Shown: positions 1 to 64,000 of the stretch, one piece after another
Layout: every line of letters starts with the position of its first letter
Numbering within the stretch: position 1 is the stretch's first letter
Assembly (NCBI RefSeq): GCF_014645795.1
Contig: NZ_BMMK01000005.1
Span: 1-64,000 of the forward strand
DNA length: 64,000 nt
From: Longimycelium tulufanense
Lineage (GTDB): Bacteria > Actinomycetota > Actinomycetes > Mycobacteriales > Pseudonocardiaceae
Reading direction: 5' to 3'
Program-made: the position numbers and the translations under genes
Notes under the pieces: model-generated
Told to the model about the DNA's origin: nothing
Databases searched by the model: none
The model's input: only the letters and a program-made list of their open reading frames with translations

Positions 1-421
1 ATCGTCCACGAGTGGAGATCATCTACCCCACCTCAACGATCTACCAAGTGAGACACGCTCTTAGTCAAAACTTGAACCAGTCGCGCCACCAAATGAAACA
101 TGATGAAATTTCAACTTCAGGAACTGGATCATGTACTACCCATTCGTGGGGTCTCGCATTATTGATCAAGCGAAGAGGTCAGGAGGCAGTCAACCTGGGA
201 ACGTGCCCGGTCAGAGCACTTGATCGAGCACTCCGGCTGATCTCGCTCGACAGGGTGAGGTGCGGGATGGATCATGTCAGATCGGCATCAGGTTGGCCCT
301 AGCCTTGTCCGACACCGCAGCGTCGGTTTATCGCTTTTTCGGTGGCCTTCATTCCTAAAAGGAGGTCTCGCCTTCGCACGGCCAAATGAAGTTCCCACAA
401 CAGAAGCAACCAGGAGGAACC
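1..421. other. non-coding upstream region of the MmyB-type regulator gene
   Basis: No convincing gene is seen here. The first 150 bases are much richer in A+T than the rest of the window and contain the perfect palindrome TGAAATTTCA at 104-113. A very strong Shine-Dalgarno-like string (AAAAGGAGGT, 357-366) is followed by no usable start within 12 bases; the nearest ATG is at 386. This looks like a regulatory leader, but no promoter can be named with confidence. Confidence 0.4.
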
Positions 422-1261
422 GTGCTTCTCGTCGAAGAGATTCCCAGTCTGGAGACGACTGAAGATGCCCGTCGCCGGGAGTTGAACGCGCTGCTGCGCG
501 CCTGTCGTGCCCGCCTGCGGCGGGATCAGGTCGGGCTGCCGCTCAGCCTGTCACGGCGGGACACTGGGTTGCGGCAGGAAGACGTGGCGATCATGGCGGG
601 GTTGAGCACCCGCTGGTACGCCGCTTTCGAGCGTGGCGAACTGACCACGCCCAACAGCCAGATCCTGGAATCAATCTCGCGTGTTCTGCGGATGGACGAG
701 GCGGAACGTACGTGCCTCTACCTCCTGGCGTCCGGCCACGAACCCACACGACACGAAGCCCCCAGGGCCACGGTGGACGCCGGGCTCCGCGAGTTCGTCC
801 GCAGCCAGGTGCCCAAGCCCACCATGGTCACCGACCTCTCCTGGCAGCTCCTGTGCTGGAACTCCGCGGTCACCGAATGGTTCGCGAACTTCAGCGATCA
901 CAACGAGGAAGACCGCAACTTCGCGCTCTGGCTCTTCAGCGAAGATGCCGCCCAACGCTTCGTCGAGATCAACAGCGAACGCTGCGCACTGATCGGCCAG
1001 CTGCATACCGACTACGCACGCCATCCCGGCCACCCGGACCTCGAACGGGTCATCTCGCGTCTTCTTGCGATCAGCCACCAGGCGCGCGTGCTGTGGGACC
1101 AGTTTCACCTCGCCCCGTCCAACCGCTACTTCACGACGTGCCTCAGCCACCCCAGATACGGCCAGCGCGGTATGTTCGGGGTTACGGTCAAGCTGCGGTC
1201 CGGGTTGCGACTGCTCACCTTCACTCCGGCGCGAAGGCCCGCACGTCGCCAGTCGGCCTGA
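422..1261 (+). CDS. XRE-family transcriptional regulator, MmyB-like ligand-binding type
   Basis: 279-aa regulator. An N-terminal helix-turn-helix (about residues 30-95) holds the typical stretch QEDVAIMAGLSTRWYAAFERG. The remaining ~180 residues match the MmyB-like ligand-binding fold, with the landmark WNSAVTEWFANF near residue 145 and a C-terminal region of the form PRYGQRGMFG. In this family the C-terminal domain is thought to bind a fatty-acid-like ligand and modulate DNA binding; that is family knowledge. GTG at 422 is chosen because AGGAGG lies 4 bases upstream at 412-417. An in-frame ATG at 386 would add 12 residues but sits 19 bases from its nearest ribosome-binding site. The regulated gene is not evident; the nearest neighbour, doxX, is convergent. 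Confidence 0.85.
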   Translation: MLLVEEIPSLETTEDARRRELNALLRACRARLRRDQVGLPLSLSRRDTGLRQEDVAIMAGLSTRWYAAFERGELTTPNSQILESISRVLRMDEAERTCLYLLASGHEPTRHEAPRATVDAGLREFVRSQVPKPTMVTDLSWQLLCWNSAVTEWFANFSDHNEEDRNFALWLFSEDAAQRFVEINSERCALIGQLHTDYARHPGHPDLERVISRLLAISHQARVLWDQFHLAPSNRYFTTCLSHPRYGQRGMFGVTVKLRSGLRLLTFTPARRPARRQSA

Positions 1262-1679
1262 CGGTGGCCATGCCGTTGGCCAGCGGGCCCGAGGGGAAGC
1301 GGGCACGCGCTGGTCAAGTGGATGGGTCCGCCGAGTGCCCTTCCGCGCAACGCCCTCTCGTGCCGAGGCCGGAAAGTCGATGTGCCAGTCTCAATGTCCT
1401 CAGGTGATCGAAGGTAGCCCGGCAGCCGCGTCCAGCATCGCTCCTCCCAGCGGTACAGTGAACGATCCCGCGGGCAGCTGTACGTCGTGGGACATGCTGC
1501 TGCCGGGCAAGCACTCTTGCCCGCGCCGATACTTCAGTCGCTACAAGCGACCCAGCCGTCATCTGAGCTCCCCGCAGGACACAGCGTCGCTTGCCCCGGC
1601 CACGGCCGCGTTGCGGCGGCAGCGGGGGACGGACCTAGGAGCCGGTGTCCCACCGATTCCCAGTGTTGTAGGCGGTGGC
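1262..1679. other. intergenic region without recognisable gene
   Basis: 418 bases between two convergent genes. Reading frames exist on both strands but show no conserved motif and no ribosome-binding site. No clear terminator hairpin was found. Confidence 0.4.
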
Positions 1680-2093
1680 TCAGAAGGAGCCGAACAGTGG
1701 CCCGGTGATCGCCAGCCCAACCTTGTCGGTGCGGTAGAGCACGAAGATGAGGAGGGCGCCGCCGGCAAGCGCGATGTCTTTCATGAACTGGATCTGCTCG
1801 TTGGCACGTGCGCGGGGATCGGTCTCCCGCCAGAAGGCGTGCATGACGAGTGCGGTCGGGGCGAGGAACAGGAACAACATCAACGCCCCGAAATCGCCCC
1901 ACAGGCCGAGCAGGACCAGCAGCCCGCCCACCACCATCCACACCCCGCTGCCGAGCACGGCCAGCCGCGGTGCCGGGAGTTTCTTCGCCTGGGCGTAGCC
2001 GGCCATGTAGTCGGTGTTGGTGAAGTGGCCGTAGGCGGACCCGAAGAAGATCAGGACGAAGAGGATGCGTCCGACGAGTGCGACGAGATCCAT
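1680..2093 (-). CDS. DoxX family membrane protein
   Basis: 137-aa integral membrane protein with about four hydrophobic segments. It starts MDLVALVGRILFVLIFFGSA and ends with the segment ALAGGALLIFVLYR. The N-terminal R-x-L-F-x-x-F-x-x-x-G pattern and the central KxLPAPxLAVLGSGVWMVVGG block are typical of the DoxX/DUF417-like superfamily. Members are linked to terminal quinol oxidases or redox stress, but the substrate is unknown here. ATG at 2093 follows a good GGAGG site. The reading frame stays open to 2303, but that extension runs into transposon remnants and lacks family similarity. A decayed IS200/IS605 element abuts its ribosome-binding site, so its native promoter may have been displaced. 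Confidence 0.8.
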   Translation of the reverse strand: MDLVALVGRILFVLIFFGSAYGHFTNTDYMAGYAQAKKLPAPRLAVLGSGVWMVVGGLLVLLGLWGDFGALMLFLFLAPTALVMHAFWRETDPRARANEQIQFMKDIALAGGALLIFVLYRTDKVGLAITGPLFGSF

Positions 2094-2113
2094 CACAAAC
2101 CTCCAATGGGGAG

Positions 2114-2131
2114 CCCTGCCTTGGGGCAGGG
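2114..2131. repeat. GC hairpin typical of an IS200/IS605 end
   Basis: A perfect 7-bp stem (CCCTGCC / GGCAGGG) with a 4-nt loop, followed by GATGAATTC. This resembles the subterminal imperfect palindromes of IS200/IS605 elements and the 3' scaffold hairpin seen at TnpB ends. It lies upstream of the tnpA stub, so it is either the left end or a solo right end from an older copy. It is about 20 bases from the doxX start. Confidence 0.5.
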
Positions 2132-2261
2132 GGATGAATTCGGAGACCCGTTGGCCAGGGCCGGCGTCAGCCGGCGTGGCACCAAGCAGGTGAGTGGACG
2201 GGTCTCCCGGGAATCGGATCGACACAAGGAACTCGTAGAAGGATCGTGTGATGGCGCGAGC

Positions 2262-2348
2262 GTCCGCCGGTTCTCCAGTGGCGTGTACGACTTGGGCTTG
2301 CATGTGGTCGCCACCCAGTGGTGCCGCACCCTGAAGGCGGGTGGGTGA
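2262..2348 (+). pseudogene. tnpA (IS200/IS605 Y1 transposase) N-terminal remnant
   Basis: The frame reads VRRFSSGVYDLGLHVV and then loses similarity before a stop at 2346-2348. RRFSSGVYDLGxHVVWCPKYRR is the N-terminal signature of actinobacterial IS200-type TnpA. The HUH motif and catalytic tyrosine, which should follow, are absent, so about 100 residues have been deleted. The stub sits directly before the tnpB pseudogene, in the usual tnpA-tnpB order. Confidence 0.65.
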
Positions 2349-2350
2349 GG

Positions 2351-3578
2351 ATGCGCCAGTCCTTCAAGTTTTTGTTGCGCCCCACAGCTAAGCAGTATGT
2401 TGCCCTGGTGACGTGTCTCGAGGATCACCGGTAGCTTTACAACGCCGCGCTGACTGAGCAGGGGGATGGCTACCGTATGGCGGGCGTGTCGATCCAGTAT
2501 GTCGAGCAGTCCGCTCAACTCCGCGACATCGGCCGTGCCGACCCAGAGGGGCAGGGGCGGTGCTCGTTCTCCTCCCAGCAGGCCACCCTGCGCCGGTTGA
2601 ACAAGGCATTCGCTGCGTTCTTCCGCCGCATCAAAAACGGCCAGCAACCCGGTTATCCGCGGTTCAAGGGAGTTGGCTGGTTCGACACCGTGGAGTGATC
2701 TCAGGGCGGGGACGGCTGTCGCTCGGACTCGCAGCCCCACACCCCCCGCCACCCGTCTCCATCTCCAGGGTATCGGGCATGTACGGGCACACGAGCACCG
2801 GGCCATCCTGGGTCGTGTGAGGACGGTCAGCGTCAAGTGTGAGGGCTCGCGCTGGTTCGTAGTGCTCTCCTGCGACGACGTGCCGGTCGAACCGTTGCCC
2901 GCGACGGGCCGCGTGGTGGCGCTCGACATGGGTATCACCCATTTCGCCACCACCCACACCGGAGAGCACATCCCCAACCCAAGGTGTCCTGAAGCGGTTG
3001 GCCGAGGCGTTGGAGCAGGTGCAACATGCCTTGTCTACGTTCCCACAACGACACCGCACCAAGCGCTCCCGTCAGCATCGGGCTGCCGCCGCAAAGTCGC
3101 CCGCCTACACGCCAAGATTTGCCGACCACGCCTCGACCACGCGCACAAGACTGCGCTCCACGTGGTGCGCGCAGCTGATGTCATCGCTCACGAACGGATG
3201 AATATCACCGGCATGGTGCGCAAACCGCAAGCCAAACCTGATCCCGACCAGCCGGGTGTGTTTCTCCCCAACGGAGCAGCGGCGAAGACCGGGCTGAACC
3301 GCAGCACCCTCGACACGGGTTGGGGGGTGTTCCTCAGGCTCCTTGCGCACAAGGCTGAAAGTGCCGGTCGACGAGTGATAGCTGTGGGCCTCCGCAACAG
3401 TTCCCCCACCTGCCCATGCTGTGGGCATTGCGCGGAGAGCAACCGCGACCGGGAACACTTCTGCTGCACCGCCTGTGGGTACCTCGACCATGCTCCCAGG
3501 ATCGACGATGGCGCCGTCCGGGGCATGCCGAGAGCGGGCCCCGGTCGCCACAGTTTGGTGACGATGGGTGATCATTGA
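2351..3578 (+). pseudogene. tnpB (IS1341/IS605-type RNA-guided nuclease) pseudogene
   Basis: Conserved TnpB blocks can be read in order across several frames. These are the start MRQSFKFLLRPTAKQYVAL; LYNAAL; AFFRRIKNGQQPGYPRFKG; VVALDMGITHF (RuvC-I Asp); IAHERMNITGMVRKP (RuvC-II Glu); FLPNGAAAKTGLNRS; and the zinc finger CPCCGHC...CCTACGY. Two in-frame stops replace what are normally Trp codons: TAG at 2432-2434 (CR-W-LYN) and TGA at 2696-2698 (VE-W). Frameshifts lie near 2700-2745, 2985 and 3098. The third RuvC block, normally HADxNAA, reads HAPRIDDGA and has lost its Asp context. No right-end hairpin remains, and the next gene ends 6 bases downstream. It cannot make a functional nuclease. 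Confidence 0.9.
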
Positions 3579-3583
3579 GGTGG

Positions 3584-4414
3584 CTACGCCGGCTCCTCAT
3601 CGCCCGACTCGGGCAACGGCAACGGAACAACCAGGCAGGGTCCGCCGAAGAACAGGCCGGCGTCGACGTCCACGACGCGGCCGTCGGCGTAGACGTAGGG
3701 GCCCTCGACCTCCCAGGGGTCGATGCCGCGGATCACCGGGATGGGGCTGTGCCCGTGCACGATCCGTCGCCCGCCCAGCGTCCGGAGCACCACCTCGGCC
3801 GCCTTGGGCCCGAGGGTGGGGTCCAGGAACTCGCCGCGCCGGAACAGCAGCCGCATACAGTCGGTCCACTCCTCCGGTCGCGGCTCAGCAATCACCCGGG
3901 CCACGGTCCGGTTGACCTCGGTCACGGAGGAGCCCAGCTCGAGGTAGGCGGTGGTGTCGGAGTGCACCAGCAGGTGGTCGGCCACCACCGCCGCGGCGGG
4001 CAGGCCGGACAGCCATGCGACGTGCTCGTCGCGCAGCCGGGTGAGGTCCTCGGTCCGGCCGCCGTTGAGCTGCCACAGCTCCCGGTAGGTGCGGGGGTTG
4101 GGGGACACCGGCTCGTCCGGGAAGTGGTGCGCGCCGAGCAACAGCAGCTCGTGGTTGCCGAGCACCGCGCCGACGTGGCCGCCGGCTTCGTCGGCCTGCC
4201 GGGCCAGGCGCATGACGAGATCGATGACGCCGATGCCATCCGGGCCCCGGTCGGTGAAGTCCCCGAGGAACCACAGCCCGGCGTCCGCGCCGGCCCAGTC
4301 GCCGGCGGCGTCCACCAACCCGGCGGTGGTCAGCGCGGCGACCAGCGGTTCGAGGTGGCCGTGGACGTCGCCGACCACGTGCAGTGACGTGGCTCTGGCC
4401 TGGTCAGGGGACAC
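3584..4414 (-). CDS. PPP-family metallophosphoesterase
   Basis: 276-aa calcineurin-like phosphoesterase, probably a cytosolic Ser/Thr-type protein phosphatase or a bis-nucleoside tetraphosphatase. The three PPP signatures are intact: GDVHGH at 15-20, GDFTDRG at 51-57 and GNHE at 86-89. Later His ligands appear in LLVHSDTT and IVHGHSPI. These residues bind the two-metal centre in the family. The substrate cannot be read from sequence. It stands alone, transcribed leftward into the dead transposon, with the M23 peptidase gene upstream on the same strand behind a strong terminator. Confidence 0.85.
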   Translation of the reverse strand: MSPDQARATSLHVVGDVHGHLEPLVAALTTAGLVDAAGDWAGADAGLWFLGDFTDRGPDGIGVIDLVMRLARQADEAGGHVGAVLGNHELLLLGAHHFPDEPVSPNPRTYRELWQLNGGRTEDLTRLRDEHVAWLSGLPAAAVVADHLLVHSDTTAYLELGSSVTEVNRTVARVIAEPRPEEWTDCMRLLFRRGEFLDPTLGPKAAEVVLRTLGGRRIVHGHSPIPVIRGIDPWEVEGPYVYADGRVVDVDAGLFFGGPCLVVPLPLPESGDEEPA

Positions 4415-4473
4415 AGTTCCGAGCGTAGCCCGCGGTCACGCGTTCATTCGTTCGGGCGATAGGCGGGACCACG

Positions 4474-4515
4474 CGGATGGGCCCTTGCCGTCACGTGACG
4501 ACAAGGGCCCATCCG
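4474..4515. terminator. near-perfect 42-nt palindrome, terminator of the M23 gene
   Basis: Perfect 14-bp arms (CGGATGGGCCCTTG, 4474-4487, and its complement, 4502-4515) flank a centre that is itself the palindrome CGTCACGTGACG (4489-4500). Only the pair 4488/4501 is mismatched. It lies 26 bases past the stop of the M23 gene and 60 bases upstream of the phosphoesterase start, so it should insulate the two. Confidence 0.75.
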
Positions 4516-4540
4516 GTGGCGTGTGGGCGCCGGCGGTCGG

Positions 4541-5416
4541 TCAGACCTGGATGCCACGCTCGGCGAGCCAGGGGCGCGGGTCGATCTTCTGGCTACCGTT
4601 CAGCCACACCTCGAAGTGCAGGTGTGGACCGGTGGACTGGCCGCGGTTGCCCATGGTCGCGATCTGCTGGCCGGCGGTGACGCGCTGGCCGGCCTGCACC
4701 AGCGATTCGTTGATGTGTCCGTAGACGGTGACCGTGCCGTCGTTGTGGCGGATGCGGACCCACAGGCCGAAGCCGCTGGCGGGGCCGGACTCCACCACGA
4801 CGCCGTCGGCCACCGAGCGGATCGGGGTGCCGATGGCGTTGGCGATGTCCACACCCTGGTGACTGGTGCCCCAGCGGGCGCCGAACCCGGAGGTGAAGAC
4901 GCCCTCGGCGGGCTTGACGAACTGGGCGCGCAGCGCGGCGACCCGCTCGCGTTCGGCGGCCTCCCGGGCGTCGCGTTCGGCAGCCTCGCGGGCGGCCTGC
5001 TCGGCCGCGGCGCGGGCCGCGGCGGCCTGGTCGGAGGCGGCCTTGGCGGCCTGTTCGAGCTGCTGCTGGGCGGCCCGGCCCAGCTTCGCGGCCGCGCCGG
5101 CCGGCTCGGCGATGTCGGCCACCGGGAGGGTCTCGGGATGCCCGCTCCGGGGCTGGATGCCGGTGCTGGTCATCGCCAGGTCGGTGGTCTTGCCCAGCGG
5201 GGAGATCTCGTTCGCGGCGGACTTGACCGTCTCCAGGTTCGCCGCGCCCGTGACGAAGGTGCCGGCGGCCAGGGCCGCGGTGATGACCCGGGTACGGATG
5301 ACGGTGGGGGACGGTGCTCGGTGGCGCGCGCCTCTGGCATTCGGGGTGATGCTGCTCAGCGCCTGCTGAAGTGCCGGAGAGGGTTGCTCACCACCGCTCG
5401 CACGGTGTCGAGCCAC
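4541..5416 (-). CDS. exported M23 (LytM) peptidoglycan endopeptidase
   Basis: 291-aa cell-wall peptidase. A basic N-terminus leads into a hydrophobic segment at about 45-58 (VITAALAAGTFVTGAA), acting as signal or anchor. An Ala/Glu-rich coiled coil follows at about 105-165. The C-terminal LytM domain (170-285) has the zinc ligands H186 and D190 (HQGVDIA) and the catalytic pair in YGH (H234) and PHLHF (H265, H267). The active-site set is complete, so it should cleave peptide crosslinks, typical of growth or division enzymes with a coiled-coil regulator region. GTG at 5416 has AAAGG about 9 bases upstream. The 5' leader can fold into nested helices (5444-5524), which may control expression. Confidence 0.88.
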   Translation of the reverse strand: MARHRASGGEQPSPALQQALSSITPNARGARHRAPSPTVIRTRVITAALAAGTFVTGAANLETVKSAANEISPLGKTTDLAMTSTGIQPRSGHPETLPVADIAEPAGAAAKLGRAAQQQLEQAAKAASDQAAAARAAAEQAAREAAERDAREAAERERVAALRAQFVKPAEGVFTSGFGARWGTSHQGVDIANAIGTPIRSVADGVVVESGPASGFGLWVRIRHNDGTVTVYGHINESLVQAGQRVTAGQQIATMGNRGQSTGPHLHFEVWLNGSQKIDPRPWLAERGIQV

Positions 5417-5443
5417 TGCTCAGACCTTTCAATTGTTCGGGGA

Positions 5444-5524
5444 GTTCGGTCTGGGACACCCGTCGGGGTCGGGCTGGTATGGACCCGGGGGATGATCGAT
5501 ACCGTGTCCCACTGTTAACCGAAC
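5444..5524 (-). promoter_or_regulatory. structured leader RNA upstream of the M23 peptidase
   Basis: Three perfect nested complementary segments occur between the M23 start and the M20 gene: 5444-5450 with 5518-5524 (7 bp), 5453-5459 with 5504-5510 (7 bp), and 5476-5480 with 5499-5503 (5 bp). The last two stack without a gap on one side. The element ends 28 bases before the GTG, close to the ribosome-binding site. The remaining spacer, to 5756, is A+T-richer around 5590-5640 and probably holds promoters for the two divergent genes. I could not match this to a known riboswitch class; the c-di-AMP (ydaO) consensus was considered but not seen. Confidence 0.4.
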
Positions 5525-5756
5525 CGTGACTTTCGTCGAGCGACGCTAACGATGGGTCACCGGAAGGGGCAAGTTGGAGTGACCTTCGTCGCCTTTTGGT
5601 ATAAGAATCGCGTAAAATTGTCACTCGTTGCGACCGAGTCGTTCGGGTTCAGCGAACACTTTCGGCCAACTTCTTTCCCACCCACCCACAAGCCCGCCGC
5701 CATCGGCCACGATCGGAACCTGTCGGGTGTTCGGCTAGTGAGGGGACGCGAGGTCG

Positions 5757-7268
5757 ATGGGTGCGCATCTCAGCCGACGTGGGTTCCTCCGCACAACCGG
5801 GGTCACCGCCGGTCTCGCGCTGCCCATGGCCACTCCCCCGGCAGCTACCGCGGCGCCGTCGCCACCCGCGCCCGAGCACGACGTGCACGACATCGACGTG
5901 GTGTCGCTGGCCCGCACCATGATCCGGTTCGACACGTCCCACAACGGTGAGGGCGGGGTGACGTTGCCGCACGCGCGCGCCCTACGCGCCATCTGGGAGG
6001 CCCACGGCGTCAACACGCGCATCGTGCCCACGCCCAAGCCCGACAACGTGCACCTCGTCGCGCGCATCCAGGGCACGGGTGCACGCCCGCCCCTGTTGTT
6101 GCTCTGCCACTCCGACGTCGTGACGGTGGAGCGGGAGGACTGGCAGCGGGACCCGTTCGGCGGTGAGGTGGTCGACGGCGAGCTGTGGGGACGCGGTGCG
6201 GTTGACATGAAGGGCGCGAACGCCGCCTATATGAGTGCGTTATTGCGCCTGGTCCGAGAGGGTGCCCGGTTCGACCGGGACGTGATCTTCCTGTCCGACT
6301 GCGACGAGGAGGGTGGACCGCACAGCACCTATTGGTTGCTGCAGCAGGAGCCGGAGCTGTTACGGGTGGGTGCGGTACTCACCGAGGGCGGATGGCAGCT
6401 GGCGCAGCGGGACGGCCGGACCCCGATGATGCTGTCCGTCACCACCCAGGACCGGGTGTTCGGCCTGGTCCGGCTGACCGCACGAGGCACGGCCACACAC
6501 TCGTCCAAGCCCATTCCCGACTCCGCGATCGTCCGGCTCAACCGGGCCGTGGCCCGCTTGGCCGACCACCAGCCGGACGTCGTGCTCACCGACATCAACC
6601 GCCGGTACTTCGAGGCCTTGGCCGAGGCCACCACCGACGAAAGCTTCGCCCACGGGATCCGGCTGCTGCTGCACGCCCGGAACCCACGGCAGGTCGAGCG
6701 CGCCGCGCGCCTCGTCGTCGACAGGAGCCCCTACCCCTGGCTGCACAACGCGCTGCTCCGCGCGACCGTCGCCTACGTCGTCCAGGAGGGCGGGTACCGG
6801 TCCAACGTCATCCCCTCCCGGGCCTCAGTACAGCTCCAGATTCGCTTCACCCCGCAGGGCCAGCGCCCGGCCGCGGTGATCGACGGGATTCGCACCGCCA
6901 TCGCCGACGGGGGAATCGAGCTCACCCTGGTGGGCCAGCCCGGGCAGACCCAGGACGAGATCCTGGCCGGTTGGAACGAACGTTGGGCGTCCCAGCCGTC
7001 CACCACCGACACCGACGTCTTCCGCGCCTGGCGGGCCGCTGCGGGTGAGGTCCTGCCCCGTGTTCCCGCCGTTCCCGCGATGTTCGAGGCGGGCACCAGC
7101 GGCGGTCCCTGGCGGAAGCAGGGCGTTCCGGTGTACGGCATCTACCCGTACGTTGTCGACAACGCCGCCATGGTTTCGATGCACGGCACCAACGAACGGG
7201 TCCGTGTTGACGCCCTCCGCCAGGGCATGGAGCTGCTCTACCGATTGTTCCGTCGCTTCACCGTCTAA
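5757..7268 (+). CDS. Tat-exported M20/M25/M40 family metallopeptidase
   Basis: 503-aa secreted dizinc hydrolase. The N-terminus carries a twin-arginine signal (LSRRGFLRTTG, then ALPMATPPAATAAPS), with cleavage likely near residue 33. The M20 metal and catalytic residues are present: H118-x-D120 in LLCHSDVV, D150 in GAVDMKG, the Glu pair E184-E185 in CDEEGG, and a late His in MVSMHGTNE. The insert domain between about 220 and 370 is the usual dimerisation lid. Homologues hydrolyse peptides or acyl-amino acids; the substrate is unknown. ATG at 5757 follows GAGG. It is monocistronic and diverges from the M23 peptidase, so both neighbours act outside the membrane. Confidence 0.85.
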   Translation: MGAHLSRRGFLRTTGVTAGLALPMATPPAATAAPSPPAPEHDVHDIDVVSLARTMIRFDTSHNGEGGVTLPHARALRAIWEAHGVNTRIVPTPKPDNVHLVARIQGTGARPPLLLLCHSDVVTVEREDWQRDPFGGEVVDGELWGRGAVDMKGANAAYMSALLRLVREGARFDRDVIFLSDCDEEGGPHSTYWLLQQEPELLRVGAVLTEGGWQLAQRDGRTPMMLSVTTQDRVFGLVRLTARGTATHSSKPIPDSAIVRLNRAVARLADHQPDVVLTDINRRYFEALAEATTDESFAHGIRLLLHARNPRQVERAARLVVDRSPYPWLHNALLRATVAYVVQEGGYRSNVIPSRASVQLQIRFTPQGQRPAAVIDGIRTAIADGGIELTLVGQPGQTQDEILAGWNERWASQPSTTDTDVFRAWRAAAGEVLPRVPAVPAMFEAGTSGGPWRKQGVPVYGIYPYVVDNAAMVSMHGTNERVRVDALRQGMELLYRLFRRFTV

Positions 7269-7477
7269 CCACCGAGGAACGATGCTTCCGATCATGAGCT
7301 TGTAGATCTCGTACTCGGACAACCGCGCCGGATCGAGCAGCAACCTGGCCCCTCGTCTCGGGCGAACGTGCGGCACCGGCCGCTCATGGCACCGGAACGA
7401 CGGTCGCCCGCCCGCTCGGCGTGACAACGTCGGGCCGAAAGCGAGGGGCGTCACGGCCGCGGGGACGCCAGTGGTGC

Positions 7478-8230
7478 TCAGCCGAGGAAGCCACGCAGCA
7501 GCGAGGCCGTGCCGGCGAGGTGTTCGGCCATGGCTTCCCGGGCGGCGCTGGGGTTGCCGGCCAAAATCGCGGCCACGACCTGCTCGTGCTGCTCGCGGGA
7601 GTGCTCGATGTTGCGTTCCAACAGGGGAATCGCGTCCAGGAGCTCGTTGAGCCGCATGCGCACGTCGGCCACGGCCGACACCAGTGCGCTGGACCCGGTC
7701 ACTTCGGCGATCGCCAGGTGCAGGCGGGAGTCGCGGCGCCGGAAGTCGGCGAGGTCGGCCCGGCCCGCCTCGGCCAGCTTGGCGGTCAGGTGCTCCCGCT
7801 CGGCCGCGGTGAGCTCGCGGGCGGCGGCGGCCTCAGCTGCGCCGGTCTCCAGGACGTGGCGGAACGTGAAGACGTCGGCGAGGCGGGCCGCGTCCCACCG
7901 CCGGGCCACGCCCCGCACGTCGTGGCGGATGGCGGTGGGCGGTTCGTCGACCACGAAGGTGCCGCCGTAGCGGCCGCGGCGGGACTGGACGAACCCGGCC
8001 TGCTGCAACGCGCGGATCGCCTCCCGCAGCGTCACCCGGCTGACGTTGAGCCGTGCCGCCAGTTCCCGCTCGGCCGGCAGCTTCTCCCCCGGCCCCACCA
8101 CGCCGAGCCGGATCGCCTGCAGCAGCCGCTCGACGGTCTCCTCGAAGGCGTTACCGGTGCGCAGTGGCCGGAACATCGGATGTTCGGCGCCGGCGGGCAC
8201 CGACCCGGCACTGGCCTCCCGCTCCCGCAC
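7478..8230 (-). CDS. FadR/GntR-family transcriptional regulator (FCD domain)
   Basis: 250-aa regulator. A winged helix-turn-helix at about residues 25-95 (PAERELAARLNVSRVTLREA) is followed by an all-helical FCD effector domain with the expected Asp/His ligand pattern (TFRHVLE, DSRLHLAI, EQHEQVVAAI). GTG at 8230 has GGGGAGG just upstream. A 16-bp palindrome at 8257-8272 lies in its own promoter region, suggesting autoregulation. Its effector is unknown. FadR-type regulators often control catabolic genes, and the gcvT-gcvH-glyA operon and the glutamylation cluster lie upstream, but no copy of its palindrome was noticed in front of those genes. Confidence 0.85.
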   Translation of the reverse strand: MREREASAGSVPAGAEHPMFRPLRTGNAFEETVERLLQAIRLGVVGPGEKLPAERELAARLNVSRVTLREAIRALQQAGFVQSRRGRYGGTFVVDEPPTAIRHDVRGVARRWDAARLADVFTFRHVLETGAAEAAAARELTAAEREHLTAKLAEAGRADLADFRRRDSRLHLAIAEVTGSSALVSAVADVRMRLNELLDAIPLLERNIEHSREQHEQVVAAILAGNPSAAREAMAEHLAGTASLLRGFLG

Positions 8231-8256
8231 CGCCCGCCTCCCCGAACCGCCAATGG

Positions 8257-8272
8257 TCTGACCGTGGTCAGA
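8257..8272. promoter_or_regulatory. probable FadR-type operator
   Basis: TCTGACCGTGGTCAGA is a perfect inverted repeat with 7-bp arms and a 2-nt centre, 27 bases upstream of the regulator start. The sequence TAATCT next to it, on the gene strand, could be the -10 hexamer, so binding would block transcription. FadR/GntR operators commonly have the form TGGTnnnACCA. Confidence 0.6.
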
Positions 8273-8580
8273 TTAGAACATCGACGGAACCCGACGAGCG
8301 CTCCACGGCCGGAGGGCTCCCCGGCACGAAGCCGCCAGGCTGCTCGCCCAGCAGCACGGATCAGGCGGCGGTGAGACGCGATACCACACAGGGGACATGC
8401 CCCGGAGAGAAACTCCGCGGCAATACAGACACAACGGAGGAAATTCACAATAACCAACCGCAGTCCGGAAACCCGAAAAGCCGAGCACCGCACCGGGTTT
8501 CCTGGCTGGGGAGGGCACGCGTAGGTGGCAACCCGCGCCGGAAAGCCATGGCAGCCAGGCGACAGCCCGAAACGCGCGAA
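8273..8580. other. intergenic region between fadR-type gene and glyA terminator
   Basis: 308 bases with no supported gene. A long-range 8-bp complementarity (8501-8508 with 8552-8559) is visible, but it does not match a known RNA family. Confidence 0.35.
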
Positions 8581-8620
8581 CGCGGCGGCCCGCACACTGG
8601 ACAAGGTGCGGGCCGCCGCG
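8581..8620. terminator. terminator of the gcvT-gcvH-glyA operon
   Basis: Perfect 15-bp arms (CGCGGCGGCCCGCAC at 8581-8595 and its complement at 8606-8620) enclose a 10-nt loop. The hairpin starts 15 bases beyond the glyA stop codon. It has no U-tract, as is common in actinobacteria. Confidence 0.8.
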
Positions 8621-8634
8621 TCCAGGCGGTACTG

Positions 8635-9936
8635 CTAGCGACCCAGGTCGGGGTAGAGCGGGTACTTGGCGGCCAGCGCGGTGACCCGGTCGCGCAGGGC
8701 GGGCACGTCCGCCCCCGGCTGCAGCGCGGTCGCGATCACGTCAGCGACCTCGGCGAAGTCCTCAGCCCCGAAACCGCGGGTGGCCAGCGCCGGCGTGCCG
8801 ATGCGCAGGCCCGAGGTGACCATCGGCGGCCGCGGGTCGAACGGCACGGCGTTGCGGTTGACCGTGATCCCCACCGAGTGCAGCAGGTCCTCGGCCTGCT
8901 TGCCGTCCAGCTCGGAGTCACGCAGGTCGACCAGGACCAGGTGCACGTCGGTACCGCCGGTGAGCACCCGCACGCCGGCGGCGGCGCAGTCCTCGCGGCG
9001 GAGCCGGTCGGCCAGGATCCGCGCCCCCTCCAGCGTGCGACGCTGGCGGTCGGCGAACTCCTCGCTCGCCGCGACCTTGAAGGCCACCGCCTTGGCGGCG
9101 ATGACGTGCTCCAGCGGGCCACCCTGCTGCCCGGGGAACACCGCGGAGTTGATCTTCTTGGCCAGCTCCTTGGTGGTCAGGATCACCCCGCCCCGCGGGC
9201 CACCGAGGGTCTTGTGCGTGGTCGTGGTGACCACGTGCGCGTGCGGCACCGGGTTCGGGTGCAGCCCCGCGGCCACCAGGCCGGCGAAGTGCGCCATGTC
9301 GACCATCAGGTAGGCGCCCACCTCGTCGGCGATCCGCCGGAACTCGGCGAAGTCGAGCTGTCGCGGGTAGGCCGACCAACCGGCCACGATCAGCTTCGGC
9401 CGGTGTTCCTTGGCCAGCCGCTCCACCTCGGCCATGTCCACCCGGTAGTCGGCCTCCGAGACGTGGTAGGCGACCACGTTGTAGAGCTTGCCGGAGAAGT
9501 TGATCCGCATGCCGTGGGTGAGGTGCCCACCGTGCGCGAGGTCCAGGCCCAGGATGGTGTCACCCGGGTCGAGCAGCGCGAACATCGCCGCGGCGTTGGC
9601 CTGCGCGCCGGAGTGCGGCTGCACGTTGGCGGCCTCGGCACCGAACAGCGCCGTGATCCGCTCGATGGCCAACCGCTCGACCACGTCGACGTGCTCGCAA
9701 CCGCCGTAGTACCGCCGCCCCGGGTAACCCTCGGCGTACTTGTTGGTCAGCACCGAGCCCTGCGCCTGGAGCACCGCGACCGGCGCGAAGTTCTCCGAGG
9801 CGATCATCTCCAGGGTGCCCTGCTGACGGCGCAGCTCGGCGCCCACCGCCGCGGCGACCTCCGGGTCCAGCTCGGTCAGCGGGGCGTGCATCAGGTCCAT
9901 GCGTTGCTCCTCGTCGTGATCGTCGGCGGTGCTCAT
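8635..9936 (-). CDS. glyA: serine hydroxymethyltransferase
   Basis: 433-aa PLP enzyme that interconverts serine plus tetrahydrofolate with glycine plus methylene-tetrahydrofolate. The PLP lysine is K242 in [14 protein letters not shown]. Other SHMT landmarks are [30 protein letters not shown] and [14 protein letters not shown]. The start is set at ATG 9936, whose first base belongs to an ATGA overlap with the gcvH stop, giving translational coupling; a longer upstream frame is only an extension through gcvH. It is the third gene of the gcvT-gcvH-glyA operon behind the glycine riboswitch. A strong terminator follows. It would recycle the one-carbon unit released by glycine cleavage or remove excess glycine. 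Confidence 0.97.
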
Positions 9937-10316
9937 GCCTCGGCGCCGACCAGGGCACCGTAACCCGCGGCGTCGAGCAGTTCGGCGGGCAGTGCCTCCA
10001 CCCGGACCCGGAAGAGCCAGCCCCGGCCGTGGGGCTCGGCGTTGACCAGTGCGGGATCGTCCACGACCGCCTGGTTGACCTCGACGACCTCGCCGGTGAC
10101 CGGCGCGTAGAGGTCGCTGACCGACTTGGTGGACTCGATCTCGCCGCACACCTCGCCGGCGGCGACCGTGGTCCCCACCTCGGGGAGCTGGACGAACACC
10201 ACGTCACCGAGGGACTCGGCGGCGTATCCGGTGACGCCCACGGTGGTCACGCCGTCCGCCGGCTCGGTGCACCACTCGTGGTCCTGGCTGTAACGCAGGT
10301 CGGCGGGGAAGTTCAT
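9933..10316 (-). CDS. gcvH: glycine cleavage system H protein
   Basis: 127-aa lipoyl carrier that shuttles the aminomethyl group of glycine between the P, T and L proteins. The lipoylated lysine is K64 in the motif [17 protein letters not shown]. Length and the [16 protein letters not shown] block are standard for GcvH. ATG at 10316 follows GGAGG. It overlaps glyA by 4 bases and lies 89 bases after gcvT. gcvP is not in this window, so the operon depends on a P protein encoded elsewhere. Confidence 0.97.
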
Positions 10317-10405
10317 GGTTCCTCCAGGCACGGGGAAGTCAGGAAGTCGACGGGGACCGGTGCCGCCGTGTGACGGGCACCGGTGTGTTGGGGAAGTGCG
10401 GCGGG

Positions 10406-11518
10406 TCAGGCGCCGCGGCGGTAGAACGGCAGCTCGACGACGTCGACGGGCTCCTGGCGGCCGCGGACGTCGACGGCCAGCTCGGTAACCGGCGCACTCC
10501 GGTCGACCGGCACGTAGGCCATGGCAACCGGCTGGCCCAGCGTAGGTGAGGGCGCACCACTGGTCACGGTCCCGATCGGGGTGCCGCTCGCGGGGTCGAC
10601 CACGGGGTAGCCGGCGCGGGGCGCGCGGCGGCCGCGCGCCACCAAGCCCACCAGCGTCTCGGTGGGGCCGGCCTCCTTGCGGGCCAGCAGGGCGCCCCGG
10701 CCGACGAAGTCGCCCTTGTCGAACTTGACCACCCGGCCCAGGCCGGCCTCGAACGGGGTGCGCGCCCGGGTGAGCTCGTGGCCGTACAGCGGCATGCCGG
10801 CTTCCAGGCGGAGGCTGTCCCGGCTGGCCAGCCCGGCCGGCAGCGGGACCTGGGGACCGCCGGCCGCGCGCAGCGCCTGCCACAGCGACTCGGCGGCGGC
10901 GGGGGCACAGAACAGCTCGAAGCCGTCCTCGCCGGTGTAGCCGGTGCGGGCGAGCAGCACCTCGTGGCCGGCCACCCGGGCGGGCAGGCAGGCGTAGTAC
11001 TTCAGGTTGTCCAGATCGGCGTCGGTCAGCGTGGCCAGCAGGCCGGCCGCGGCCGGTCCCTGCACGGCGAGGAGCGCGTGGTCGGCGCTGGCGTCGGTGA
11101 CCTCGGTGTCGAAGCCGCTGGCACGCGCGGACAGCTCCGCAGCGACAACGTCGGTGTTCGCCGCGTTGGCGACAACGAGGTACTCCTGCTCGCCGGTGCG
11201 GTAAACGATGAGGTCGTCCAGCACGCCGCCGTCGGGCGCGCAGATCATGGTGTAGCGGGCGCGGTGGTGGCCGAGCTTGCCGATGTTGCCGACCAGCGCG
11301 TAGTCGAGGGCCGCGGCGGCTTGCGGGCCGGTGAGGACGATCTCGCCCATGTGCGAGAGGTCGAACAGCCCGGCGCCCTGCCGCACCGCGTGGTGCTCGG
11401 CCAGCTCGCTGGTGTAGCGCAGGGGCATGGAGAAGCCCGCGAAGTCGGTCATGTTCGCGCCGAGCGCGACGTGCACCGCGTGGAGCGGGGTCTGCTTGGG
11501 TGGGTCCTGGGGTTGCAT
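10406..11518 (-). CDS. gcvT: glycine cleavage system T protein (aminomethyltransferase)
   Basis: 370-aa folate-dependent enzyme that releases ammonia from the H-protein-bound intermediate and forms methylene-tetrahydrofolate. Recognisable blocks are [30 protein letters not shown], the folate-site region [12 protein letters not shown] and the C-terminal barrel [21 protein letters not shown]. ATG at 11518 follows GAGGGAG; frames that stay open upstream run through the riboswitch. It is the first gene of the operon and is directly controlled by the tandem glycine aptamers. Confidence 0.96.
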
Positions 11519-11554
11519 CGAGGCTCCCTCGGTCGTGCCGGTGGTCTGCCGGCG

Positions 11555-11775
11555 TGCCTGGGTGGGCCTCCCTGCTCTGTCGTGGACCTGAGAGCTTCGC
11601 CGCGACGGGTCGCGGCTTGCACCGTGGGTGAGGCGGCACGGGGTGCCGCCTGCTTTCCAGAGGTCGCCTCGTCCGAACGGTAGTTGGTGCCTGAGAGTTT
11701 CCCGGGAGTGTTGCTCCTTCGGCGCCCCCGCCCGCCGCGCACGGCCACGGAGGTCTCTCCCGCCCGGACTCGAAC
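11555..11775 (-). promoter_or_regulatory. tandem glycine riboswitch
   Basis: Two consecutive glycine-aptamer signatures are readable on the minus strand. The first has GGAGAGACC near 11760, CGCCGAAGGAGCAAC near 11720 and ACTCTCAGGCA near 11695. The second has the core CACCCACGGTGCAAGCC near 11625, AAGCTCTCAGGTCC near 11590 and GACAGAGCAGGGAGGC near 11575. The paired aptamers sit 40-260 bases before gcvT, the classic position. Glycine binding normally turns the gcv operon on. Exact helix ends were not computed. Confidence 0.92.
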
Positions 11776-11800
11776 GGCGCGATGTTCGGTTGTGGCCCGC

Positions 11801-11830
11801 AGCATACGCAGACCGGCGCCGGGGTTGCAC
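11801..11830 (-). promoter_or_regulatory. probable promoter of the gcv operon
   Basis: On the minus strand a TATGCT -10 hexamer (11806-11801) is preceded at 18 bases by GTGCAA (11830-11825). Transcription would begin roughly 15-20 bases before the first glycine aptamer, which is the expected arrangement. Confidence 0.5.
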
Positions 11831-11924
11831 CCCGAGTAGGTGCGACGTGGGTGTGGCCGCCCCCTCGGGCGCCAGCTGGCTGCCCCTGCCCGACGAGCTG
11901 CCCGATCGGCAGGGAGATGAGCGT

Positions 11925-11966
11925 GCGGTGGCTGGGTAGGACGCTCCCGCCCTACCCGGCCACCGC
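11925..11966. terminator. terminator of the SGNH hydrolase gene
   Basis: 15-bp arms (11925-11939 and 11952-11966), with one G-U-type wobble, enclose a 12-nt loop just past the stop of the SGNH gene. It also separates that gene from the gcv promoter. Confidence 0.7.
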
Positions 11967-11977
11967 TCGACAGATGT

Positions 11978-13363
11978 TCAGTGGCAGCCGGCGAGGTCCT
12001 GGAGTTGGGCCACGTCGATCGCGTTGGCCTCGCGTTCGGCACCTTGGTCGTTGGGGTGCACGTTGTCCGGGGACAGTCCCGGTGCCCAGTGGTCCGGCTG
12101 GTTCGGGTCGGACACTGCGGCGGCGAAGTCGACCACACCGTCGAACAGCCCGCTGTTCCGGACGAAGTCGTTGACCTGCTTCCGGTTGGCCTGCGCTCCG
12201 GGGAGCCCGTAGGTGAAGGCCACGCCCTCCGCGCCGGCGGTGGGGGTGAGCGTGCCTCCGATGGCCTTCAGCCCGGCCCGGTGCGCCTGGTCGACGATCT
12301 GCCGGTAGGCGTCGATCACCTCGTCAGCGGAGGCGAAGAACGCCAGGTCGTTCATGCCGAGCACGACGACCACCGCCCGGACCCCCGGAACGCTGGCCAC
12401 GTCGGCCCGGAACCGCTCCACCCCCGAAGGCCCGCCGATGCCGACCAGGTTGGGACCGAGAATGCCCGGCCGGATCCCCGGGCTGGCGAAGTTGAAGCTG
12501 ATCGCGGAGTCGACCACCGACAGCCGGGAGCCACCCGGGGTGGCCTGGAGCCGGCGGGTGAGGAAGTCCGGCCAGCGCCGGTCGGCGTCCGCGGTGGTGG
12601 CGACGCTGTTGGTGAAGGAGTCACCCAGGACCGCCACCGCGGAGGTGCCGGCGGGGGCGTAGACGTCGACGGCGTCGACGTAGTAGATCGAGCTCGTCCG
12701 GTCGCCGAAGGCGTTGCCGTTCTCCTCCGCGGCGTGGTCGCCGCTCAGCGGTGGCGACAGGTACGAGGTGTGGTTCCCGTCCCAGTGATAGGTCGGGGCC
12801 GAGTGAAAGACCTGCGGAACGTGGAAGCTGACAGCGAGCTTGTCGAAGGGAGCGACGGTGATCGCCACCGGGTCGCTGACCACGTCCTGCCCGGGCGGGA
12901 CGGTGACCTTGTCGGCGCCGGAGAACGTCAACGGCTTGTTCGAGCCGGGGACCAGGCTGGAACCGGACTGCTGCCGGCCGACGTGGACGTTGGCGAACGT
13001 GATCGGGTCCGTGCCGTAGCGGTTGCTCAGGTGCACGCGCACCGCGGTACCCGAGGTTTCCGGCGTGGTGATCATGCGCAGTGATTCGTTGGCGATCGCC
13101 CGAGGCAACGTCAGGGGGTAGCCATCGACGTTGATCGAGGGCCCGTTGGTGTCTTCCTGGACGAAGCGTTGGGGGCCGCCGGGAACGGCGGCCCACGCGC
13201 CCACCCAACCGGCCGAGGAGCAGGTCACCGGTGCGGGGCCCGGTGCCGGTTCGGCCGCCGCTGCGGTGCCGGGTGTCGCGAGCACCGCGCCCGCCAGGGC
13301 CGTAGCCACCGACGTGACCAGTCCCCACCTCCTGGCCTGCCCACGAGTTGTTGACCTTGCCAT
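11978..13363 (-). CDS. secreted SGNH/GDSL-family hydrolase
   Basis: 461-aa exported esterase or lipase. The signal peptide covers about residues 1-37 (LVTSVATALAGAVLATPGTAAAA). A beta-rich N-terminal accessory region is followed by the SGNH catalytic domain from about 240, with block I GDSF (S249), block III GMND near 325, and block V DNVHPND near 437 giving the Asp-His pair. ATG at 13363 is chosen because GGAGG lies 8 bases upstream; the in-frame ATG at 13378 overlaps that site. Related actinobacterial proteins are secreted lipases or carbohydrate esterases; the substrate is not predictable. Upstream is a 900-bp spacer, downstream a terminator, so it is monocistronic. Confidence 0.85.
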   Translation of the reverse strand: MARSTTRGQARRWGLVTSVATALAGAVLATPGTAAAAEPAPGPAPVTCSSAGWVGAWAAVPGGPQRFVQEDTNGPSINVDGYPLTLPRAIANESLRMITTPETSGTAVRVHLSNRYGTDPITFANVHVGRQQSGSSLVPGSNKPLTFSGADKVTVPPGQDVVSDPVAITVAPFDKLAVSFHVPQVFHSAPTYHWDGNHTSYLSPPLSGDHAAEENGNAFGDRTSSIYYVDAVDVYAPAGTSAVAVLGDSFTNSVATTADADRRWPDFLTRRLQATPGGSRLSVVDSAISFNFASPGIRPGILGPNLVGIGGPSGVERFRADVASVPGVRAVVVVLGMNDLAFFASADEVIDAYRQIVDQAHRAGLKAIGGTLTPTAGAEGVAFTYGLPGAQANRKQVNDFVRNSGLFDGVVDFAAAVSDPNQPDHWAPGLSPDNVHPNDQGAEREANAIDVAQLQDLAGCH

Positions 13364-14170
13364 ACGAAATGCCTCCATTCGGCAACGCCTCGCACACCGT
13401 TGTTGTTTCCCTCTTGGCTGACTGCTGTTTCGTTTCTAGCTGACGTGGAGTTTTACCGACCCCTACGCACGCGGAAGTGTTGATATTGAGAAAATCACTT
13501 CCAGTCATCGGCCAGTTTCGGTCACTGCGAGGCAGGACGTGTTTGCCACCGGGTGACGATCCAGTGAAGAGTCGATACCTGCCCTGTTGTCGTACAGCCA
13601 CAGCGGGCACTGGGGCGCCGACCGGCCATGGCACTGGGCTCGCATCTCGCAAGACTGTTATGTCGGAAAAACTCCGACCGCCAGGACACAATCACCCGAC
13701 TGAGTTCCACCTACCGGATCACGCTTCCCGTTACGTCCAACGAATCAGCCGCCGGCCCGTGCGCATCCATGTGCCAAGCACAACGTGCACAATATGACGG
13801 GTTGCCGGAGGTTTTCCGATGACAGCAATTTTCCAACATCTCGCCCGGCCACTTTGGTGGCCAGTCCAGCGTCGGGTCCGATATCGTCCGGTATCGGGAG
13901 TCCAGCGACAGCGCCGTCCGAGACATGCCACATCCGAGCCGCCAACGAGGGTGCGGGCCTGGGTTCCCACCCCGGGCACGGACGACTGGCGCTCACGATC
14001 AGGACGCGGCCGCCCGAAGCGCACTCGCGCTGGGCGACGTTGTTGACGGGTTCGGTTTGCGATATGCCGGGCCTCTTCCTGAGTCACCGGATAGGCCATC
14101 ACTGCGAGGCGTGGCAGCGACGACGCGTTCCCACTGGATCGGTCAGGTGGCCAGGACTTCGCCAGGACCC
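13364..14170. other. long intergenic region, no gene supported
   Basis: About 800 bases of lower GC than the flanks. Several frames stay open, but none has a ribosome-binding site plus a recognisable domain. It must contain the promoter of the leftward SGNH gene. Confidence 0.4.
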
Positions 14171-14200
14171 TTGACCCTACTGTGTCTCGTACCACAGGAT
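14171..14200 (+). promoter_or_regulatory. promoter of the Gfo/Idh/MocA dehydrogenase gene
   Basis: TTGACC at 14171-14176 and CAGGAT at 14195-14200, spaced by 18 bases, form a good actinobacterial housekeeping promoter. The large operator palindrome begins at the very next base. Confidence 0.55.
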
Positions 14201-14231
14201 TTGGAGCGCTCTAAAAGTTAGAGCGCTCCAA
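14201..14231. promoter_or_regulatory. LacI-type double operator over the transcription start
   Basis: A perfect inverted repeat with 13-bp arms (TTGGAGCGCTCTA and its complement) and a 5-nt centre. Each arm contains the 8-bp palindrome GAGCGCTC, so it can also be read as two half-overlapping LacI-family sites of the GGAGCGCTCC type. It covers the expected transcription start of the downstream dehydrogenase, implying tight repression. Confidence 0.7.
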
Positions 14232-14265
14232 CGAGGGTGTGGACACGAGGATGGAGAACCTACCC

Positions 14266-15276
14266 ATGCGGATCGGACTCGCTGGTGTGGGGCGGATTGG
14301 TGCCTTCCACGCCCAGACCCTGCGCACGCTGCCGGCGATCGGGACCCTGGTGCTGGCCGATACCGATGCCGTGCGGGCACACCTGGTGGCGGCCCAGCTC
14401 GGCGAGACCGGTGTGGTGGTCCTCGATCGACCCGACGATCTGTTCTCGGCCGGTCTCGACGGGCTCGTTATCGCCGCCGCCACCGATGCCCATCCCGAGC
14501 TGCTGGAACGGGGAGTCGACGCGGGGATCCCGGTGTTCTGCGAGAAGCCGGTCGCGCCTGATGTGCAGGGCACGCTGGCGGTCATCGATCGGGTCGGCGG
14601 GACCGAGGTGCCGGTGCAGGTGGGCTTCCAGCGACGCTTCGATGCCGGCTACACCGCTGCCCGGGATGCCGTGGCGGCGGGCAAGCTCGGTTGGGTCCAC
14701 ACGGTGCGGGCGTGCACGCTGGACCCTGGCCCGCCGACGCCCGAGTACGTGGCCGCGTCCGGCGGTTTCTTCCGTGACTGCAGCGTGCACGACTTCGACA
14801 TCATCCGCTGGGTCACCGGTCGGGAGGTGGTTGAGGTCTTCGCGCGGGGCACCAACCGTGGCGCGGACTTCTTCCGCGCCAGCGGCGATGTCGACACCCT
14901 CGCGGCGATGCTCGTTCTGGACGACGACACCTTGGCGTTGGTGTCCGCGACCCGGTACAACGCCGCCGGCTACGACGTGCGGTTGGAGGTACTGGGGTCG
15001 CAGGACAGCGTCGCGGTCGGGCTGGACGACCGCCTCCCGCTGCGTTCGGTGGAGCCAGGTGTGCGGTGGCCCGGTGGGCCGGCCTACCCGCTGTTCATGG
15101 ACCGGTTCCGGCCGGCGTTCGCCGCCGAGCTCAGCGCATTTGTCGACCTCGTGGCCGGTCGTGGGCAAAGTCCCTGCACGGTGTTCGACGCGCTGGAAGC
15201 CTTCTACATCGCCGAGGCGTGCGAGCGGTCCAGGCAGGAGAACCGTTCCGTCCGGCTCGACGAGGTGCGCCGCTGA
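14266..15276 (+). CDS. Gfo/Idh/MocA-family dehydrogenase, inositol 2-dehydrogenase-like
   Basis: 336-aa NAD(P)-dependent sugar or cyclitol dehydrogenase. An N-terminal Rossmann motif (GLAGVGRIGAFHA) is followed by the family EKP triad (FCEKPVAP, K94). The catalytic D170-x3-H174-D175 lies in FFRDCSVHDFDIIRW. The overall pattern is closest to IolG-type inositol 2-dehydrogenases, but the substrate is uncertain. ATG at 14266 has GGAG about 10 bases upstream; GTG at 14239 and ATG at 14251 are in frame but badly spaced. It is controlled by a strong promoter and a large operator at 14171-14231. No inositol pathway partners, transporter or LacI regulator lie nearby. Confidence 0.82.
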   Translation: MRIGLAGVGRIGAFHAQTLRTLPAIGTLVLADTDAVRAHLVAAQLGETGVVVLDRPDDLFSAGLDGLVIAAATDAHPELLERGVDAGIPVFCEKPVAPDVQGTLAVIDRVGGTEVPVQVGFQRRFDAGYTAARDAVAAGKLGWVHTVRACTLDPGPPTPEYVAASGGFFRDCSVHDFDIIRWVTGREVVEVFARGTNRGADFFRASGDVDTLAAMLVLDDDTLALVSATRYNAAGYDVRLEVLGSQDSVAVGLDDRLPLRSVEPGVRWPGGPAYPLFMDRFRPAFAAELSAFVDLVAGRGQSPCTVFDALEAFYIAEACERSRQENRSVRLDEVRR

Positions 15277-15580
15277 GCACGCGCGCCGGTGCCGAGGGAG
15301 GAACCAGCTCGACGGGGTGCGATCACGTTGGCTGACCACCCCCCACCTCCGACTCTGGACGGATCCGGGACGTTGGCGTCGGTCCGGCGAGCACCTGCTC
15401 GCCGGCCCGACGCTGGTCGAGAAGCCCCGGGCCGAGAAGGTTGCGACCCTGGTCGACCGCGGCACCTACTGGCCGACGCCGACAGCCCGGCGGGTTGCGG
15501 CGCCGGTGCCCGGTCCCCAAACCTGGCGACAGGGTCCCGGCACCGCACGGTCCGGCTGGGCCGAACCCCGGTCGACCAAC
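15277..15580. other. intergenic region without supported gene
   Basis: About 300 bases between convergent genes. The dehydrogenase frame plus one stays open through it (to 15640) but has no family similarity, so it may be a decayed gene or chance. Confidence 0.35.
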
Positions 15581-15604
15581 CGCGGCGGCCGATCAACCGC
15601 CGCG
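15581..15604. terminator. probable terminator of the glutamylation cluster
   Basis: 8-bp perfect stem (CGCGGCGG / CCGCCGCG) with an 8-nt loop, 22 bases past the SDR stop codon. Confidence 0.5.
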
Positions 15605-15626
15605 ACGCCGCGCCAGGACCGAACAG

Positions 15627-16478
15627 CTACAGCGGAGTGACGTAGGCACCGGAGATGCCGCCGTCGACCAGGAAGGTGGAGGCGGTGATGAAGGAGGCGT
15701 CGTCGCTGGCGAGGAAGGCGACCGCGGCGGCGATCTCGGACGGCTCGGCGAACCGGCCCATCGGCACGTGCACCAGCCGCCGCGCTGCACGCTCCGGGTC
15801 CTTGGCGAACAGCTCCCGCAGCAGCGGGGTGCTCACCGGCCCGGGGCACAGCGCATTGACCCGGATGCCCTCCCTGGCGAACTGCACACCCAGCTCGCGG
15901 CTCATCGCCAGCACACCGCCCTTGGAGGCGGTGTAGGAGATCTGGGAGGTGGCAGCCCCCATCACCGCCACGAAGGAGGCGGTGTTGATGATCGAGCCCC
16001 TGCCCTGCCGCTGCATGTAGGGGATGGCGTACTTGCAGCACAGGTAGACCGAGGTGAGGTTGACTTCCTGCACCCGGCGCCAGGCGTCGATGCCGGTGGT
16101 GAGGATGGAGTCGTCGTCGGGCGGTGAGATGCCGGCGTTGTTGAACGCGATGTCCACCGATCCGTACTCACCGTGCGCGGTGGCGAACATCGCCTGGACG
16201 TCGGCCTCGTCGGTGACGTCCACGCGTACGAACAGGCCGTCGACCTCGGCGGCCGCCGCCTTGCCCGCGGTCTCGTCGATGTCGGCGCACACCACGCGCG
16301 CGCCCTCGGCCGCCAGCCGCTTGGCACTGGCCAGCCCGATGCCGCTACCGGCACCGGTGACCACGGCGACCTTTCCCTGCAGACGCTGCACACCCACTCC
16401 CATGTCCTTCAGGTCACCCGCATCAGGTTGGCTCCCACGAGTTCCCCCACCATGGGCGGGGAGTTGCCGCTCACTCAT
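15627..16478 (-). CDS. short-chain dehydrogenase/reductase (SDR), classical type
   Basis: 283-aa NAD(P)-dependent oxidoreductase. Classical SDR features are the TGAGSGIG cofactor loop (41-48), NNAG (113-116), and the catalytic S168, Y182 and K186 (YTASK). D66 after the second strand (CADID) favours NAD over NADP. ATG at 16478 has AGGAGG upstream and overlaps the aldehyde dehydrogenase gene by 8 bases. It is the last gene of the glnA4-like cluster. From the context I infer that it oxidises the hydroxyl of gamma-glutamylethanolamide to the aldehyde, the step between ligase and aldehyde dehydrogenase; a generic 3-oxoacyl reductase role is the default alternative. Confidence 0.85.
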   Translation of the reverse strand: MSERQLPAHGGGTRGSQPDAGDLKDMGVGVQRLQGKVAVVTGAGSGIGLASAKRLAAEGARVVCADIDETAGKAAAAEVDGLFVRVDVTDEADVQAMFATAHGEYGSVDIAFNNAGISPPDDDSILTTGIDAWRRVQEVNLTSVYLCCKYAIPYMQRQGRGSIINTASFVAVMGAATSQISYTASKGGVLAMSRELGVQFAREGIRVNALCPGPVSTPLLRELFAKDPERAARRLVHVPMGRFAEPSEIAAAVAFLASDDASFITASTFLVDGGISGAYVTPL

Positions 16479-17847
16479 GGTCGCCTCCTGACGTCGCGAT
16501 GAACACGTTCTTGGTCTCGGTGAACGCCGTCAGCGCGTCCGGTCCCAGCTCGCGCCCCAGCCCGGACTGCTTGAACCCGCCGAAGGGGGTCCAGTACCGC
16601 ACCGACGCGTGCGAGTTGACCGAGAGGTTGCCGGCCTCCACGGCCCGGGAGACGCGCAGCGCGCGACCCACGTCGCGGGTCCAGATCGAGCCGGACAGCC
16701 CGTACTCGGTGTCGTTGGCCAGCCGGACCGCGTCGGCCTCGTCGTCGAACGGCAGCACCGACACCACGGGGCCGAAGATCTCCTCGCGCCAGCTGCGCTC
16801 GGTCCCGTTCTCGGCGAGCAACACCGTTGGCGGGTACCAGAACCCGGGCCCGTCCGGGCAGCTACCGCGGAACGCCACCCGATCGCCGTCCACGTAGGAC
16901 GCGACGCGATCTCGTTGCGCCGCCGAGATGAGCGGACCCATCTCGGATTCCTCCCGTGCGGGATCCTCGACGCGTACACCCTTGACGGCGGGCTCCAAGA
17001 GCTCCAGGAACCGATCGTAGACGCTACGTTGCACCAGGATCCGCGAGCGCGCGCAGCAGTCCTGCCCGGCGTTGTCGAAGACCCCGTAGGGTGCGGTGGC
17101 GGCGGCGCGTTCCAGGTCGGCGTCGGCGAAGACGATGTTGGCGCTCTTGCCGCCCAGCTCCAGCGTCACCCGCTTCACCTGCCGCGCGGCAGCGGCCATG
17201 ATCTGCCTGCCCACCTCCGTGGAGCCGGTGAAACAGATCTTGCGTACGTCCGGATGCTCGATGAACCGGTTCCCCACCACCGAGCCGCGTCCCGGCAGGA
17301 CCTGGAGGACATGCTCGGGAATGCCGGCCTCCCGGGCGAGTTCGCCCAGCCGCAGCGCGGTGAGCGGCGTCAGCTCCGCCGGCTTGAGCACGACGGTGTT
17401 CCCCGCCGCCAGCGCGGGGGCGAACCCCCAGGCCGCGATGGGCATGGGGAAGTTCCACGGCACGATCACGCCGACCACGCCGAGCGGCTCGGCGAAGGTG
17501 ATGTTCACGCCGTCGGGGACCGGGATCTGGCGGCCGCACAGCCGTTCCGGCGCGGCGGCGTAGTAGTGCAGGACGTCCCGGACGTTGCCTGCTTCCCAGC
17601 GGGCGTTGCCGATGGTGTGCCCGGAGTTGCGCACCTCCAGCTCGGCCAGCTCCTCCCGGTGCTGGTCGACCAGGTCCGCGAAGCGGCGTAGCAGCCTGGC
17701 CCGGTCCCCGGGCGCCACGGCTCGCCAGGGCGGAAACGCTTCCCGTGCCGCGGCGATCGCCCGGTCGGTTTGTTCGGCCGACGTCAACGGCACGGTGCGC
17801 AGCACCTCGCCGGTTGCCGGGTTGATCACGTCGTGCGTCTGGGTCAC
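16471..17847 (-). CDS. aldehyde dehydrogenase of the gamma-glutamyl amine pathway
   Basis: 458-aa NAD(P)-dependent aldehyde dehydrogenase. The motifs are PWNFP (130-134), FTGSTEVG (206-213), the catalytic E230 in LELGGK and the nucleophile C264 in NAGQDCCARSR. It most resembles betaine/gamma-glutamyl-aminobutyraldehyde dehydrogenases (PuuC-like). GTG at 17847 overlaps the hydrolase stop (GTGA), so it is translationally coupled; the longer open frame to 17934 is rejected. In the cluster it should oxidise a gamma-glutamylated amino-aldehyde to the acid. Confidence 0.9.
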   Translation of the reverse strand: MTQTHDVINPATGEVLRTVPLTSAEQTDRAIAAAREAFPPWRAVAPGDRARLLRRFADLVDQHREELAELEVRNSGHTIGNARWEAGNVRDVLHYYAAAPERLCGRQIPVPDGVNITFAEPLGVVGVIVPWNFPMPIAAWGFAPALAAGNTVVLKPAELTPLTALRLGELAREAGIPEHVLQVLPGRGSVVGNRFIEHPDVRKICFTGSTEVGRQIMAAAARQVKRVTLELGGKSANIVFADADLERAAATAPYGVFDNAGQDCCARSRILVQRSVYDRFLELLEPAVKGVRVEDPAREESEMGPLISAAQRDRVASYVDGDRVAFRGSCPDGPGFWYPPTVLLAENGTERSWREEIFGPVVSVLPFDDEADAVRLANDTEYGLSGSIWTRDVGRALRVSRAVEAGNLSVNSHASVRYWTPFGGFKQSGLGRELGPDALTAFTETKNVFIATSGGDHE

Positions 17848-18590
17848 CAGCTCTCCCTCACGCGCGCCCGCTTGCGAGCCGCTTGAACCAGCCCGGCGAA
17901 CAGCCGAGCGTCGATGTCCTGCTCGGGATGCCACTGCACCCCGATGACGAACTCACGATTACCGTCCTCGACGGCTTCGACCGTGCCGTCGGCCGCCCAC
18001 GCGACCGCGGTCAGGCCCGTACCGAGGTCGCGGACGGCTTGGTGGTGGTAGCAGGAGACCGTGCACCGGTCCCCCACCATGCCGGCCACCCGGCTTCCCT
18101 CGGTCACCCGGACCTCGGTGGTACCGAACAGGGCACGAGCCGGCAGGTGCTCGAGATGTCCGACGTCATCGGGCAGGTGTTGGGTCAGCGTTCCGCCGTA
18201 GGCGACGTTGAGCACCTGCATGCCCCGGCACACCCCGAGCACCGGCAGGTCCTGCGCCAGCGCCTCCCGCAGCAGCTCCAGCTCCCACGCGTCCCGCTCC
18301 GGACGGACCCCGGTGGTCTTCGGGTGCGGCTCGGCCCGGTAGGACGCAGGATCGACATCGGCCCCACCGGCAATCACCAGCGCGTCGACCGCGCGAAGGG
18401 CTTCCCTTGCGCCCGAAGGCAACGGAGGCAACAGCACCGGAACCCCGCCGGATGCCAGAACGGTGTCCACATAGGAACGTGGAAGCAGGTCGGCGCGACG
18501 TCGCCACACTCCCCAACCGGCCTCCTCCGAGTACGTGGTGACCCCAACAACCGCTCGGGGCACGCCGTTGTCACAGTCGTTCGAAACCAC
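17844..18590 (-). CDS. class I glutamine amidotransferase-like gamma-glutamyl hydrolase (PuuD-like)
   Basis: 248-aa peptidase C26-type enzyme. The nucleophile is C121 in LGVCRGMQVLN and the catalytic His-Glu pair is in VQWHPEQD near residue 219. It lacks any synthetase partner domain and matches the PuuD type, which removes gamma-glutamyl groups from gamma-glutamyl amino acids. GTG at 18590 has GGGAG 7 bases upstream and lies 20 bases inside the 3' end of the ligase gene. In this pathway it would release glutamate plus the free amino acid (glycine if the input is ethanolamine, GABA if putrescine). Confidence 0.9.
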   Translation of the reverse strand: MVSNDCDNGVPRAVVGVTTYSEEAGWGVWRRRADLLPRSYVDTVLASGGVPVLLPPLPSGAREALRAVDALVIAGGADVDPASYRAEPHPKTTGVRPERDAWELELLREALAQDLPVLGVCRGMQVLNVAYGGTLTQHLPDDVGHLEHLPARALFGTTEVRVTEGSRVAGMVGDRCTVSCYHHQAVRDLGTGLTAVAWAADGTVEAVEDGNREFVIGVQWHPEQDIDARLFAGLVQAARKRARVRESW

Positions 18591-19935
18591 GCTTGCGCTC
18601 CCAGTCGGTCACCGCGGCGGAAAACGCCTCAACCTCCACCCGTGCGGCGTTGAGGTAGTGCTCCACCACCTCGTCGCCGAAGGCGGCACGCGCCACCTTG
18701 CTCTCCCCGAACAGCCGGGCCACCGCCGGCAGGGTGAGGGGGACACGCGGCTTGTCCGAGGCGTAGGCGTTGCCCTCGAACGCCGGCTCCAGGGGAAGCT
18801 CACGTTCGATCCCGTGCAGCCCGGCGGCGATCATCGCGGCGATCGCGAGATAGGGGTTCACGTCCCCGCCGGGTACCCGGTTCTCCACCCGCAGCGAGGC
18901 ATCGTGCCCGACGACCCGCAGCGCGCAGGTGCGGTTGTCCCGCCCCCAGGCGACCGCCGTCGGTGCGAAGCTGCCCGGCACGAACCGCTTGTAGGAGTTG
19001 ATGTTCGGGGCGAACAGCAGCGTCAGCTCGGGCAGGCAGGCGATCAGGCCGGACAGGAAGTGCGACATCACCGGGGAGAAACCGTGCTCGCCCGGTCCGG
19101 CCATGACCGGAGTCCCGTCCGCACCCCGCAGGCTCAGGTGGATGTGGCAGGAGTTCCCCTCGCGCTCGTCGTACTTGGCCATGAACGTCAGGCTCATGCC
19201 GTCCTGCGCGGCGATCTCCTTGGCGCCGGTCTTGTAGATGACGTGGTTGTCGCACGTGGTCAGCGCGTCGGCGTAACGGAAGGCGATCTCGTGCTGGCCG
19301 AGGTTGCACTCCCCCTTGGCCGACTCCACGTACATCCCGGCGCCGGCCATCGCGTTGCGGACCCGGCGCAGCAGTGGCTCGACCCGCGCCGTTCCCAGCA
19401 TCGAGTAGTCGACGTTGTACTGGTTGGCCGGGGTGAGATCGGCGTATCCTCGCCGCCACGCCTCCTCGTAGGTGTCCCGGAAAACCAGGAACTCCAACTC
19501 GGTCCCGGCGAAGGCGGTCCAGCCGCGCTCGGCGAGCCGGTCCAGCTGCCGACGCAGCACCTGCCGCGGCGAGGCCACCACCGGGTCGCCGCCCTCCCAG
19601 GCCAGGTCGGCCAGCACCAGCACGGTGCCCTCGTGCCAGGGAACCGCACGCAACGTGGCGAGGTCGGGACGCAGCACGAAGTCGCCGTAGCCGCGGTCCC
19701 ACGACGACATCGCGTAGCCGTCCACCGTGGCCATGTCCACGTCCACGGCGAGCAGGTAGTTGCACGCCTCCGCCCCGTGGTGCAGAACCTCCTCCAGGAA
19801 GTAGCGCGCCGACAGGCGCTTGCCCTGGAGCCGGCCCTGCATGTCGGTCATGGCGAGCAGGACGGTGTCGATCGCACCGGCCCCGACCGCGGCCCGCAAC
19901 TCCTCGACGGTCAGCATGCCCTCGGTCCGTCCCAC
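18571..19935 (-). CDS. glutamine-synthetase-like gamma-glutamyl amine ligase (GlnA4/GlnA3/PuuA type)
   Basis: 454-aa ATP-dependent ligase of the glutamine synthetase fold. Metal and substrate residues are present in GTELEF, ESAKGECNLGQHEIAFRYAD, SCHIHLSL, NSYKRFVPGSFAPT, NRTCALR and ENRVPGGDVNPYLAIAA. It lacks the regulatory-Tyr segment of true GlnA. Family precedent: Streptomyces coelicolor GlnA4 joins glutamate to ethanolamine and GlnA3 to polyamines. The divergent ethanolamine-type permease argues for ethanolamine here, but this is inference. GTG at 19935 is preceded by AGGAGG. It is the first gene of a four-gene operon with tight overlaps. Confidence 0.9.
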   Translation of the reverse strand: MGRTEGMLTVEELRAAVGAGAIDTVLLAMTDMQGRLQGKRLSARYFLEEVLHHGAEACNYLLAVDVDMATVDGYAMSSWDRGYGDFVLRPDLATLRAVPWHEGTVLVLADLAWEGGDPVVASPRQVLRRQLDRLAERGWTAFAGTELEFLVFRDTYEEAWRRGYADLTPANQYNVDYSMLGTARVEPLLRRVRNAMAGAGMYVESAKGECNLGQHEIAFRYADALTTCDNHVIYKTGAKEIAAQDGMSLTFMAKYDEREGNSCHIHLSLRGADGTPVMAGPGEHGFSPVMSHFLSGLIACLPELTLLFAPNINSYKRFVPGSFAPTAVAWGRDNRTCALRVVGHDASLRVENRVPGGDVNPYLAIAAMIAAGLHGIERELPLEPAFEGNAYASDKPRVPLTLPAVARLFGESKVARAAFGDEVVEHYLNAARVEVEAFSAAVTDWERKRGFERL

Positions 19936-20023
19936 CCCGTGCCTCCTCGTCTCACCGGCCGCGCCCGCGGTGCCCGAGCCCCGCGCCGCAATGGCACTTG
20001 AACCAGACCTTTTGGAGGTTCGG

Positions 20024-20120
20024 ATGCAAGCACCCCGCGTCAGCCGGTGTCAACACCTCCGACCGGCAATCGGAAAGTTTCCCGCCGCGCCTTGACAGCA
20101 ACCCGGCGTACCGCGACTCT
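20024..20120. promoter_or_regulatory. divergent promoters and operator between ligase and permease
   Basis: On the minus strand TTGACA (20053-20048) with TTGCAT (20029-20024), spaced by 18 bases, faces the ligase operon. On the plus strand TTGACA (20092-20097) with GACTCT (20115-20120), spaced by 17, faces the permease. The palindrome GGTGTCAACACC (20046-20057) covers the leftward -35 box and is a good repressor-site candidate. No regulator gene is adjacent. Confidence 0.5.
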
Positions 20121-20226
20121 CTTCGCCCATCCGGTTGAAAGGTCAGCCCCTGACCCATTGCGACCGGCCCAGCCGCGGCGGGCGGACGGCCGCGCCGCGC
20201 ACCGACAACCGATGGAGGGGCGCGCT

Positions 20227-21675
20227 GTGCGTGACGGGAAACGACATCTGGCCGGTGCCGACTACGAGCGGGTCGATGCGGCCTACCTCCACCGCCGCCA
20301 GCTCCGCCGCGGCGCGGCCGGCTGGGTGCTGCTGGCGGGGCTCGGTGTCTCCTACGTGATCTCCGGGGATTTCGCGGGCTGGAACTTCGGGCTCGCCCAC
20401 GGCGGCTGGGGCGGCCTGCTCCTGGCCACGCTGCTGATGGGCACGATGTACACCTGCATGGTGTTCGGCCTGGCCGAGCTGGCCGCGGCGATGCCGGTGG
20501 CCGGTGCCGGCTACGGCTTCGCGCGCCGCGCACTCGGCCCGCTCGGTGGGTTCGCCACGGGCACGGCCATCCTCATCGAGTACGCCATCGCACCCGCCGC
20601 CATCGCCGTGTTCATCGGCGGCTACGTGGAGGCACTCGGCCTGTTCGGGCTGACCAACGCCTGGCCCATCTACCTGGCCTGCTATGCCATCTTCGTGGGG
20701 GTGCATCTCTACGGCGTCGGTGAGGCACTGCGCCTGATGTTCGTCATCACCGCCGTCGCGGTGGTGGCGTTGGTGGCGTTCGTCGCCGGCATGATCTTCC
20801 ACTTCGACACCGGAAAGCTCTTCGACATCGCGCCCACGGATGCCTTCGGTGCCAGCGCCTTCCTCCCGTTCGGGATCGCGGGCGCACTGGCCGCCCTGGT
20901 GTACGGGATCTGGTTCTTCCTTGCCGTGGAGGGCGTTCCACTGGCCGCGGAGGAGGCGCGCGACCCGAGCGAGGATATGCCGAAGGGCATCATCGGGGCG
21001 ATGCTGGTGTTGCTGGTGTTCGCCGCCTTCATCCTGGTGGTCGCCCCGGGCGGAGCAGGCTCGTCGGCGATCGCCGAATCCGACAACCCCTTGCCGCACG
21101 CGGTCCGGGCAGCATTTGGTGGCAACACCGCGTTGTCGGAATTCATCAACTACGTCGGTCTGGCCGGGCTCGTCGCGAGCTTCTTCTCGCTCATCTACGC
21201 CTACTCCCGGCAGCTTTTCGCGCTGTCGCGGGCGGGCTACCTGCCACGCTGGCTGTCGCTGACCGGACGACGCAAGACTCCGTTCACCGCCCTGCTCGTG
21301 CCAGCCACCATCGGGTTCGTCCTCGCCGCCGTCACCCGTGACGGCGCGATGCTGGTGGACATCGCGGTCTTCGGCGCGACCGTCTCCTACGTCCTGATGA
21401 TGACGTCGCACATCGTGCTCCGCGTGCGGGAGCCGGACCTGCCGCGGCCGTACCGCACCCCCGGCGGGGTGGTCACCACCGGCATCGCACTGGTGCTGGC
21501 CATCATGGCCGTGGTCGCCACGTTCCTGGTCGACATGAAGGCGGCCGCCATCACGGCACTGATCTTCCTCGCCGCGATCGCCTTCTTCTGGTTCTACAGC
21601 CGGCACCGCCTGGTCGCCAACGCACCCGAGGAGGAGTTCGCCGCAGTGGCCGAGGCCGAGAGCGAGCTGGCCTGA
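20227..21675 (+). CDS. APC-superfamily permease, ethanolamine permease type
   Basis: 482-aa transporter with about 12 hydrophobic segments. The N-terminal blocks GVSYVISGDFAGWNFGLAHG and YTCMVFGLAELAAAMPVAGA are characteristic of the ethanolamine permease (Eat/2.A.3.5) branch of amino acid-polyamine-organocation carriers. GTG at 20227 is chosen because GGAGG lies 8 bases upstream; the frame is open from 20047 but that part has no membrane segment. It diverges from the ligase operon and shares its control region, so it very likely imports the amine that the operon degrades. Confidence 0.88.
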   Translation: MRDGKRHLAGADYERVDAAYLHRRQLRRGAAGWVLLAGLGVSYVISGDFAGWNFGLAHGGWGGLLLATLLMGTMYTCMVFGLAELAAAMPVAGAGYGFARRALGPLGGFATGTAILIEYAIAPAAIAVFIGGYVEALGLFGLTNAWPIYLACYAIFVGVHLYGVGEALRLMFVITAVAVVALVAFVAGMIFHFDTGKLFDIAPTDAFGASAFLPFGIAGALAALVYGIWFFLAVEGVPLAAEEARDPSEDMPKGIIGAMLVLLVFAAFILVVAPGGAGSSAIAESDNPLPHAVRAAFGGNTALSEFINYVGLAGLVASFFSLIYAYSRQLFALSRAGYLPRWLSLTGRRKTPFTALLVPATIGFVLAAVTRDGAMLVDIAVFGATVSYVLMMTSHIVLRVREPDLPRPYRTPGGVVTTGIALVLAIMAVVATFLVDMKAAAITALIFLAAIAFFWFYSRHRLVANAPEEEFAAVAEAESELA

Positions 21676-21696
21676 ACGTTGTCCCGGTACGGAAAG

Positions 21697-22635
21697 TCAG
21701 CCCGACTCGGTACCGGACAGGGCGCGGACGACCCGGGACGGGCTGGGACGCCCCAACTGCCCCGCCATCCAGGTGCTGGTCGCCACCAACGCCTCGAGGT
21801 CGACTCCGTGCTCGATGCCGAGGCCGTCGAGCATCCACACCAGGTCCTCGGTGGCGAGGTTGCCCGTGGCGGACCTGGCGTAGGGACACCCGCCCAGTCC
21901 TCCCGCGCTCGAGTCCACTGTGGTCACGCCGGACTCGAGGGCGGCGAGGGTGTTCGACAACGCCTGGCCGTAGGTGTCGTGGAAGTGGACCGCGAGAGTG
22001 TCGACGTTCACACCAGCGGTGGTGAAGGAGGACAGCAGCGACCGGACGTGCCCCGGGGTACCCACGCCGATCGTGTCGCCGAGGGACAGCTGCTGGCAGC
22101 CCATGTCCAGCAACCGGCGTCCCACCGACACCACCTGGTCGAGGGGCACGTTGCCCTCCCAGGGGTCACCGAAACACATCGAGACGTAGCCGCGCACCGC
22201 CAGCCCTTCGGCGCGGGCCCGCGTGACGACCGGTTCGAACATCGTGAACTGCTCGTCCAGGGATCGGTTGAGATTGCGGCGCGCGAAGGTCTCGGTGGCC
22301 GCGGCGAAGATGGCGATGTGCTCCACGCCCGTGGACAACGCCCGGTCCAGCCCCCGCTCGTTGGGCACGAGCACCGGGTAGCGCACGCCGGGCCGGCGGC
22401 CCAGCCGAGTCAACAGCTCGTCGGCGTCGGCGAGCTGCGGTACCCACCGTGGGTGCACGAAGCTGGTCGCCTCCAGCACGCGCAGGCCCGCACCCGCGAG
22501 TCGGTCGAGGAACTCCAGCTTGACCTCGACCGGCACGGTCGTGGCCTCGTTCTGCAGCCCGTCCCGCGCGCCGACCTCCCAGATGGTCACCAGTCCCGGC
22601 AGCCCGGTACCGGCGACCCGCTGCGGTGCCCGCAT
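21697..22635 (-). CDS. hydroxymethylglutaryl-CoA lyase
   Basis: 312-aa TIM-barrel lyase that splits HMG-CoA to acetoacetate and acetyl-CoA, the last step of leucine degradation. It has the family catalytic start (EVGARDGLQNE), LEATSFVHPRWVPQLADADE, AVHFHDTYG and the signature GGLGGCPYARSATGNLATED with the active-site Cys. ATG at 22635 follows AGGAGG. The neighbours usual for leucine catabolism (carboxylase, isovaleryl-CoA dehydrogenase) are absent. It converges with the permease gene. Confidence 0.93.
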   Translation of the reverse strand: MRAPQRVAGTGLPGLVTIWEVGARDGLQNEATTVPVEVKLEFLDRLAGAGLRVLEATSFVHPRWVPQLADADELLTRLGRRPGVRYPVLVPNERGLDRALSTGVEHIAIFAAATETFARRNLNRSLDEQFTMFEPVVTRARAEGLAVRGYVSMCFGDPWEGNVPLDQVVSVGRRLLDMGCQQLSLGDTIGVGTPGHVRSLLSSFTTAGVNVDTLAVHFHDTYGQALSNTLAALESGVTTVDSSAGGLGGCPYARSATGNLATEDLVWMLDGLGIEHGVDLEALVATSTWMAGQLGRPSPSRVVRALSGTESG

Positions 22636-22691
22636 CCCAACCTCCTCATCGCCACCCCACGGCGAACCTGTGCGGCGAAGCCAGCAACCAA

Positions 22692-22707
22692 GTTAACGCT
22701 GACTAAC
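22692..22707. promoter_or_regulatory. possible TetR-type operator upstream of HMG-CoA lyase
   Basis: GTTAACGCTGACTAAC is an A+T-rich imperfect palindrome with 4-bp perfect outer arms, 57 bases before the lyase start. It resembles sites of acyl-CoA-responsive TetR regulators in actinobacteria. The assignment rests on pattern only. Confidence 0.35.
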
Positions 22708-22868
22708 AGTCGCCGTCCAGTCTCCCACTCTCCCCGCGCGTGCCGCCGCGTGCACGCACGCGGTCGGGGACGTCGATGTCGGTTGTCGGGCGGTGAGGTC
22801 ACCCAGGGGGTGGAAGCGTGGAGACAGGTTGAATGCGCCGCAGCGAACGCAGCGGTGCCCGGACATAC

Positions 22869-22908
22869 GCGAGCGCCCGGCGCGACGGGGGATGCACCGG
22901 GCGCTCGC
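22869..22908. terminator. terminator of the secreted-repeat protein gene
   Basis: Perfect 12-bp arms (GCGAGCGCCCGG and complement) with a 16-nt loop, 75 bases past the stop at 22983. Confidence 0.65.
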
Positions 22909-22982
22909 CCAGGGACGGACGACGCGAGGGAGTGTGTCGTCCACTATGGACTTTGGGGAATTTGTTATGGCAGGGGGCAACG

Positions 22983-23684
22983 TCAGGACTGGGGCGGGGT
23001 GACACCCTTGGGCAGGCAGCTGACGTTGCGCTTGCCGTCGGGGGCCACGACGAACCAGACGCCCTGCAGGCCCTGGCCCTTCCAGGCGCCGGGCTTGGGG
23101 TCACCGGCGAAGCGGTACAGCGGCCACCCGGCGAGCGTGACCTGCTCGGTGCCGTCGGAGCGCTTGACGGTGCCAACCAGGCTCGGGTCGACGCCCTCCA
23201 GGGTCGGCTTGCCCTGGGCAAGCACCGGCGGCCACTTCTTGGCGCACTCGCCCGCACAGTTGGACTTCGGCGGCTTGGCGGTGTCCTTGTCGAAGCGGTA
23301 GAGCAGGAAGCCCTCGCTGTCGGCCACGGCCTCGCCCATGGCGGACAGCTTGACCTTCTTCAGCGCGCTGGTGGTAACCCCCTTCGGGGCACCCGCACCC
23401 GAGTCGGCCGGCGGGTTCGGCTTGGCGGGAGTCTGGTTGCCGGCGGGCGGCTGCTCGGAGGGGACCGAGCCCGGCGGCGGGGCGTAGCCCTCGGACACAT
23501 CCGGCGCCTCCGGGGCCTCGGGCGTGGTGGTCTCCGGCTCGGACACCACGCCCTGCTGCTGCACCTGTGCGGCCGGCGTCGCCGCCTCCGGCTGCGCCCC
23601 ATTCGCCGTGGTGGTCCACCACACCAAGACGGCAGCGGTACCGATGGCGCCGACCGCCGCGATCCATCGTGTCTGTCGACCCAC
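22983..23684 (-). CDS. membrane-anchored secreted protein with Yx(FWY)xxD repeats
   Basis: 233-aa exported protein. A short basic N-terminus and one hydrophobic segment (IAAVGAIGTAAVLVWW) act as signal or anchor. A Pro/Glu-rich linker at about 40-100 follows, then a domain with two copies of the secreted Yx(FWY)xxD motif (LLYRFDKDTAKP and WPLYRFAGDPKPG) and the paired-cysteine segment NCAGECAKKWPPV. This is the COG4315-type predicted lipoprotein repeat of unknown function. No lipobox Cys is present, so it is anchored or secreted rather than lipidated. GTG at 23684 follows AAGGGG. Confidence 0.75.
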   Translation of the reverse strand: MGRQTRWIAAVGAIGTAAVLVWWTTTANGAQPEAATPAAQVQQQGVVSEPETTTPEAPEAPDVSEGYAPPPGSVPSEQPPAGNQTPAKPNPPADSGAGAPKGVTTSALKKVKLSAMGEAVADSEGFLLYRFDKDTAKPPKSNCAGECAKKWPPVLAQGKPTLEGVDPSLVGTVKRSDGTEQVTLAGWPLYRFAGDPKPGAWKGQGLQGVWFVVAPDGKRNVSCLPKGVTPPQS

Positions 23685-24403
23685 TACTTTCCCCTTCTGC
23701 TGGGCGCCGACTACGACCCTCGATACGCGGCGGAGGACAGCGCGGTTCAAGCTCTCAGGAAAAACTCAGGGGGCCCTGACCGCGTTGCCGATCACGGACT
23801 CGCTCGCCGTCCACTGTGGATGATCAGCGAAGAAGTCCTGGTATTCCGGGATATTCGAGCTGTTCACGCGCACGCGGCGCGATCCCCGGCGAGATCACGC
23901 GGTTGAGCTGCCTGCGCGGAACATGGGGATGCTGCGGGCGAAAGCAGCGTGCCGTACTCACGAGAAGGAACGCGACTTCCTACCCATGCTGGGGTAGAAG
24001 TGCGCGCAGCCGGTTATCGGGCCAATCGTTCGATTACCGGCCCGTCGCTGACGTGGCCGATAACGGTCAGGCGAAGGTCGGTCACGGTGCGCATGGCATT
24101 TTGGTTGGCACTGAAACTACCGTGACCACAGCAGAAAGCATCGCGTCCCCGGTGGGGGAGCCGACCGGCGGCCCGCCAGGAAGTCGGGGAAGCGTCATCT
24201 GTCCGGGGGCCTTCACACTGCTCCGGAAGAGGTAACCATAGGAGGTGGTCGGCATCTCGGCTCCCCGCCCGGAACCGCAGGTGTTTCCACCCAATGCACC
24301 ACGCGACAGCCCTACGACTACCGATAGCTTCCACTCGAATACCGCGCGCACTGGGCGTTCCGTCCCGCGAACCGGGCGGACTGCTGTCAGGGAGGCGCTC
24401 GCG
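23685..24403. other. intergenic region upstream of the YbdK-type ligase
   Basis: 719 bases without a supported gene. A motif at 24115-24130 (TTGGCACTGAAACTAC) closely matches one at 63793-63808 upstream of another gene. No strong hairpin was seen. Confidence 0.4.
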
Positions 24404-25627
24404 ATGAACCACGTCGAACCCGGCGGTACCGGCACGCCACGGGCGGCCGGGCTCACCCCGCCGCCCGTCTCGGCCGAGGCGATCCCCCGCGACCCGGGGG
24501 AAGTGGCCGAGCGCCTCACCGTCGGTGTGGAGGAGGAGTTCCTCCTGGTCGACGCGGCGACCCGGCGGGTGGCACCGGCGGCGACAGCCGTGCTGGCGGC
24601 GGGCACGGGAATCTCGCCGGTGCTGCAGCGGGAGATCACGCTCTACCAGGTGGAGACGACCAGTCCGGTCTGCCTGCGCGCCGGCGAGCTGCGCGACCAC
24701 CTGCAGCGGTTGCGCGCCAGCCTCGCGCACACCGCCGAGCAGCAGGACCTGCGGCTGGTGGCCGCCGGCACCGCCCTGCTCGGTGAGGCCACTCCCCCAC
24801 CACTGACCTCGGCCGAGCGTTACCTGCGGATGGCGCAGAAGTTCGGTGGGCTGGTGGACACGCACTCCATCTGCGGTTGCCACGTACACGTCGGCATGCC
24901 CGACCCGGACTCGGCCGTGCAGGTCAGCAACCATCTCCGGCCCTGGCTACCGCTGCTGCTCGCGCTGAGCACCAACTCACCGTTCTGGCACCAGCGCGAC
25001 ACCAGGCACGCCAGTTGGCGGTCCATGATCTGGGCCCGTTGGCCCACCGCCGGTCCCCCGCCCCGCTTCGACTCGACCGCGGACTACGAGGCCACCGTGC
25101 GCACCCTGCTGGAGACCGGGGCGGCGATGGACCGCGGGATGATCTACTGGGACATCCGGCTCTCCGACCACCAGCCGACCATCGAGATCCGGGTCTGCGA
25201 CGTGGCGCCCACGGCCGACGAGGCCGCGTTGCTCGCGGCGCTGACCCGCGGGCTGGTGGCGATGGCCATGCTGGACGTACGCGCCGGCCGGCCCGGCCCG
25301 GTGCTGCGGCAGTCCGACCTGCGGGCGGCGTTGTGGCGCGCGGCCCACGACGGGTTGGAGGGCGACTGCTTCGACCCGGTCACCGGGCGCACCGTGCCGG
25401 TGGAGGTCGCGCTCGACCATCTGCTGCGGCGGGTTCGCCCGGCCCTGGTCGAAGGCGACGACATGGCCCTGGTCGAGGAGGTGCTCCAGTCGCTGCTGGC
25501 GCGCGGATCCGGGTCGGCCCGGCAACGTCGTGCGTTCGCCCGACGGGGACGCCTGGTCGACGTCGTGGACATGCTCGTCGCACAGACCCCGGGCACCCTG
25601 TTCATCCCTCAGCCCCGCCCGGTCTGA
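24404..25627 (+). CDS. YbdK-type carboxylate-amine ligase (glutamate-cysteine ligase family 2)
   Basis: 407-aa ATP-dependent ligase. The GCS2 signatures are TVGVEEEFLLVD near residue 40, YQVETTSPVC, the conserved ICGCHVHVG near 160 and DIRLSDHQPTIEIRVCDVAPT near 250. Characterised relatives make gamma-glutamyl-cysteine weakly, and the true in vivo substrate is usually unknown; actinobacteria use mycothiol rather than glutathione. ATG at 24404 has GGAGG 8 bases upstream. It stands alone. A second gamma-glutamyl-forming enzyme (the GlnA4-like ligase) lies 5 kb away, but no operon link exists. Confidence 0.88.
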   Translation: MNHVEPGGTGTPRAAGLTPPPVSAEAIPRDPGEVAERLTVGVEEEFLLVDAATRRVAPAATAVLAAGTGISPVLQREITLYQVETTSPVCLRAGELRDHLQRLRASLAHTAEQQDLRLVAAGTALLGEATPPPLTSAERYLRMAQKFGGLVDTHSICGCHVHVGMPDPDSAVQVSNHLRPWLPLLLALSTNSPFWHQRDTRHASWRSMIWARWPTAGPPPRFDSTADYEATVRTLLETGAAMDRGMIYWDIRLSDHQPTIEIRVCDVAPTADEAALLAALTRGLVAMAMLDVRAGRPGPVLRQSDLRAALWRAAHDGLEGDCFDPVTGRTVPVEVALDHLLRRVRPALVEGDDMALVEEVLQSLLARGSGSARQRRAFARRGRLVDVVDMLVAQTPGTLFIPQPRPV

Positions 25628-26215
25628 TCGGGTTTTGGGCCGGGAACCGGTGGCGTGGCCCGGCCGCGAGGAGGCGGGCGGCGATGTGGCTTGGCGCCGG
25701 ACAACATGCGGCCGGGTCGCCGGTCGAGATCGCTGCTGGCCTTCCCTACGGTCGTCGCGCCGGCCCATCCCGGGGCGCTCGCCCTGATCGGTCGGCCCAC
25801 CGGCGGTGAGCCGTCAATCCCGATCGGGCGCTCTCCCGACGCTGCTCCCCGGCCGTCAGCTCGGAGACAGCGCGTGAGGAATCTCCGCCCGTCAGCTGAG
25901 GCATCGGTCGGCACCACCCCCAGCCGATGCCGACCGATGCCCCACACCCCCGGGGCGAGTCCTGGCAGCGCCCATGCGTGGGGTGGGCAGGAGGTGGGCC
26001 GGTCTCCCCCAATGCGTCGGCCGCAACAGCGGTGTGGCGGCGATCCCGCGGATGCGCCAACCGCTGGTCGTGGCCCCGGACCCACCTCCCGTACACCCCC
26101 TCGCGGGGGTGAACCCACCCGTGAAAAAGAGATCGCCCCGGGCTGCCAGATACGCGCGAGATCTTGCGGTTCCCGGCAAGAATCCGACCTCGGCGACGCC
26201 GGCGGCGCGGACGGA
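25628..26215. other. C-rich intergenic region with hairpins
   Basis: 588 bases between two convergent genes. A perfect 12-bp inverted repeat (25900-25911 with 25930-25941, 18-nt loop) and a smaller hairpin at 26094-26111 are present. The region is unusually C-rich on the plus strand and has no supported gene. The hairpins may terminate the flanking genes, though they lie 100-300 bases away. Confidence 0.4.
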
Positions 26216-28411
26216 TCAGCGGTGTGCGAGCAGGACAGCCACGTGCCGGCGCGGGACGAGCAGCATCAGGCCGGCGAGGGCGAGCATCCCCCCGTGCAGC
26301 AGCTGGGTGACCACGGCCGGGTTCGGCAGCAGGAGCGGGGGCAGGCTCGCCAGCGCGCCGAGCAGCCAGGGCAGCGGCCGCCCGGTGATCCCGGCCCGGG
26401 CCGCCCGCACCAGGTAGACGCCCAGCAGCAGGTGGAGCAGGTTCTGCATGGGGTCGACGTCGAGAAACCACACGGTGCGGGCCTGCGGGCCGGCGGCGAA
26501 TCCGGTGGCCACGAAGCCGAGCAGGCCCAGCGCCGCGAACCCCACGCCGAGCGCGGCGGCGAGCCGCCCGTGCGCGGACTCCACGCGGGACCCGGCCCGG
26601 ACCGGCAGCTCGGTGTGCTCCAGCCGGCGGAACACGAACACCAGCACGGCGACCAGGGCCAGCAACGCGGCCAGCCATCCGGCTCCCGGTACCGGCCAGG
26701 GCACCTCCACGCCCAGCACGGCGAGCAGCCGGACGGCCACCAGCACCAGCGCGATGTGCCAGAGGAACAACGTCACCGGTGTCGCGCCCAGCCGGCCCAG
26801 CAGCCGCAGCGGCCGACGCCGCGCCAGCCACCGGGCCGCGCGGCCACGCCACAGCAACACGAAGGGGATCTGCCACGCCGCGAGCGCCAGGCCGCAGACC
26901 GCCAGTGGGTTGAGCCCCGACGGTGATCCCGACTCACCACCGAGGGTGCGGGGGTAGGCGCCGGTGGCGACGAGCACGGCCAGGGCGGCGAGCCCGGAGC
27001 ACGCCACCAGGGCCAGCGTGCGTCGGTTCAGCCCGGCCAGCCGCCCGTCCGCGTGACAGAACCCCAGTTGTTGCACCAGTAGGCCCACGACCAGCACGTT
27101 GGGGTAGCCGATCAGCGCGTTGTCGGTGGCCTGCCGGACCAGGTCGAGGCTCAGGGCGAGAGCGGCCAGCATCGTGGGCACCGCCCAGGCGAACCGGTCG
27201 TGCAGCCACGCCGCGACCGGGCTCGCCGCGGCGACCAGGAGGTAGACGCCCAGGTACCACAGTGGTCGCGCCACCAGCCAGCCGAGCCCGTCCAGCCGGG
27301 CGCCGGCGTCGAGCATGCCCAGCCCCAGCGGCAGCATCAGCCAGGCGAGCACGAAGGCGACCACCGGCCGCAACAGCCGGCCCACCCGCTCGCAGAGGAA
27401 CTCGACGTACCCGCCACCGCGCTCGCGCACCGCCCGCCACACCGCGAGGTTGGCGCGGCCACCGGCGAAGAAGAACAACGGCAGCACCTGCAGCACCCAG
27501 ATGGTGATCCACAGGCCCGGCTGCGGTGCCAGCCCCTCCCCGCCCCAGCCGAGGGCGACGACCAGCGGCATCCCGACCAGCGCGAGCAGGATGCTGGCCA
27601 GCGGTAGGAAGTGCTCCACCCGGTTCGTGCCGTGGCCGACGGCCGGGGTGGCGGGCGCGGGCCGGGGCGCGCGGAACCGGCCCGGGCGGCGCGCCAGCAT
27701 CAGGCAGGCGATGACGGCCAGGCCGGCCGTCCAGGAGGCCACCGGCTCGTAGCTGGGTGGGCCGTACCGCTGCCGCCAGGAGTTGAACGTCAGGCCAGCC
27801 GAGTAGGTGTTGGCGAGCGCGTGGCAGGCCACCACGTCGTGCCCGCGCTGGGTGGCGCAGCGGGCGTGCATGTCGGCCGCGAGCTGGTCGTCGATCCCGC
27901 GCCGCGCCTCCGGGCCCAGTGGGTGGCCCTTGCGCTCGGCATACCGCAGTACGTCGTAGCCGAAGTCGTGGGCCTTGCAGCCGGCATCGAAGTCGTAGGC
28001 GGTGGCGCCGCCGGGCGCCGAGCAGTCACCGCGCGGATGCAACGCGCGCAGCCTGCCGTCCGGGAACCGGACCATGATCGGCTCGTAGCCGAACTGCTGG
28101 GCGAAGTCGGCGGGCAGATCGGCCACCGGGTCGCGGTCCACACTCGGGTGCGCCAGCGCCGCGGCCACCCGGGCGGCGCCGGCCACCGACGGGTCGACCG
28201 GTCCGTTGCCGGGGTCGGTCGGCCGAGAGAGCAGGAGTCCGCAGAGGAAGACCACCGCGACCACCGCGACGGCACGCACGGCCAGTGGGAGCTGGGGTAG
28301 CCGCCAGGGCAGCAGGGCGGTGAGCCGGCGCGGGCCGGAGAGGACAGGCCGGGTGGGCTCGCCGGCACGGTCGCTGGCCCTGGTGAGGGTCGTGCCGTCG
28401 GGGGGATGCAC
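26216..28411 (-). CDS. phospholipase A2 domain fused to a membrane acyltransferase-3 domain
   Basis: 731-aa membrane protein. After one N-terminal membrane segment (43-62) comes an extracytoplasmic region with the prokaryotic phospholipase A2 site GCKAHDFGYDVLRYAE (C145, catalytic H148 and D149) plus Cys at 130, 185 and 196 that could form disulfides. From about 225 to the end there are roughly 10-12 membrane segments. The part from about 262 (EHFLPLASILLALVGMPLV, then GGRANLAVWRAV) matches acyltransferase family 3. Such a fusion could remove an acyl chain from a phospholipid and re-attach an acyl group elsewhere; that is inference. The start is the first codon of the frame; upstream 253 bases are non-coding. 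Confidence 0.8.
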   Translation of the reverse strand: MHPPDGTTLTRASDRAGEPTRPVLSGPRRLTALLPWRLPQLPLAVRAVAVVAVVFLCGLLLSRPTDPGNGPVDPSVAGAARVAAALAHPSVDRDPVADLPADFAQQFGYEPIMVRFPDGRLRALHPRGDCSAPGGATAYDFDAGCKAHDFGYDVLRYAERKGHPLGPEARRGIDDQLAADMHARCATQRGHDVVACHALANTYSAGLTFNSWRQRYGPPSYEPVASWTAGLAVIACLMLARRPGRFRAPRPAPATPAVGHGTNRVEHFLPLASILLALVGMPLVVALGWGGEGLAPQPGLWITIWVLQVLPLFFFAGGRANLAVWRAVRERGGGYVEFLCERVGRLLRPVVAFVLAWLMLPLGLGMLDAGARLDGLGWLVARPLWYLGVYLLVAAASPVAAWLHDRFAWAVPTMLAALALSLDLVRQATDNALIGYPNVLVVGLLVQQLGFCHADGRLAGLNRRTLALVACSGLAALAVLVATGAYPRTLGGESGSPSGLNPLAVCGLALAAWQIPFVLLWRGRAARWLARRRPLRLLGRLGATPVTLFLWHIALVLVAVRLLAVLGVEVPWPVPGAGWLAALLALVAVLVFVFRRLEHTELPVRAGSRVESAHGRLAAALGVGFAALGLLGFVATGFAAGPQARTVWFLDVDPMQNLLHLLLGVYLVRAARAGITGRPLPWLLGALASLPPLLLPNPAVVTQLLHGGMLALAGLMLLVPRRHVAVLLAHR

Positions 28412-28664
28412 CGGCGGGCCCTCCTCGCCAAGGTCACGGTCCGGCTACGAAGGGCTGAGGCTAGGCGATGGGGTGTCTACCCCGTGTCACCCCCCGCCGC
28501 CAGGCGAGAAACACAGGTGGGCCATCCGGTGCCGGGTGTGTCGATGGTTGGGGGTGAACGCGCTGGTGAAGCGACGGGCACGGCGTGCGCCCGGCTCGGC
28601 CGGTGCCGCTCGCGGACCGGGATTACCGTCGGAGGCGAGGGGTGCGAGCGAGGAGGGGTAATCA

Positions 28665-29072
28665 GTGGGCGGCGTGATCATCTACGAGCCGGAGCCCGGC
28701 TCCCCGCTGCAGGACGTGCCCTGGGTCGTCACGTTCCGCTCCTGGGACGACAGTTGGGACCCGTTCATCTGCGGGCCGTACGAGCGGGCGCACGCCATCG
28801 CGCTGGCCGAGGCGGTCGCCGTGGACTCCGAGGACGTGCTGGCCGACGTCGAGCCACTGCTACCGGCGCTGGCCCCCGACGACGTGCTCGCCGACATCGC
28901 CGAGCTGCGCGCGGCGGCCGAGGCCGAGACCACCGGGCCGAACGGGGAGCTGACCGAGCCGGAGCCGGAGGACCTGGTGCCCACCGAGACGATCGTGCCC
29001 ACGGCCGAGGAGGTGCGGGCCGGGATGGCCCGGGTGGTGCACCGCCTGGTGTCGGGCAACGGCAACGGCTGA
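28665..29072 (+). CDS. small acidic hypothetical protein
   Basis: 135-aa acidic protein (rich in Glu, Asp and Pro) with no recognised domain. It has an N-terminal globular-looking part (VIIYEPEPGSPLQDVPWVVTFRSWDDSWDPFICG) and a helical Glu/Ala tail. GTG at 28665 has AGGAGG 7 bases upstream. It is the first gene of a rightward run with the RafH-like and DUF1876 genes, so a stress-related role is possible, but no function can be assigned. Confidence 0.6.
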   Translation: MGGVIIYEPEPGSPLQDVPWVVTFRSWDDSWDPFICGPYERAHAIALAEAVAVDSEDVLADVEPLLPALAPDDVLADIAELRAAAEAETTGPNGELTEPEPEDLVPTETIVPTAEEVRAGMARVVHRLVSGNGNG

Positions 29073-29272
29073 GGGGCGGGGCAACGCCGGGGGCGCACGA
29101 CCGGGCGGCCGGGCTGGCATGCCCGACCCGTCCGGCGCAGACTGGGTGCTGCAGCCCAACGAGGAGGCGGGGACCGGAACGGGTGATGGTGGTCCGGCCT
29201 CCCACCCAGCGGCAGGTCCCCGCGCTCGGCCGGGTGGTGCCCCGGCGACTTCGGGTATAGCGGGAGGTCGCC

Positions 29273-30022
29273 ATGACCGGGTCAGCCGCGTCGGTGATGC
29301 CCAGGGTCCGGGTCCAGACCGGCGGTCACGTGTCGTCCCGGGCGGCGGAGTACGCCAGGGAGCGGGTGCTCGCACTCAGCCGGGACTGTCCCGGCCCGGT
29401 GCCCTACGCCCGGGTCCGGCTCAGCCGGTCGGCCGATCCCGCCGAACCGGCCCTCGCCCAGGTCAACCTCGACGTCGCCGGCACCGGGGTCCGGGCCCAG
29501 GCGGCCGCACCCACCTTCACCGAGGCCGTCGACCTGGTGCACGAGCGGCTCCGGGAGCGGCTGAGCAACCTCGCCCGGATCGCCCGGATCGGCCGGATCC
29601 GGCCGGCCGAGCCGCTCGCGTCGGCACGCAACCCGGAGCTGCCGGCGGAGGAGCCCCGGGTGGTGCGGCACAAGACCTACGCGCCGGAGCGGCTGGCCCC
29701 GGAGGAGGCCGCCTTCGACATGGAGCTGCTGGACTACGACTTCTTCCTCTTCCGGGACGCCACCACCGACCGCGACGCGGTGGTGTTCCGGGACCCGGCC
29801 GGCCTACCGCGGCTGATCCGGATCCGGCCAGACCGTGACGTACCCGCCCCGTTCCCGGTCGTGGGGGCCAGCGCGCCCCGGCTGACCACGGCCGAGGCGG
29901 TGGAGCGACTGGCGGCCACCGGGGCGCGGTTCGTGTTCTTCGTCGACGCGGCCAGTGGGCGGGGACACGTGGTGTACCGCCGCTACGACGGCCGGTACGG
30001 CCTGATCAGCCCGGCCCGGTGA
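29273..30022 (+). CDS. RafH/HPF-type ribosome hibernation factor
   Basis: 249-aa ribosome-associated protein. The N-terminal half (8-110) matches the HPF/RaiA fold (VRVQTGGHVSSRAAEYARERV, then TFTEAVDLVHERLRERL). The C-terminal half is a duplicated dimerisation module. Copy one is around 130-185 (VVRHKTYAPERLAPEEAAFD, DYDFFLFRD) and copy two around 195-248 (RLTTAEAVERLAATGARFVF, then VVYRRYDGRYGLISPA). Mycobacterial RafH, a hypoxia-induced hibernation factor, is the nearest described type. ATG at 29273 follows GGGAGG. The DUF1876 gene follows 40 bases later in probable operon. Confidence 0.85.
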   Translation: MTGSAASVMPRVRVQTGGHVSSRAAEYARERVLALSRDCPGPVPYARVRLSRSADPAEPALAQVNLDVAGTGVRAQAAAPTFTEAVDLVHERLRERLSNLARIARIGRIRPAEPLASARNPELPAEEPRVVRHKTYAPERLAPEEAAFDMELLDYDFFLFRDATTDRDAVVFRDPAGLPRLIRIRPDRDVPAPFPVVGASAPRLTTAEAVERLAATGARFVFFVDAASGRGHVVYRRYDGRYGLISPAR

Positions 30023-30062
30023 TCCGGCGCCGGCCCGGCAAGCCCGATCCGAGGAGGTCCCA

Positions 30063-30332
30063 ATGCCCGCCAAGATGTGGAACGTCCAGATCGAGATCAC
30101 CGAGGTGGACCGGCTGACCAAGGCGGAGGCCCGGCTGCTCGGCAAGGACTCCGAGGCCCTGGTCGGCCAGGGCACGGCGCGGTGCAATCCCAGCGACGAG
30201 AACGTACCGTCCATCGGCGATGAGCTGGCGAGCGCGCGCGCCCTGTCCGACCTGTCCCACCAACTGTTGCACGCGGCGGCCATGGATATTGAGTCGCACA
30301 CCCACCAGCGGGTGCAGCGGCTCAGCGTCTGA
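30063..30332 (+). CDS. DUF1876 family protein (Rv1738-like)
   Basis: 89-aa protein with the DUF1876 pattern WNVQIEITE, KAEARL, VGQGTARCNPSDENVPSIGD and ELASARALSDLSHQLLHAA. The mycobacterial member Rv1738 is induced by hypoxia and nitric oxide and resembles hibernation-promoting factors in structure; that is prior knowledge. Being 40 bases downstream of an HPF-type gene supports a joint role in translation arrest. The ribosome-binding site GAGGAGG precedes ATG 30063. Confidence 0.9.
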   Translation: MPAKMWNVQIEITEVDRLTKAEARLLGKDSEALVGQGTARCNPSDENVPSIGDELASARALSDLSHQLLHAAAMDIESHTHQRVQRLSV

Positions 30333-30339
30333 CGGTGCT

Positions 30340-30368
30340 GACCGCCGGCTCCCCAGGGGCCGGCGGTC
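30340..30368. terminator. bidirectional terminator
   Basis: Perfect 10-bp arms (GACCGCCGGC / GCCGGCGGTC) with a 9-nt loop between the DUF1876 stop and the stop of the convergent FAD oxidase gene, overlapping the latter by two bases. Confidence 0.75.
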
Positions 30369-31497
30369 AAGCCGTGGGCACCACCTGGTGGGTGTTGCGG
30401 TCCGGCCGCAACGGGGTCAGGTCGCAGCCGGGTTCGCGACCCAGTGCCAGGTCCGCGGCCACCTCGCCGGTGATCGGGCCGAGGGTGAGTCCGCCGGCAC
30501 CCAGCCCGGTGGCCACGACGAGTCCGCCCAGCCCGGACAGCGGCCCCAGCAGGGGCAGCCCGTCCCGGCTGGCGGGGCGGAAGCCCACCCGCATCTCGGC
30601 CAGGGTGGCCTCGGCCAGCCCGGGAGCGGTGGCGAGCGCGTTGTCGAGGACGGCGTGCACGCCACCGGCCGTGGCCCGGTGGTCGAAGCCCACCTTCTCC
30701 CGGGTCGCGCCGACCACCAGCCGGGAGCCGGGGAACGCGAGCAGGTAGTGCTCGCCGAGGGTGCGCACCACCGGCCACCGTTCGGTCTCGGCACCGGGTA
30801 GCAGCAGGTGGGCGAGCTGGCCGCGCTGCGGGTAGACCGGGAGGTCCCGGCCGAGCGGCCGGCACAGCTCCGCGGTCCAGGCGCCGGCGGCGAGCACGAC
30901 CGCGTGCGCGCCGAGCACCTCCCCCGCCATCTCGACGCCGGTGACCCGGTCGCCGGCACGGGCGAGCCGCGCGGCGCCGACCCGGCGCCGCGCACCGTGG
31001 CGGGCGGCGGCGGTCAACAGGGCGTCGCGCAACGTCCGGCCGTCCAGCCGGCCGATTCCAGCCACCGCCACCGCGGCGAGGTCGGGGCCCAGCACGGGGA
31101 AGCGGTCCCGGGCCTCGGCCGGTGCCAGCAGGTCGATCTCGCCGAGCCCGGTGGCGCCGCGCCCGCGCAGGGCCACCAGCTCGTCCCGCATGCCGCGCAG
31201 CAGGGTGGTGTCCTCGGCGACCGTCATCCCGCCGACCCGGGTGTAGCCGGCGTCGGTGATGCCGTCCTCGGCCAGGTCCGTGAGCAACCTCGGGTAGTGG
31301 TCGGCCGCGGCCCAGTGCAACGCCGCATGGGCCGGCGGGACCGGTCCGACCGGCCAGGGGAAGATGACGCCGGCGCCCGCCGCGGTGGCCTGGCCGACGT
31401 CGGCCCGGTCCACGACGAGAACGTCTACCCCCTGCCGGGCGAGCCGGTAGGCGGCGCTGGCCCCCACGATCCCGGCCCCCACCACGATCACGCGCAT
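30367..31497 (-). CDS. FAD-dependent amino-acid oxidase/dehydrogenase (DAO/DadA family)
   Basis: 376-aa flavoenzyme. The N-terminal dinucleotide-binding motif is VIVVGAGIVGASAAYRLARQG, followed by a conserved HAVVLAAGAWTAELCRPLG and the C-terminal FAD contact GFRPASRDGLPLLGP plus GLGAGGLTLGPITG. This is the DAO fold of glycine oxidase, sarcosine oxidase and D-amino-acid dehydrogenase; the substrate is undetermined. ATG at 31497 has GGGGAG upstream, and the frame open to 31707 is an artefact. It is monocistronic and convergent with DUF1876. Confidence 0.85.
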   Translation of the reverse strand: MRVIVVGAGIVGASAAYRLARQGVDVLVVDRADVGQATAAGAGVIFPWPVGPVPPAHAALHWAAADHYPRLLTDLAEDGITDAGYTRVGGMTVAEDTTLLRGMRDELVALRGRGATGLGEIDLLAPAEARDRFPVLGPDLAAVAVAGIGRLDGRTLRDALLTAAARHGARRRVGAARLARAGDRVTGVEMAGEVLGAHAVVLAAGAWTAELCRPLGRDLPVYPQRGQLAHLLLPGAETERWPVVRTLGEHYLLAFPGSRLVVGATREKVGFDHRATAGGVHAVLDNALATAPGLAEATLAEMRVGFRPASRDGLPLLGPLSGLGGLVVATGLGAGGLTLGPITGEVAADLALGREPGCDLTPLRPDRNTHQVVPTA

Positions 31498-32446
31498 GCC
31501 GCTCCCCTGTCGTCTCGCGGGCATCCCCCACCCGGGTGCCACGACCGGCGTGCCGATCATGGTTTCCGCGCCGAGCATGCCCGAGGAAACCGGCCCGCTG
31601 GCACGGTTTCCCTCGGCCGGGCGCCGCCGCACGGGGGGCAGGTGGTCGCCGGCTTGCGACCGAGGGGCGACCCGACCGCGCGGGCAGGTTCGCCCCCAGC
31701 TTTCCACGCCACCACGACTGGCGGTGCTTCCACCGGTGCCGGCGGCCCGTGACCGGAGGCGACCAGCTCCGGTCTCGGTGCGCGCCCGGGCCCGCGGTCG
31801 GCCCCCTCGACGGACCTCCCCGACCGCGAAAAAACCGGGAATATTATCTTCGCAACGGTCGACCCGCCAGAAGACAGGTAATTCCTTCCTCAGTTCGTAA
31901 GAACTTACTTTTCACTCACACCACTGTCGCAGGCTGTGCCCTTCATCTCAGCCGGGAAGCGGTGTCCACAAACCGTGGGTAACACGATGCTCCGCCGGTT
32001 CGGTGTTCTCGCACCGAGGGGTGGCGGAGAATGTGGTGCTGCCGTAAGACTCCTCGCGCAGAGACTCGCGATCCTCAACCTTCGCCGTTGTTGACGCGCC
32101 TGGGGAGAACACTTGCGAAGCACGTGCAGGGGCAGCCGTTCGTGGAGCGCGCGGTACCAGATACGTTGTGTGTCAAGGAAAGCATCAATGTGCCGCAAGG
32201 GTGGCACGAAGCGCCCCCGACCAAGGCCGAGTGCGGCGGCCCGCCGGCGCTGCCGCGGCAGCCTTGCCAGGAAACACTTTTTCCCAGAATTCAGGCAACA
32301 GTGCTGGACATCCGGAACCGGCTACACAGGTTGGCGCACGCCAGGTCCGTTGGTGGCGTCCCCGGGTTCCATCATGAGCTGTCCCGCGACGGCCGTTCGT
32401 AGGCAACCCAGCGCCAGTAGCACAACGCGTCGAAAGGACAGGTGTC
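31498..32446. other. long divergent intergenic region, no gene supported
   Basis: 949 bases. The segment 31825-31930 is distinctly A+T-rich and holds overlapping small palindromes (AGTTCGTAAGAACT at 31892-31905 and GTAAGAACTTAC at 31897-31908), plausible regulator sites. The rest shows no domain in any frame. It contains the promoter of the type III PKS gene. Confidence 0.4.
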
Positions 32447-33541
32447 ATGCCCGGTGCCACGGGACGTCGTGAGCAAAGGACTATTGCCTCAATCGCCCGC
32501 CCCTCCCTCGCGTTGCCCGAGTACGTGGTGAAGCAGGATGAAGTCATCGAGGCCGTGCGCAGGCACCACGCGGAGGCACCGCAACTGGAGCGCGGCCTGG
32601 AGCTGATGCACAACACAACCGTCCAGCATCGGCATCTGGTCGTCGACCTGGAAGAGATGCTGGTCGGACACTCCTTCGGCGTCCGCAACGCCCGCTACGC
32701 CCGTGAGGTGGTGCGACTCGGCACCGAGGCGGCCGAGGCGGCACTGCTGATCGCCCGGACCACGGCCGCCGACGTCGACTATCTCGTGTTCGTCTCCTGC
32801 ACCGGCTACATGCTGCCCGGTCCGGACGCCTCGATCGCGCAGGAGCTGGGTTGCCGGCCCACCATGCGCCGCACCCCCATCCAGCAACTCGGCTGTGCCG
32901 CCGGGGCCACCGCGCTCGCCGATGCCTTCCACTTCCTGCAGGCATATCCGGAGGCCACGGTGCTGGTGGTGGCGGTCGAGCTCAGTTCCCTGTGTTTCCA
33001 GGTCGATCAGCACTCGCTGAGCGACTTCATCTCCAACGGCATCTTCGGTGACGGCGCGGCCGCCGCGATCGTCCGGCGGGCCCGCCCCGAACACGTCGGC
33101 TTCCATATCCGCGGCTGCCGACAGCATCTTCTCCCCGATTCGCAGTCCGTCATCGCCGGCACCACAACGGAGATCGGCTTCCACTTCCGCACCGATCCCC
33201 GGGTACGCCGCACCGTCAGCCGGGTCGTCCCGCAACTGCACGCGCTGATCGCCGAACAGGGATGGTCACCCGATCAGCTGGAGTTCTGCGTCTCGCACAC
33301 CGGCGGGCCGCAGATCATGGACGGCGTCGAGACCGGGCTGGGACTGGCACCCGGAACCCTGGCCCCCAGCCGGGCGAGCATGGCCGACATCGGCAACACG
33401 TCCAGCGTCAGCATCTTCGACGTCCTGCGCCGGCACCACGACGACGCTCCCCGGCACGACGCTCCCGGCCTCATCGTTGCCTTCGGCCCGGGGTTCACCA
33501 CCGAGGCGCTCGCCGGCACGTGGAACGCAAGTGTGAGTTGA
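32447..33541 (+). CDS. type III polyketide synthase
   Basis: 364-aa chalcone-synthase-fold ketosynthase that extends an acyl-CoA starter with malonyl-CoA. The catalytic triad is complete: C150 in QLGCAAGATAL, H284 in CVSHTGGP and N317 in IGNTSSVSI. Compared with RppA-type tetrahydroxynaphthalene synthases, whose equivalent segment reads EFCSLCYQ, this enzyme has VELSSLCFQ. The first cavity Cys is therefore Ser, and the product may differ. ATG at 32447 has AAAGGA 8 bases upstream. No tailoring enzyme, transporter or regulator is adjacent, so it is an orphan biosynthetic gene. Confidence 0.92.
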   Translation: MPGATGRREQRTIASIARPSLALPEYVVKQDEVIEAVRRHHAEAPQLERGLELMHNTTVQHRHLVVDLEEMLVGHSFGVRNARYAREVVRLGTEAAEAALLIARTTAADVDYLVFVSCTGYMLPGPDASIAQELGCRPTMRRTPIQQLGCAAGATALADAFHFLQAYPEATVLVVAVELSSLCFQVDQHSLSDFISNGIFGDGAAAAIVRRARPEHVGFHIRGCRQHLLPDSQSVIAGTTTEIGFHFRTDPRVRRTVSRVVPQLHALIAEQGWSPDQLEFCVSHTGGPQIMDGVETGLGLAPGTLAPSRASMADIGNTSSVSIFDVLRRHHDDAPRHDAPGLIVAFGPGFTTEALAGTWNASVS

Positions 33542-33595
33542 GCGCACCAAACCCCTGCGGCCCAGCATCGATCCACCCTGGAACGCGACACTTCC

Positions 33596-34876
33596 TCAGG
33601 CTTGCCAGGTTCCGGGTCGGGCATACGTCCCACGGCGGCTCAAGGCATCGAGCAGGTCGCGGTCGGCGGCGTGCCGGGTGCGTACCTCGTCGAGGTAGTG
33701 CGTGAAGTCGTCGGGCTGCCCGTTGCCCTTGGCCAGCACCCGCAGCTCGTCCAGCAGCTCGGGCACCTCCTCGACCTCCTGCCGGGGGCGGGCCAGGTGT
33801 CGCTCCACGAGCCGCCGGTAGACCGCGAGTGCCTGGTCGGGTTGACCGTCCGGGCGGCCATCGACCAGCGCCGCCCAGGTCTGGTCGTCGCAGCCGAAGG
33901 TGCGGGCGACGCGGCAGGCGCCGTCGAGGTCCCCCTCCCAGAGCAGGATGCGCACCCAGGCCGAGCTGCGTTCCAGGTCGGGGCGGGAGCCGTTGGTGGT
34001 GATCCGCAACGAGCCCAGCAGGCCCTCGCGCTCGGCCGGCCACCGCCGCAGGGGTTCGGCGACCGCGCGCAGCCGCAGGAAGGTGTCCAGGCCGGGCCGT
34101 TGCTGGAACGCCGCGCGCAGCAACTCCAGGGCGCGGTCCAGCCAGCCGCGGTGCATGCACTCGTCCAGGGCGAGATCGACCAGGCGGCCGGCCGCCCCGC
34201 GCCCGCGGGTGGCGCCCAGCCCGCGCTCGACCCAGCGCAGCACCTCCGCGGAGCGACCGGCCTCCTGCAGGAGGGTGGCGATCCGCAGGTACTGCCAGCC
34301 CGTGGAGAGGTCCTTGGCGAGCACGTCGACCTGCAGATCCACGTCCCCGGTGTGCTCGGCCAACTCCTCCAGCACGCGCAGCACCGCCCACCGGTGCCGA
34401 TCCAGTCGGGGCGGTTGCCCGAACGGCACCGTCGGCAGGCCGCGGCACAGTTCTTCGGCACGCTGCCGATAGGCGGCCAGCCCGGTGGCACCGAGCGCCC
34501 CGTCGTAGTCGGCCAGCGCGACCTCGGGACCCTCCGGATGCTCCAACTGCAACCGCAGCAGCCAGTCGGCCAGCTCTGTCGGGTCGGCCCGGCTCGCCCG
34601 GGCCGCGGCCGCGTGCACGGCCAGGGCCGTCTCGGCGAGCTCGCGGAGCCGTGGGTCGTTCGGGAACCGCGACAACGCGGCGACCACCGTCTCGACCACG
34701 TCCTGCGCCAGCGGCAGGACCGCCGCGGCACCGTCCTCGGCGACCCACCGCCCCAGCAGGTCGACCGCGGCGGCTACCCGGTCCAGCCGGGCGCCGTCCG
34801 GTTCGGAGTCCGCGACCGCGAGCGTCTCCGCCAGGGTCTTGCGGACCAGCGCAACGTCCTCGGTGTCACTGCCCAC
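33596..34876 (-). CDS. helical-repeat (TPR-like) protein of unknown function
   Basis: 426-aa soluble protein of alpha-helical pairs. Repeating patterns include WQYLRIATLLQEAGRSAEVL, VDLALDECMHRGWLDRALEL and DQALAVYRRLVERHLA, which resemble the C-terminal helical repeats of SWIM-associated actinobacterial proteins. No SWIM zinc-finger cysteines are present. The likely role is protein-protein binding; no function is assigned. GTG at 34876 is the best start (GGGTGG upstream); the frame stays open to 34981. It converges with the PKS gene. Confidence 0.6.
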   Translation of the reverse strand: MGSDTEDVALVRKTLAETLAVADSEPDGARLDRVAAAVDLLGRWVAEDGAAAVLPLAQDVVETVVAALSRFPNDPRLRELAETALAVHAAAARASRADPTELADWLLRLQLEHPEGPEVALADYDGALGATGLAAYRQRAEELCRGLPTVPFGQPPRLDRHRWAVLRVLEELAEHTGDVDLQVDVLAKDLSTGWQYLRIATLLQEAGRSAEVLRWVERGLGATRGRGAAGRLVDLALDECMHRGWLDRALELLRAAFQQRPGLDTFLRLRAVAEPLRRWPAEREGLLGSLRITTNGSRPDLERSSAWVRILLWEGDLDGACRVARTFGCDDQTWAALVDGRPDGQPDQALAVYRRLVERHLARPRQEVEEVPELLDELRVLAKGNGQPDDFTHYLDEVRTRHAADRDLLDALSRRGTYARPGTWQA

Positions 34877-35111
34877 GCCGCCACCCACGGTGAAGCATGA
34901 AAGCGCACTTTCGGCGCGGCGCCGAGAGTCCGGGACAAGCTGGGACCGAACGGACCAGGACCGCTGCGCCGGCCGTGTCACCCCCGAGTGCCCTACGCAG
35001 ACCCGCTCAACGTGTGAGCTGCCACACGGCCGAGGCGAGGATGTCGGCCGCGTGGTCGAGGGCGACCGGGTCCGACCACCGCAGGACCCGTTTGCAGCAT
35101 GACCCGAGGGG

Positions 35112-35600
35112 TCAGCCGGTTACCGCACGTTGGTAGGCGCCCAGCGCGTCGGGGGCATCGATGCTGCCATGGTGGTGGTACTGCCGCCAGCGACCCTCGT
35201 CGTACCGGAAGTACCGCGTGGTGCGGATCTCCAGGGCGATGGTGTCGCCGTCGGCCCCGGTGTAGCTGCCAGTCTCCCGACCGGCGAAGACGGCGTGCCG
35301 CTCGTCCGAGTACTCGACGATGTCGCCGAAGGTCACCTCGACCCGGGCGGAACCGTGGAAGACCTTCTCGTACAACTCGGCGACCTTGTCACCGCCACGC
35401 AGGATGCCTCCCAGTGGGTTGTTGAGTTGGGCCAGTGGATGCTGTGCCCACACCTCGCGAAGTACGTCACCGTCGCGCTGGTTGAAGGCATAGTAGAACG
35501 ATTCCAGGGCGGCGTAGGCGCCCTCGATGGTGGGCGTGGTCGCCTCGACGAGTCGGTTTCGTGCCTCTGGGCCATAGCGCAGAGCGGTGTGCTGGATCAT
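35112..35600 (-). CDS. NTF2-like/SnoaL-fold protein
   Basis: 162-aa single-domain protein. IEGAYAALESFYYAFNQRDGD near the start, then WAQHPLAQLNNPLGGILRGGD and the beta strands GETGSYTGADGDTIALEIRTTRYFRY fit the NTF2-like superfamily, often small-molecule binding or isomerase proteins. Catalytic role is unknown. ATG at 35600 has GGAG 10 bases upstream; the frame open to 35882 is discounted. Confidence 0.7.
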   Translation of the reverse strand: MIQHTALRYGPEARNRLVEATTPTIEGAYAALESFYYAFNQRDGDVLREVWAQHPLAQLNNPLGGILRGGDKVAELYEKVFHGSARVEVTFGDIVEYSDERHAVFAGRETGSYTGADGDTIALEIRTTRYFRYDEGRWRQYHHHGSIDAPDALGAYQRAVTG

Positions 35601-35967
35601 TCGGTGACTCCACGTCTCGGGGCTGCTGGTTCGGCCGTCACGCGCCAGTCTCTCGCCCGTCGCGTCTCGGGTCAGCCAGCTGCGACACGGATCATGCGAC
35701 GGGCCCCCGCCCCGCTCCCGGCACGAGACCCGGGCCTCGGACAGGAATCCGCCCGACGTTTCCGGCGCCTTGTCGCCCGGCCCCACGGGAGCGCTTCGCC
35801 CACCCGCCGGAGCAGCTACACCACCGTCAGCCGGCCAACAAGTCGTTAATGCACAGGTCTCGCCATAGCAGGCTATCGGCAACTAGGTTTCTGTCACCTG
35901 GGCCGCCGGCCACGCCCGGGAGTAGCCCGGCGGCCCGTCGCCGCTGGTCCGATCGCTGGAGGCGCTC
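35601..35967. other. divergent intergenic region and leader of the cobalt transporter operon
   Basis: 367 bases. A small palindrome ATAGCAGGCTAT (35865-35876) and a GC hairpin with 9-bp perfect arms (35901-35909 with 35927-35935) precede cbiM. No cobalamin B12-box or recognisable NiCo riboswitch core was found, although metal or cobalamin control would be expected. Confidence 0.45.
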
Positions 35968-36690
35968 GTGACAACCCCGATGGCCATGCACATGAGCGAC
36001 GGCCTGCTCGATCCCGCCACGTCGGCGTTGTTCGGCCTGGTGGCCGCGGCCGGCCTGACGCTGGCGGTGCTGCGCGCCCGCCGGGACCTCGACGACCGTA
36101 CCGCCCCGATGGCCGGGCTGGTCGCCGCGTTCGTGTTCGCCGCCCAGATGCTGAACTTCCCGGTCCTGCCCGGGGTCAGCGGCCACTTGCTCGGCGGGGC
36201 ACTCGCCGCGTTGCTGGTCGGGCCGGCCGTCGGCGCGTTGTGCCTGACGATCGTGCTGGTGATCCAGGCGTTGATGTTCGCCGACGGCGGCTTGACGGCG
36301 CTGGGCGCGAACGTCACGAACATGGCGTTGATCGGGACGGTGGCCGGCTATCTCGTCGCCCTGGGGTTGCGGCGGTTCGCGGTTCGCGGTCGTGCCGGGC
36401 TGGCCGTGATGGCCTTCCTTGCCGCACTGGTGAACACCGTGGCGGCCGCGTCGGGCTTCGTCGTGGAATACGGCATCGGCGGCCAGGGCGGGGTCTCGCT
36501 TGTGGGTGTCGCCACAGCCATTCTGGGGGTGCACATTCTCATCGGGGTCGGTGAGGGCGTGATCACGGCGTTGACCGTGACCGCCGTGGCCGCGGTACGC
36601 CCCGACCTGGTCCACGTGTTGCGCGGTGCGGACCGCCCGCTGCAGCTTCGTCCCTCGCCCGTGGCCCGACCGGAGGAGAGTGGCGCGTGA
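35968..36690 (+). CDS. cbiM: cobalt ECF transporter substrate-binding subunit
   Basis: 240-aa membrane S-component that captures Co2+. It begins MTTPMAMHMSDGLLDPATS; the internal MHMSDG corresponds to the metal-coordinating Met-His start of CbiM, so a few extra N-terminal residues are predicted unless translation begins at a later Met. Six or seven hydrophobic segments follow, with GVSGHLLGGALAALLVGP and the GANVTNMALIG block. GTG at 35968 has GGAGG 5 bases upstream. It overlaps cbiN by 4 bases. Confidence 0.92.
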   Translation: MTTPMAMHMSDGLLDPATSALFGLVAAAGLTLAVLRARRDLDDRTAPMAGLVAAFVFAAQMLNFPVLPGVSGHLLGGALAALLVGPAVGALCLTIVLVIQALMFADGGLTALGANVTNMALIGTVAGYLVALGLRRFAVRGRAGLAVMAFLAALVNTVAAASGFVVEYGIGGQGGVSLVGVATAILGVHILIGVGEGVITALTVTAVAAVRPDLVHVLRGADRPLQLRPSPVARPEESGA

Positions 36691-37067
36691 GCACCCAACA
36701 ACACGACACCCGTCGTCGCAACCGAGCCTTCTTCCTGATTTTCGGTCTGGTCGCGGTGCTGTTGGCCGGTGTGGTCTCCGCGTTCGCGTCCAGCGAGCCG
36801 GACGGACTGGACGCGGTGACCCGCCAGGGCTGCACGGTCACCGAGACCGAGCGGGGCGAACAGGTCGAGGGTGAATGCATCGCCCAACATGCACAGGACC
36901 ACGCGCTCGCCGGCAGCCCGCTGGCCGACTACACCGTGAGGGGAGACAGCCGTCTCACCGGTGTGGCCGGTGTGCTCGGTGTCGTGGTCGTGCTGGCGGT
37001 GTCGGGTGGCCTGTTCTGGCTGTTGCGTCGACGCTCCACACCGGACGAGACCCCGCGGACTGACTGA
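36687..37067 (+). CDS. cbiN: cobalt transporter accessory subunit (PDGLE domain)
   Basis: 126-aa protein with two membrane segments flanking an extracytoplasmic loop. The PDGLE-type motif reads PDGLDAV near residue 38. CbiN is required with CbiM for cobalt loading. The loop contains two cysteines (QGCTVTE and GECIAQH) that could form a disulfide. It begins in the GTGA overlap with cbiM and ends immediately before cbiQ. Confidence 0.9.
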   Translation: MSTQQHDTRRRNRAFFLIFGLVAVLLAGVVSAFASSEPDGLDAVTRQGCTVTETERGEQVEGECIAQHAQDHALAGSPLADYTVRGDSRLTGVAGVLGVVVVLAVSGGLFWLLRRRSTPDETPRTD

Positions 37068-37832
37068 ATGGGTGGCGGGCACCGACATCCGCTGCACTGG
37101 CCGGGAAACTCGCCAGGACACCGGCTGCCGCCGCAGGTCAAGATCGTTGCCGCGCTGCTGCTGGTGATCTGCGTGGTGGCCACGCCCCGCCAGGTGTTCT
37201 GGGCGTTCGGCGGCTACCTGTTGGTGTTGCTGGTGCTGTGGCGGGTCGCCGGGGTTCCGGTGCGTTGGTTCGCCAAGCGCGCCTTGATCGAGCTGCCGTT
37301 CGTCGTGCTCGCCGTGCTGATGCCGTTCGTGGGGGTCGGCCCGCGTGTGGAGGTGCTGGGTGTCCCGGTTTCGGTGGAGGGAGCCCTCGCCGGCTGGGCA
37401 ATCCTGGCCAAAGGCACGCTCGGCGTGCTCACCTCGCTGACGTTGGCCGCAACCACCTCCCCCACCGAGCTGTTGGTGGGTCTGCGCCGGCTCCACGCCC
37501 CGGCGGTGCTGACCACCATCGCAACATTGATGCTGCGCTACGCCGAGGTGATCGTCGCCGAGGAACGACGCATGCGATTGGCGCGCCTGGCCCGCGGCCA
37601 CAATCCGCGATTCCTGTGGCAGGTCGGGGCCACCGCCCGCGGGCTCGGCACACTGTTCGTGCGCGCCTACGAACGCGGAGAACGGGTACACCTGGCAATG
37701 CTGTCACGGGGATGGACCGGGGCACTGCCCGATGCCGATGATCGTCGGACATCACCGCGAAGCTGGTGCGCCGGCTTGTCGCCGGTGGCCGTGACAGCGC
37801 TGGTGTGGGGAGTGGCGTTGTGGACCAGTTGA
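37068..37832 (+). CDS. cbiQ: ECF transporter transmembrane coupling subunit
   Basis: 254-aa T-component. It has about five membrane segments and the two Ala-Arg-Gly-type coupling signatures (RLARLARGHNP and MLSRGWTGA) that dock onto the ATPase. The ATG follows the cbiN stop directly (TGAATG). It bridges CbiO and CbiM. Confidence 0.92.
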   Translation: MGGGHRHPLHWPGNSPGHRLPPQVKIVAALLLVICVVATPRQVFWAFGGYLLVLLVLWRVAGVPVRWFAKRALIELPFVVLAVLMPFVGVGPRVEVLGVPVSVEGALAGWAILAKGTLGVLTSLTLAATTSPTELLVGLRRLHAPAVLTTIATLMLRYAEVIVAEERRMRLARLARGHNPRFLWQVGATARGLGTLFVRAYERGERVHLAMLSRGWTGALPDADDRRTSPRSWCAGLSPVAVTALVWGVALWTS

Positions 37833-38623
37833 CCGAACCAACCCAGACCACTGTGGACGCGGGTACGCCGGCTCCGCCCGCGCTGTTGGTGGAACAACTC
37901 ACCTACGCCTACCCGGATGGCCGGCAGGCGTTGTTCGGCGTGGACCTGCGGATCGAGCCTGGGGAACGGGTGGCCCTACTCGGCCCGAACGGTGCGGGCA
38001 AGACCACGCTGGCGCTGCACCTCAACGGCGTCCTCAGCGGTGGCGGCGGCACCGTACACGTCAGCGGGTTGCCGGTGTGCAGGCCGAACCTACGCGAGAT
38101 CCGGCGACGAGTGGGCCTGCTGTTCCAGGATCCCGACGACCAGCTCTTCATGCCGACCGTGTCCGAGGACGTGGGATTCGGCCCGGCGAACTTCGGGCTC
38201 CGGGGCGAGGCGTTGCGGCAGCGGGTGCGTCAGGCACTGGCCGCCGTGGGCATGACCGAGCACGTCGACCGTTCCCCCCTGCACCTGTCCGGCGGCCAAC
38301 GTCGACGCGTGGGGTTGGCCTGCGTCCTCGCGTGCGAGCCAGACATCCTCGTGCTCGACGAACCCTCGGCCAACCTCGAGCCCGTGGCCCGCCGCGAGCT
38401 GGCCGAGGTCCTCGGCGAGCTGGGCCACACGATGCTCATGGTCACCCACGACCTGCCCTACGCCCTGCAGCTGTGCCCCCGCGCCGTCCTGGTCGACGGC
38501 GGAATCGTGGTGGCCGACGGGCCCACCCGCGACATCCTGGCCGACTCGGCCCTGTTGGCCCGGCACCGGCTGGAACTTCCCTGGGGTTTCTCCCTCTCCG
38601 CGGCGGAGCCGACGCACGGTTGA
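37820..38623 (+). CDS. cbiO: ECF transporter ATPase
   Basis: 267-aa ABC ATPase powering cobalt import. It has Walker A GPNGAGKT (55-62), Q-loop LFQDPDDQLF, signature LSGGQ (156-160), Walker B DILVLDEPSANLEP and the H-loop TH(D). The start is GTG 37820, which overlaps the cbiQ end by 13 bases with GGGAG 7 bases upstream; the frame open from 37766 is ignored. Only one ATPase gene is present, so a homodimer is expected. Confidence 0.93.
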   Translation: MDQLTEPTQTTVDAGTPAPPALLVEQLTYAYPDGRQALFGVDLRIEPGERVALLGPNGAGKTTLALHLNGVLSGGGGTVHVSGLPVCRPNLREIRRRVGLLFQDPDDQLFMPTVSEDVGFGPANFGLRGEALRQRVRQALAAVGMTEHVDRSPLHLSGGQRRRVGLACVLACEPDILVLDEPSANLEPVARRELAEVLGELGHTMLMVTHDLPYALQLCPRAVLVDGGIVVADGPTRDILADSALLARHRLELPWGFSLSAAEPTHG

Positions 38624-38697
38624 CACGAGACCGGGGTGGTTGCGCCGCCTCGGCTACGGTGGGCGCGGACGTGGGTGGACGATGCCGGAGGAGCGCC

Positions 38698-39195
38698 GTG
38701 GCCGGGGCCGAGGACGATGCGACGGATCTCGCGGCACTGCTCGGTGATCCCCTGGTCCGCGGCTTCGGCGTGATCCTGGAGGTGACGGCTCGGCTGGAGC
38801 GGCTCGTCGCGACCTCGCTGGAGCGCGAGTTCGGCATCAGCCACACGATGTTCGAGGTCCTGCTCCGGCTGGCCGAGGCGCCCGACCGGCGGCTGCCGGT
38901 CGGCGAGCTGGGTCGCCTGCTCGTGGTGACCAGCGGCGGCGCGACCCGGCTCGTCAACCGCATGGCGGAGCGCGACCTGGTGCATCGCCGGACCTCGCCG
39001 ATCGACCGGCGGGTGCAGATCGTGGAGATGACCGATCACGGCGCCGACGTGCTCCGGCGGGCCGCCGCGGTGCATGCCGCCCATCTCCGGGAGCTGCTCG
39101 GCGAGCCGTTGCCGGCCGAGGAGCTCACCCGCATGTTCGAGTCGCTGGACCGGCTGGGCGCGGCCCTCCGGGAACGCCTTCCCTACCTGCACTGA
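38698..39195 (+). CDS. MarR-family transcriptional regulator
   Basis: 165-aa winged-helix repressor. Its core HTMFEVLLRLAEAPDRRLPVGELGRLL and the wing LVHRRTSPIDRRVQIVEMTDHG are typical of MarR. GTG at 38698 follows GGAGGAG. A perfect 18-bp palindrome lies 70 bases downstream of its stop, in front of the small ORF and the acetoacetate-decarboxylase-like gene, so these are its probable targets. The ligand is unknown; phenolic or organic acids are usual in the family. Confidence 0.88.
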   Translation: MAGAEDDATDLAALLGDPLVRGFGVILEVTARLERLVATSLEREFGISHTMFEVLLRLAEAPDRRLPVGELGRLLVVTSGGATRLVNRMAERDLVHRRTSPIDRRVQIVEMTDHGADVLRRAAAVHAAHLRELLGEPLPAEELTRMFESLDRLGAALRERLPYLH

Positions 39196-39264
39196 CGCAC
39201 CGGCGTCCCAGCCTCCCCACCGCCCGGGCCGACCGGGATCAGGTGACCTCGGCCACTCCGGAAA

Positions 39265-39282
39265 TATCTGACGAGTCAGATA
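39265..39282. promoter_or_regulatory. perfect MarR-type operator
   Basis: TATCTGACGAGTCAGATA is a perfect inverted repeat with 8-bp arms and a 2-nt centre. It lies between the MarR gene and the downstream three-gene run, 61 bases before the 42-codon ORF. Confidence 0.7.
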
Positions 39283-39343
39283 ACGTCGGATCGAGTGTGG
39301 TCGCGCCGCGGGCGCCCCGTCCCACTCCTGGGAGGCAGTTGCG

Positions 39344-39472
39344 ATGACCGAGACGTCGCTGTATCCGACCCTGCTCGCCGTACTCGGTGAGCGGGTGGTG
39401 CCGGTCGTCACCGGCCTGGCGACCACGGAACAGGTGGAAAGGCGGCTCGCCGTACTGCACGCCACCACCTGA
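39344..39472 (+). CDS. possible 42-aa small protein
   Basis: An ATG at 39344 has a full GGAGG site 8 bases upstream and opens a 42-codon frame starting MTETSLYPTLLAVLGERVVP and ending ATT. It lies between the MarR operator and the decarboxylase-like gene in the same direction. The encoded peptide is partly hydrophobic with a helical tail; no homologue is known to me. It could be a leader peptide or a real small protein. Confidence 0.4.
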   Translation: MTETSLYPTLLAVLGERVVPVVTGLATTEQVERRLAVLHATT

Positions 39473-39575
39473 CCTCCCATCGTCAGAAGCAATGGTGACG
39501 GCTCGGCCCACGAGCCGACCACCCAGAACCGTCCACATCAGACAGATCACCGAACCGAAGACGCAGGAGCCCGTC

Positions 39576-40334
39576 ATGGACGTCGTCAACCAGGGATTCT
39601 CCGTTCCCACCGCGGGGCCGTTGTACGAGAAGCCCACCCACTACTACCGGGGCTCGCGGATCATGCTCGCCTCATACGAGGCCGACACCGCCAAGGTCGC
39701 CGCCTACCTGCCCGACGGCGTCACCCCGCTGGACGACCCGGTCCGCATCACCGCCTGGGGCGCGGAGTTCCCCTTCACCACCTACGGCCCCTACCGGGAG
39801 TCCTTCCTGTTCGTCCGCGTCCAGTTCCAGGGCCAGCCCTACGTGTACAACCCGCTGATCTGGGTGACCAGCGACGCCGCCATGGCCGCCGGCCGGGAGG
39901 TCTGGGGCTTCCCCAAGGAACTGGCCGACATCCGGGTCAGCTTCGAGCAGAACCAGATGATCACCACGACGGAACGGCCGACCGGCCGGCGCATCATGAC
40001 CCTGTCCACCACCGTCGACCGGCCCGCCGATCCCGGCGAGCTGGACAACTTTCCGGTCCTGCTCCTGCGCAAGATCCCCAACAGCCGTGCCGGCGCCCCG
40101 CCGAGCGTGTGCGAGTTGACCCGAACCGAGCCGCAGTTCATCCCGCACACCACCGCGAGCGGCGCACCCGACCTGTGGGCCGGGCGTGCCTCACTCACCA
40201 TGGACTCCCGCTCGGAGGTCGATCCCCTGCACGCCTTCGCGCCCACGCGGATCCTCGGCGGTTTCTACGGGACCTTCGACATGACCCTGCCCTACGGGGA
40301 ACCCATCCACGACTACCTCGCGGCCGCGGAGTAA
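39576..40334 (+). CDS. acetoacetate decarboxylase-superfamily protein
   Basis: 252-aa protein of the ADC fold. The Schiff-base lysine is K114 in REVWGFPKELADI. In classical acetoacetate decarboxylases two lysines are adjacent; here the second is Glu (K114-E115), as in superfamily members with other activities, so a decarboxylase function is not assured. ATG at 39576 has AGGAG upstream. It is followed 30 bases later by a DJ-1/PfpI gene, probably one MarR-controlled operon. Confidence 0.82.
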   Translation: MDVVNQGFSVPTAGPLYEKPTHYYRGSRIMLASYEADTAKVAAYLPDGVTPLDDPVRITAWGAEFPFTTYGPYRESFLFVRVQFQGQPYVYNPLIWVTSDAAMAAGREVWGFPKELADIRVSFEQNQMITTTERPTGRRIMTLSTTVDRPADPGELDNFPVLLLRKIPNSRAGAPPSVCELTRTEPQFIPHTTASGAPDLWAGRASLTMDSRSEVDPLHAFAPTRILGGFYGTFDMTLPYGEPIHDYLAAAE

Positions 40335-40364
40335 TCGTCGCGTCGCAAGACAGAACGGAACACC

Positions 40365-41063
40365 ATGGCAACGATCCTCATGGTCCTGTCCGGCGCGGCC
40401 GACTGGACGCAGAACGACGGCACCAAGCGCCCCAGTGGTACCTGGAGTGTGGAGTTCGTGGTGCCGCACCGGACCTTTCTGGAAGCCGGTCACCGAGTGG
40501 ACATCGCCACCCCGGACGGGGTTGCGCCGACCTTCGATCACCAGAGTCTCACCGCCCGGTACGCCGGCGGGGAGGACAACGCCCGGGACTACACCGCCTA
40601 CCTTCGGCAGATCGATCGTGAGCTGCGTGCTCCGCTGCGCCTGGCCGACGTCCGCATCGCCGACTACGACGCCGTGTTCATCCCGGGCGGCCACAGTCCC
40701 CTCGAGGACCTGGCGCACGACCCGGATCTCGGCCGGCTGCTCCTGGCCACCGAAGCCGAGGGCAAGCTCGTTGCCGCGCTGTGCCACGGCGCTGGTGGCC
40801 TGTTGTCGGCGAACCTGTCCGGCGGTCGCTGGTTGTTCGCGGGCCGACGCATGGCCGTCTTCACCGACGAGGAGGAGCATGCCTACAACACCGCGGCCGG
40901 CGCGCCGTGGTTGCTGGAGACCATGGCCAGGGCGCGCGGTGCCGTCCTCGAACCTGGCCCGGCGTTCGGCAGCAAGGTCGTTATGGACGGGAACCTCTAC
41001 ACCGGCCAGAATCCTGAGTCGAGCAGCGAGATCGCTCTCCAGGTGGTCAAGGCGCTCGGCTGA
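40365..41063 (+). CDS. DJ-1/PfpI superfamily protein, Hsp31-like
   Basis: 232-aa class I amidotransferase-like protein. The nucleophile elbow is AALCHGAGG with C140 and H141, and the conserved Glu is E30 (WSVEFVVP). This pattern fits the Hsp31/glyoxalase III branch, which detoxifies reactive carbonyls such as methylglyoxal, though chaperone and peptidase roles are also reported. ATG at 40365. It is the last gene before a strong bidirectional terminator. Confidence 0.87.
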   Translation: MATILMVLSGAADWTQNDGTKRPSGTWSVEFVVPHRTFLEAGHRVDIATPDGVAPTFDHQSLTARYAGGEDNARDYTAYLRQIDRELRAPLRLADVRIADYDAVFIPGGHSPLEDLAHDPDLGRLLLATEAEGKLVAALCHGAGGLLSANLSGGRWLFAGRRMAVFTDEEEHAYNTAAGAPWLLETMARARGAVLEPGPAFGSKVVMDGNLYTGQNPESSSEIALQVVKALG

Positions 41064-41083
41064 GCCCCACGCCCAACACAGCA

Positions 41084-41128
41084 GTCGGGTCCCGCGCGAC
41101 GGCTCCATATCGTCGCGCGGGACCCGAC
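41084..41128. terminator. strong bidirectional terminator
   Basis: Perfect 18-bp arms (41084-41101 with 41111-41128) and a 9-nt loop, 20 bases after the DJ-1 stop and 80 bases past the stop of the convergent SPFH gene. Confidence 0.9.
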
Positions 41129-41207
41129 GCTGTCGTCTCCGGTGGCCGTCGGCGGCTGGGGTCGTCGCCGCAGCCCCGGCTTTACGAACCCGGTGCCCCG
41201 TAGGGAA

Positions 41208-42407
41208 TCAGTGCTGCGGCGGCTGGTCGGACAGCTCGGTCGCACTCTCGGCGGACGGGGTGATGCTGGAGCGGGGCGGCTCGACCGCGGGCGGGGCCAG
41301 CGGGCTGGGCACCTCCCTGCTCGCCACCTCCTCCGCCTCCTTGACCGCCTGCCGCACCGCCGGGTCCGAGGCGGTCTCGAACCAGCTCGCGATCGACTCG
41401 TCGTCGGCCTCGGGACGCGTCTCAGGAAGCTCCTCGGTGGGCGGCTCGTAGCGGAACACGCCGTCCTCACCCTTGCTGCCGAGCATGGTGGCGAAGCCTT
41501 CCAGCGCCTTGCTGAAGTCGCTGGGGATCATCCACACCTTGTTGGCGTCGCCCTGCGCCATCTGCGGCAGGGTCTGCAGGTAGGTGTAGGCCAGCAACTC
41601 CGGGGTGGGCCGGCCGGCCTTGACCGCGGCGAAGACCTTCTCGATCGCCTTGGCCTGGCCCTGGGCCTGCAGGTAGCGGGCGGCCCGCTCACCCTGGGCG
41701 CGCAGGATGCTGGACTGCCGCTCGCCCTCGGCGGACAGGATGGCGGCCTGCTTGGCGCCCTCGGCGGACAGGATCTGCGCCTGCTTCTGGCCCTCGGCGC
41801 TCTTGATGGCCGACTCGCGCTGGCCCTCGGCGGTGAGGATCATCGCGCGCTTCTCCCGGTCGGCCCGCATCTGCTTCTCCATCGAGTCCTGGATGGACGG
41901 CGGCGGGTCGATCGCCTTCAGTTCCACCCGGGACACCCGGATGCCCCAGCCACCGGTGGCGTCGTCGAGCACCCCGCGCAGCCTGCTGTTGATCAGCTCG
42001 CGGGAGGTCAGCGCATCCTCCAGGCTCATCCCGCCCACCAGGTCACGCAGGTTGGTGGTGGTGGTCTGCTCGACACCGACGATGTAGTTGGACACCTCGT
42101 AGACGGCCCGCTGGGCGTCGGTGACCTGGAAGTAGACGACCGTGTCGATGGAGACGGTGAGGTTGTCCCGGGTGATCACCGGCTGCGGCGGGAACGACAC
42201 CACCTGTTCGCGCATGTCGATGCGGGCCCGTACCCGGTCGAAGAAGGGCACCAGGAAGTTGAGCCCGGGCTGGGCCACGGTGCGGAACCGGCCCAGCCGT
42301 TCGACCACCGCGGTCTGTGCCTGCGGGATCACCAGCACCGACTTCGCCGTGGTCACCAGGACCAGCAGGACGATGACTGCGACAACAATGAGTGCGACCA
42401 CACGCAC
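41208..42407 (-). CDS. SPFH/band 7 (stomatin-like) membrane scaffold protein
   Basis: 399-aa protein. One N-terminal membrane segment (3-18) is followed by the SPFH domain (VLVIPQAQTAVVERLGRF, DMREQVVSFPPQPVITRDN) and a long Ala/Glu coiled coil with repeated AEGQRESAIKSAEGQKQAQI-type heptads at about 195-245. A Pro/Glu-rich tail follows. It assembles into membrane microdomain scaffolds (QmcA/stomatin type). It forms a conserved pair with the upstream NfeD gene, 6 bases apart. GTG at 42407 follows GGGAGG. Confidence 0.9.
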   Translation of the reverse strand: MRVVALIVVAVIVLLVLVTTAKSVLVIPQAQTAVVERLGRFRTVAQPGLNFLVPFFDRVRARIDMREQVVSFPPQPVITRDNLTVSIDTVVYFQVTDAQRAVYEVSNYIVGVEQTTTTNLRDLVGGMSLEDALTSRELINSRLRGVLDDATGGWGIRVSRVELKAIDPPPSIQDSMEKQMRADREKRAMILTAEGQRESAIKSAEGQKQAQILSAEGAKQAAILSAEGERQSSILRAQGERAARYLQAQGQAKAIEKVFAAVKAGRPTPELLAYTYLQTLPQMAQGDANKVWMIPSDFSKALEGFATMLGSKGEDGVFRYEPPTEELPETRPEADDESIASWFETASDPAVRQAVKEAEEVASREVPSPLAPPAVEPPRSSITPSAESATELSDQPPQH

Positions 42408-42413
42408 CTCCCG

Positions 42414-42845
42414 TTAGAGGCCACCCCAGACGACCGCGGTGGCCCCGGAGATTTCCACGACCGTGACTTCCCGACCGGGTTCCAGGACCTCCGTCGGGTC
42501 GGAGGTCCGGGCCGACCAGACGTCGCCCCCGATCTTGACCTGACCGCCGTCCGGGCTGACCGTGGCCACCACGACGGCCTTGCTCCCCACCAGCGCGTCG
42601 ACGTTGGTGCGGGTGCCCTCGACCTGCCGGGCCATCCGGCGCTTGAGCGCCGGTCGGGCCAGCACGATCAACCCCAGCGAGGTCACCCCGAACACGACGG
42701 CGCTGACCACCACGTGCGCACCCAGCGCCGCCGAGCCGGCGGCGGCCAACGCGCCCACGCCCAGCATCAGCAGGAACAGGTCCCCGGACAGGACCTCGCC
42801 GACGATCAGCAGGATGCCGATGATCAGCCACACCAGAGCGGCCAT
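42414..42845 (-). CDS. NfeD-family membrane protein
   Basis: 143-aa protein with three N-terminal hydrophobic segments (LVWLIIGILLIVGEVLSGDL, LFLLMLGVGALAAAGSAALG, VVVSAVVFGVTSLGLIVLA) and a C-terminal OB-fold (LVGSKAVVVATVSPDGGQVKI, WSARTSD). Short NfeD proteins partner SPFH proteins, as the adjacent gene here shows. ATG at 42845. Confidence 0.9.
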   Translation of the reverse strand: MAALVWLIIGILLIVGEVLSGDLFLLMLGVGALAAAGSAALGAHVVVSAVVFGVTSLGLIVLARPALKRRMARQVEGTRTNVDALVGSKAVVVATVSPDGGQVKIGGDVWSARTSDPTEVLEPGREVTVVEISGATAVVWGGL

Positions 42846-42936
42846 GGCCTCATCCTGTCAGATCGCGCGACAGCGCGTCCCCGGCTTGGCACAATTCGTG
42901 ATCTTGACCTCGGCGGGGCGTCGTGACGGGTGCCGG

Positions 42937-43767
42937 TCAACCGGTCGCCGTGACGAAGTCGATCAGCCGCTCCACGGCGCCGACCAGCGGTGTCTCCAGG
43001 TCGCGGAAGCTGTCCACCGCGGCCAGGACCCGCCGCCACCCGTCGGCGGGCTCACCCCACCCCAGGGCCCGGCACACCCCTTCCTTCCAGGGGACCCCCC
43101 GCGGCACCTCCGGCCATGCGGGGATGCGCAACGCGGCGGGCCGCACGGCCTGCCAGATGTCGACGTAGGGGTGACCGGTGACCAGAACGTGCTCGTCGTC
43201 GACCGCGTCGACGATGCGGCTCTCCTTGCTCCCGGGCACGAGGTGGTCGGCCAGGACACCGAGGCGGCACCGCGGCCCGGGGCCGAACGCGGCGACGCGG
43301 GTGTGAAGATCATCGATGCCGCCCAGCGGCTCGACCACGACGCCCTCCACGCGCAGGTCGTGTCCCCACACCCGTTCCACGAGTTCGGCGTCGTGCGTTC
43401 CCTCCACCCAGATCCGGCTGGCGCGGGCGGTGCGGGCGCGCAGGTCGGTGACCCGGCGGGAGCCGGAGGCCGAGCGACGCGGGGTGGCCGGGGCGGTGGT
43501 CGCCGGGGGCCCGACGAGGGTGACCGGCGTGCCTTCCAGCAGGAAGGCGGCCGGCCGGAGGGGGAAGTGGCGTTGTTTTCCGTGCCGGTCCTCCAGCACC
43601 ACGGCGTCGTTGGGCATGCCCTTGTCCACCCGCAGGACCGCGCCGCAGAACCCACTGGCCGAATCCTCCACCACGAGCCCGGGTTCGGCGACGACCTCGG
43701 GCACCCGGCGACGGGACCGCCCGGTGCCCGAGGCCAGCACATCGCGTCCGTACTCCACCGATCGCAC
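42937..43767 (-). CDS. DUF3097 family protein
   Basis: 276-aa cytosolic protein matching the actinobacterial DUF3097 family. It has SGFCGAVLRVDKGMPNDAVVLED near residue 40, SRIWVEGTHDAELVERVWGHDL, then PGSKESRIVDAVDDEHVLVTGHPYVDIWQAVRP and WKEGVCRALGW. The central part resembles a Toprim-like domain (EGTHDAEL), which would suggest nucleic-acid metabolism, but no activity is established. GTG at 43767. It is monocistronic on the minus strand. Confidence 0.85.
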   Translation of the reverse strand: MRSVEYGRDVLASGTGRSRRRVPEVVAEPGLVVEDSASGFCGAVLRVDKGMPNDAVVLEDRHGKQRHFPLRPAAFLLEGTPVTLVGPPATTAPATPRRSASGSRRVTDLRARTARASRIWVEGTHDAELVERVWGHDLRVEGVVVEPLGGIDDLHTRVAAFGPGPRCRLGVLADHLVPGSKESRIVDAVDDEHVLVTGHPYVDIWQAVRPAALRIPAWPEVPRGVPWKEGVCRALGWGEPADGWRRVLAAVDSFRDLETPLVGAVERLIDFVTATG

Positions 43768-43905
43768 GACGGCGGACGCTAACCGGTGCGGTTCCGTTTC
43801 TCGGCCCCGCCACGCCGGCCGGTCCGGTTTCCTCGGCCACCGGCCGGGCGCGAGGAATGTCGGAAAGGTCGCGGGAAAACCCCTATGGGTCAGGGTTTTG
43901 TCGGC

Positions 43906-45486
43906 TCAGCCCGTGGCGGGCTTGGACCGGGTGCCCGACGGGCTGGCCTGGACGGCGAGCATCGCGATGTCGTCGTGGTCCCGCCCGCCGAGCCAGCCGT
44001 CCACCGCCGCACGCACCCCGGCCACCAGCTCGGCGGCGCCCCGGTTCACGCCGGCGGCCACCGCGTCCCGCAGCCGGTCCAGACCGAACAGTTCCCGTCC
44101 GCCCGGCCCGCTGCGTGCCTCGGTGACCCCGTCGCTGTAGAGCAGGCACAGCTCGCCCGGGGCCAGCACCACGTCGACCTCGCCGAGGTGTGCCTCCGGG
44201 AGGATGCCGACCAGGCTGCCGGGCAGGGGGACGTCCTCGACCGTGCCGTCCCGGCGCAGGACCAGCGGCGGCGGGTGGCCCCCGGAGCCGAGCGTGAGGG
44301 TCAGCCCGGCCGTGCCGTCCAGCCGGACCAAGCCCACGACCAGCGTGGCGAACCGGCTGCCCGCCCGGGTCAGCAGGACCTCGTTGAGCAGCCGTAACAG
44401 CCTGGCGGGCCGGTGCTCGACCAGCAGCAGTGCGGCGAGGGTGGAGCGGATGCACCCGGTGAGCGCGGCGGCCTCCGCACCGTTGCCGGAGACGTCGCCG
44501 AGGAAGAGCACGGCACCCTCGGGGCGGGGGTGCACGTCGAAGAAGTCGCCGCCGACACGGAGCGGGCCGCGCGCCGGCCGATAGTCCACGCCCCAGCACA
44601 CGCCCGGCACCTCCGGTGGTGGGACGGGCAGGAGCTCGTTCTCCAACGCGAGAAGGGCGACCTCCTGCTCCCGTACCCGCCGGGCGGCCACCAGCGCCGC
44701 CCTGGCCTGTGCCTGGAGGTCGCGAAGCATGACCAGCTCGTGGTCGGTGTGGCGGTGGCGTCGCGCCACGAGCAGCCATCCCGGGTCCTCCGCACCGATC
44801 CCGGCGAGAAGCGTGGAGTCGACGTCGTTCTCCCCCAACTCCGGCCATGGGAGCGAGGCCCGTAACGACATGGGTACTTCATTGATGCTCTCGGCACCGG
44901 TGAGCAGTCGTGTCAACGCCGCGATGGTGCGGACCCGGATGAATCCGGTGGTCATAGTCCGCGCGGCACCGCACCACCACCGCATCCGTCCCCGCGAGGA
45001 CGGCAGCAGCACGACGGCGTGGTCCGCCACGTGTTCGGTGGCCAGCCCGACGAGGGAACGTGCCACGTGTTCCTCGTCCACCACGCCGCGCAGCCGACGG
45101 GAGGTCTCGACGGCGAACCGGAGTCGGTGTTGTTCCCCGGCGGGCGCGGGCGGCTGGTCGCCGGTCTGCCCCAGTTCCCACACGCGCCAACCGGATCCGA
45201 CCGGGCGGCTGGTGCCGGACAGCCGGAGTCCACCTCGCTCCAGGCGAAAGGCACCGTTGCCGGCGGATGATCCGCTCCAGGGCAACCCGGCCTCGGCGGG
45301 GTCGTCGCCGATCGCGAGCCCGGGAAGAACCCGACGGGCCGCGTGGTTCATCAGGCGCACGGCCCGGCCGTCGGCGAGGACGACGGGCACCGCCAGGTGT
45401 TCCAGAACTCCCCGGAGCGGCAGGGGATCCGGCTCGGCGCCGGGCGCGGCGGGGTACCCGGGGTGAGCGCCCTCGCTCACCGGCAC
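43906..45486 (-). CDS. PP2C/SpoIIE-type protein phosphatase with PAS and GAF-like sensor
   Basis: 526-aa RsbU-like phosphatase that would dephosphorylate STAS-domain antagonists. The N-terminal PAS-like region (about 25-100, LAVPVVLADGRAVRLMNHAA) and GAF-like region (120-275) precede the SpoIIE domain. Metal ligands lie in VGGDFFDVHPR, FLGDVSGNG, LLYSDGVTEA and HDDIAML. No transmembrane helix is present. GGGAG fits better with a GTG at 45480, which would remove two residues. It diverges from the poly-HAMP kinase gene across a 324-bp control region. Confidence 0.88.
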   Translation of the reverse strand: MPVSEGAHPGYPAAPGAEPDPLPLRGVLEHLAVPVVLADGRAVRLMNHAARRVLPGLAIGDDPAEAGLPWSGSSAGNGAFRLERGGLRLSGTSRPVGSGWRVWELGQTGDQPPAPAGEQHRLRFAVETSRRLRGVVDEEHVARSLVGLATEHVADHAVVLLPSSRGRMRWWCGAARTMTTGFIRVRTIAALTRLLTGAESINEVPMSLRASLPWPELGENDVDSTLLAGIGAEDPGWLLVARRHRHTDHELVMLRDLQAQARAALVAARRVREQEVALLALENELLPVPPPEVPGVCWGVDYRPARGPLRVGGDFFDVHPRPEGAVLFLGDVSGNGAEAAALTGCIRSTLAALLLVEHRPARLLRLLNEVLLTRAGSRFATLVVGLVRLDGTAGLTLTLGSGGHPPPLVLRRDGTVEDVPLPGSLVGILPEAHLGEVDVVLAPGELCLLYSDGVTEARSGPGGRELFGLDRLRDAVAAGVNRGAAELVAGVRAAVDGWLGGRDHDDIAMLAVQASPSGTRSKPATG

Positions 45487-45810
45487 GGTCTCCCGGCACC
45501 GGGCCGGTGCGGGCGCTCCTGCGGTCGCTCACCCATCGCGCGCACCTCCTGCGGCGATGCCAGTCGTCGTCGGTGCCGGTCGACCGGCTGCGTCGACCGT
45601 CCGCCCGGGCGGTCGACGAGCGAAGTCCGTGCGGGACCAGCTCCCGCCCGGGCCGCGGCGCGGCATGGTCAGGGTAGCGAAGCGATCGGTCACGGCGCTG
45701 TGAGCGGGGATCCACCGGTTTCGCCACGGTGGAAGCTCCGCGTGGTCGAGCATCGCTTGTTCCCATGGGACCCTTGCGTCGCGCGATCGCCACCCGTTTT
45801 GGAGGCAGCC
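45487..45810. other. divergent control region of phosphatase and kinase genes
   Basis: 324 bases between two divergent starts. No hairpin or clear promoter hexamers were identified; it must carry promoters for both genes. Confidence 0.4.
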
Positions 45811-50268
<4,458 letters not shown>

Positions 50269-50683
50269 GGGGACGGGCGCGGCAGGGAACCCGTGCGCCG
50301 GACGGCCCCGTCCCCGCGGGCGTGCGAGGTAACGGGCACGACCCCGTTCGGATGAGGGGCGTGCCGGCTCCTGCCGGGTGAACAGGCACGTTCAGCCCGG
50401 CGCGGGGGTGGGACGGGCATCGCCGCGCTGTCACGCTCGGTACTGCCGACAGCTCACCCGTTGGGCGGTTCGGACGGACTTGCCCATATCGTGGCCGATT
50501 CGGCCCACCGGGCCTTCCGCTGGCGGCCCACATCGCCCGATGATGCCCTTCACCCGAGCCTGTTAGCGGCGACATCGCGGAGCGGCCGCCCGCCACCACT
50601 CCGACGTCCCCGCCGGCGTGCGACGACGCTGCGTCACGCCGGTGCGGACGAACGGGGGTGACCCGCCACCGAAGGAGCGACAG
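50269..50683. other. intergenic region between kinase and STAS gene
   Basis: 415 bases. TTGGGC (50461) with CATATC (50485) at 18-bp spacing is a possible promoter for the STAS gene. No other feature is supported. Confidence 0.35.
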
Positions 50684-51148
50684 ATGTCCCAGCGTCCGGA
50701 CGAGATCGCGACCCCCTCCGGCGAGCCGGTGCCGGCCCCGCGCCGGCCGGGCGCGGCCGGGCCACCCCAGCCCTGCGTCGAACTCACGGTCTCCGACGAG
50801 CTGCAGGACATCGAGGACCTCATCGAGGTCTCGGTGCTGCGGTGGCCGACCGCGATCGTGGTGTCGGTGCGCGGCGAGGTGGACCTGGTCAGCGCTCCCC
50901 CGCTGCAGCGGGAGCTGGTCGAGCAGCTGGAGAACGCCGGGACGTTGCTGGTCCTGGACCTCACCGAGGTGACCTTCCTCAGCTCCGCGGGGCTGTCGCT
51001 GCTGTACGAGGTGGGCCGACGGGCCGCGGACCGCGGGGTCGGGTTCCGGCTGGTGGTGAACACACGGCCGGTGTTGCATCCGCTGACGGTGACCGGCCTG
51101 GCCGCCGAGTTGGATGTCCGGCCGAGCATCGAGGAGGCGTTGAACTAG
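50684..51148 (+). CDS. STAS-domain anti-sigma factor antagonist
   Basis: 154-aa RsbV/SpoIIAA-type protein with a 45-residue Pro-rich N-terminal extension. The STAS core is IVVSVRGEVDLVSAPPLQREL, with the phosphorylatable Ser at S100 or S101 in LTEVTFLSSAGLSLLYE. Phosphorylation state would decide binding to an RsbW-type kinase. ATG at 50684 has GGAG 8 bases upstream. SpoIIE phosphatases on both sides are candidate activators. Confidence 0.88.
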   Translation: MSQRPDEIATPSGEPVPAPRRPGAAGPPQPCVELTVSDELQDIEDLIEVSVLRWPTAIVVSVRGEVDLVSAPPLQRELVEQLENAGTLLVLDLTEVTFLSSAGLSLLYEVGRRAADRGVGFRLVVNTRPVLHPLTVTGLAAELDVRPSIEEALN

Positions 51149-51371
51149 GTCGCCGGCCGACGTTTCCCGTGACGTGGATGGGCGACAGTACACGAGGGGC
51201 ACTGGCGGGCGGGCGGCGTGTCCGTCCACAAGGGACTTCGGAGGTGCGGTCCGATTCGTGGTCCGTCGCGCCGCCTTTCCTCGTGGGTTCCCGGGGAAAC
51301 ACGCCGTTGCGGGAATGGCCGGCGTCCACCAACGGGGGTGTGGTGCCCCTGCCGTCCGGTACCGCATGTCT

Positions 51372-51399
51372 TTGCCTTCGGACAAGGGTCAGGTAGCGT
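51372..51399 (+). promoter_or_regulatory. probable promoter upstream of the RsbT-like region
   Basis: TTGCCT (51372-51377) and TAGCGT (51394-51399), spaced by 16 bases, fit an actinobacterial housekeeping promoter. They precede the 63-codon frame by 23 bases and the RsbT-like gene by about 450. Confidence 0.5.
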
Positions 51400-51421
51400 G
51401 AACGCCGGACGGAGTCGAGGC

Positions 51422-51613
51422 GTGACGAGGTTCGACCGGACGAGAGCGGTTCCCACCATGACCTTCCCCGCCGACGTGGGTGCCCGTACCGCTGGCCTCT
51501 CGCTCGACCACCGCACCACGGTTTCGCTCGGACGGGTGGCACCGGTCGTCGCTGTCGGCCACGAGGATCGGAACCGGGTCGTCGCGGACAGCCTGGACGC
51601 GCTCCCGCCCTGA
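51422..51613 (+). CDS. possible 63-aa small protein
   Basis: GTG at 51422 has GGAG about 8 bases upstream and lies just behind a good promoter. It encodes MTRFDRTRAVPTMTFPADVG and continues to SLDALPP. No domain is recognised; a later ATG at 51458 is in frame. It may be a real small protein of the signalling block or a chance frame. Confidence 0.28.
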   Translation: MTRFDRTRAVPTMTFPADVGARTAGLSLDHRTTVSLGRVAPVVAVGHEDRNRVVADSLDALPP

Positions 51614-51852
51614 CGTGTCTGCCCGCGCCCGCACCATCCCCGTCGGCCCCGTGCCGACCGAGCCTGTTTCGGCAGCCCCAGCCCGATCCCGGACTCCAGA
51701 GGTGGCCTCGTGGACCTTCCCGTTCTCCTCCTCGGCGACGTCGGGCCGATTCGCGTTCCGGTTGAGCCGAAGCGATTCCTGCCCTGCGGGCCGACCGGGT
51801 CGAGGGGAGGCAGAGTTTCCGCGACGTCCGGCACCGATGCCGGGGAGCGGGC

Positions 51853-52257
51853 ATGAGCGCGACCATGTCGATCCGCACGGAGCTGGATATCGTCCGGGTG
51901 CGGCAGGCGACCCGCCGGGCCGCGGTCACCGCCGGCTTTTCCCTTGTCGAGCAGACCAAGCTGGTAACCGCGGCCGAGGAGCTGGCCCGCAACACCCTCG
52001 TCCACGGCGGGGGCGGGCAGGTACACGTCGAGCTGGTGGCCGACACCCCGACGGTGCGGCTGACCTTCGTCGACTCCGGGCCGGGAATCTCCGACGTCGA
52101 CCAGGCACTCGTCGACGGGTTCACCACAAGTTCCGGGCCGGGGCTGGGGTTGGGCGGGGCCCGGCGGCTCGTCGACGAGTTCACCATCGACTCCACGCCG
52201 GGGCACGGCACCACCGTCGTCGTCAGCTGCACGTCCGATACCGGGCACGCCCCTTGA
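51853..52257 (+). CDS. RsbT-like serine kinase (GHKL ATPase)
   Basis: 134-aa ATP-binding protein. N-box AAEELARNTLVHGGG, G1-box VDSGPGISD and G2-box SSGPGLGLGGARRLVDEF match RsbT, the switch kinase of stressosome-type pathways. ATG at 51853 has GGGGAG upstream. It is followed 280 bases later by a SpoIIE phosphatase. In Bacillus RsbT activates such a phosphatase when released from RsbS; no RsbS or RsbR gene is visible here. Confidence 0.88.
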   Translation: MSATMSIRTELDIVRVRQATRRAAVTAGFSLVEQTKLVTAAEELARNTLVHGGGGQVHVELVADTPTVRLTFVDSGPGISDVDQALVDGFTTSSGPGLGLGGARRLVDEFTIDSTPGHGTTVVVSCTSDTGHAP

Positions 52258-52537
52258 GCGCGCCGTCACCGGGCCCGAATGCCGCACTGCCGGCAGCTGC
52301 CCACCGCCGACACCACAGCGCCCCGCGGGAGACCGGCGGTCTTCTGCCAGCTCCGGGACGAACCGACGCCGTATCGGCGGGCTCGGTTCCGGTGCCTGGC
52401 AACCGACCCGCGCGGTGGTCGTTGCCGGGACGGGACAGGCCGACCAGACATGATCCGGCCGTCACCGGTGCGTGGGTACGGTGGCAGCCCAGCCTCGGGG
52501 ACGACCCTGTGGCGGCCATCTGCTCGCGAGGTGGGCA

Positions 52538-54046
52538 ATGACGTCCTACGACTTCACCGTGTCCGGGGAGCAGGACGCGGTCCTGGCGCACGACGCCCTG
52601 ACCCGGATCGTCGCCGACCTGCCGCTACAGGTACGACCACGGGCGGAGTTGCTCAGCGAGGCCGCCCAGCGGTTGCGCGACCTGGGAGCACGTGGCGGCC
52701 GGCTGCGGGTGCGCCTGGAGGAGTGGCCGGGTGGGACGGCCGAGCGGCCGGTGTTGTCCGGCCCGGCGGACGACCTGGTGCTGCGGCCGCTGCTGGACCT
52801 GCTCGCCGAGTACGAGGAGTCGCTGGAGCGGTACCAGCGGGAGCTGCAGCAGACCAACACCGGGTTGCTGGCGTTGCATGCCGAGCTGGAGCGACAACGG
52901 TGGCAGCTGGCCTTCCTCGACGAGGTCACCCGGCGCTCCGCCACCTCGCTGCACCTCGGGCAGATGACGCGCATCCTGGTGGAGTTGTTGCGGGACAACG
53001 GCTTTGCCGATGACGCCGCAGTGTGGATGGTGGACGAGGGCGGCCGGCCACGACGCATCCCGCGCGAGGGCACCGCGTCCACTGCCGACGAGGTGCGGGA
53101 GGTGTTGCGGGGCGGTGGAACGCGGTTGGCGAATCACTCCCGGCAGCTGCTGACCCCGCTGGACGTCGGCAGCCAGCGGTGGGGTGTGTTGGAGCTGGCC
53201 CGGCGGAGAAGCCCGTTCCGGCCGGAGGAGAAGGTGCTCGCCCGGCACCTGGCCGGTCGGGTGGCGATCACGGTGCGCAACGCGCGCGAGTACCAGCGGG
53301 AGCGGGAGCTGGCCGAGACCCTGCAGCGGGCGATGCTGCCGGAGCCGCCCGCCGTGGCCGGGCTGGAGTTCGAGGCGGAGTACCGGCCCGCCAGCCGCGG
53401 CATCAACATCGGCGGTGACTGGTACGACGTCCTCGTCCGCCGGGACGGCACCGTGGTGCTGGCCGTCGGTGATGTCACCGGCCACGGGTTGGACGCGGCG
53501 ATCCTCATGGGGCAGCTACAAAACGCGTTGCGCGCCTACGCCCTGGAGGGCCACGGTCCGGCACGCACGTTGGAGCTGATGCACCAGCTCACCCGGCAGG
53601 CACCCACCCGGCTGTTCGCCACGGCGGCCGTCGTGGAGCTGGCGCCCGGTGGGGAGCTGCGGTGTGCCCTGGCCGGTCACCTCCCGCCGATGTTGTCCGA
53701 CTCCTCGGGGCGGATCCGCGTCCTGGAGGGCGCCACCGCCCCGATGCTCGGCCTTCCCATCGACCGGCCGTTCGCCGAGCAGGTGGACGTCATGCCACCG
53801 GGCGGGAATGTCCTGCTCTACACCGACGGGCTCGTCGAGCGCCGGGGTTGCGACATCGACAGCCGCCTGGACACGCTAGCGGGCACGCTGTCCGCGGTGG
53901 CCGGCCAGAACGCGGCCGATGCGGCTCGGACGCTGTTGCACACCATGCTGGGTGAGGAGCGCCACGCCGACGACGTGTGCCTGTTGGTGTGCCGCCGGTT
54001 GCCCACCTTTGGACAGCCGGCCACTCCTCCATCCCGAGCAGGCTGA
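52538..54046 (+). CDS. PP2C/SpoIIE-type phosphatase with GAF sensor
   Basis: 502-aa RsbU-like phosphatase. An N-terminal helical region (1-130) with a coiled coil (LAEYEESLERYQRELQQ) leads into a GAF domain (about 150-280) and a SpoIIE domain (300-490). Metal ligands are in NIGGDWYDVLV, AVGDVTGHGLDAA, LLYTDGLVERRG and ADDVCLLV. The N-terminal helices may be the docking site for an RsbT-type activator, which is encoded just upstream. ATG at 52538 has GAGG upstream. Confidence 0.88.
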   Translation: MTSYDFTVSGEQDAVLAHDALTRIVADLPLQVRPRAELLSEAAQRLRDLGARGGRLRVRLEEWPGGTAERPVLSGPADDLVLRPLLDLLAEYEESLERYQRELQQTNTGLLALHAELERQRWQLAFLDEVTRRSATSLHLGQMTRILVELLRDNGFADDAAVWMVDEGGRPRRIPREGTASTADEVREVLRGGGTRLANHSRQLLTPLDVGSQRWGVLELARRRSPFRPEEKVLARHLAGRVAITVRNAREYQRERELAETLQRAMLPEPPAVAGLEFEAEYRPASRGINIGGDWYDVLVRRDGTVVLAVGDVTGHGLDAAILMGQLQNALRAYALEGHGPARTLELMHQLTRQAPTRLFATAAVVELAPGGELRCALAGHLPPMLSDSSGRIRVLEGATAPMLGLPIDRPFAEQVDVMPPGGNVLLYTDGLVERRGCDIDSRLDTLAGTLSAVAGQNAADAARTLLHTMLGEERHADDVCLLVCRRLPTFGQPATPPSRAG

Positions 54047-54568
54047 CCGTGCGGTTTGGGTCACACTCCTCGTTGCGCGATGCCTCGGCGGGGTAAGCCA
54101 TCTGTGGCTTGCCGTTGCCCCGGTTCCCGGCGGATTCGTCGTGTGCGGAGGTGGTGGCATGACCGGTTCACCTGGGATGGTGGCGACGGCGCGGCTCGCC
54201 CGGGCGCGGGAGCACTGGTCGTGGCGTTGTGGGACGGTGTGGGCCGGATCCGGCTGAGGTAGTGGTGGTGGGGAACGGATCCGAACATGGCCCTGTCGGC
54301 CGTGGCGTTGCGGGGACGCGTTGGCCTGCCACGGTTTCCACGTTCATGGCCCGGATCGACCTCGGCGTACTTCGGCCGCCGGCGGCTGACACCCCGGCAC
54401 CGGGCAAACCGGAGTCCGGGATGACGAGTGCATCGACAGCCGGGCGCTGAGGCCCGGCTACCAGCCACGACAACCCCACCCACGCGGGGATTGTCGCCCG
54501 GTTGGCCCAGCGTGGTGCCCCGTTGTGACGCGCAGAGCCCTTGCCTCACGCCGGCCATCGACGTCAGC
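54047..54568. other. intergenic region without supported gene
   Basis: 522 bases. A short frame from ATG 54160 (32 codons, GGAGG nearby) ends at 54258 but has no other support. A small imperfect hairpin near 54468-54494 is the only structure noted. Confidence 0.35.
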
Positions 54569-55090
54569 ATGGACGAACATCGCATCGGACCAGGGCGACA
54601 CGGTGAGCGAGGTAGCGCGTTGGTGCGGCATCGCGACCGTCATCCGGCTGACGTCGTGGCCTCGGTCGAGGCGGCCCTCGAACCACTGTTGCTGGTATGG
54701 GGACGGGCCGCGGAGCAGGTGCACCCCCGGGTGTCGGCACCCCAGCTGCGCGCGTTGCTCACCATCGCCCGGCACGGCGTGATCAACCTGCGCAGGCTGG
54801 GCGAGGAGATCGGTGCGATCGCCTCCTCCACCAGCCGGTTGTGCGACCGCCTGCAGGCCGCCGGGCTCATCACCCGGCACTCCGGAACCGCCGACCGGCG
54901 CGAGGTGTTGCTCCGGCTCACGCCCGAGGCGCGTCGGCTGCTGGCGGAGTTGGAAGAAGCCCGCCGCGTCGACCTGGGCACGGTGCTCGGCCGGATGACG
55001 CCCGAAGGACAGCGCGCGTTGCTGTGCGGACTACGCGAGTTCGGAGCCGCCGCGGGCGTGGTGGGGTCACTACGGGAGAAGCCGGCGTAG
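54569..55090 (+). CDS. MarR-family transcriptional regulator
   Basis: About 173-aa winged-helix protein. The core is SAPQLRALLTIARHGVINLR, then EIGAIASSTSRLCDRLQAAGLITRH and the wing SGTADRREVLLRLTPEARRLL. The start is uncertain: ATG 54569 lacks a clear ribosome-binding site, whereas GTG 54623 has GAGG 9 bases upstream and would give about 155 residues. Its place among partner-switching genes suggests a signalling role, but no operator was found. Confidence 0.8.
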   Translation: MDEHRIGPGRHGERGSALVRHRDRHPADVVASVEAALEPLLLVWGRAAEQVHPRVSAPQLRALLTIARHGVINLRRLGEEIGAIASSTSRLCDRLQAAGLITRHSGTADRREVLLRLTPEARRLLAELEEARRVDLGTVLGRMTPEGQRALLCGLREFGAAAGVVGSLREKPA

Positions 55091-55170
55091 CGCGTCCCAG
55101 CGGGTCCCGGCACGTACGGCGTTGGCGGGTGAGCGCCGTGGTCGGTGTGTAGTTCCGACCGCGGCCGGGA

Positions 55171-55521
55171 TCACTTCGCCGGCTGCCCGCCGTCTACCAC
55201 GAACATCTCGCTCAAGCCGGTGATGTCCAGGATGCGCCTGGCGTAACGGTCGACGTTGCGTAGCACCACGTCGCCGCCGCGTGCCTGCGCCGCTTCCTTG
55301 GCTCGGACCAACGCGCTCAGGCACGCGGAGTCGAAGAACGTCACGGCGGCGAAGTCGACGACGATACGCCGTGCGCCGGCGTCGAACGCCCGGGCAACCT
55401 CGTTGTCCAGTTGCGGGGCACTACCCAGGTCGACCTCGCCCCGGAGGACGATCATCGCCTCGGTGCCCGTGACCCGGCCATGTGCCACCCCGGGGGTCGT
55501 CCGGTTGGTGTCCTCGCCCAC
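55171..55521 (-). CDS. STAS-domain anti-sigma factor antagonist
   Basis: 116-aa RsbV-like protein. The STAS core is AMIVLRGEVDLGSAPQLDNE, with the phosphosite S65 in VTFFDSACLSALVRAKE. GTG at 55521 has GGAGG 11 bases upstream. It is convergent with the MarR gene and divergent from an RsbW-type kinase gene 467 bases away, its plausible partner. Confidence 0.88.
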   Translation of the reverse strand: MGEDTNRTTPGVAHGRVTGTEAMIVLRGEVDLGSAPQLDNEVARAFDAGARRIVVDFAAVTFFDSACLSALVRAKEAAQARGGDVVLRNVDRYARRILDITGLSEMFVVDGGQPAK

Positions 55522-55988
55522 TCGGTCGCTCGCCTCCCTGGCCGTCGGGTTGGTGACCCACTCGCCGGGCCAACCCGTGCCGCGCCCTCGGCGGCCGGTG
55601 TGGCGGGCCGAGCAGCGCCGGGGTGCCCGTGAAGCACGCCGTGGCACCGACCGTACGCCATCCAGTCCCGCCCGGCAGGTCGCCCAAGCGTGCCACCGCG
55701 TCGGAGGACCGGGCTTGCGCCGCCTCGGTTTCCGTTTTCTATCGACCGGGCCGGAGGGTCCGCCGTTGGGGGTGGGAATGGTGTAGGACCGGATAGCGAA
55801 GAGCCCGGTTCGGCGCATGCGCACAACTGCTGTGGAACGCTGCGCAACAGGTGTGCTCCGCTGTCCCCGTTCGGTGGCAGCACGCGTTCCCCGGTTCCAA
55901 CCGTTGAATCCGGGGCGCGGCAAGGGATCGCAGGCGCTCCGGACGCACGCGCAGCCGGGGTTGGTCGAGGCCAGTGGAGGTAGCCATC
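55522..55988. other. divergent intergenic region between STAS and RsbW-like genes
   Basis: 467 bases. No gene is supported. It should hold the promoters of the two divergent partner-switching genes; none could be assigned confidently. Confidence 0.35.
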
Positions 55989-56414
55989 GTGACCGACACG
56001 GGTGCGTCCGGGGATGTGCGAAACGGCGCGCGGGCGTTACGGCTTGCCCTCGACGGCACCGGCCCGCCGCTGTACCGAGTCCGGCAGTGGTTGCGGGAGC
56101 AGCTCCCACCGACGTCCGCGGAGGTGCGTGACGACGCCCAGCTCGTGGCCACCGAGCTCGTCTCCAACGCCTACGCGCACACCGTGCGTGCCCGCGAGCT
56201 GCGGCTGGTGGTCGACGACCGAGTAGGCAGGCTCCGCATCGAGGTGGCGGACCGGTCCAGCGCCCAGCCGGTGCTGCGCGACCCGGATCCACGCAGCACC
56301 GGAGGTCGGGGTCTGATCATCGTCGACCATCTGTCGAGCCGATGGGGTGTGACCTCCACGCCGGAGGGCAAGACCGTCTGGGCGGAGCTGACGCTGGAGA
56401 GCTCATCGAGGTAA
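55989..56414 (+). CDS. RsbW-like anti-sigma factor kinase (GHKL ATPase)
   Basis: 141-aa ATP-binding protein. N-box DDAQLVATELVSNAYAHT, G1-like IEVADRSSAQP and G2 STGGRGLIIVDHLSSRWGV followed by KTVWAEL match actinobacterial RsbW-type kinases. GTG at 55989 is preferred because GGAGG lies 8 bases upstream; a GTG at 55974 overlaps that site. It likely binds a sigma factor or phosphorylates a STAS protein; no sigma factor gene lies in the window. Confidence 0.88.
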   Translation: MTDTGASGDVRNGARALRLALDGTGPPLYRVRQWLREQLPPTSAEVRDDAQLVATELVSNAYAHTVRARELRLVVDDRVGRLRIEVADRSSAQPVLRDPDPRSTGGRGLIIVDHLSSRWGVTSTPEGKTVWAELTLESSSR

Positions 56415-56508
56415 GCGACTTCCCGGCGGAGTTCGCGGGGGCACCCCTGACGTGTGAGTTGCCACGAGGTGCGGACAGGCGACAGCCCGCCACGTAACCT
56501 CGGGCGAC

Positions 56509-57303
56509 GTGCCCTGTCCCAGCGCAACCCTGGTGGTGTGGACGTCGGCGTGGCTGCACGGTGCGGCCGCGGCCGACGACGCGCTCGACGCCCTGAACCC
56601 GTGGGCCGAGGCCCACGAGGTGGTGGCTGACGACGCCACCGCTGGCCAGCTGGACCTTCCGGTGGCCGGTGACCGCCCCGTCTCCCCCGCTCTGCTCCTC
56701 GCCGCACTACGGCGGGCCGGGGCCGGCGTGGGGCACCTCGTGCTGCCGGTCGCCGGTGACGTGCGCGGTCTGGGCGGGGTTCACGAGCTGACCGCTGCGG
56801 CACTGCGCGCCGGCGAAGCCGCGGTGCTGCCCGACGCGGGCGTGGCCGTGGTGCCGGAGGCGGTCGCGGACGGGGTGCTGCGCTGGACGGTCTTCGCCCT
56901 GCCGCCGTTCCCGCCCCCGCCGGAGCATGTGCCGCTCGGGGAGGCCGAGCACCGCATGGCCGAGGCGATGCGGACCGCAGCCGCCACACTGGCGGCCCTG
57001 GATGTTGGCCGGGACCGGCCGGGGGTGCGTGGCGAGATCGAGGCCGCGCTGCGGAATCAGCCGCGCATGCGATGGCCGGAAGGCGCCCCGGCGCGCGCGG
57101 TTCGGGTCTTGTCGCGCGCCGGTGAGCTCGAGGCGATCGTGGCCGCCGCCCTCGGTGACGGGGACGGCGCAGCGGTGTCCGCCTCTGCCATGCGGGGGCG
57201 GAGGGAGGCGCTCCGGCCGCTGGCCGACGCGGTGCGGTTGGCGCGCCGCGCGGCGGTGGACGAGGCCGTGCGCGCGTTCGCCCACTCGGCGGGCCGCCGC
57301 TAG
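56509..57303 (+). CDS. conserved-looking hypothetical protein
   Basis: 264-aa soluble protein without a domain I can name. It starts PCPSATLVVWTSAWLHGAAA, continues with GDRPVSPALLLAALRRAGAG and LPVAGDVRGLGG, and ends in Arg-rich helices. The composition and the frame are typical of real genes of this genome. GTG at 56509 has only a weak upstream ribosome-binding site. It converges with the MBL-fold hydrolase gene. Confidence 0.65.
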   Translation: MPCPSATLVVWTSAWLHGAAAADDALDALNPWAEAHEVVADDATAGQLDLPVAGDRPVSPALLLAALRRAGAGVGHLVLPVAGDVRGLGGVHELTAAALRAGEAAVLPDAGVAVVPEAVADGVLRWTVFALPPFPPPPEHVPLGEAEHRMAEAMRTAAATLAALDVGRDRPGVRGEIEAALRNQPRMRWPEGAPARAVRVLSRAGELEAIVAAALGDGDGAAVSASAMRGRREALRPLADAVRLARRAAVDEAVRAFAHSAGRR

Positions 57304-57355
57304 CGCGAGCGGGTCGACCCGGGCGGACCTGGCCGGCCCCGGTCGGGCGACACCG

Positions 57356-58291
57356 TCAGGCGCGGGAGGGCAGCAACCCGCCGTGGTAGGTGACCATGTC
57401 CAGGATCGCGGCCGGAAGATCGATCGGCGCTCCCGGCTCCGCCCCGTCCAGCTCGGCGTAGGCCCGGTGGAGGTTGGCGGCGAGGCGCTCGGGCTCGCGC
57501 AGGGCGGCGAACGGTCCCAGGTCGGCCTGCCGGGCCGCCGCCAGCGGGGTCAGCCGGGCCCGCCGGCCCTCCTCGGCGGTCCGGCGCAGGAAGCGCAGGT
57601 AGGCCAGTGTCTCGTCGATGGCCTCGGGGCCGCAGACCTCCCCGTGTCCGGGCACGATGACGCGGGCGCCCAGTGGCTTGAGCACCTCGTCCAGGACCCG
57701 GGTCGCGCCGCTGAGGGAACCCTGGAGCAGGAACGGCGTGCCGCCGTGAAAGATCAGATCGCCCGCGAACAGCACTTCGCGGTCGGGGATCCAGACGATG
57801 GAGTCGTTGGTGGTGTGCGCGGGCGTACCCACGTAGCGCACCTCGCATCGCAGGTCGTCGAGGCGGAGCGTGACGCCGTCGCGGTAACCGAGGAAGGGCG
57901 GCTCCAGCTCGAGGTCTCCCCACTCCACCTCGGTGGTCCAGGACGGGTGGTCTCCCGGCAGGCCGAGTTCGAGGGCCGCGTCCCGACATCGCTCGTGCGC
58001 AATGATCGTGGCTTGGCGGAACAGGTAGTTGCCGTAGGTGTGGTCGCCGTGGTGGTGGGTGTTGACCACGGTACGCACGGGCTGGTCGGTAACGGTGGCG
58101 ATCGCGTGCTGGTAGGCGCGCGTGCGGCGCTCGGTGGCGCAGGTGTCGATGCTGACCGCGCCGCGGCTGCCCACGATCAGGCCGGCGTTGTTGACGTACC
58201 AGCCTCCGTCCGGCTGGACGTAGGCGTAGATCCCTCCGCTCAGCTCGACCAGCCGTGGTGTGGGTTCCACCTCGTCCCGCGGTGTGCTCAT
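57356..58291 (-). CDS. MBL-fold metallo-hydrolase
   Basis: 311-aa metallo-beta-lactamase-fold enzyme. The zinc motif is THHHGDH (78-84). Further ligands lie in VGTPAHTTNDS, LFAGDLIFHGGTP and IVPGHGEVCG. A C-terminal helical tail of about 80 residues follows. The GTPAHT and GDLIF pattern is common in quinohemoprotein-associated or cyclase-type MBL proteins, but no substrate is evident. ATG at 58291 follows GGGGG. Confidence 0.87.
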   Translation of the reverse strand: MSTPRDEVEPTPRLVELSGGIYAYVQPDGGWYVNNAGLIVGSRGAVSIDTCATERRTRAYQHAIATVTDQPVRTVVNTHHHGDHTYGNYLFRQATIIAHERCRDAALELGLPGDHPSWTTEVEWGDLELEPPFLGYRDGVTLRLDDLRCEVRYVGTPAHTTNDSIVWIPDREVLFAGDLIFHGGTPFLLQGSLSGATRVLDEVLKPLGARVIVPGHGEVCGPEAIDETLAYLRFLRRTAEEGRRARLTPLAAARQADLGPFAALREPERLAANLHRAYAELDGAEPGAPIDLPAAILDMVTYHGGLLPSRA

Positions 58292-58735
58292 GAGTCCCCC
58301 TCGGTCGGGCACCGATTGTCTCCGTCCGCGCTGCTGCTCCGCACGGTGTGCTCGGCGGCACCGCGGTGCGATCATGCCAAGCCCTGCGCCCGGCGACCCT
58401 GACGCACGAGGCTGGTACACCGGGGAAAAGGGGAATCCTGGCTACTCCGGTGAACTACCCCGACCCGGTGAGCCCGGGATACGTGCCATCAGTCATCCGG
58501 ACTGCTTCCGGGGCGCCCGCAGGTCCGTCCCCGTTGCTCCGCTCGCCTGGTTGAGCACCCCGATCGTGGGATATGCGCGAGCTGAGGGAACGACTCGCGC
58601 CTCCGGCGCTTTCTGATCCCCTGCCGGGCGCACGACCATGAACCCGACGAGGCGGGGACGGACACCGCACCGCTGCGACCGAGGCGCGGACACGTCCCGC
58701 CTGCCGTGTTGGCCCACGACGCAAGGGAGCGGTCG
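58292..58735. other. divergent intergenic region, nothing supported
   Basis: 444 bases between the MBL and HEAT-repeat genes. No domain-bearing frame, hairpin or clear promoter was recognised. Confidence 0.35.
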
Positions 58736-60439
58736 ATGGGGATCCTCGGGCGGCTGTGGCCGCCGAGCGTCAGCAAGATGGAACGCGCCGGCGATGTCGA
58801 GGGGCTGGTCACCGCGCTGGCCTATCCGCACGACCGGCGGGTCCGCCAGCTCGCCGCGGCCGCCCTGGGCACGATCGGCGACGCGCGGGCGGTCGAGCCG
58901 CTGATCGCCGCGCTGGAGGACTCCTCCCTGGATGTCCGGGTGGCGGCCGCGGCCTCGCTGCGCAGGCTCGCCGATCCCCGTGCGGTGCCGGCCCTGTCCA
59001 CGTTGCTCGACAGCGTCCTGACCGAGTGGGACCGCTGGATGGCCGAGCTGCGGGAGGAACGCCACCTGCAGGAGCTGCGTGCCGGCGGGAAGGTCAGCTA
59101 CGAGCCGGAGAAGGACGTCGCCGAGGTCGAGCCGCGGGTCCGCAGCCTGTACCAGAGCGCGCTGCACCTCGCCGCGGAGGCCGGCGGCCCGTTCGCGCCG
59201 GATCTGGTGATGCGGATCTTCGAGGAGCGGGACGACTTCGACGCCCGCTGTGTGAAGGCCCTGCACGAGCTGCAGGCCGTCGCCCAACTGGCCCGGGTGG
59301 CGCAGGACGAACGGGCGGTGGCCGCGCTCAGCCTGCTCGGCGACTTCGCCGACGACGAGCGCGCCTGGAGCGTCCTCGTCGACGCGTTCCGGGTTTCCAC
59401 GACGTGCGAGCGCCGGCTGTACGCGGCCGAGGGGCTGCGGCGCGCTCCGCATCCGGAGAAGCTGTCCCTGCTCACCGCGGCACTGCGCCGGGAGCTGGGT
59501 CGCAAGGACGAGGGAGCGTGGCTGGGCTACGACAGCCACGGCCTGCACCGCTCGTCCGAGGTGATCCTCACACTGGTCGAGGCGCTCGGGGAGCTGCGCG
59601 ACCCGGGTGCGGTCAGTTTGCTCGCCGAGCTGCTGCACGCCCGGGACGGTCGGATCGGCGCCGAACAGCGGCAGGCGATCATGCTCGCCGTGGTGTCGGC
59701 GCTGGGGCGGACCCGCGGCCAGGCTGCAATCGAGGCGCTGGCCAAGGCAAGCGACCACCCGGACACCGAGGTCGCGGTCACGGCGGTTCGGACGCTGGAC
59801 GAATGTGCGGGTGGTCGTGCCGTCGAACTGCTCTCGCTGGTCCTGGCCCGCGCAAGCCTTCCGGTTGCGCGGGAGGCCGCCGCACTCCTGGCCAAGCACG
59901 CACAGCACGATGATGCTGCGGTTGACGCGCTCACCACGGTGTTGTCCCATGTGGACGCCCATAAGGTGGATGCGGCCGCCGCGGCGCTCGACGAGTTGCC
60001 GGCGGAACGGTTGCCCGAAACTGTGCGCGGCGCTCTGCTCGGTGCGTGTTACCGTTCTCCCAGGGCGATCACGCTCGTGCTTCGCCTCGTTCATCCTGCG
60101 GCGTTGCGTCGCATTGTCGAGTCCACCAAGCGTTTCACCGCTTCCGAGGATCCTGCTTTCGATCCGTTCGCCTGGCTGGACGGTGTGGTGCGGCCCAGGT
60201 TGAAGGACATCCTCGGCCAGGTCGCGGGCGAGTTGTCCCAGGACGATCTGGTGTTCTTCGCCGAGCTGCCGGACAGCACGACCTCCTACCGCACCGACGA
60301 ACTGCTGGAAGCCGGCGACTCGGACCTGGGTGTCGAGCCGACCTGGGCGTACCGGATCAAGGACGTGAGCTGGACCGGGATCTGCCAGCTCGCACGTGCC
60401 GAGCTGGACCGGCGTGCCGGTGAGTCGGCGTCGGGGTGA
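58736..60439 (+). CDS. HEAT-repeat scaffold protein
   Basis: 567-aa soluble protein. Canonical HEAT/PBS-lyase repeats are clearest at residues 20-90 (HDRRVRQLAAAALGTIGDAR, LDVRVAAAASLRRLADPRAV) and recur around 230-420. It acts presumably as a binding scaffold; no catalytic site is seen. ATG at 58736 has GGGAG upstream. No operon partner is evident. Confidence 0.75.
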   Translation: MGILGRLWPPSVSKMERAGDVEGLVTALAYPHDRRVRQLAAAALGTIGDARAVEPLIAALEDSSLDVRVAAAASLRRLADPRAVPALSTLLDSVLTEWDRWMAELREERHLQELRAGGKVSYEPEKDVAEVEPRVRSLYQSALHLAAEAGGPFAPDLVMRIFEERDDFDARCVKALHELQAVAQLARVAQDERAVAALSLLGDFADDERAWSVLVDAFRVSTTCERRLYAAEGLRRAPHPEKLSLLTAALRRELGRKDEGAWLGYDSHGLHRSSEVILTLVEALGELRDPGAVSLLAELLHARDGRIGAEQRQAIMLAVVSALGRTRGQAAIEALAKASDHPDTEVAVTAVRTLDECAGGRAVELLSLVLARASLPVAREAAALLAKHAQHDDAAVDALTTVLSHVDAHKVDAAAAALDELPAERLPETVRGALLGACYRSPRAITLVLRLVHPAALRRIVESTKRFTASEDPAFDPFAWLDGVVRPRLKDILGQVAGELSQDDLVFFAELPDSTTSYRTDELLEAGDSDLGVEPTWAYRIKDVSWTGICQLARAELDRRAGESASG

Positions 60440-60553
60440 GTTGTGGGCCGCATTCCTCGCGAGGACACGTGACGCACCGGCCCGATCAACCAACCTGGCT
60501 TGGCTGGGCCGAGTTGTTCCGGTGTCGGTCGCCGAGGTTCACCCCCGGGATGG

Positions 60554-61558
60554 TCACTTCCCGGCGGCTTTCCGCGCGAAGGCGGTGTCGACGTAGGAGT
60601 CCGTGCTGAGCGGCTTGGCGTCCTTCATGAGGTCCGCGTCGCGGTAGACCTGCTCCTGCTTCGCGAGCTGGTCGGTGAGCGGGGCGAGGTCGGGCTGCCA
60701 GGTGTAGGAGGGGACGTCCCTGAGCACCGCGACGTCCTGTCCCGTTGCCCGCGCGAGGATCTGCAGGGTCTCCTCGGATCGCGCCCCCTCGCCCTGCAGG
60801 TCACGACTTGCCCGTACCAGAGCGTTGAAGAACTTCTGGGCGGCCTGGCTCTTCGCGAACGCCCCGCCGTAGATCACACCGGTGGCGGAGGCGCCCTTGG
60901 GTGGGACGGCCAGCGGTTTGGCCACGCCCGCCTTCTCCATCTTGGTGGTGAAGGGGGCAGCCACCAGGGCCGCGTCCACGCTGCCGTTGGCCAGAGCGGC
61001 CTGCATGTCCGGGTTGCCGAGGTTGACCACCTCGACATCGGTGAGCGACAGCCCGGCCGGGCGCAGCACGGTGGCCAGCTGGAAGCCGCCCGCCGCGCCC
61101 GGGCCACCGGCGACCGCCACCTTCCGGCCGCGCAGGTCGGCGGGCGAGGAGATGTCACCGAGCCGGGTCGACACTTCGAGCGCGCTGGGCGAGGCCTTCG
61201 GGTCACCGGGCGCCACGCCCATGGACCCGACCACCTTCAGGTCCAGGCCGCTGGCGATGGCGCTGAACAACCCGGCGGAGAACCCGGCCACCACGACGTC
61301 GAGCTTGCCGCCGGCGGCCGGACCCACCGCGTCCTGGCCGGACTTCACCTTCCGCAGTTCGACCGACAGCCCCTCGTCCGTGAAGTACCCCTTGTCCTGG
61401 GCCACGTACAGCGGGGCGAACAGGGTGGACGGCACGTGCGCCACCGTCACCGGGGTGTTCGATGCTGCCTGCTGGCCGCCGTCGGAGCAGCCGGTGAGCG
61501 CCAGCGCCGCCGACACGGCGACGACACCGAGAAACCGCCTCCGGGAGTGCGTTGTCAC
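60554..61558 (-). CDS. ABC transporter substrate-binding lipoprotein (SsuA/TauA-like)
   Basis: 334-aa exported lipoprotein with an N-terminal signal and lipobox (AALALTGCSDGG, lipidated C24). The mature part follows the NMT1/SsuA pattern: VTVAHVPSTLFAPLYVAQDKGYFTDEGLSVEL, then GKLDVVVAGFSAGLFSAIA and DLRGRKVAVAGGPGAAG. Relatives bind sulfonates, taurine or thiamine precursors; the ligand is unknown. GTG at 61558 has GGAGG 8 bases upstream. It is the last gene of an ATPase-permease-binding protein operon, 175 bases after the permease. Confidence 0.9.
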   Translation of the reverse strand: MTTHSRRRFLGVVAVSAALALTGCSDGGQQAASNTPVTVAHVPSTLFAPLYVAQDKGYFTDEGLSVELRKVKSGQDAVGPAAGGKLDVVVAGFSAGLFSAIASGLDLKVVGSMGVAPGDPKASPSALEVSTRLGDISSPADLRGRKVAVAGGPGAAGGFQLATVLRPAGLSLTDVEVVNLGNPDMQAALANGSVDAALVAAPFTTKMEKAGVAKPLAVPPKGASATGVIYGGAFAKSQAAQKFFNALVRASRDLQGEGARSEETLQILARATGQDVAVLRDVPSYTWQPDLAPLTDQLAKQEQVYRDADLMKDAKPLSTDSYVDTAFARKAAGK

Positions 61559-61733
61559 CGGTGAACCTCCGTGGTTGCGCCGGGCGTTCGGCCCGGGGTA
61601 ATCGGACTCGTGTTGGGTGCAAGTGCTTCTTGGGCTCGTTCGGGATCGTCCGAGGCCGCTCGGGCGGCCACCGGCTGTGGAGCCCGAACCGTGGCCCGTG
61701 AGAGCGAGGGTCCCGGTTGTGCGCTACGGGAGG

Positions 61734-62612
61734 TCACAGTGCGGTCTCCCCGTTCCTCGACTGGCGGGGCCGGCCGGTCGCCGGCTGGCGCCGCCACGGC
61801 ATCACCAGCCAGCCGAACGCCGAGACGACGCCGGTCAGCGTCGCCCCCAGCAGCGCTGCGGCCATCAGCCCGACGTACATGCGTTCCGGCTGGAACAGCT
61901 GCCAGGAGTTCCAGATCAGGTAGCCGATCCCCTCATCAGCCGCCACGAACTCGACCGCGATCGTCACCACCACGCCGAGCCCGACGGCCACCCGCAGCCC
62001 GGTGAACATCTGCGGCAGGCTGGCCGGGACCAGGACCAGGCACAGCCGTCGCCAGCCCCGCACCCGGTAGGCGCGGGCCAGCTCCATCGTGCGCGGGTCG
62101 ATCTGGCGGACCGCGGACTGGGCGTTGATCTGGGTGACGAAGAAGACCGTGATGGCGACCGCGAGGATCCGCGGTGTGTCGCCGAGCCCGAACACCAGGA
62201 GCAGCAGCGGCAACACCGCGATCTTCGGCAGCGCGTAGAGCGCGGCGAACAGCGGACCGAGTGCCGCGCCGAGCGCACGCCAGCTTCCCATCGCCAGTCC
62301 GACCAGGATGCCCGCTGCCGCCGCCGGGAGGTAGCCGCCGAGCAGCCGCAACACGGTCGCGAGCAGATCCCTGGGCAGTTCCCCGGAGCCGATCATCTCG
62401 ACGGCCTTGGTCAACGTACGGGTTGGCGGTGGGAAGGTTCGCGCGTCGATGACATCGACGGACGCGGCCCACTGCCACGCCAGCAAGGCCAGGGTCGGGG
62501 TCAACACCGCCAGCACCACGTCTCGCCGCCGCAGCCAGCGGCGGCGCCGGGTCTCCGCCCGCACGACCTCCTCGCCCAGGGCGTCGACCGTGCGCTCCAC
62601 GTACTGTTTCAC
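61734..62612 (-). CDS. ABC transporter permease (SsuC/TauC-like)
   Basis: 292-aa membrane protein with about six segments. The ABC coupling (EAA-like) loop reads ELARAYRVRGWRRLCLVLVPASLPQMFTGLRVA. GTG at 62612 overlaps the ATPase stop by 4 bases (GTGA). Confidence 0.9.
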   Translation of the reverse strand: MKQYVERTVDALGEEVVRAETRRRRWLRRRDVVLAVLTPTLALLAWQWAASVDVIDARTFPPPTRTLTKAVEMIGSGELPRDLLATVLRLLGGYLPAAAAGILVGLAMGSWRALGAALGPLFAALYALPKIAVLPLLLLVFGLGDTPRILAVAITVFFVTQINAQSAVRQIDPRTMELARAYRVRGWRRLCLVLVPASLPQMFTGLRVAVGLGVVVTIAVEFVAADEGIGYLIWNSWQLFQPERMYVGLMAAALLGATLTGVVSAFGWLVMPWRRQPATGRPRQSRNGETAL

Positions 62613-63406
62613 GCTTCCGCCCGCTCCGTCCCGACCTCGTCCCGCAGCACGTCCCAGAGATGGAACCGCAGGTCGACGAACTCCGCGTGGTGCTGCACGT
62701 CCGGGCTGCGCGGGCGATCGAACGGCACCTCGACCTCGGTGCGGACGCGACCCGGCCGGGCGGACACGAGGATGACGCGGTCGCCGAGCAACAACGCCTC
62801 CTCCAGGGAATGGGTCACGAACACGACCGTCTTGCGCTCGGCCTCACACAGCGCGAGCAGCTCCTCCTGCATCAGCATCCGGGTCTGCGCGTCCAGCGCG
62901 CCCAGCGGCTCATCCATCAGCAGGCAGGGCGAGCCGGTCGCGAAAGCCCGGGAGATGGCGACGCGCTGGCGCATACCACCGGATAGTTGATGCGGGTAGG
63001 CGCTCTCGAAGCCGGACAGACCGGTGCGTGCCAGCCACTCGCGTGCCACCGCGACCCGTTCCCGGCGGTTGCCGGGAGGCAGCCCGAACAGAACGTTGTC
63101 GAGCACCGTCAGCCACGGGAGCACGCCGGAATCCTGGAACACGAACGCCGTCGCGGGATGCGCGCCGTCGTCCTCGGGGCGCACCACCTCGCCGCTGCTG
63201 GCCTCCTCCAGGCCCGCAAGAATGCGCAGCAGCGTCGACTTGCCGCAGCCCGACGGCCCCACGATGCAGGTGAAGGAGCCTCCCGCCACGTGCAAGGACA
63301 TGTCGCGCAGCGCCCACAGTGGCCCGTCACCACCGAAGAACAGCTTCGACACCTGATGTGCGGCGAACGCCGTCCTCGTGTCCGAGGTCGCGTGGGTCCG
63401 CTGCAT
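62609..63406 (-). CDS. ABC transporter ATPase (SsuB/TauB-like)
   Basis: 265-aa nucleotide-binding protein. It has Walker A GPSGCGKST, Q-loop FVFQDSGVLPWLTV, signature LSGGMRQRV, Walker B CLLMDEPLGALD and H-loop FVTHSLEEALLL. The LPWxxxxxNV pattern is usual for nitrate/sulfonate/taurine importers. ATG at 63406 is preceded by a GGGACGG element; the frame open to 63472 is discounted. It is the first gene of the importer operon. Confidence 0.92.
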   Translation of the reverse strand: MQRTHATSDTRTAFAAHQVSKLFFGGDGPLWALRDMSLHVAGGSFTCIVGPSGCGKSTLLRILAGLEEASSGEVVRPEDDGAHPATAFVFQDSGVLPWLTVLDNVLFGLPPGNRRERVAVAREWLARTGLSGFESAYPHQLSGGMRQRVAISRAFATGSPCLLMDEPLGALDAQTRMLMQEELLALCEAERKTVVFVTHSLEEALLLGDRVILVSARPGRVRTEVEVPFDRPRSPDVQHHAEFVDLRFHLWDVLRDEVGTERAEA

Positions 63407-63953
63407 GAACCGTCCGTCCCATTCGTGTGGACCTGCCCGGATGAGCGGACGCCACGGCTCCCGCCCCACCATGCGAACGTACCGAGCCAGCAGGCGACCG
63501 ATCCGCCCAGGGATCTATTCATCACCAGAATCGACCAGCCTGCGGAATTGATAAGCAGGGCTTTGCCCCGATGGCCTGACACAAGGCCAGGCCGCATGAA
63601 CCCCGCTCGTTGTTTCCTGTCCGTGCGGCCCCCAGCTGGTGCGGGTGCCCACTTGCTTGGCGCCCTGCGGGCGCCGACAGGGCCTCGCACCCTATGGCCA
63701 GTTGCCCTGTTGCGGCTCTCGGCCTGGACGGGCGGGTGTCTGTCCTGGCCGAACGTGGCGCCGTGGCTCCTCGTCGGTCGGAGTTGCTTTAATTGACACT
63801 GAAGCTACAGCGCCAAAATAAATGCTCGCTGCGCGATCGACGAACCCAAGGTTCCACCCGTTTCACCCGGAGGTGGTCACGGGTACATGCATGCGTGCGG
63901 CCGTTCGAGGGAAGCCATGGCCTAGCCCGCTGCCCGACAACGGGAGGTGACGC
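63407..63953. other. divergent intergenic region with stem-loops
   Basis: 547 bases. A nested structure occurs at 63638-63691: outer 6-bp pairing GGTGCG/CGCACC around an inner perfect 7-bp stem with a 3-nt loop at 63659-63675. A smaller stem lies at 63572-63589. No gene is supported. Confidence 0.4.
63793..63821 (+). promoter_or_regulatory. possible promoter of the last gene
   Basis: TTGACA at 63793-63798 is a consensus -35 box; the best -10 (AAATAA at 63816, 17-bp spacing) is weak. The first 16 bases match a motif at 24115-24130 at 14 positions. Confidence 0.4.
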
Positions 63954-64000
63954 GTGACTACCGCACAAGAACAGGACGTGGTTGAGCTGCTTCTGGAGCA
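63954..64000 (+). CDS. start of a probable hemerythrin-domain protein (cut by window end)
   Basis: Only the first 15 codons are inside the window. GTG at 63954 has GGGAGG 6 bases upstream, and the peptide starts MTTAQEQDVVELLLE. A TxxQDVVxLLLxQH opening is typical of actinobacterial hemerythrin HHE-domain proteins, but the metal-binding His residues are beyond the edge. Confidence 0.45.
   Translation, partial: MTTAQEQDVVELLLE

Follow-up and report, generated by a model that had tools for sequence, protein, structure and literature searches.

In the bacterial AT3 enzymes commonly known to carry a fused outer domain, this domain is an SGNH hydrolase. The AT3-SGNH O-acyltransferases OafA, OafB and OatA combine an AT3 membrane domain with an extracytoplasmic hydrolase-fold domain in one chain, with an extra transmembrane (TM) helix for topology. 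The AT3/TmAT superfamily (PF01757) has as its hallmarks the motifs DxxRx10H in TMH1, FxxxxG in TMH2, RxxR in TMH3 and SxxxY in TMH9 (PMC12423673). An extra domain N-terminal to AT3 is likewise found in the animal NRF-AT3 proteins (nose resistant to fluoxetine, Drop Dead; PMC12423673), which are eukaryotic and carry an NRF domain rather than a phospholipase A2 (PLA2). The protein described here shares with the AT3-SGNH enzymes the combination of AT3, hydrolase-fold domain and extra TM helix in one chain. However, its partner domain has a PLA2 fold and is N-terminal, its C-terminus is a DUF4383 domain with no SGNH domain there, and the AT3 motif DxxRx10H is lost in its family. The parts belong to known families; what is new is a PLA2 in the place of SGNH and the loss of AT3 chemistry in this branch. 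The first-pass annotation knew of no characterised enzyme with this layout, and no description of a PLA2-AT3 protein, of PF09056 architectures or of the two-component system linked to them was found in the open-licence literature.

The gene for this protein occupies positions 26216..28411 on the minus strand of the window, the whole 64,000-nucleotide stretch of Longimycelium tulufanense DNA that was analysed. It is a single ORF of 731 aa with a GTG start and has the best codon-position coding score within its own interval; the gene caller is a simple codon-position scorer, and gene starts in the neighbour tables are approximate. Both domains named in the first-pass annotation match above their curated Pfam cut-offs, namely prokaryotic phospholipase A2 (PF09056; aa 132–205, E=3.4e-10, 40.9 bits against a cut-off of 29.4) and Acyl_transf_3 (PF01757; aa 300–592, E=1.6e-11, 44.3 bits against 31), and its description of one chain with PLA2 and AT3 is upheld. 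A third domain that it had not reported, DUF4383 (PF14325; aa ~617–688, 26348..26563, minus strand), was detected over cut-off (E=1.4e-7) only when the C-terminus of the fusion was scanned alone, being absent from the full-length Pfam scan. An NCBIfam scan of the fusion gave only a sub-threshold potassium-channel match. Among 297 genomes of the window's family, a homologue search found matches in 197, many of which cover nearly the whole fusion in one open frame at ~36–65% identity; by reading of the match table, full-length fusion homologues occur in roughly half of the 297. A full-length PLA2-AT3 fusion is also present in a different class (genome G324, locus L110), though this assembly is fragmented into 960 contigs and its taxonomic placement is to be taken cautiously. 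The first-pass annotation had raised the concern that a frameshift fused two genes. The same parts do exist as separate overlapping genes in another family, but because single full-length ORFs recur in many genomes of the window's family and in the unrelated class of L110, joining by frameshift or mis-assembly is ruled out for practical purposes. An apparent fusion in genome G626 (L139/L160) was rejected, as there is no PLA2 reading frame upstream, and a search of genome contigs for related loci by short-motif patterns found none, the patterns being too specific.

The PLA2 module (aa 71–223, 27743..28201, minus strand), delimited by Pfam, conservation, AF2 and Foldseek, has in common with the prokaryotic PLA2s of Streptomyces violaceoruber and Tuber borchii the HMM match, the fold, a His-Asp dyad, a third Asp and two disulfide Cys pairs. 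It matches 4aup in phmmer (E=2.3e-6), and a Foldseek search with this part of the AF2 model returned 4aup, 1faz, 7ygk and 8k1w with probabilities of 0.95–1.00 (1.00 for the first three), at weak E-values of 0.1–0.9. C130, C145, H148, D149, Y152, D174, C185 and C196 are invariant in 57/57 full-length homologues, so that the site residues originally proposed (C145, H148, D149) had been correctly named; the catalytic dyad H148-D149 lies at 27965..27970 (minus strand). The module differs from the same described enzymes in being tethered by two TM helices, in being coupled or fused to membrane acyl enzymes, in forming a separate deep clade and in two further sequence features. One is an extra motif, NSWRQRYGxP, which in the window reads NSWRQRYGPP (aa 210–219, 27755..27784, minus strand) and stands directly before the second TM helix. 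Its residues N210, S211, W212, Q214 and R215 are present in all 57 homologues; the signature occurs in fused and paired forms, is altered in forms associated with Abhydrolase_9, and is absent from the pair of secreted PLA2s that the window's own genome encodes, from which the window type separates as a deep clade (support 100/98). The other is a substitution at the position of Asp43, the Ca2+-binding Asp of the S. violaceoruber enzyme, two residues before the first Cys. Glycine (Gly128) occupies this position in 57/57 homologues and in all aligned paired and f2 forms. Judged by this residue, the metal site of the window PLA2 is not canonical, and the domain may not depend on Ca2+, or may not be a lipase.

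The module is predicted to be anchored by a first TM helix (aa 43–62, 28226..28285, minus strand; family-averaged hydropathy peak 2.18, helix 42–58 in the AF2 model), and family-averaged hydropathy places a second helix (aa 226–241, 27689..27736, minus strand) where the chain leads into the AT3 domain. The first-pass annotation had called the PLA2 site extracytoplasmic. The site itself is real, and we infer its location outside the cytoplasmic membrane, between these two helices, from the first TM helix, the basic N-terminus, the Arg-rich segment after the second helix, the conserved Cys pairs and the family hydropathy.

The AT3-derived membrane domain (aa 263–598, 26618..27625, minus strand) was delimited by the Pfam match together with alignment to an intact AT3 paralogue and relatives. 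The PF01757 match in the window protein begins at profile position 38, and so without TMH1. Alignments show that the TMH1 motif (aa 267–281, 27569..27613, minus strand) is degenerate, with Asp replaced by His267, the acyl-CoA-binding Arg by Pro270 and the catalytic His by Met281. No member of the family has His at this last position (0/57), which is instead Gln (28), Glu (22), Asp (3), Leu (2), Met (1) or Thr (1). When 60 AT3 domains were aligned, the complete Asp, Arg and His set of DxxRx10H was seen in 32/32 AT3-only domains, 11/11 PLA2-paired domains and the one f21 fusion (L110), such that 43/43 unfused relatives compared keep the motif. In the window's family, by contrast, 16/16 fused domains lack the His. 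The fused f1 domains fall on one side of a branch with SH-aLRT 98; the trees are unrooted within the set, so that the order in which fused and unfused states arose is inferred. In contrast to TMH1, other superfamily features are kept, including the over-cut-off match, FxxxxG of TMH2 (F313/G318), PLW, other fold residues and RxxR of TMH3 (R342 and R345, 27377..27388, minus strand), although 50/57 members of the family have Trp in place of the second Arg. SxxxY of TMH9 is not kept (P545, F549); its Tyr is present in 56/57 family members, and many AT3-only relatives also have Phe. The AF2 model of the domain (pLDDT 86, pTM 0.87), examined for the predicted TmAT 10-helix fold, gave no significant or usable Foldseek match in the PDB. 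F313, G318, R342, W385, Y390 and P398 are retained in all 60 aligned domains, and the domain is therefore still under selection. The AT3 domain of the window's family is thus conserved yet appears to have lost its known chemistry, and that of the window is probably a non-catalytic scaffold. The loss of His does not rule out altered chemistry, given that HGSNAT has Asn at the same place (PMC12423673).

These substitutions bear directly on the proposal of the first-pass annotation that cleavage and re-acylation in one protein would make a built-in lipid-remodelling or acyl-transfer machine. In such a bifunctional enzyme, PLA2 would cleave a phospholipid and AT3 would re-acylate with acyl-CoA. 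The layout behind this proposal holds, in that both domains are present, and the complete AT3 motif survives in the related L110 fusion and in the gene pairs of f87. However, the window AT3 has none of the TMH1 Asp, Arg and His, and the corresponding R14A and H25A mutations abolish OafA, with 0.07% and 0.33% activity retained (PMC7448272). As the window AT3 is probably non-catalytic, cleavage and re-acylation within this protein is unlikely; it may still apply to relatives whose AT3 is intact, namely the L110 fusion and the f87 pairs.

In another actinobacterial family, f87, a gene of 200–290 aa encoding TM-PLA2-TM is followed by an AT3 gene of its own, whose product has the full DxxRx10H motif. 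The two genes share a 4-nt junction (NTGA) in 11/11 of these pairs, where the AT3 frame has a start codon that overlaps the PLA2 stop codon, and at L123 the AT3 domain match starts exactly at the overlap; L228 and L229 have the same junction, bringing the total to 13/13 PLA2-AT3 pairs with a 4-nt overlap. Short gene overlaps of this kind are a usual signature of translational coupling. Independently of the fusion, the overlap is thus evidence that the two parts are functionally linked. The partner is not always AT3. The f2 loci have, next after the PLA2 gene and on its strand, a gene for a membrane alpha/beta-hydrolase, identified as PF10081/PF15420 in the two that were scanned, with a 4-nt overlap in 3/4 loci. 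The PLA2 gene overlaps an Abhydrolase_9 gene by 4 nt in L107, L109 and L224, and L109 has a second PLA2 gene downstream. In f103, PLA2 and Abhydrolase_9 are joined in a single chain (L222, 6332–8497) whose PLA2 falls slightly under the Pfam cut-off yet keeps CxxHDxGYDLLRYA. Three f87 loci (L225–L227) retain the PLA2 and the two-component system, but their AT3 is truncated or could not be found, which marks the PLA2 as the core part. From the Abhydrolase_9 partners of f2 and f103 and these three loci, it follows that the PLA2 stays constant and that its membrane acyl-enzyme partner varies. A window-kind PLA2 also occurs at the C-terminus of a 377-aa protein with a long N-terminal region of unknown kind in the divergent genome G619 (L223, 4089–5222).

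PLA2s use no covalent acyl-enzyme, in contrast to the serine of SGNH hydrolases. This matters for another reading, an acyl relay like that of AT3-SGNH proteins, in which AT3 would carry acyl groups through the membrane for the PLA2-fold domain to hand on to an acceptor outside. The final transfer is performed by the outer domain in AT3-SGNH proteins (PMC7448272), the PLA2 gene overlaps an intact AT3 gene, and mammalian PLA2s have been implicated in transacylation (PMC5485470). Against this, a PLA2 would have to act without the acyl-enzyme of SGNH, and some loci have Abhydrolase_9 instead of the AT3 partner or have lost this partner. Such a relay would fit the paired forms and the f21 form best and the window protein less well; overall it is unlikely.

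The module has a recurrent regulatory neighbourhood. A HisKA_3 histidine kinase (HK) and a NarL-type response regulator (RR) flank it in 16/16 f87 loci (in one of which the contig ends before the regulator), and the same HK+RR type stands beside it in 4/4 f2 loci, in the single loci of f21 and f103 (1/1 each) and in 4/35 f1 loci. The linked RRs group together with SH-aLRT 99, and their clade also holds an RR of the window's own genome, L169 (G000:C13), which is the best own-genome match for 23/24 linked RRs among the best 30 of 42 LuxR-type matches. The two-component system on this contig is the own-genome orthologue of the module-linked HK+RR. It belongs to a same-strand run of HK, RR, Abhydrolase_8 and AT3 genes (L195, G000:C13, 6291–10619) that has an intact AT3 motif and lies apart from the PLA2-AT3 fusion. 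Another AT3 near an HK+RR, in L115, was left out of the module because the RR there is not closest to L169. On a further reading, the PLA2-fold domain would be no lipase but would bind lipids or peptides as a sensor or regulator, serving either wall enzymes or the linked two-component system. The strict co-localisation with one HK-RR pair in several families, the invariant Gly in place of the Ca2+-ligand Asp and the extra invariant motif would suit such a role, but the His-Asp dyad, D174 and both cysteine pairs are invariant and the neighbours are themselves acyl enzymes (AT3, Abhydrolase_8/9), which leaves this reading unlikely.

Elsewhere in the window's family, in 26/35 f1 loci (L042–L054, L056–L068), the next gene downstream of the fusion, in the same orientation, encodes an LCP (LytR-CpsA-Psr) protein, and work on wall glycopolymers could thus be an alternative role. 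A GGDEF membrane protein and an HTH regulator are often encoded near the fusion-LCP pair in these loci. At the window locus, no two-component system (NarL-type HK+RR), LCP gene or partner gene adjoins the fusion. Beside it are a 135-aa ORF at 28665–29072 without a Pfam match, which the two nearest relatives (L034, L035) also have next to their fusion genes, and genes for an S30AE/hibernation-factor-like protein (29273–30022) and an Rv2632c-like small protein (30063–30332), whose order with the fusion is conserved in the same two relatives.

The reading that best fits the window protein is that of a fused branch, degenerate in its AT3 part, of a module of PLA2 and membrane acyl enzyme. With moderate confidence, we favour a membrane-anchored PLA2 with its catalytic domain outside, fused to an AT3-derived domain of putatively 10 helices, which would serve as a scaffold and not act on acyl-CoA, and to the helical DUF4383 domain. 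The PLA2 would strip acyl chains from outer-leaflet lipids, or pass them to an acceptor other than water. The AT3-derived part would perform no acyl-CoA transfer, and may place the PLA2 in the membrane or bind a lipid or acyl acceptor. The fusion would descend from a PLA2 + AT3 module that is encoded in other actinobacterial families by overlapping genes beside an orthologous NarL-type two-component system. The module would most likely remodel cell-envelope acyl groups upon an envelope or membrane signal. A broader reading, for which the chances seem evenly balanced, is that of a two-component-linked actinobacterial envelope module with a tethered PLA2 core and an exchangeable AT3 or Abhydrolase_9 partner, occurring as 4-nt-overlapping pairs and as separate fusions, with AT3 as a pseudoenzyme scaffold in the window's family. 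No actinobacterial system for on-demand acyl remodelling outside the membrane was found described in the open-licence literature. The presence of a PLA2 in the outer-domain role across several actinobacterial families, linked to one two-component system, suggests that acyl groups of phospholipids or envelope lipids are remodelled on demand outside the membrane in these organisms, and with its intact AT3 partners, lost partners and fused partners without catalytic residues, the family constitutes a natural experiment.
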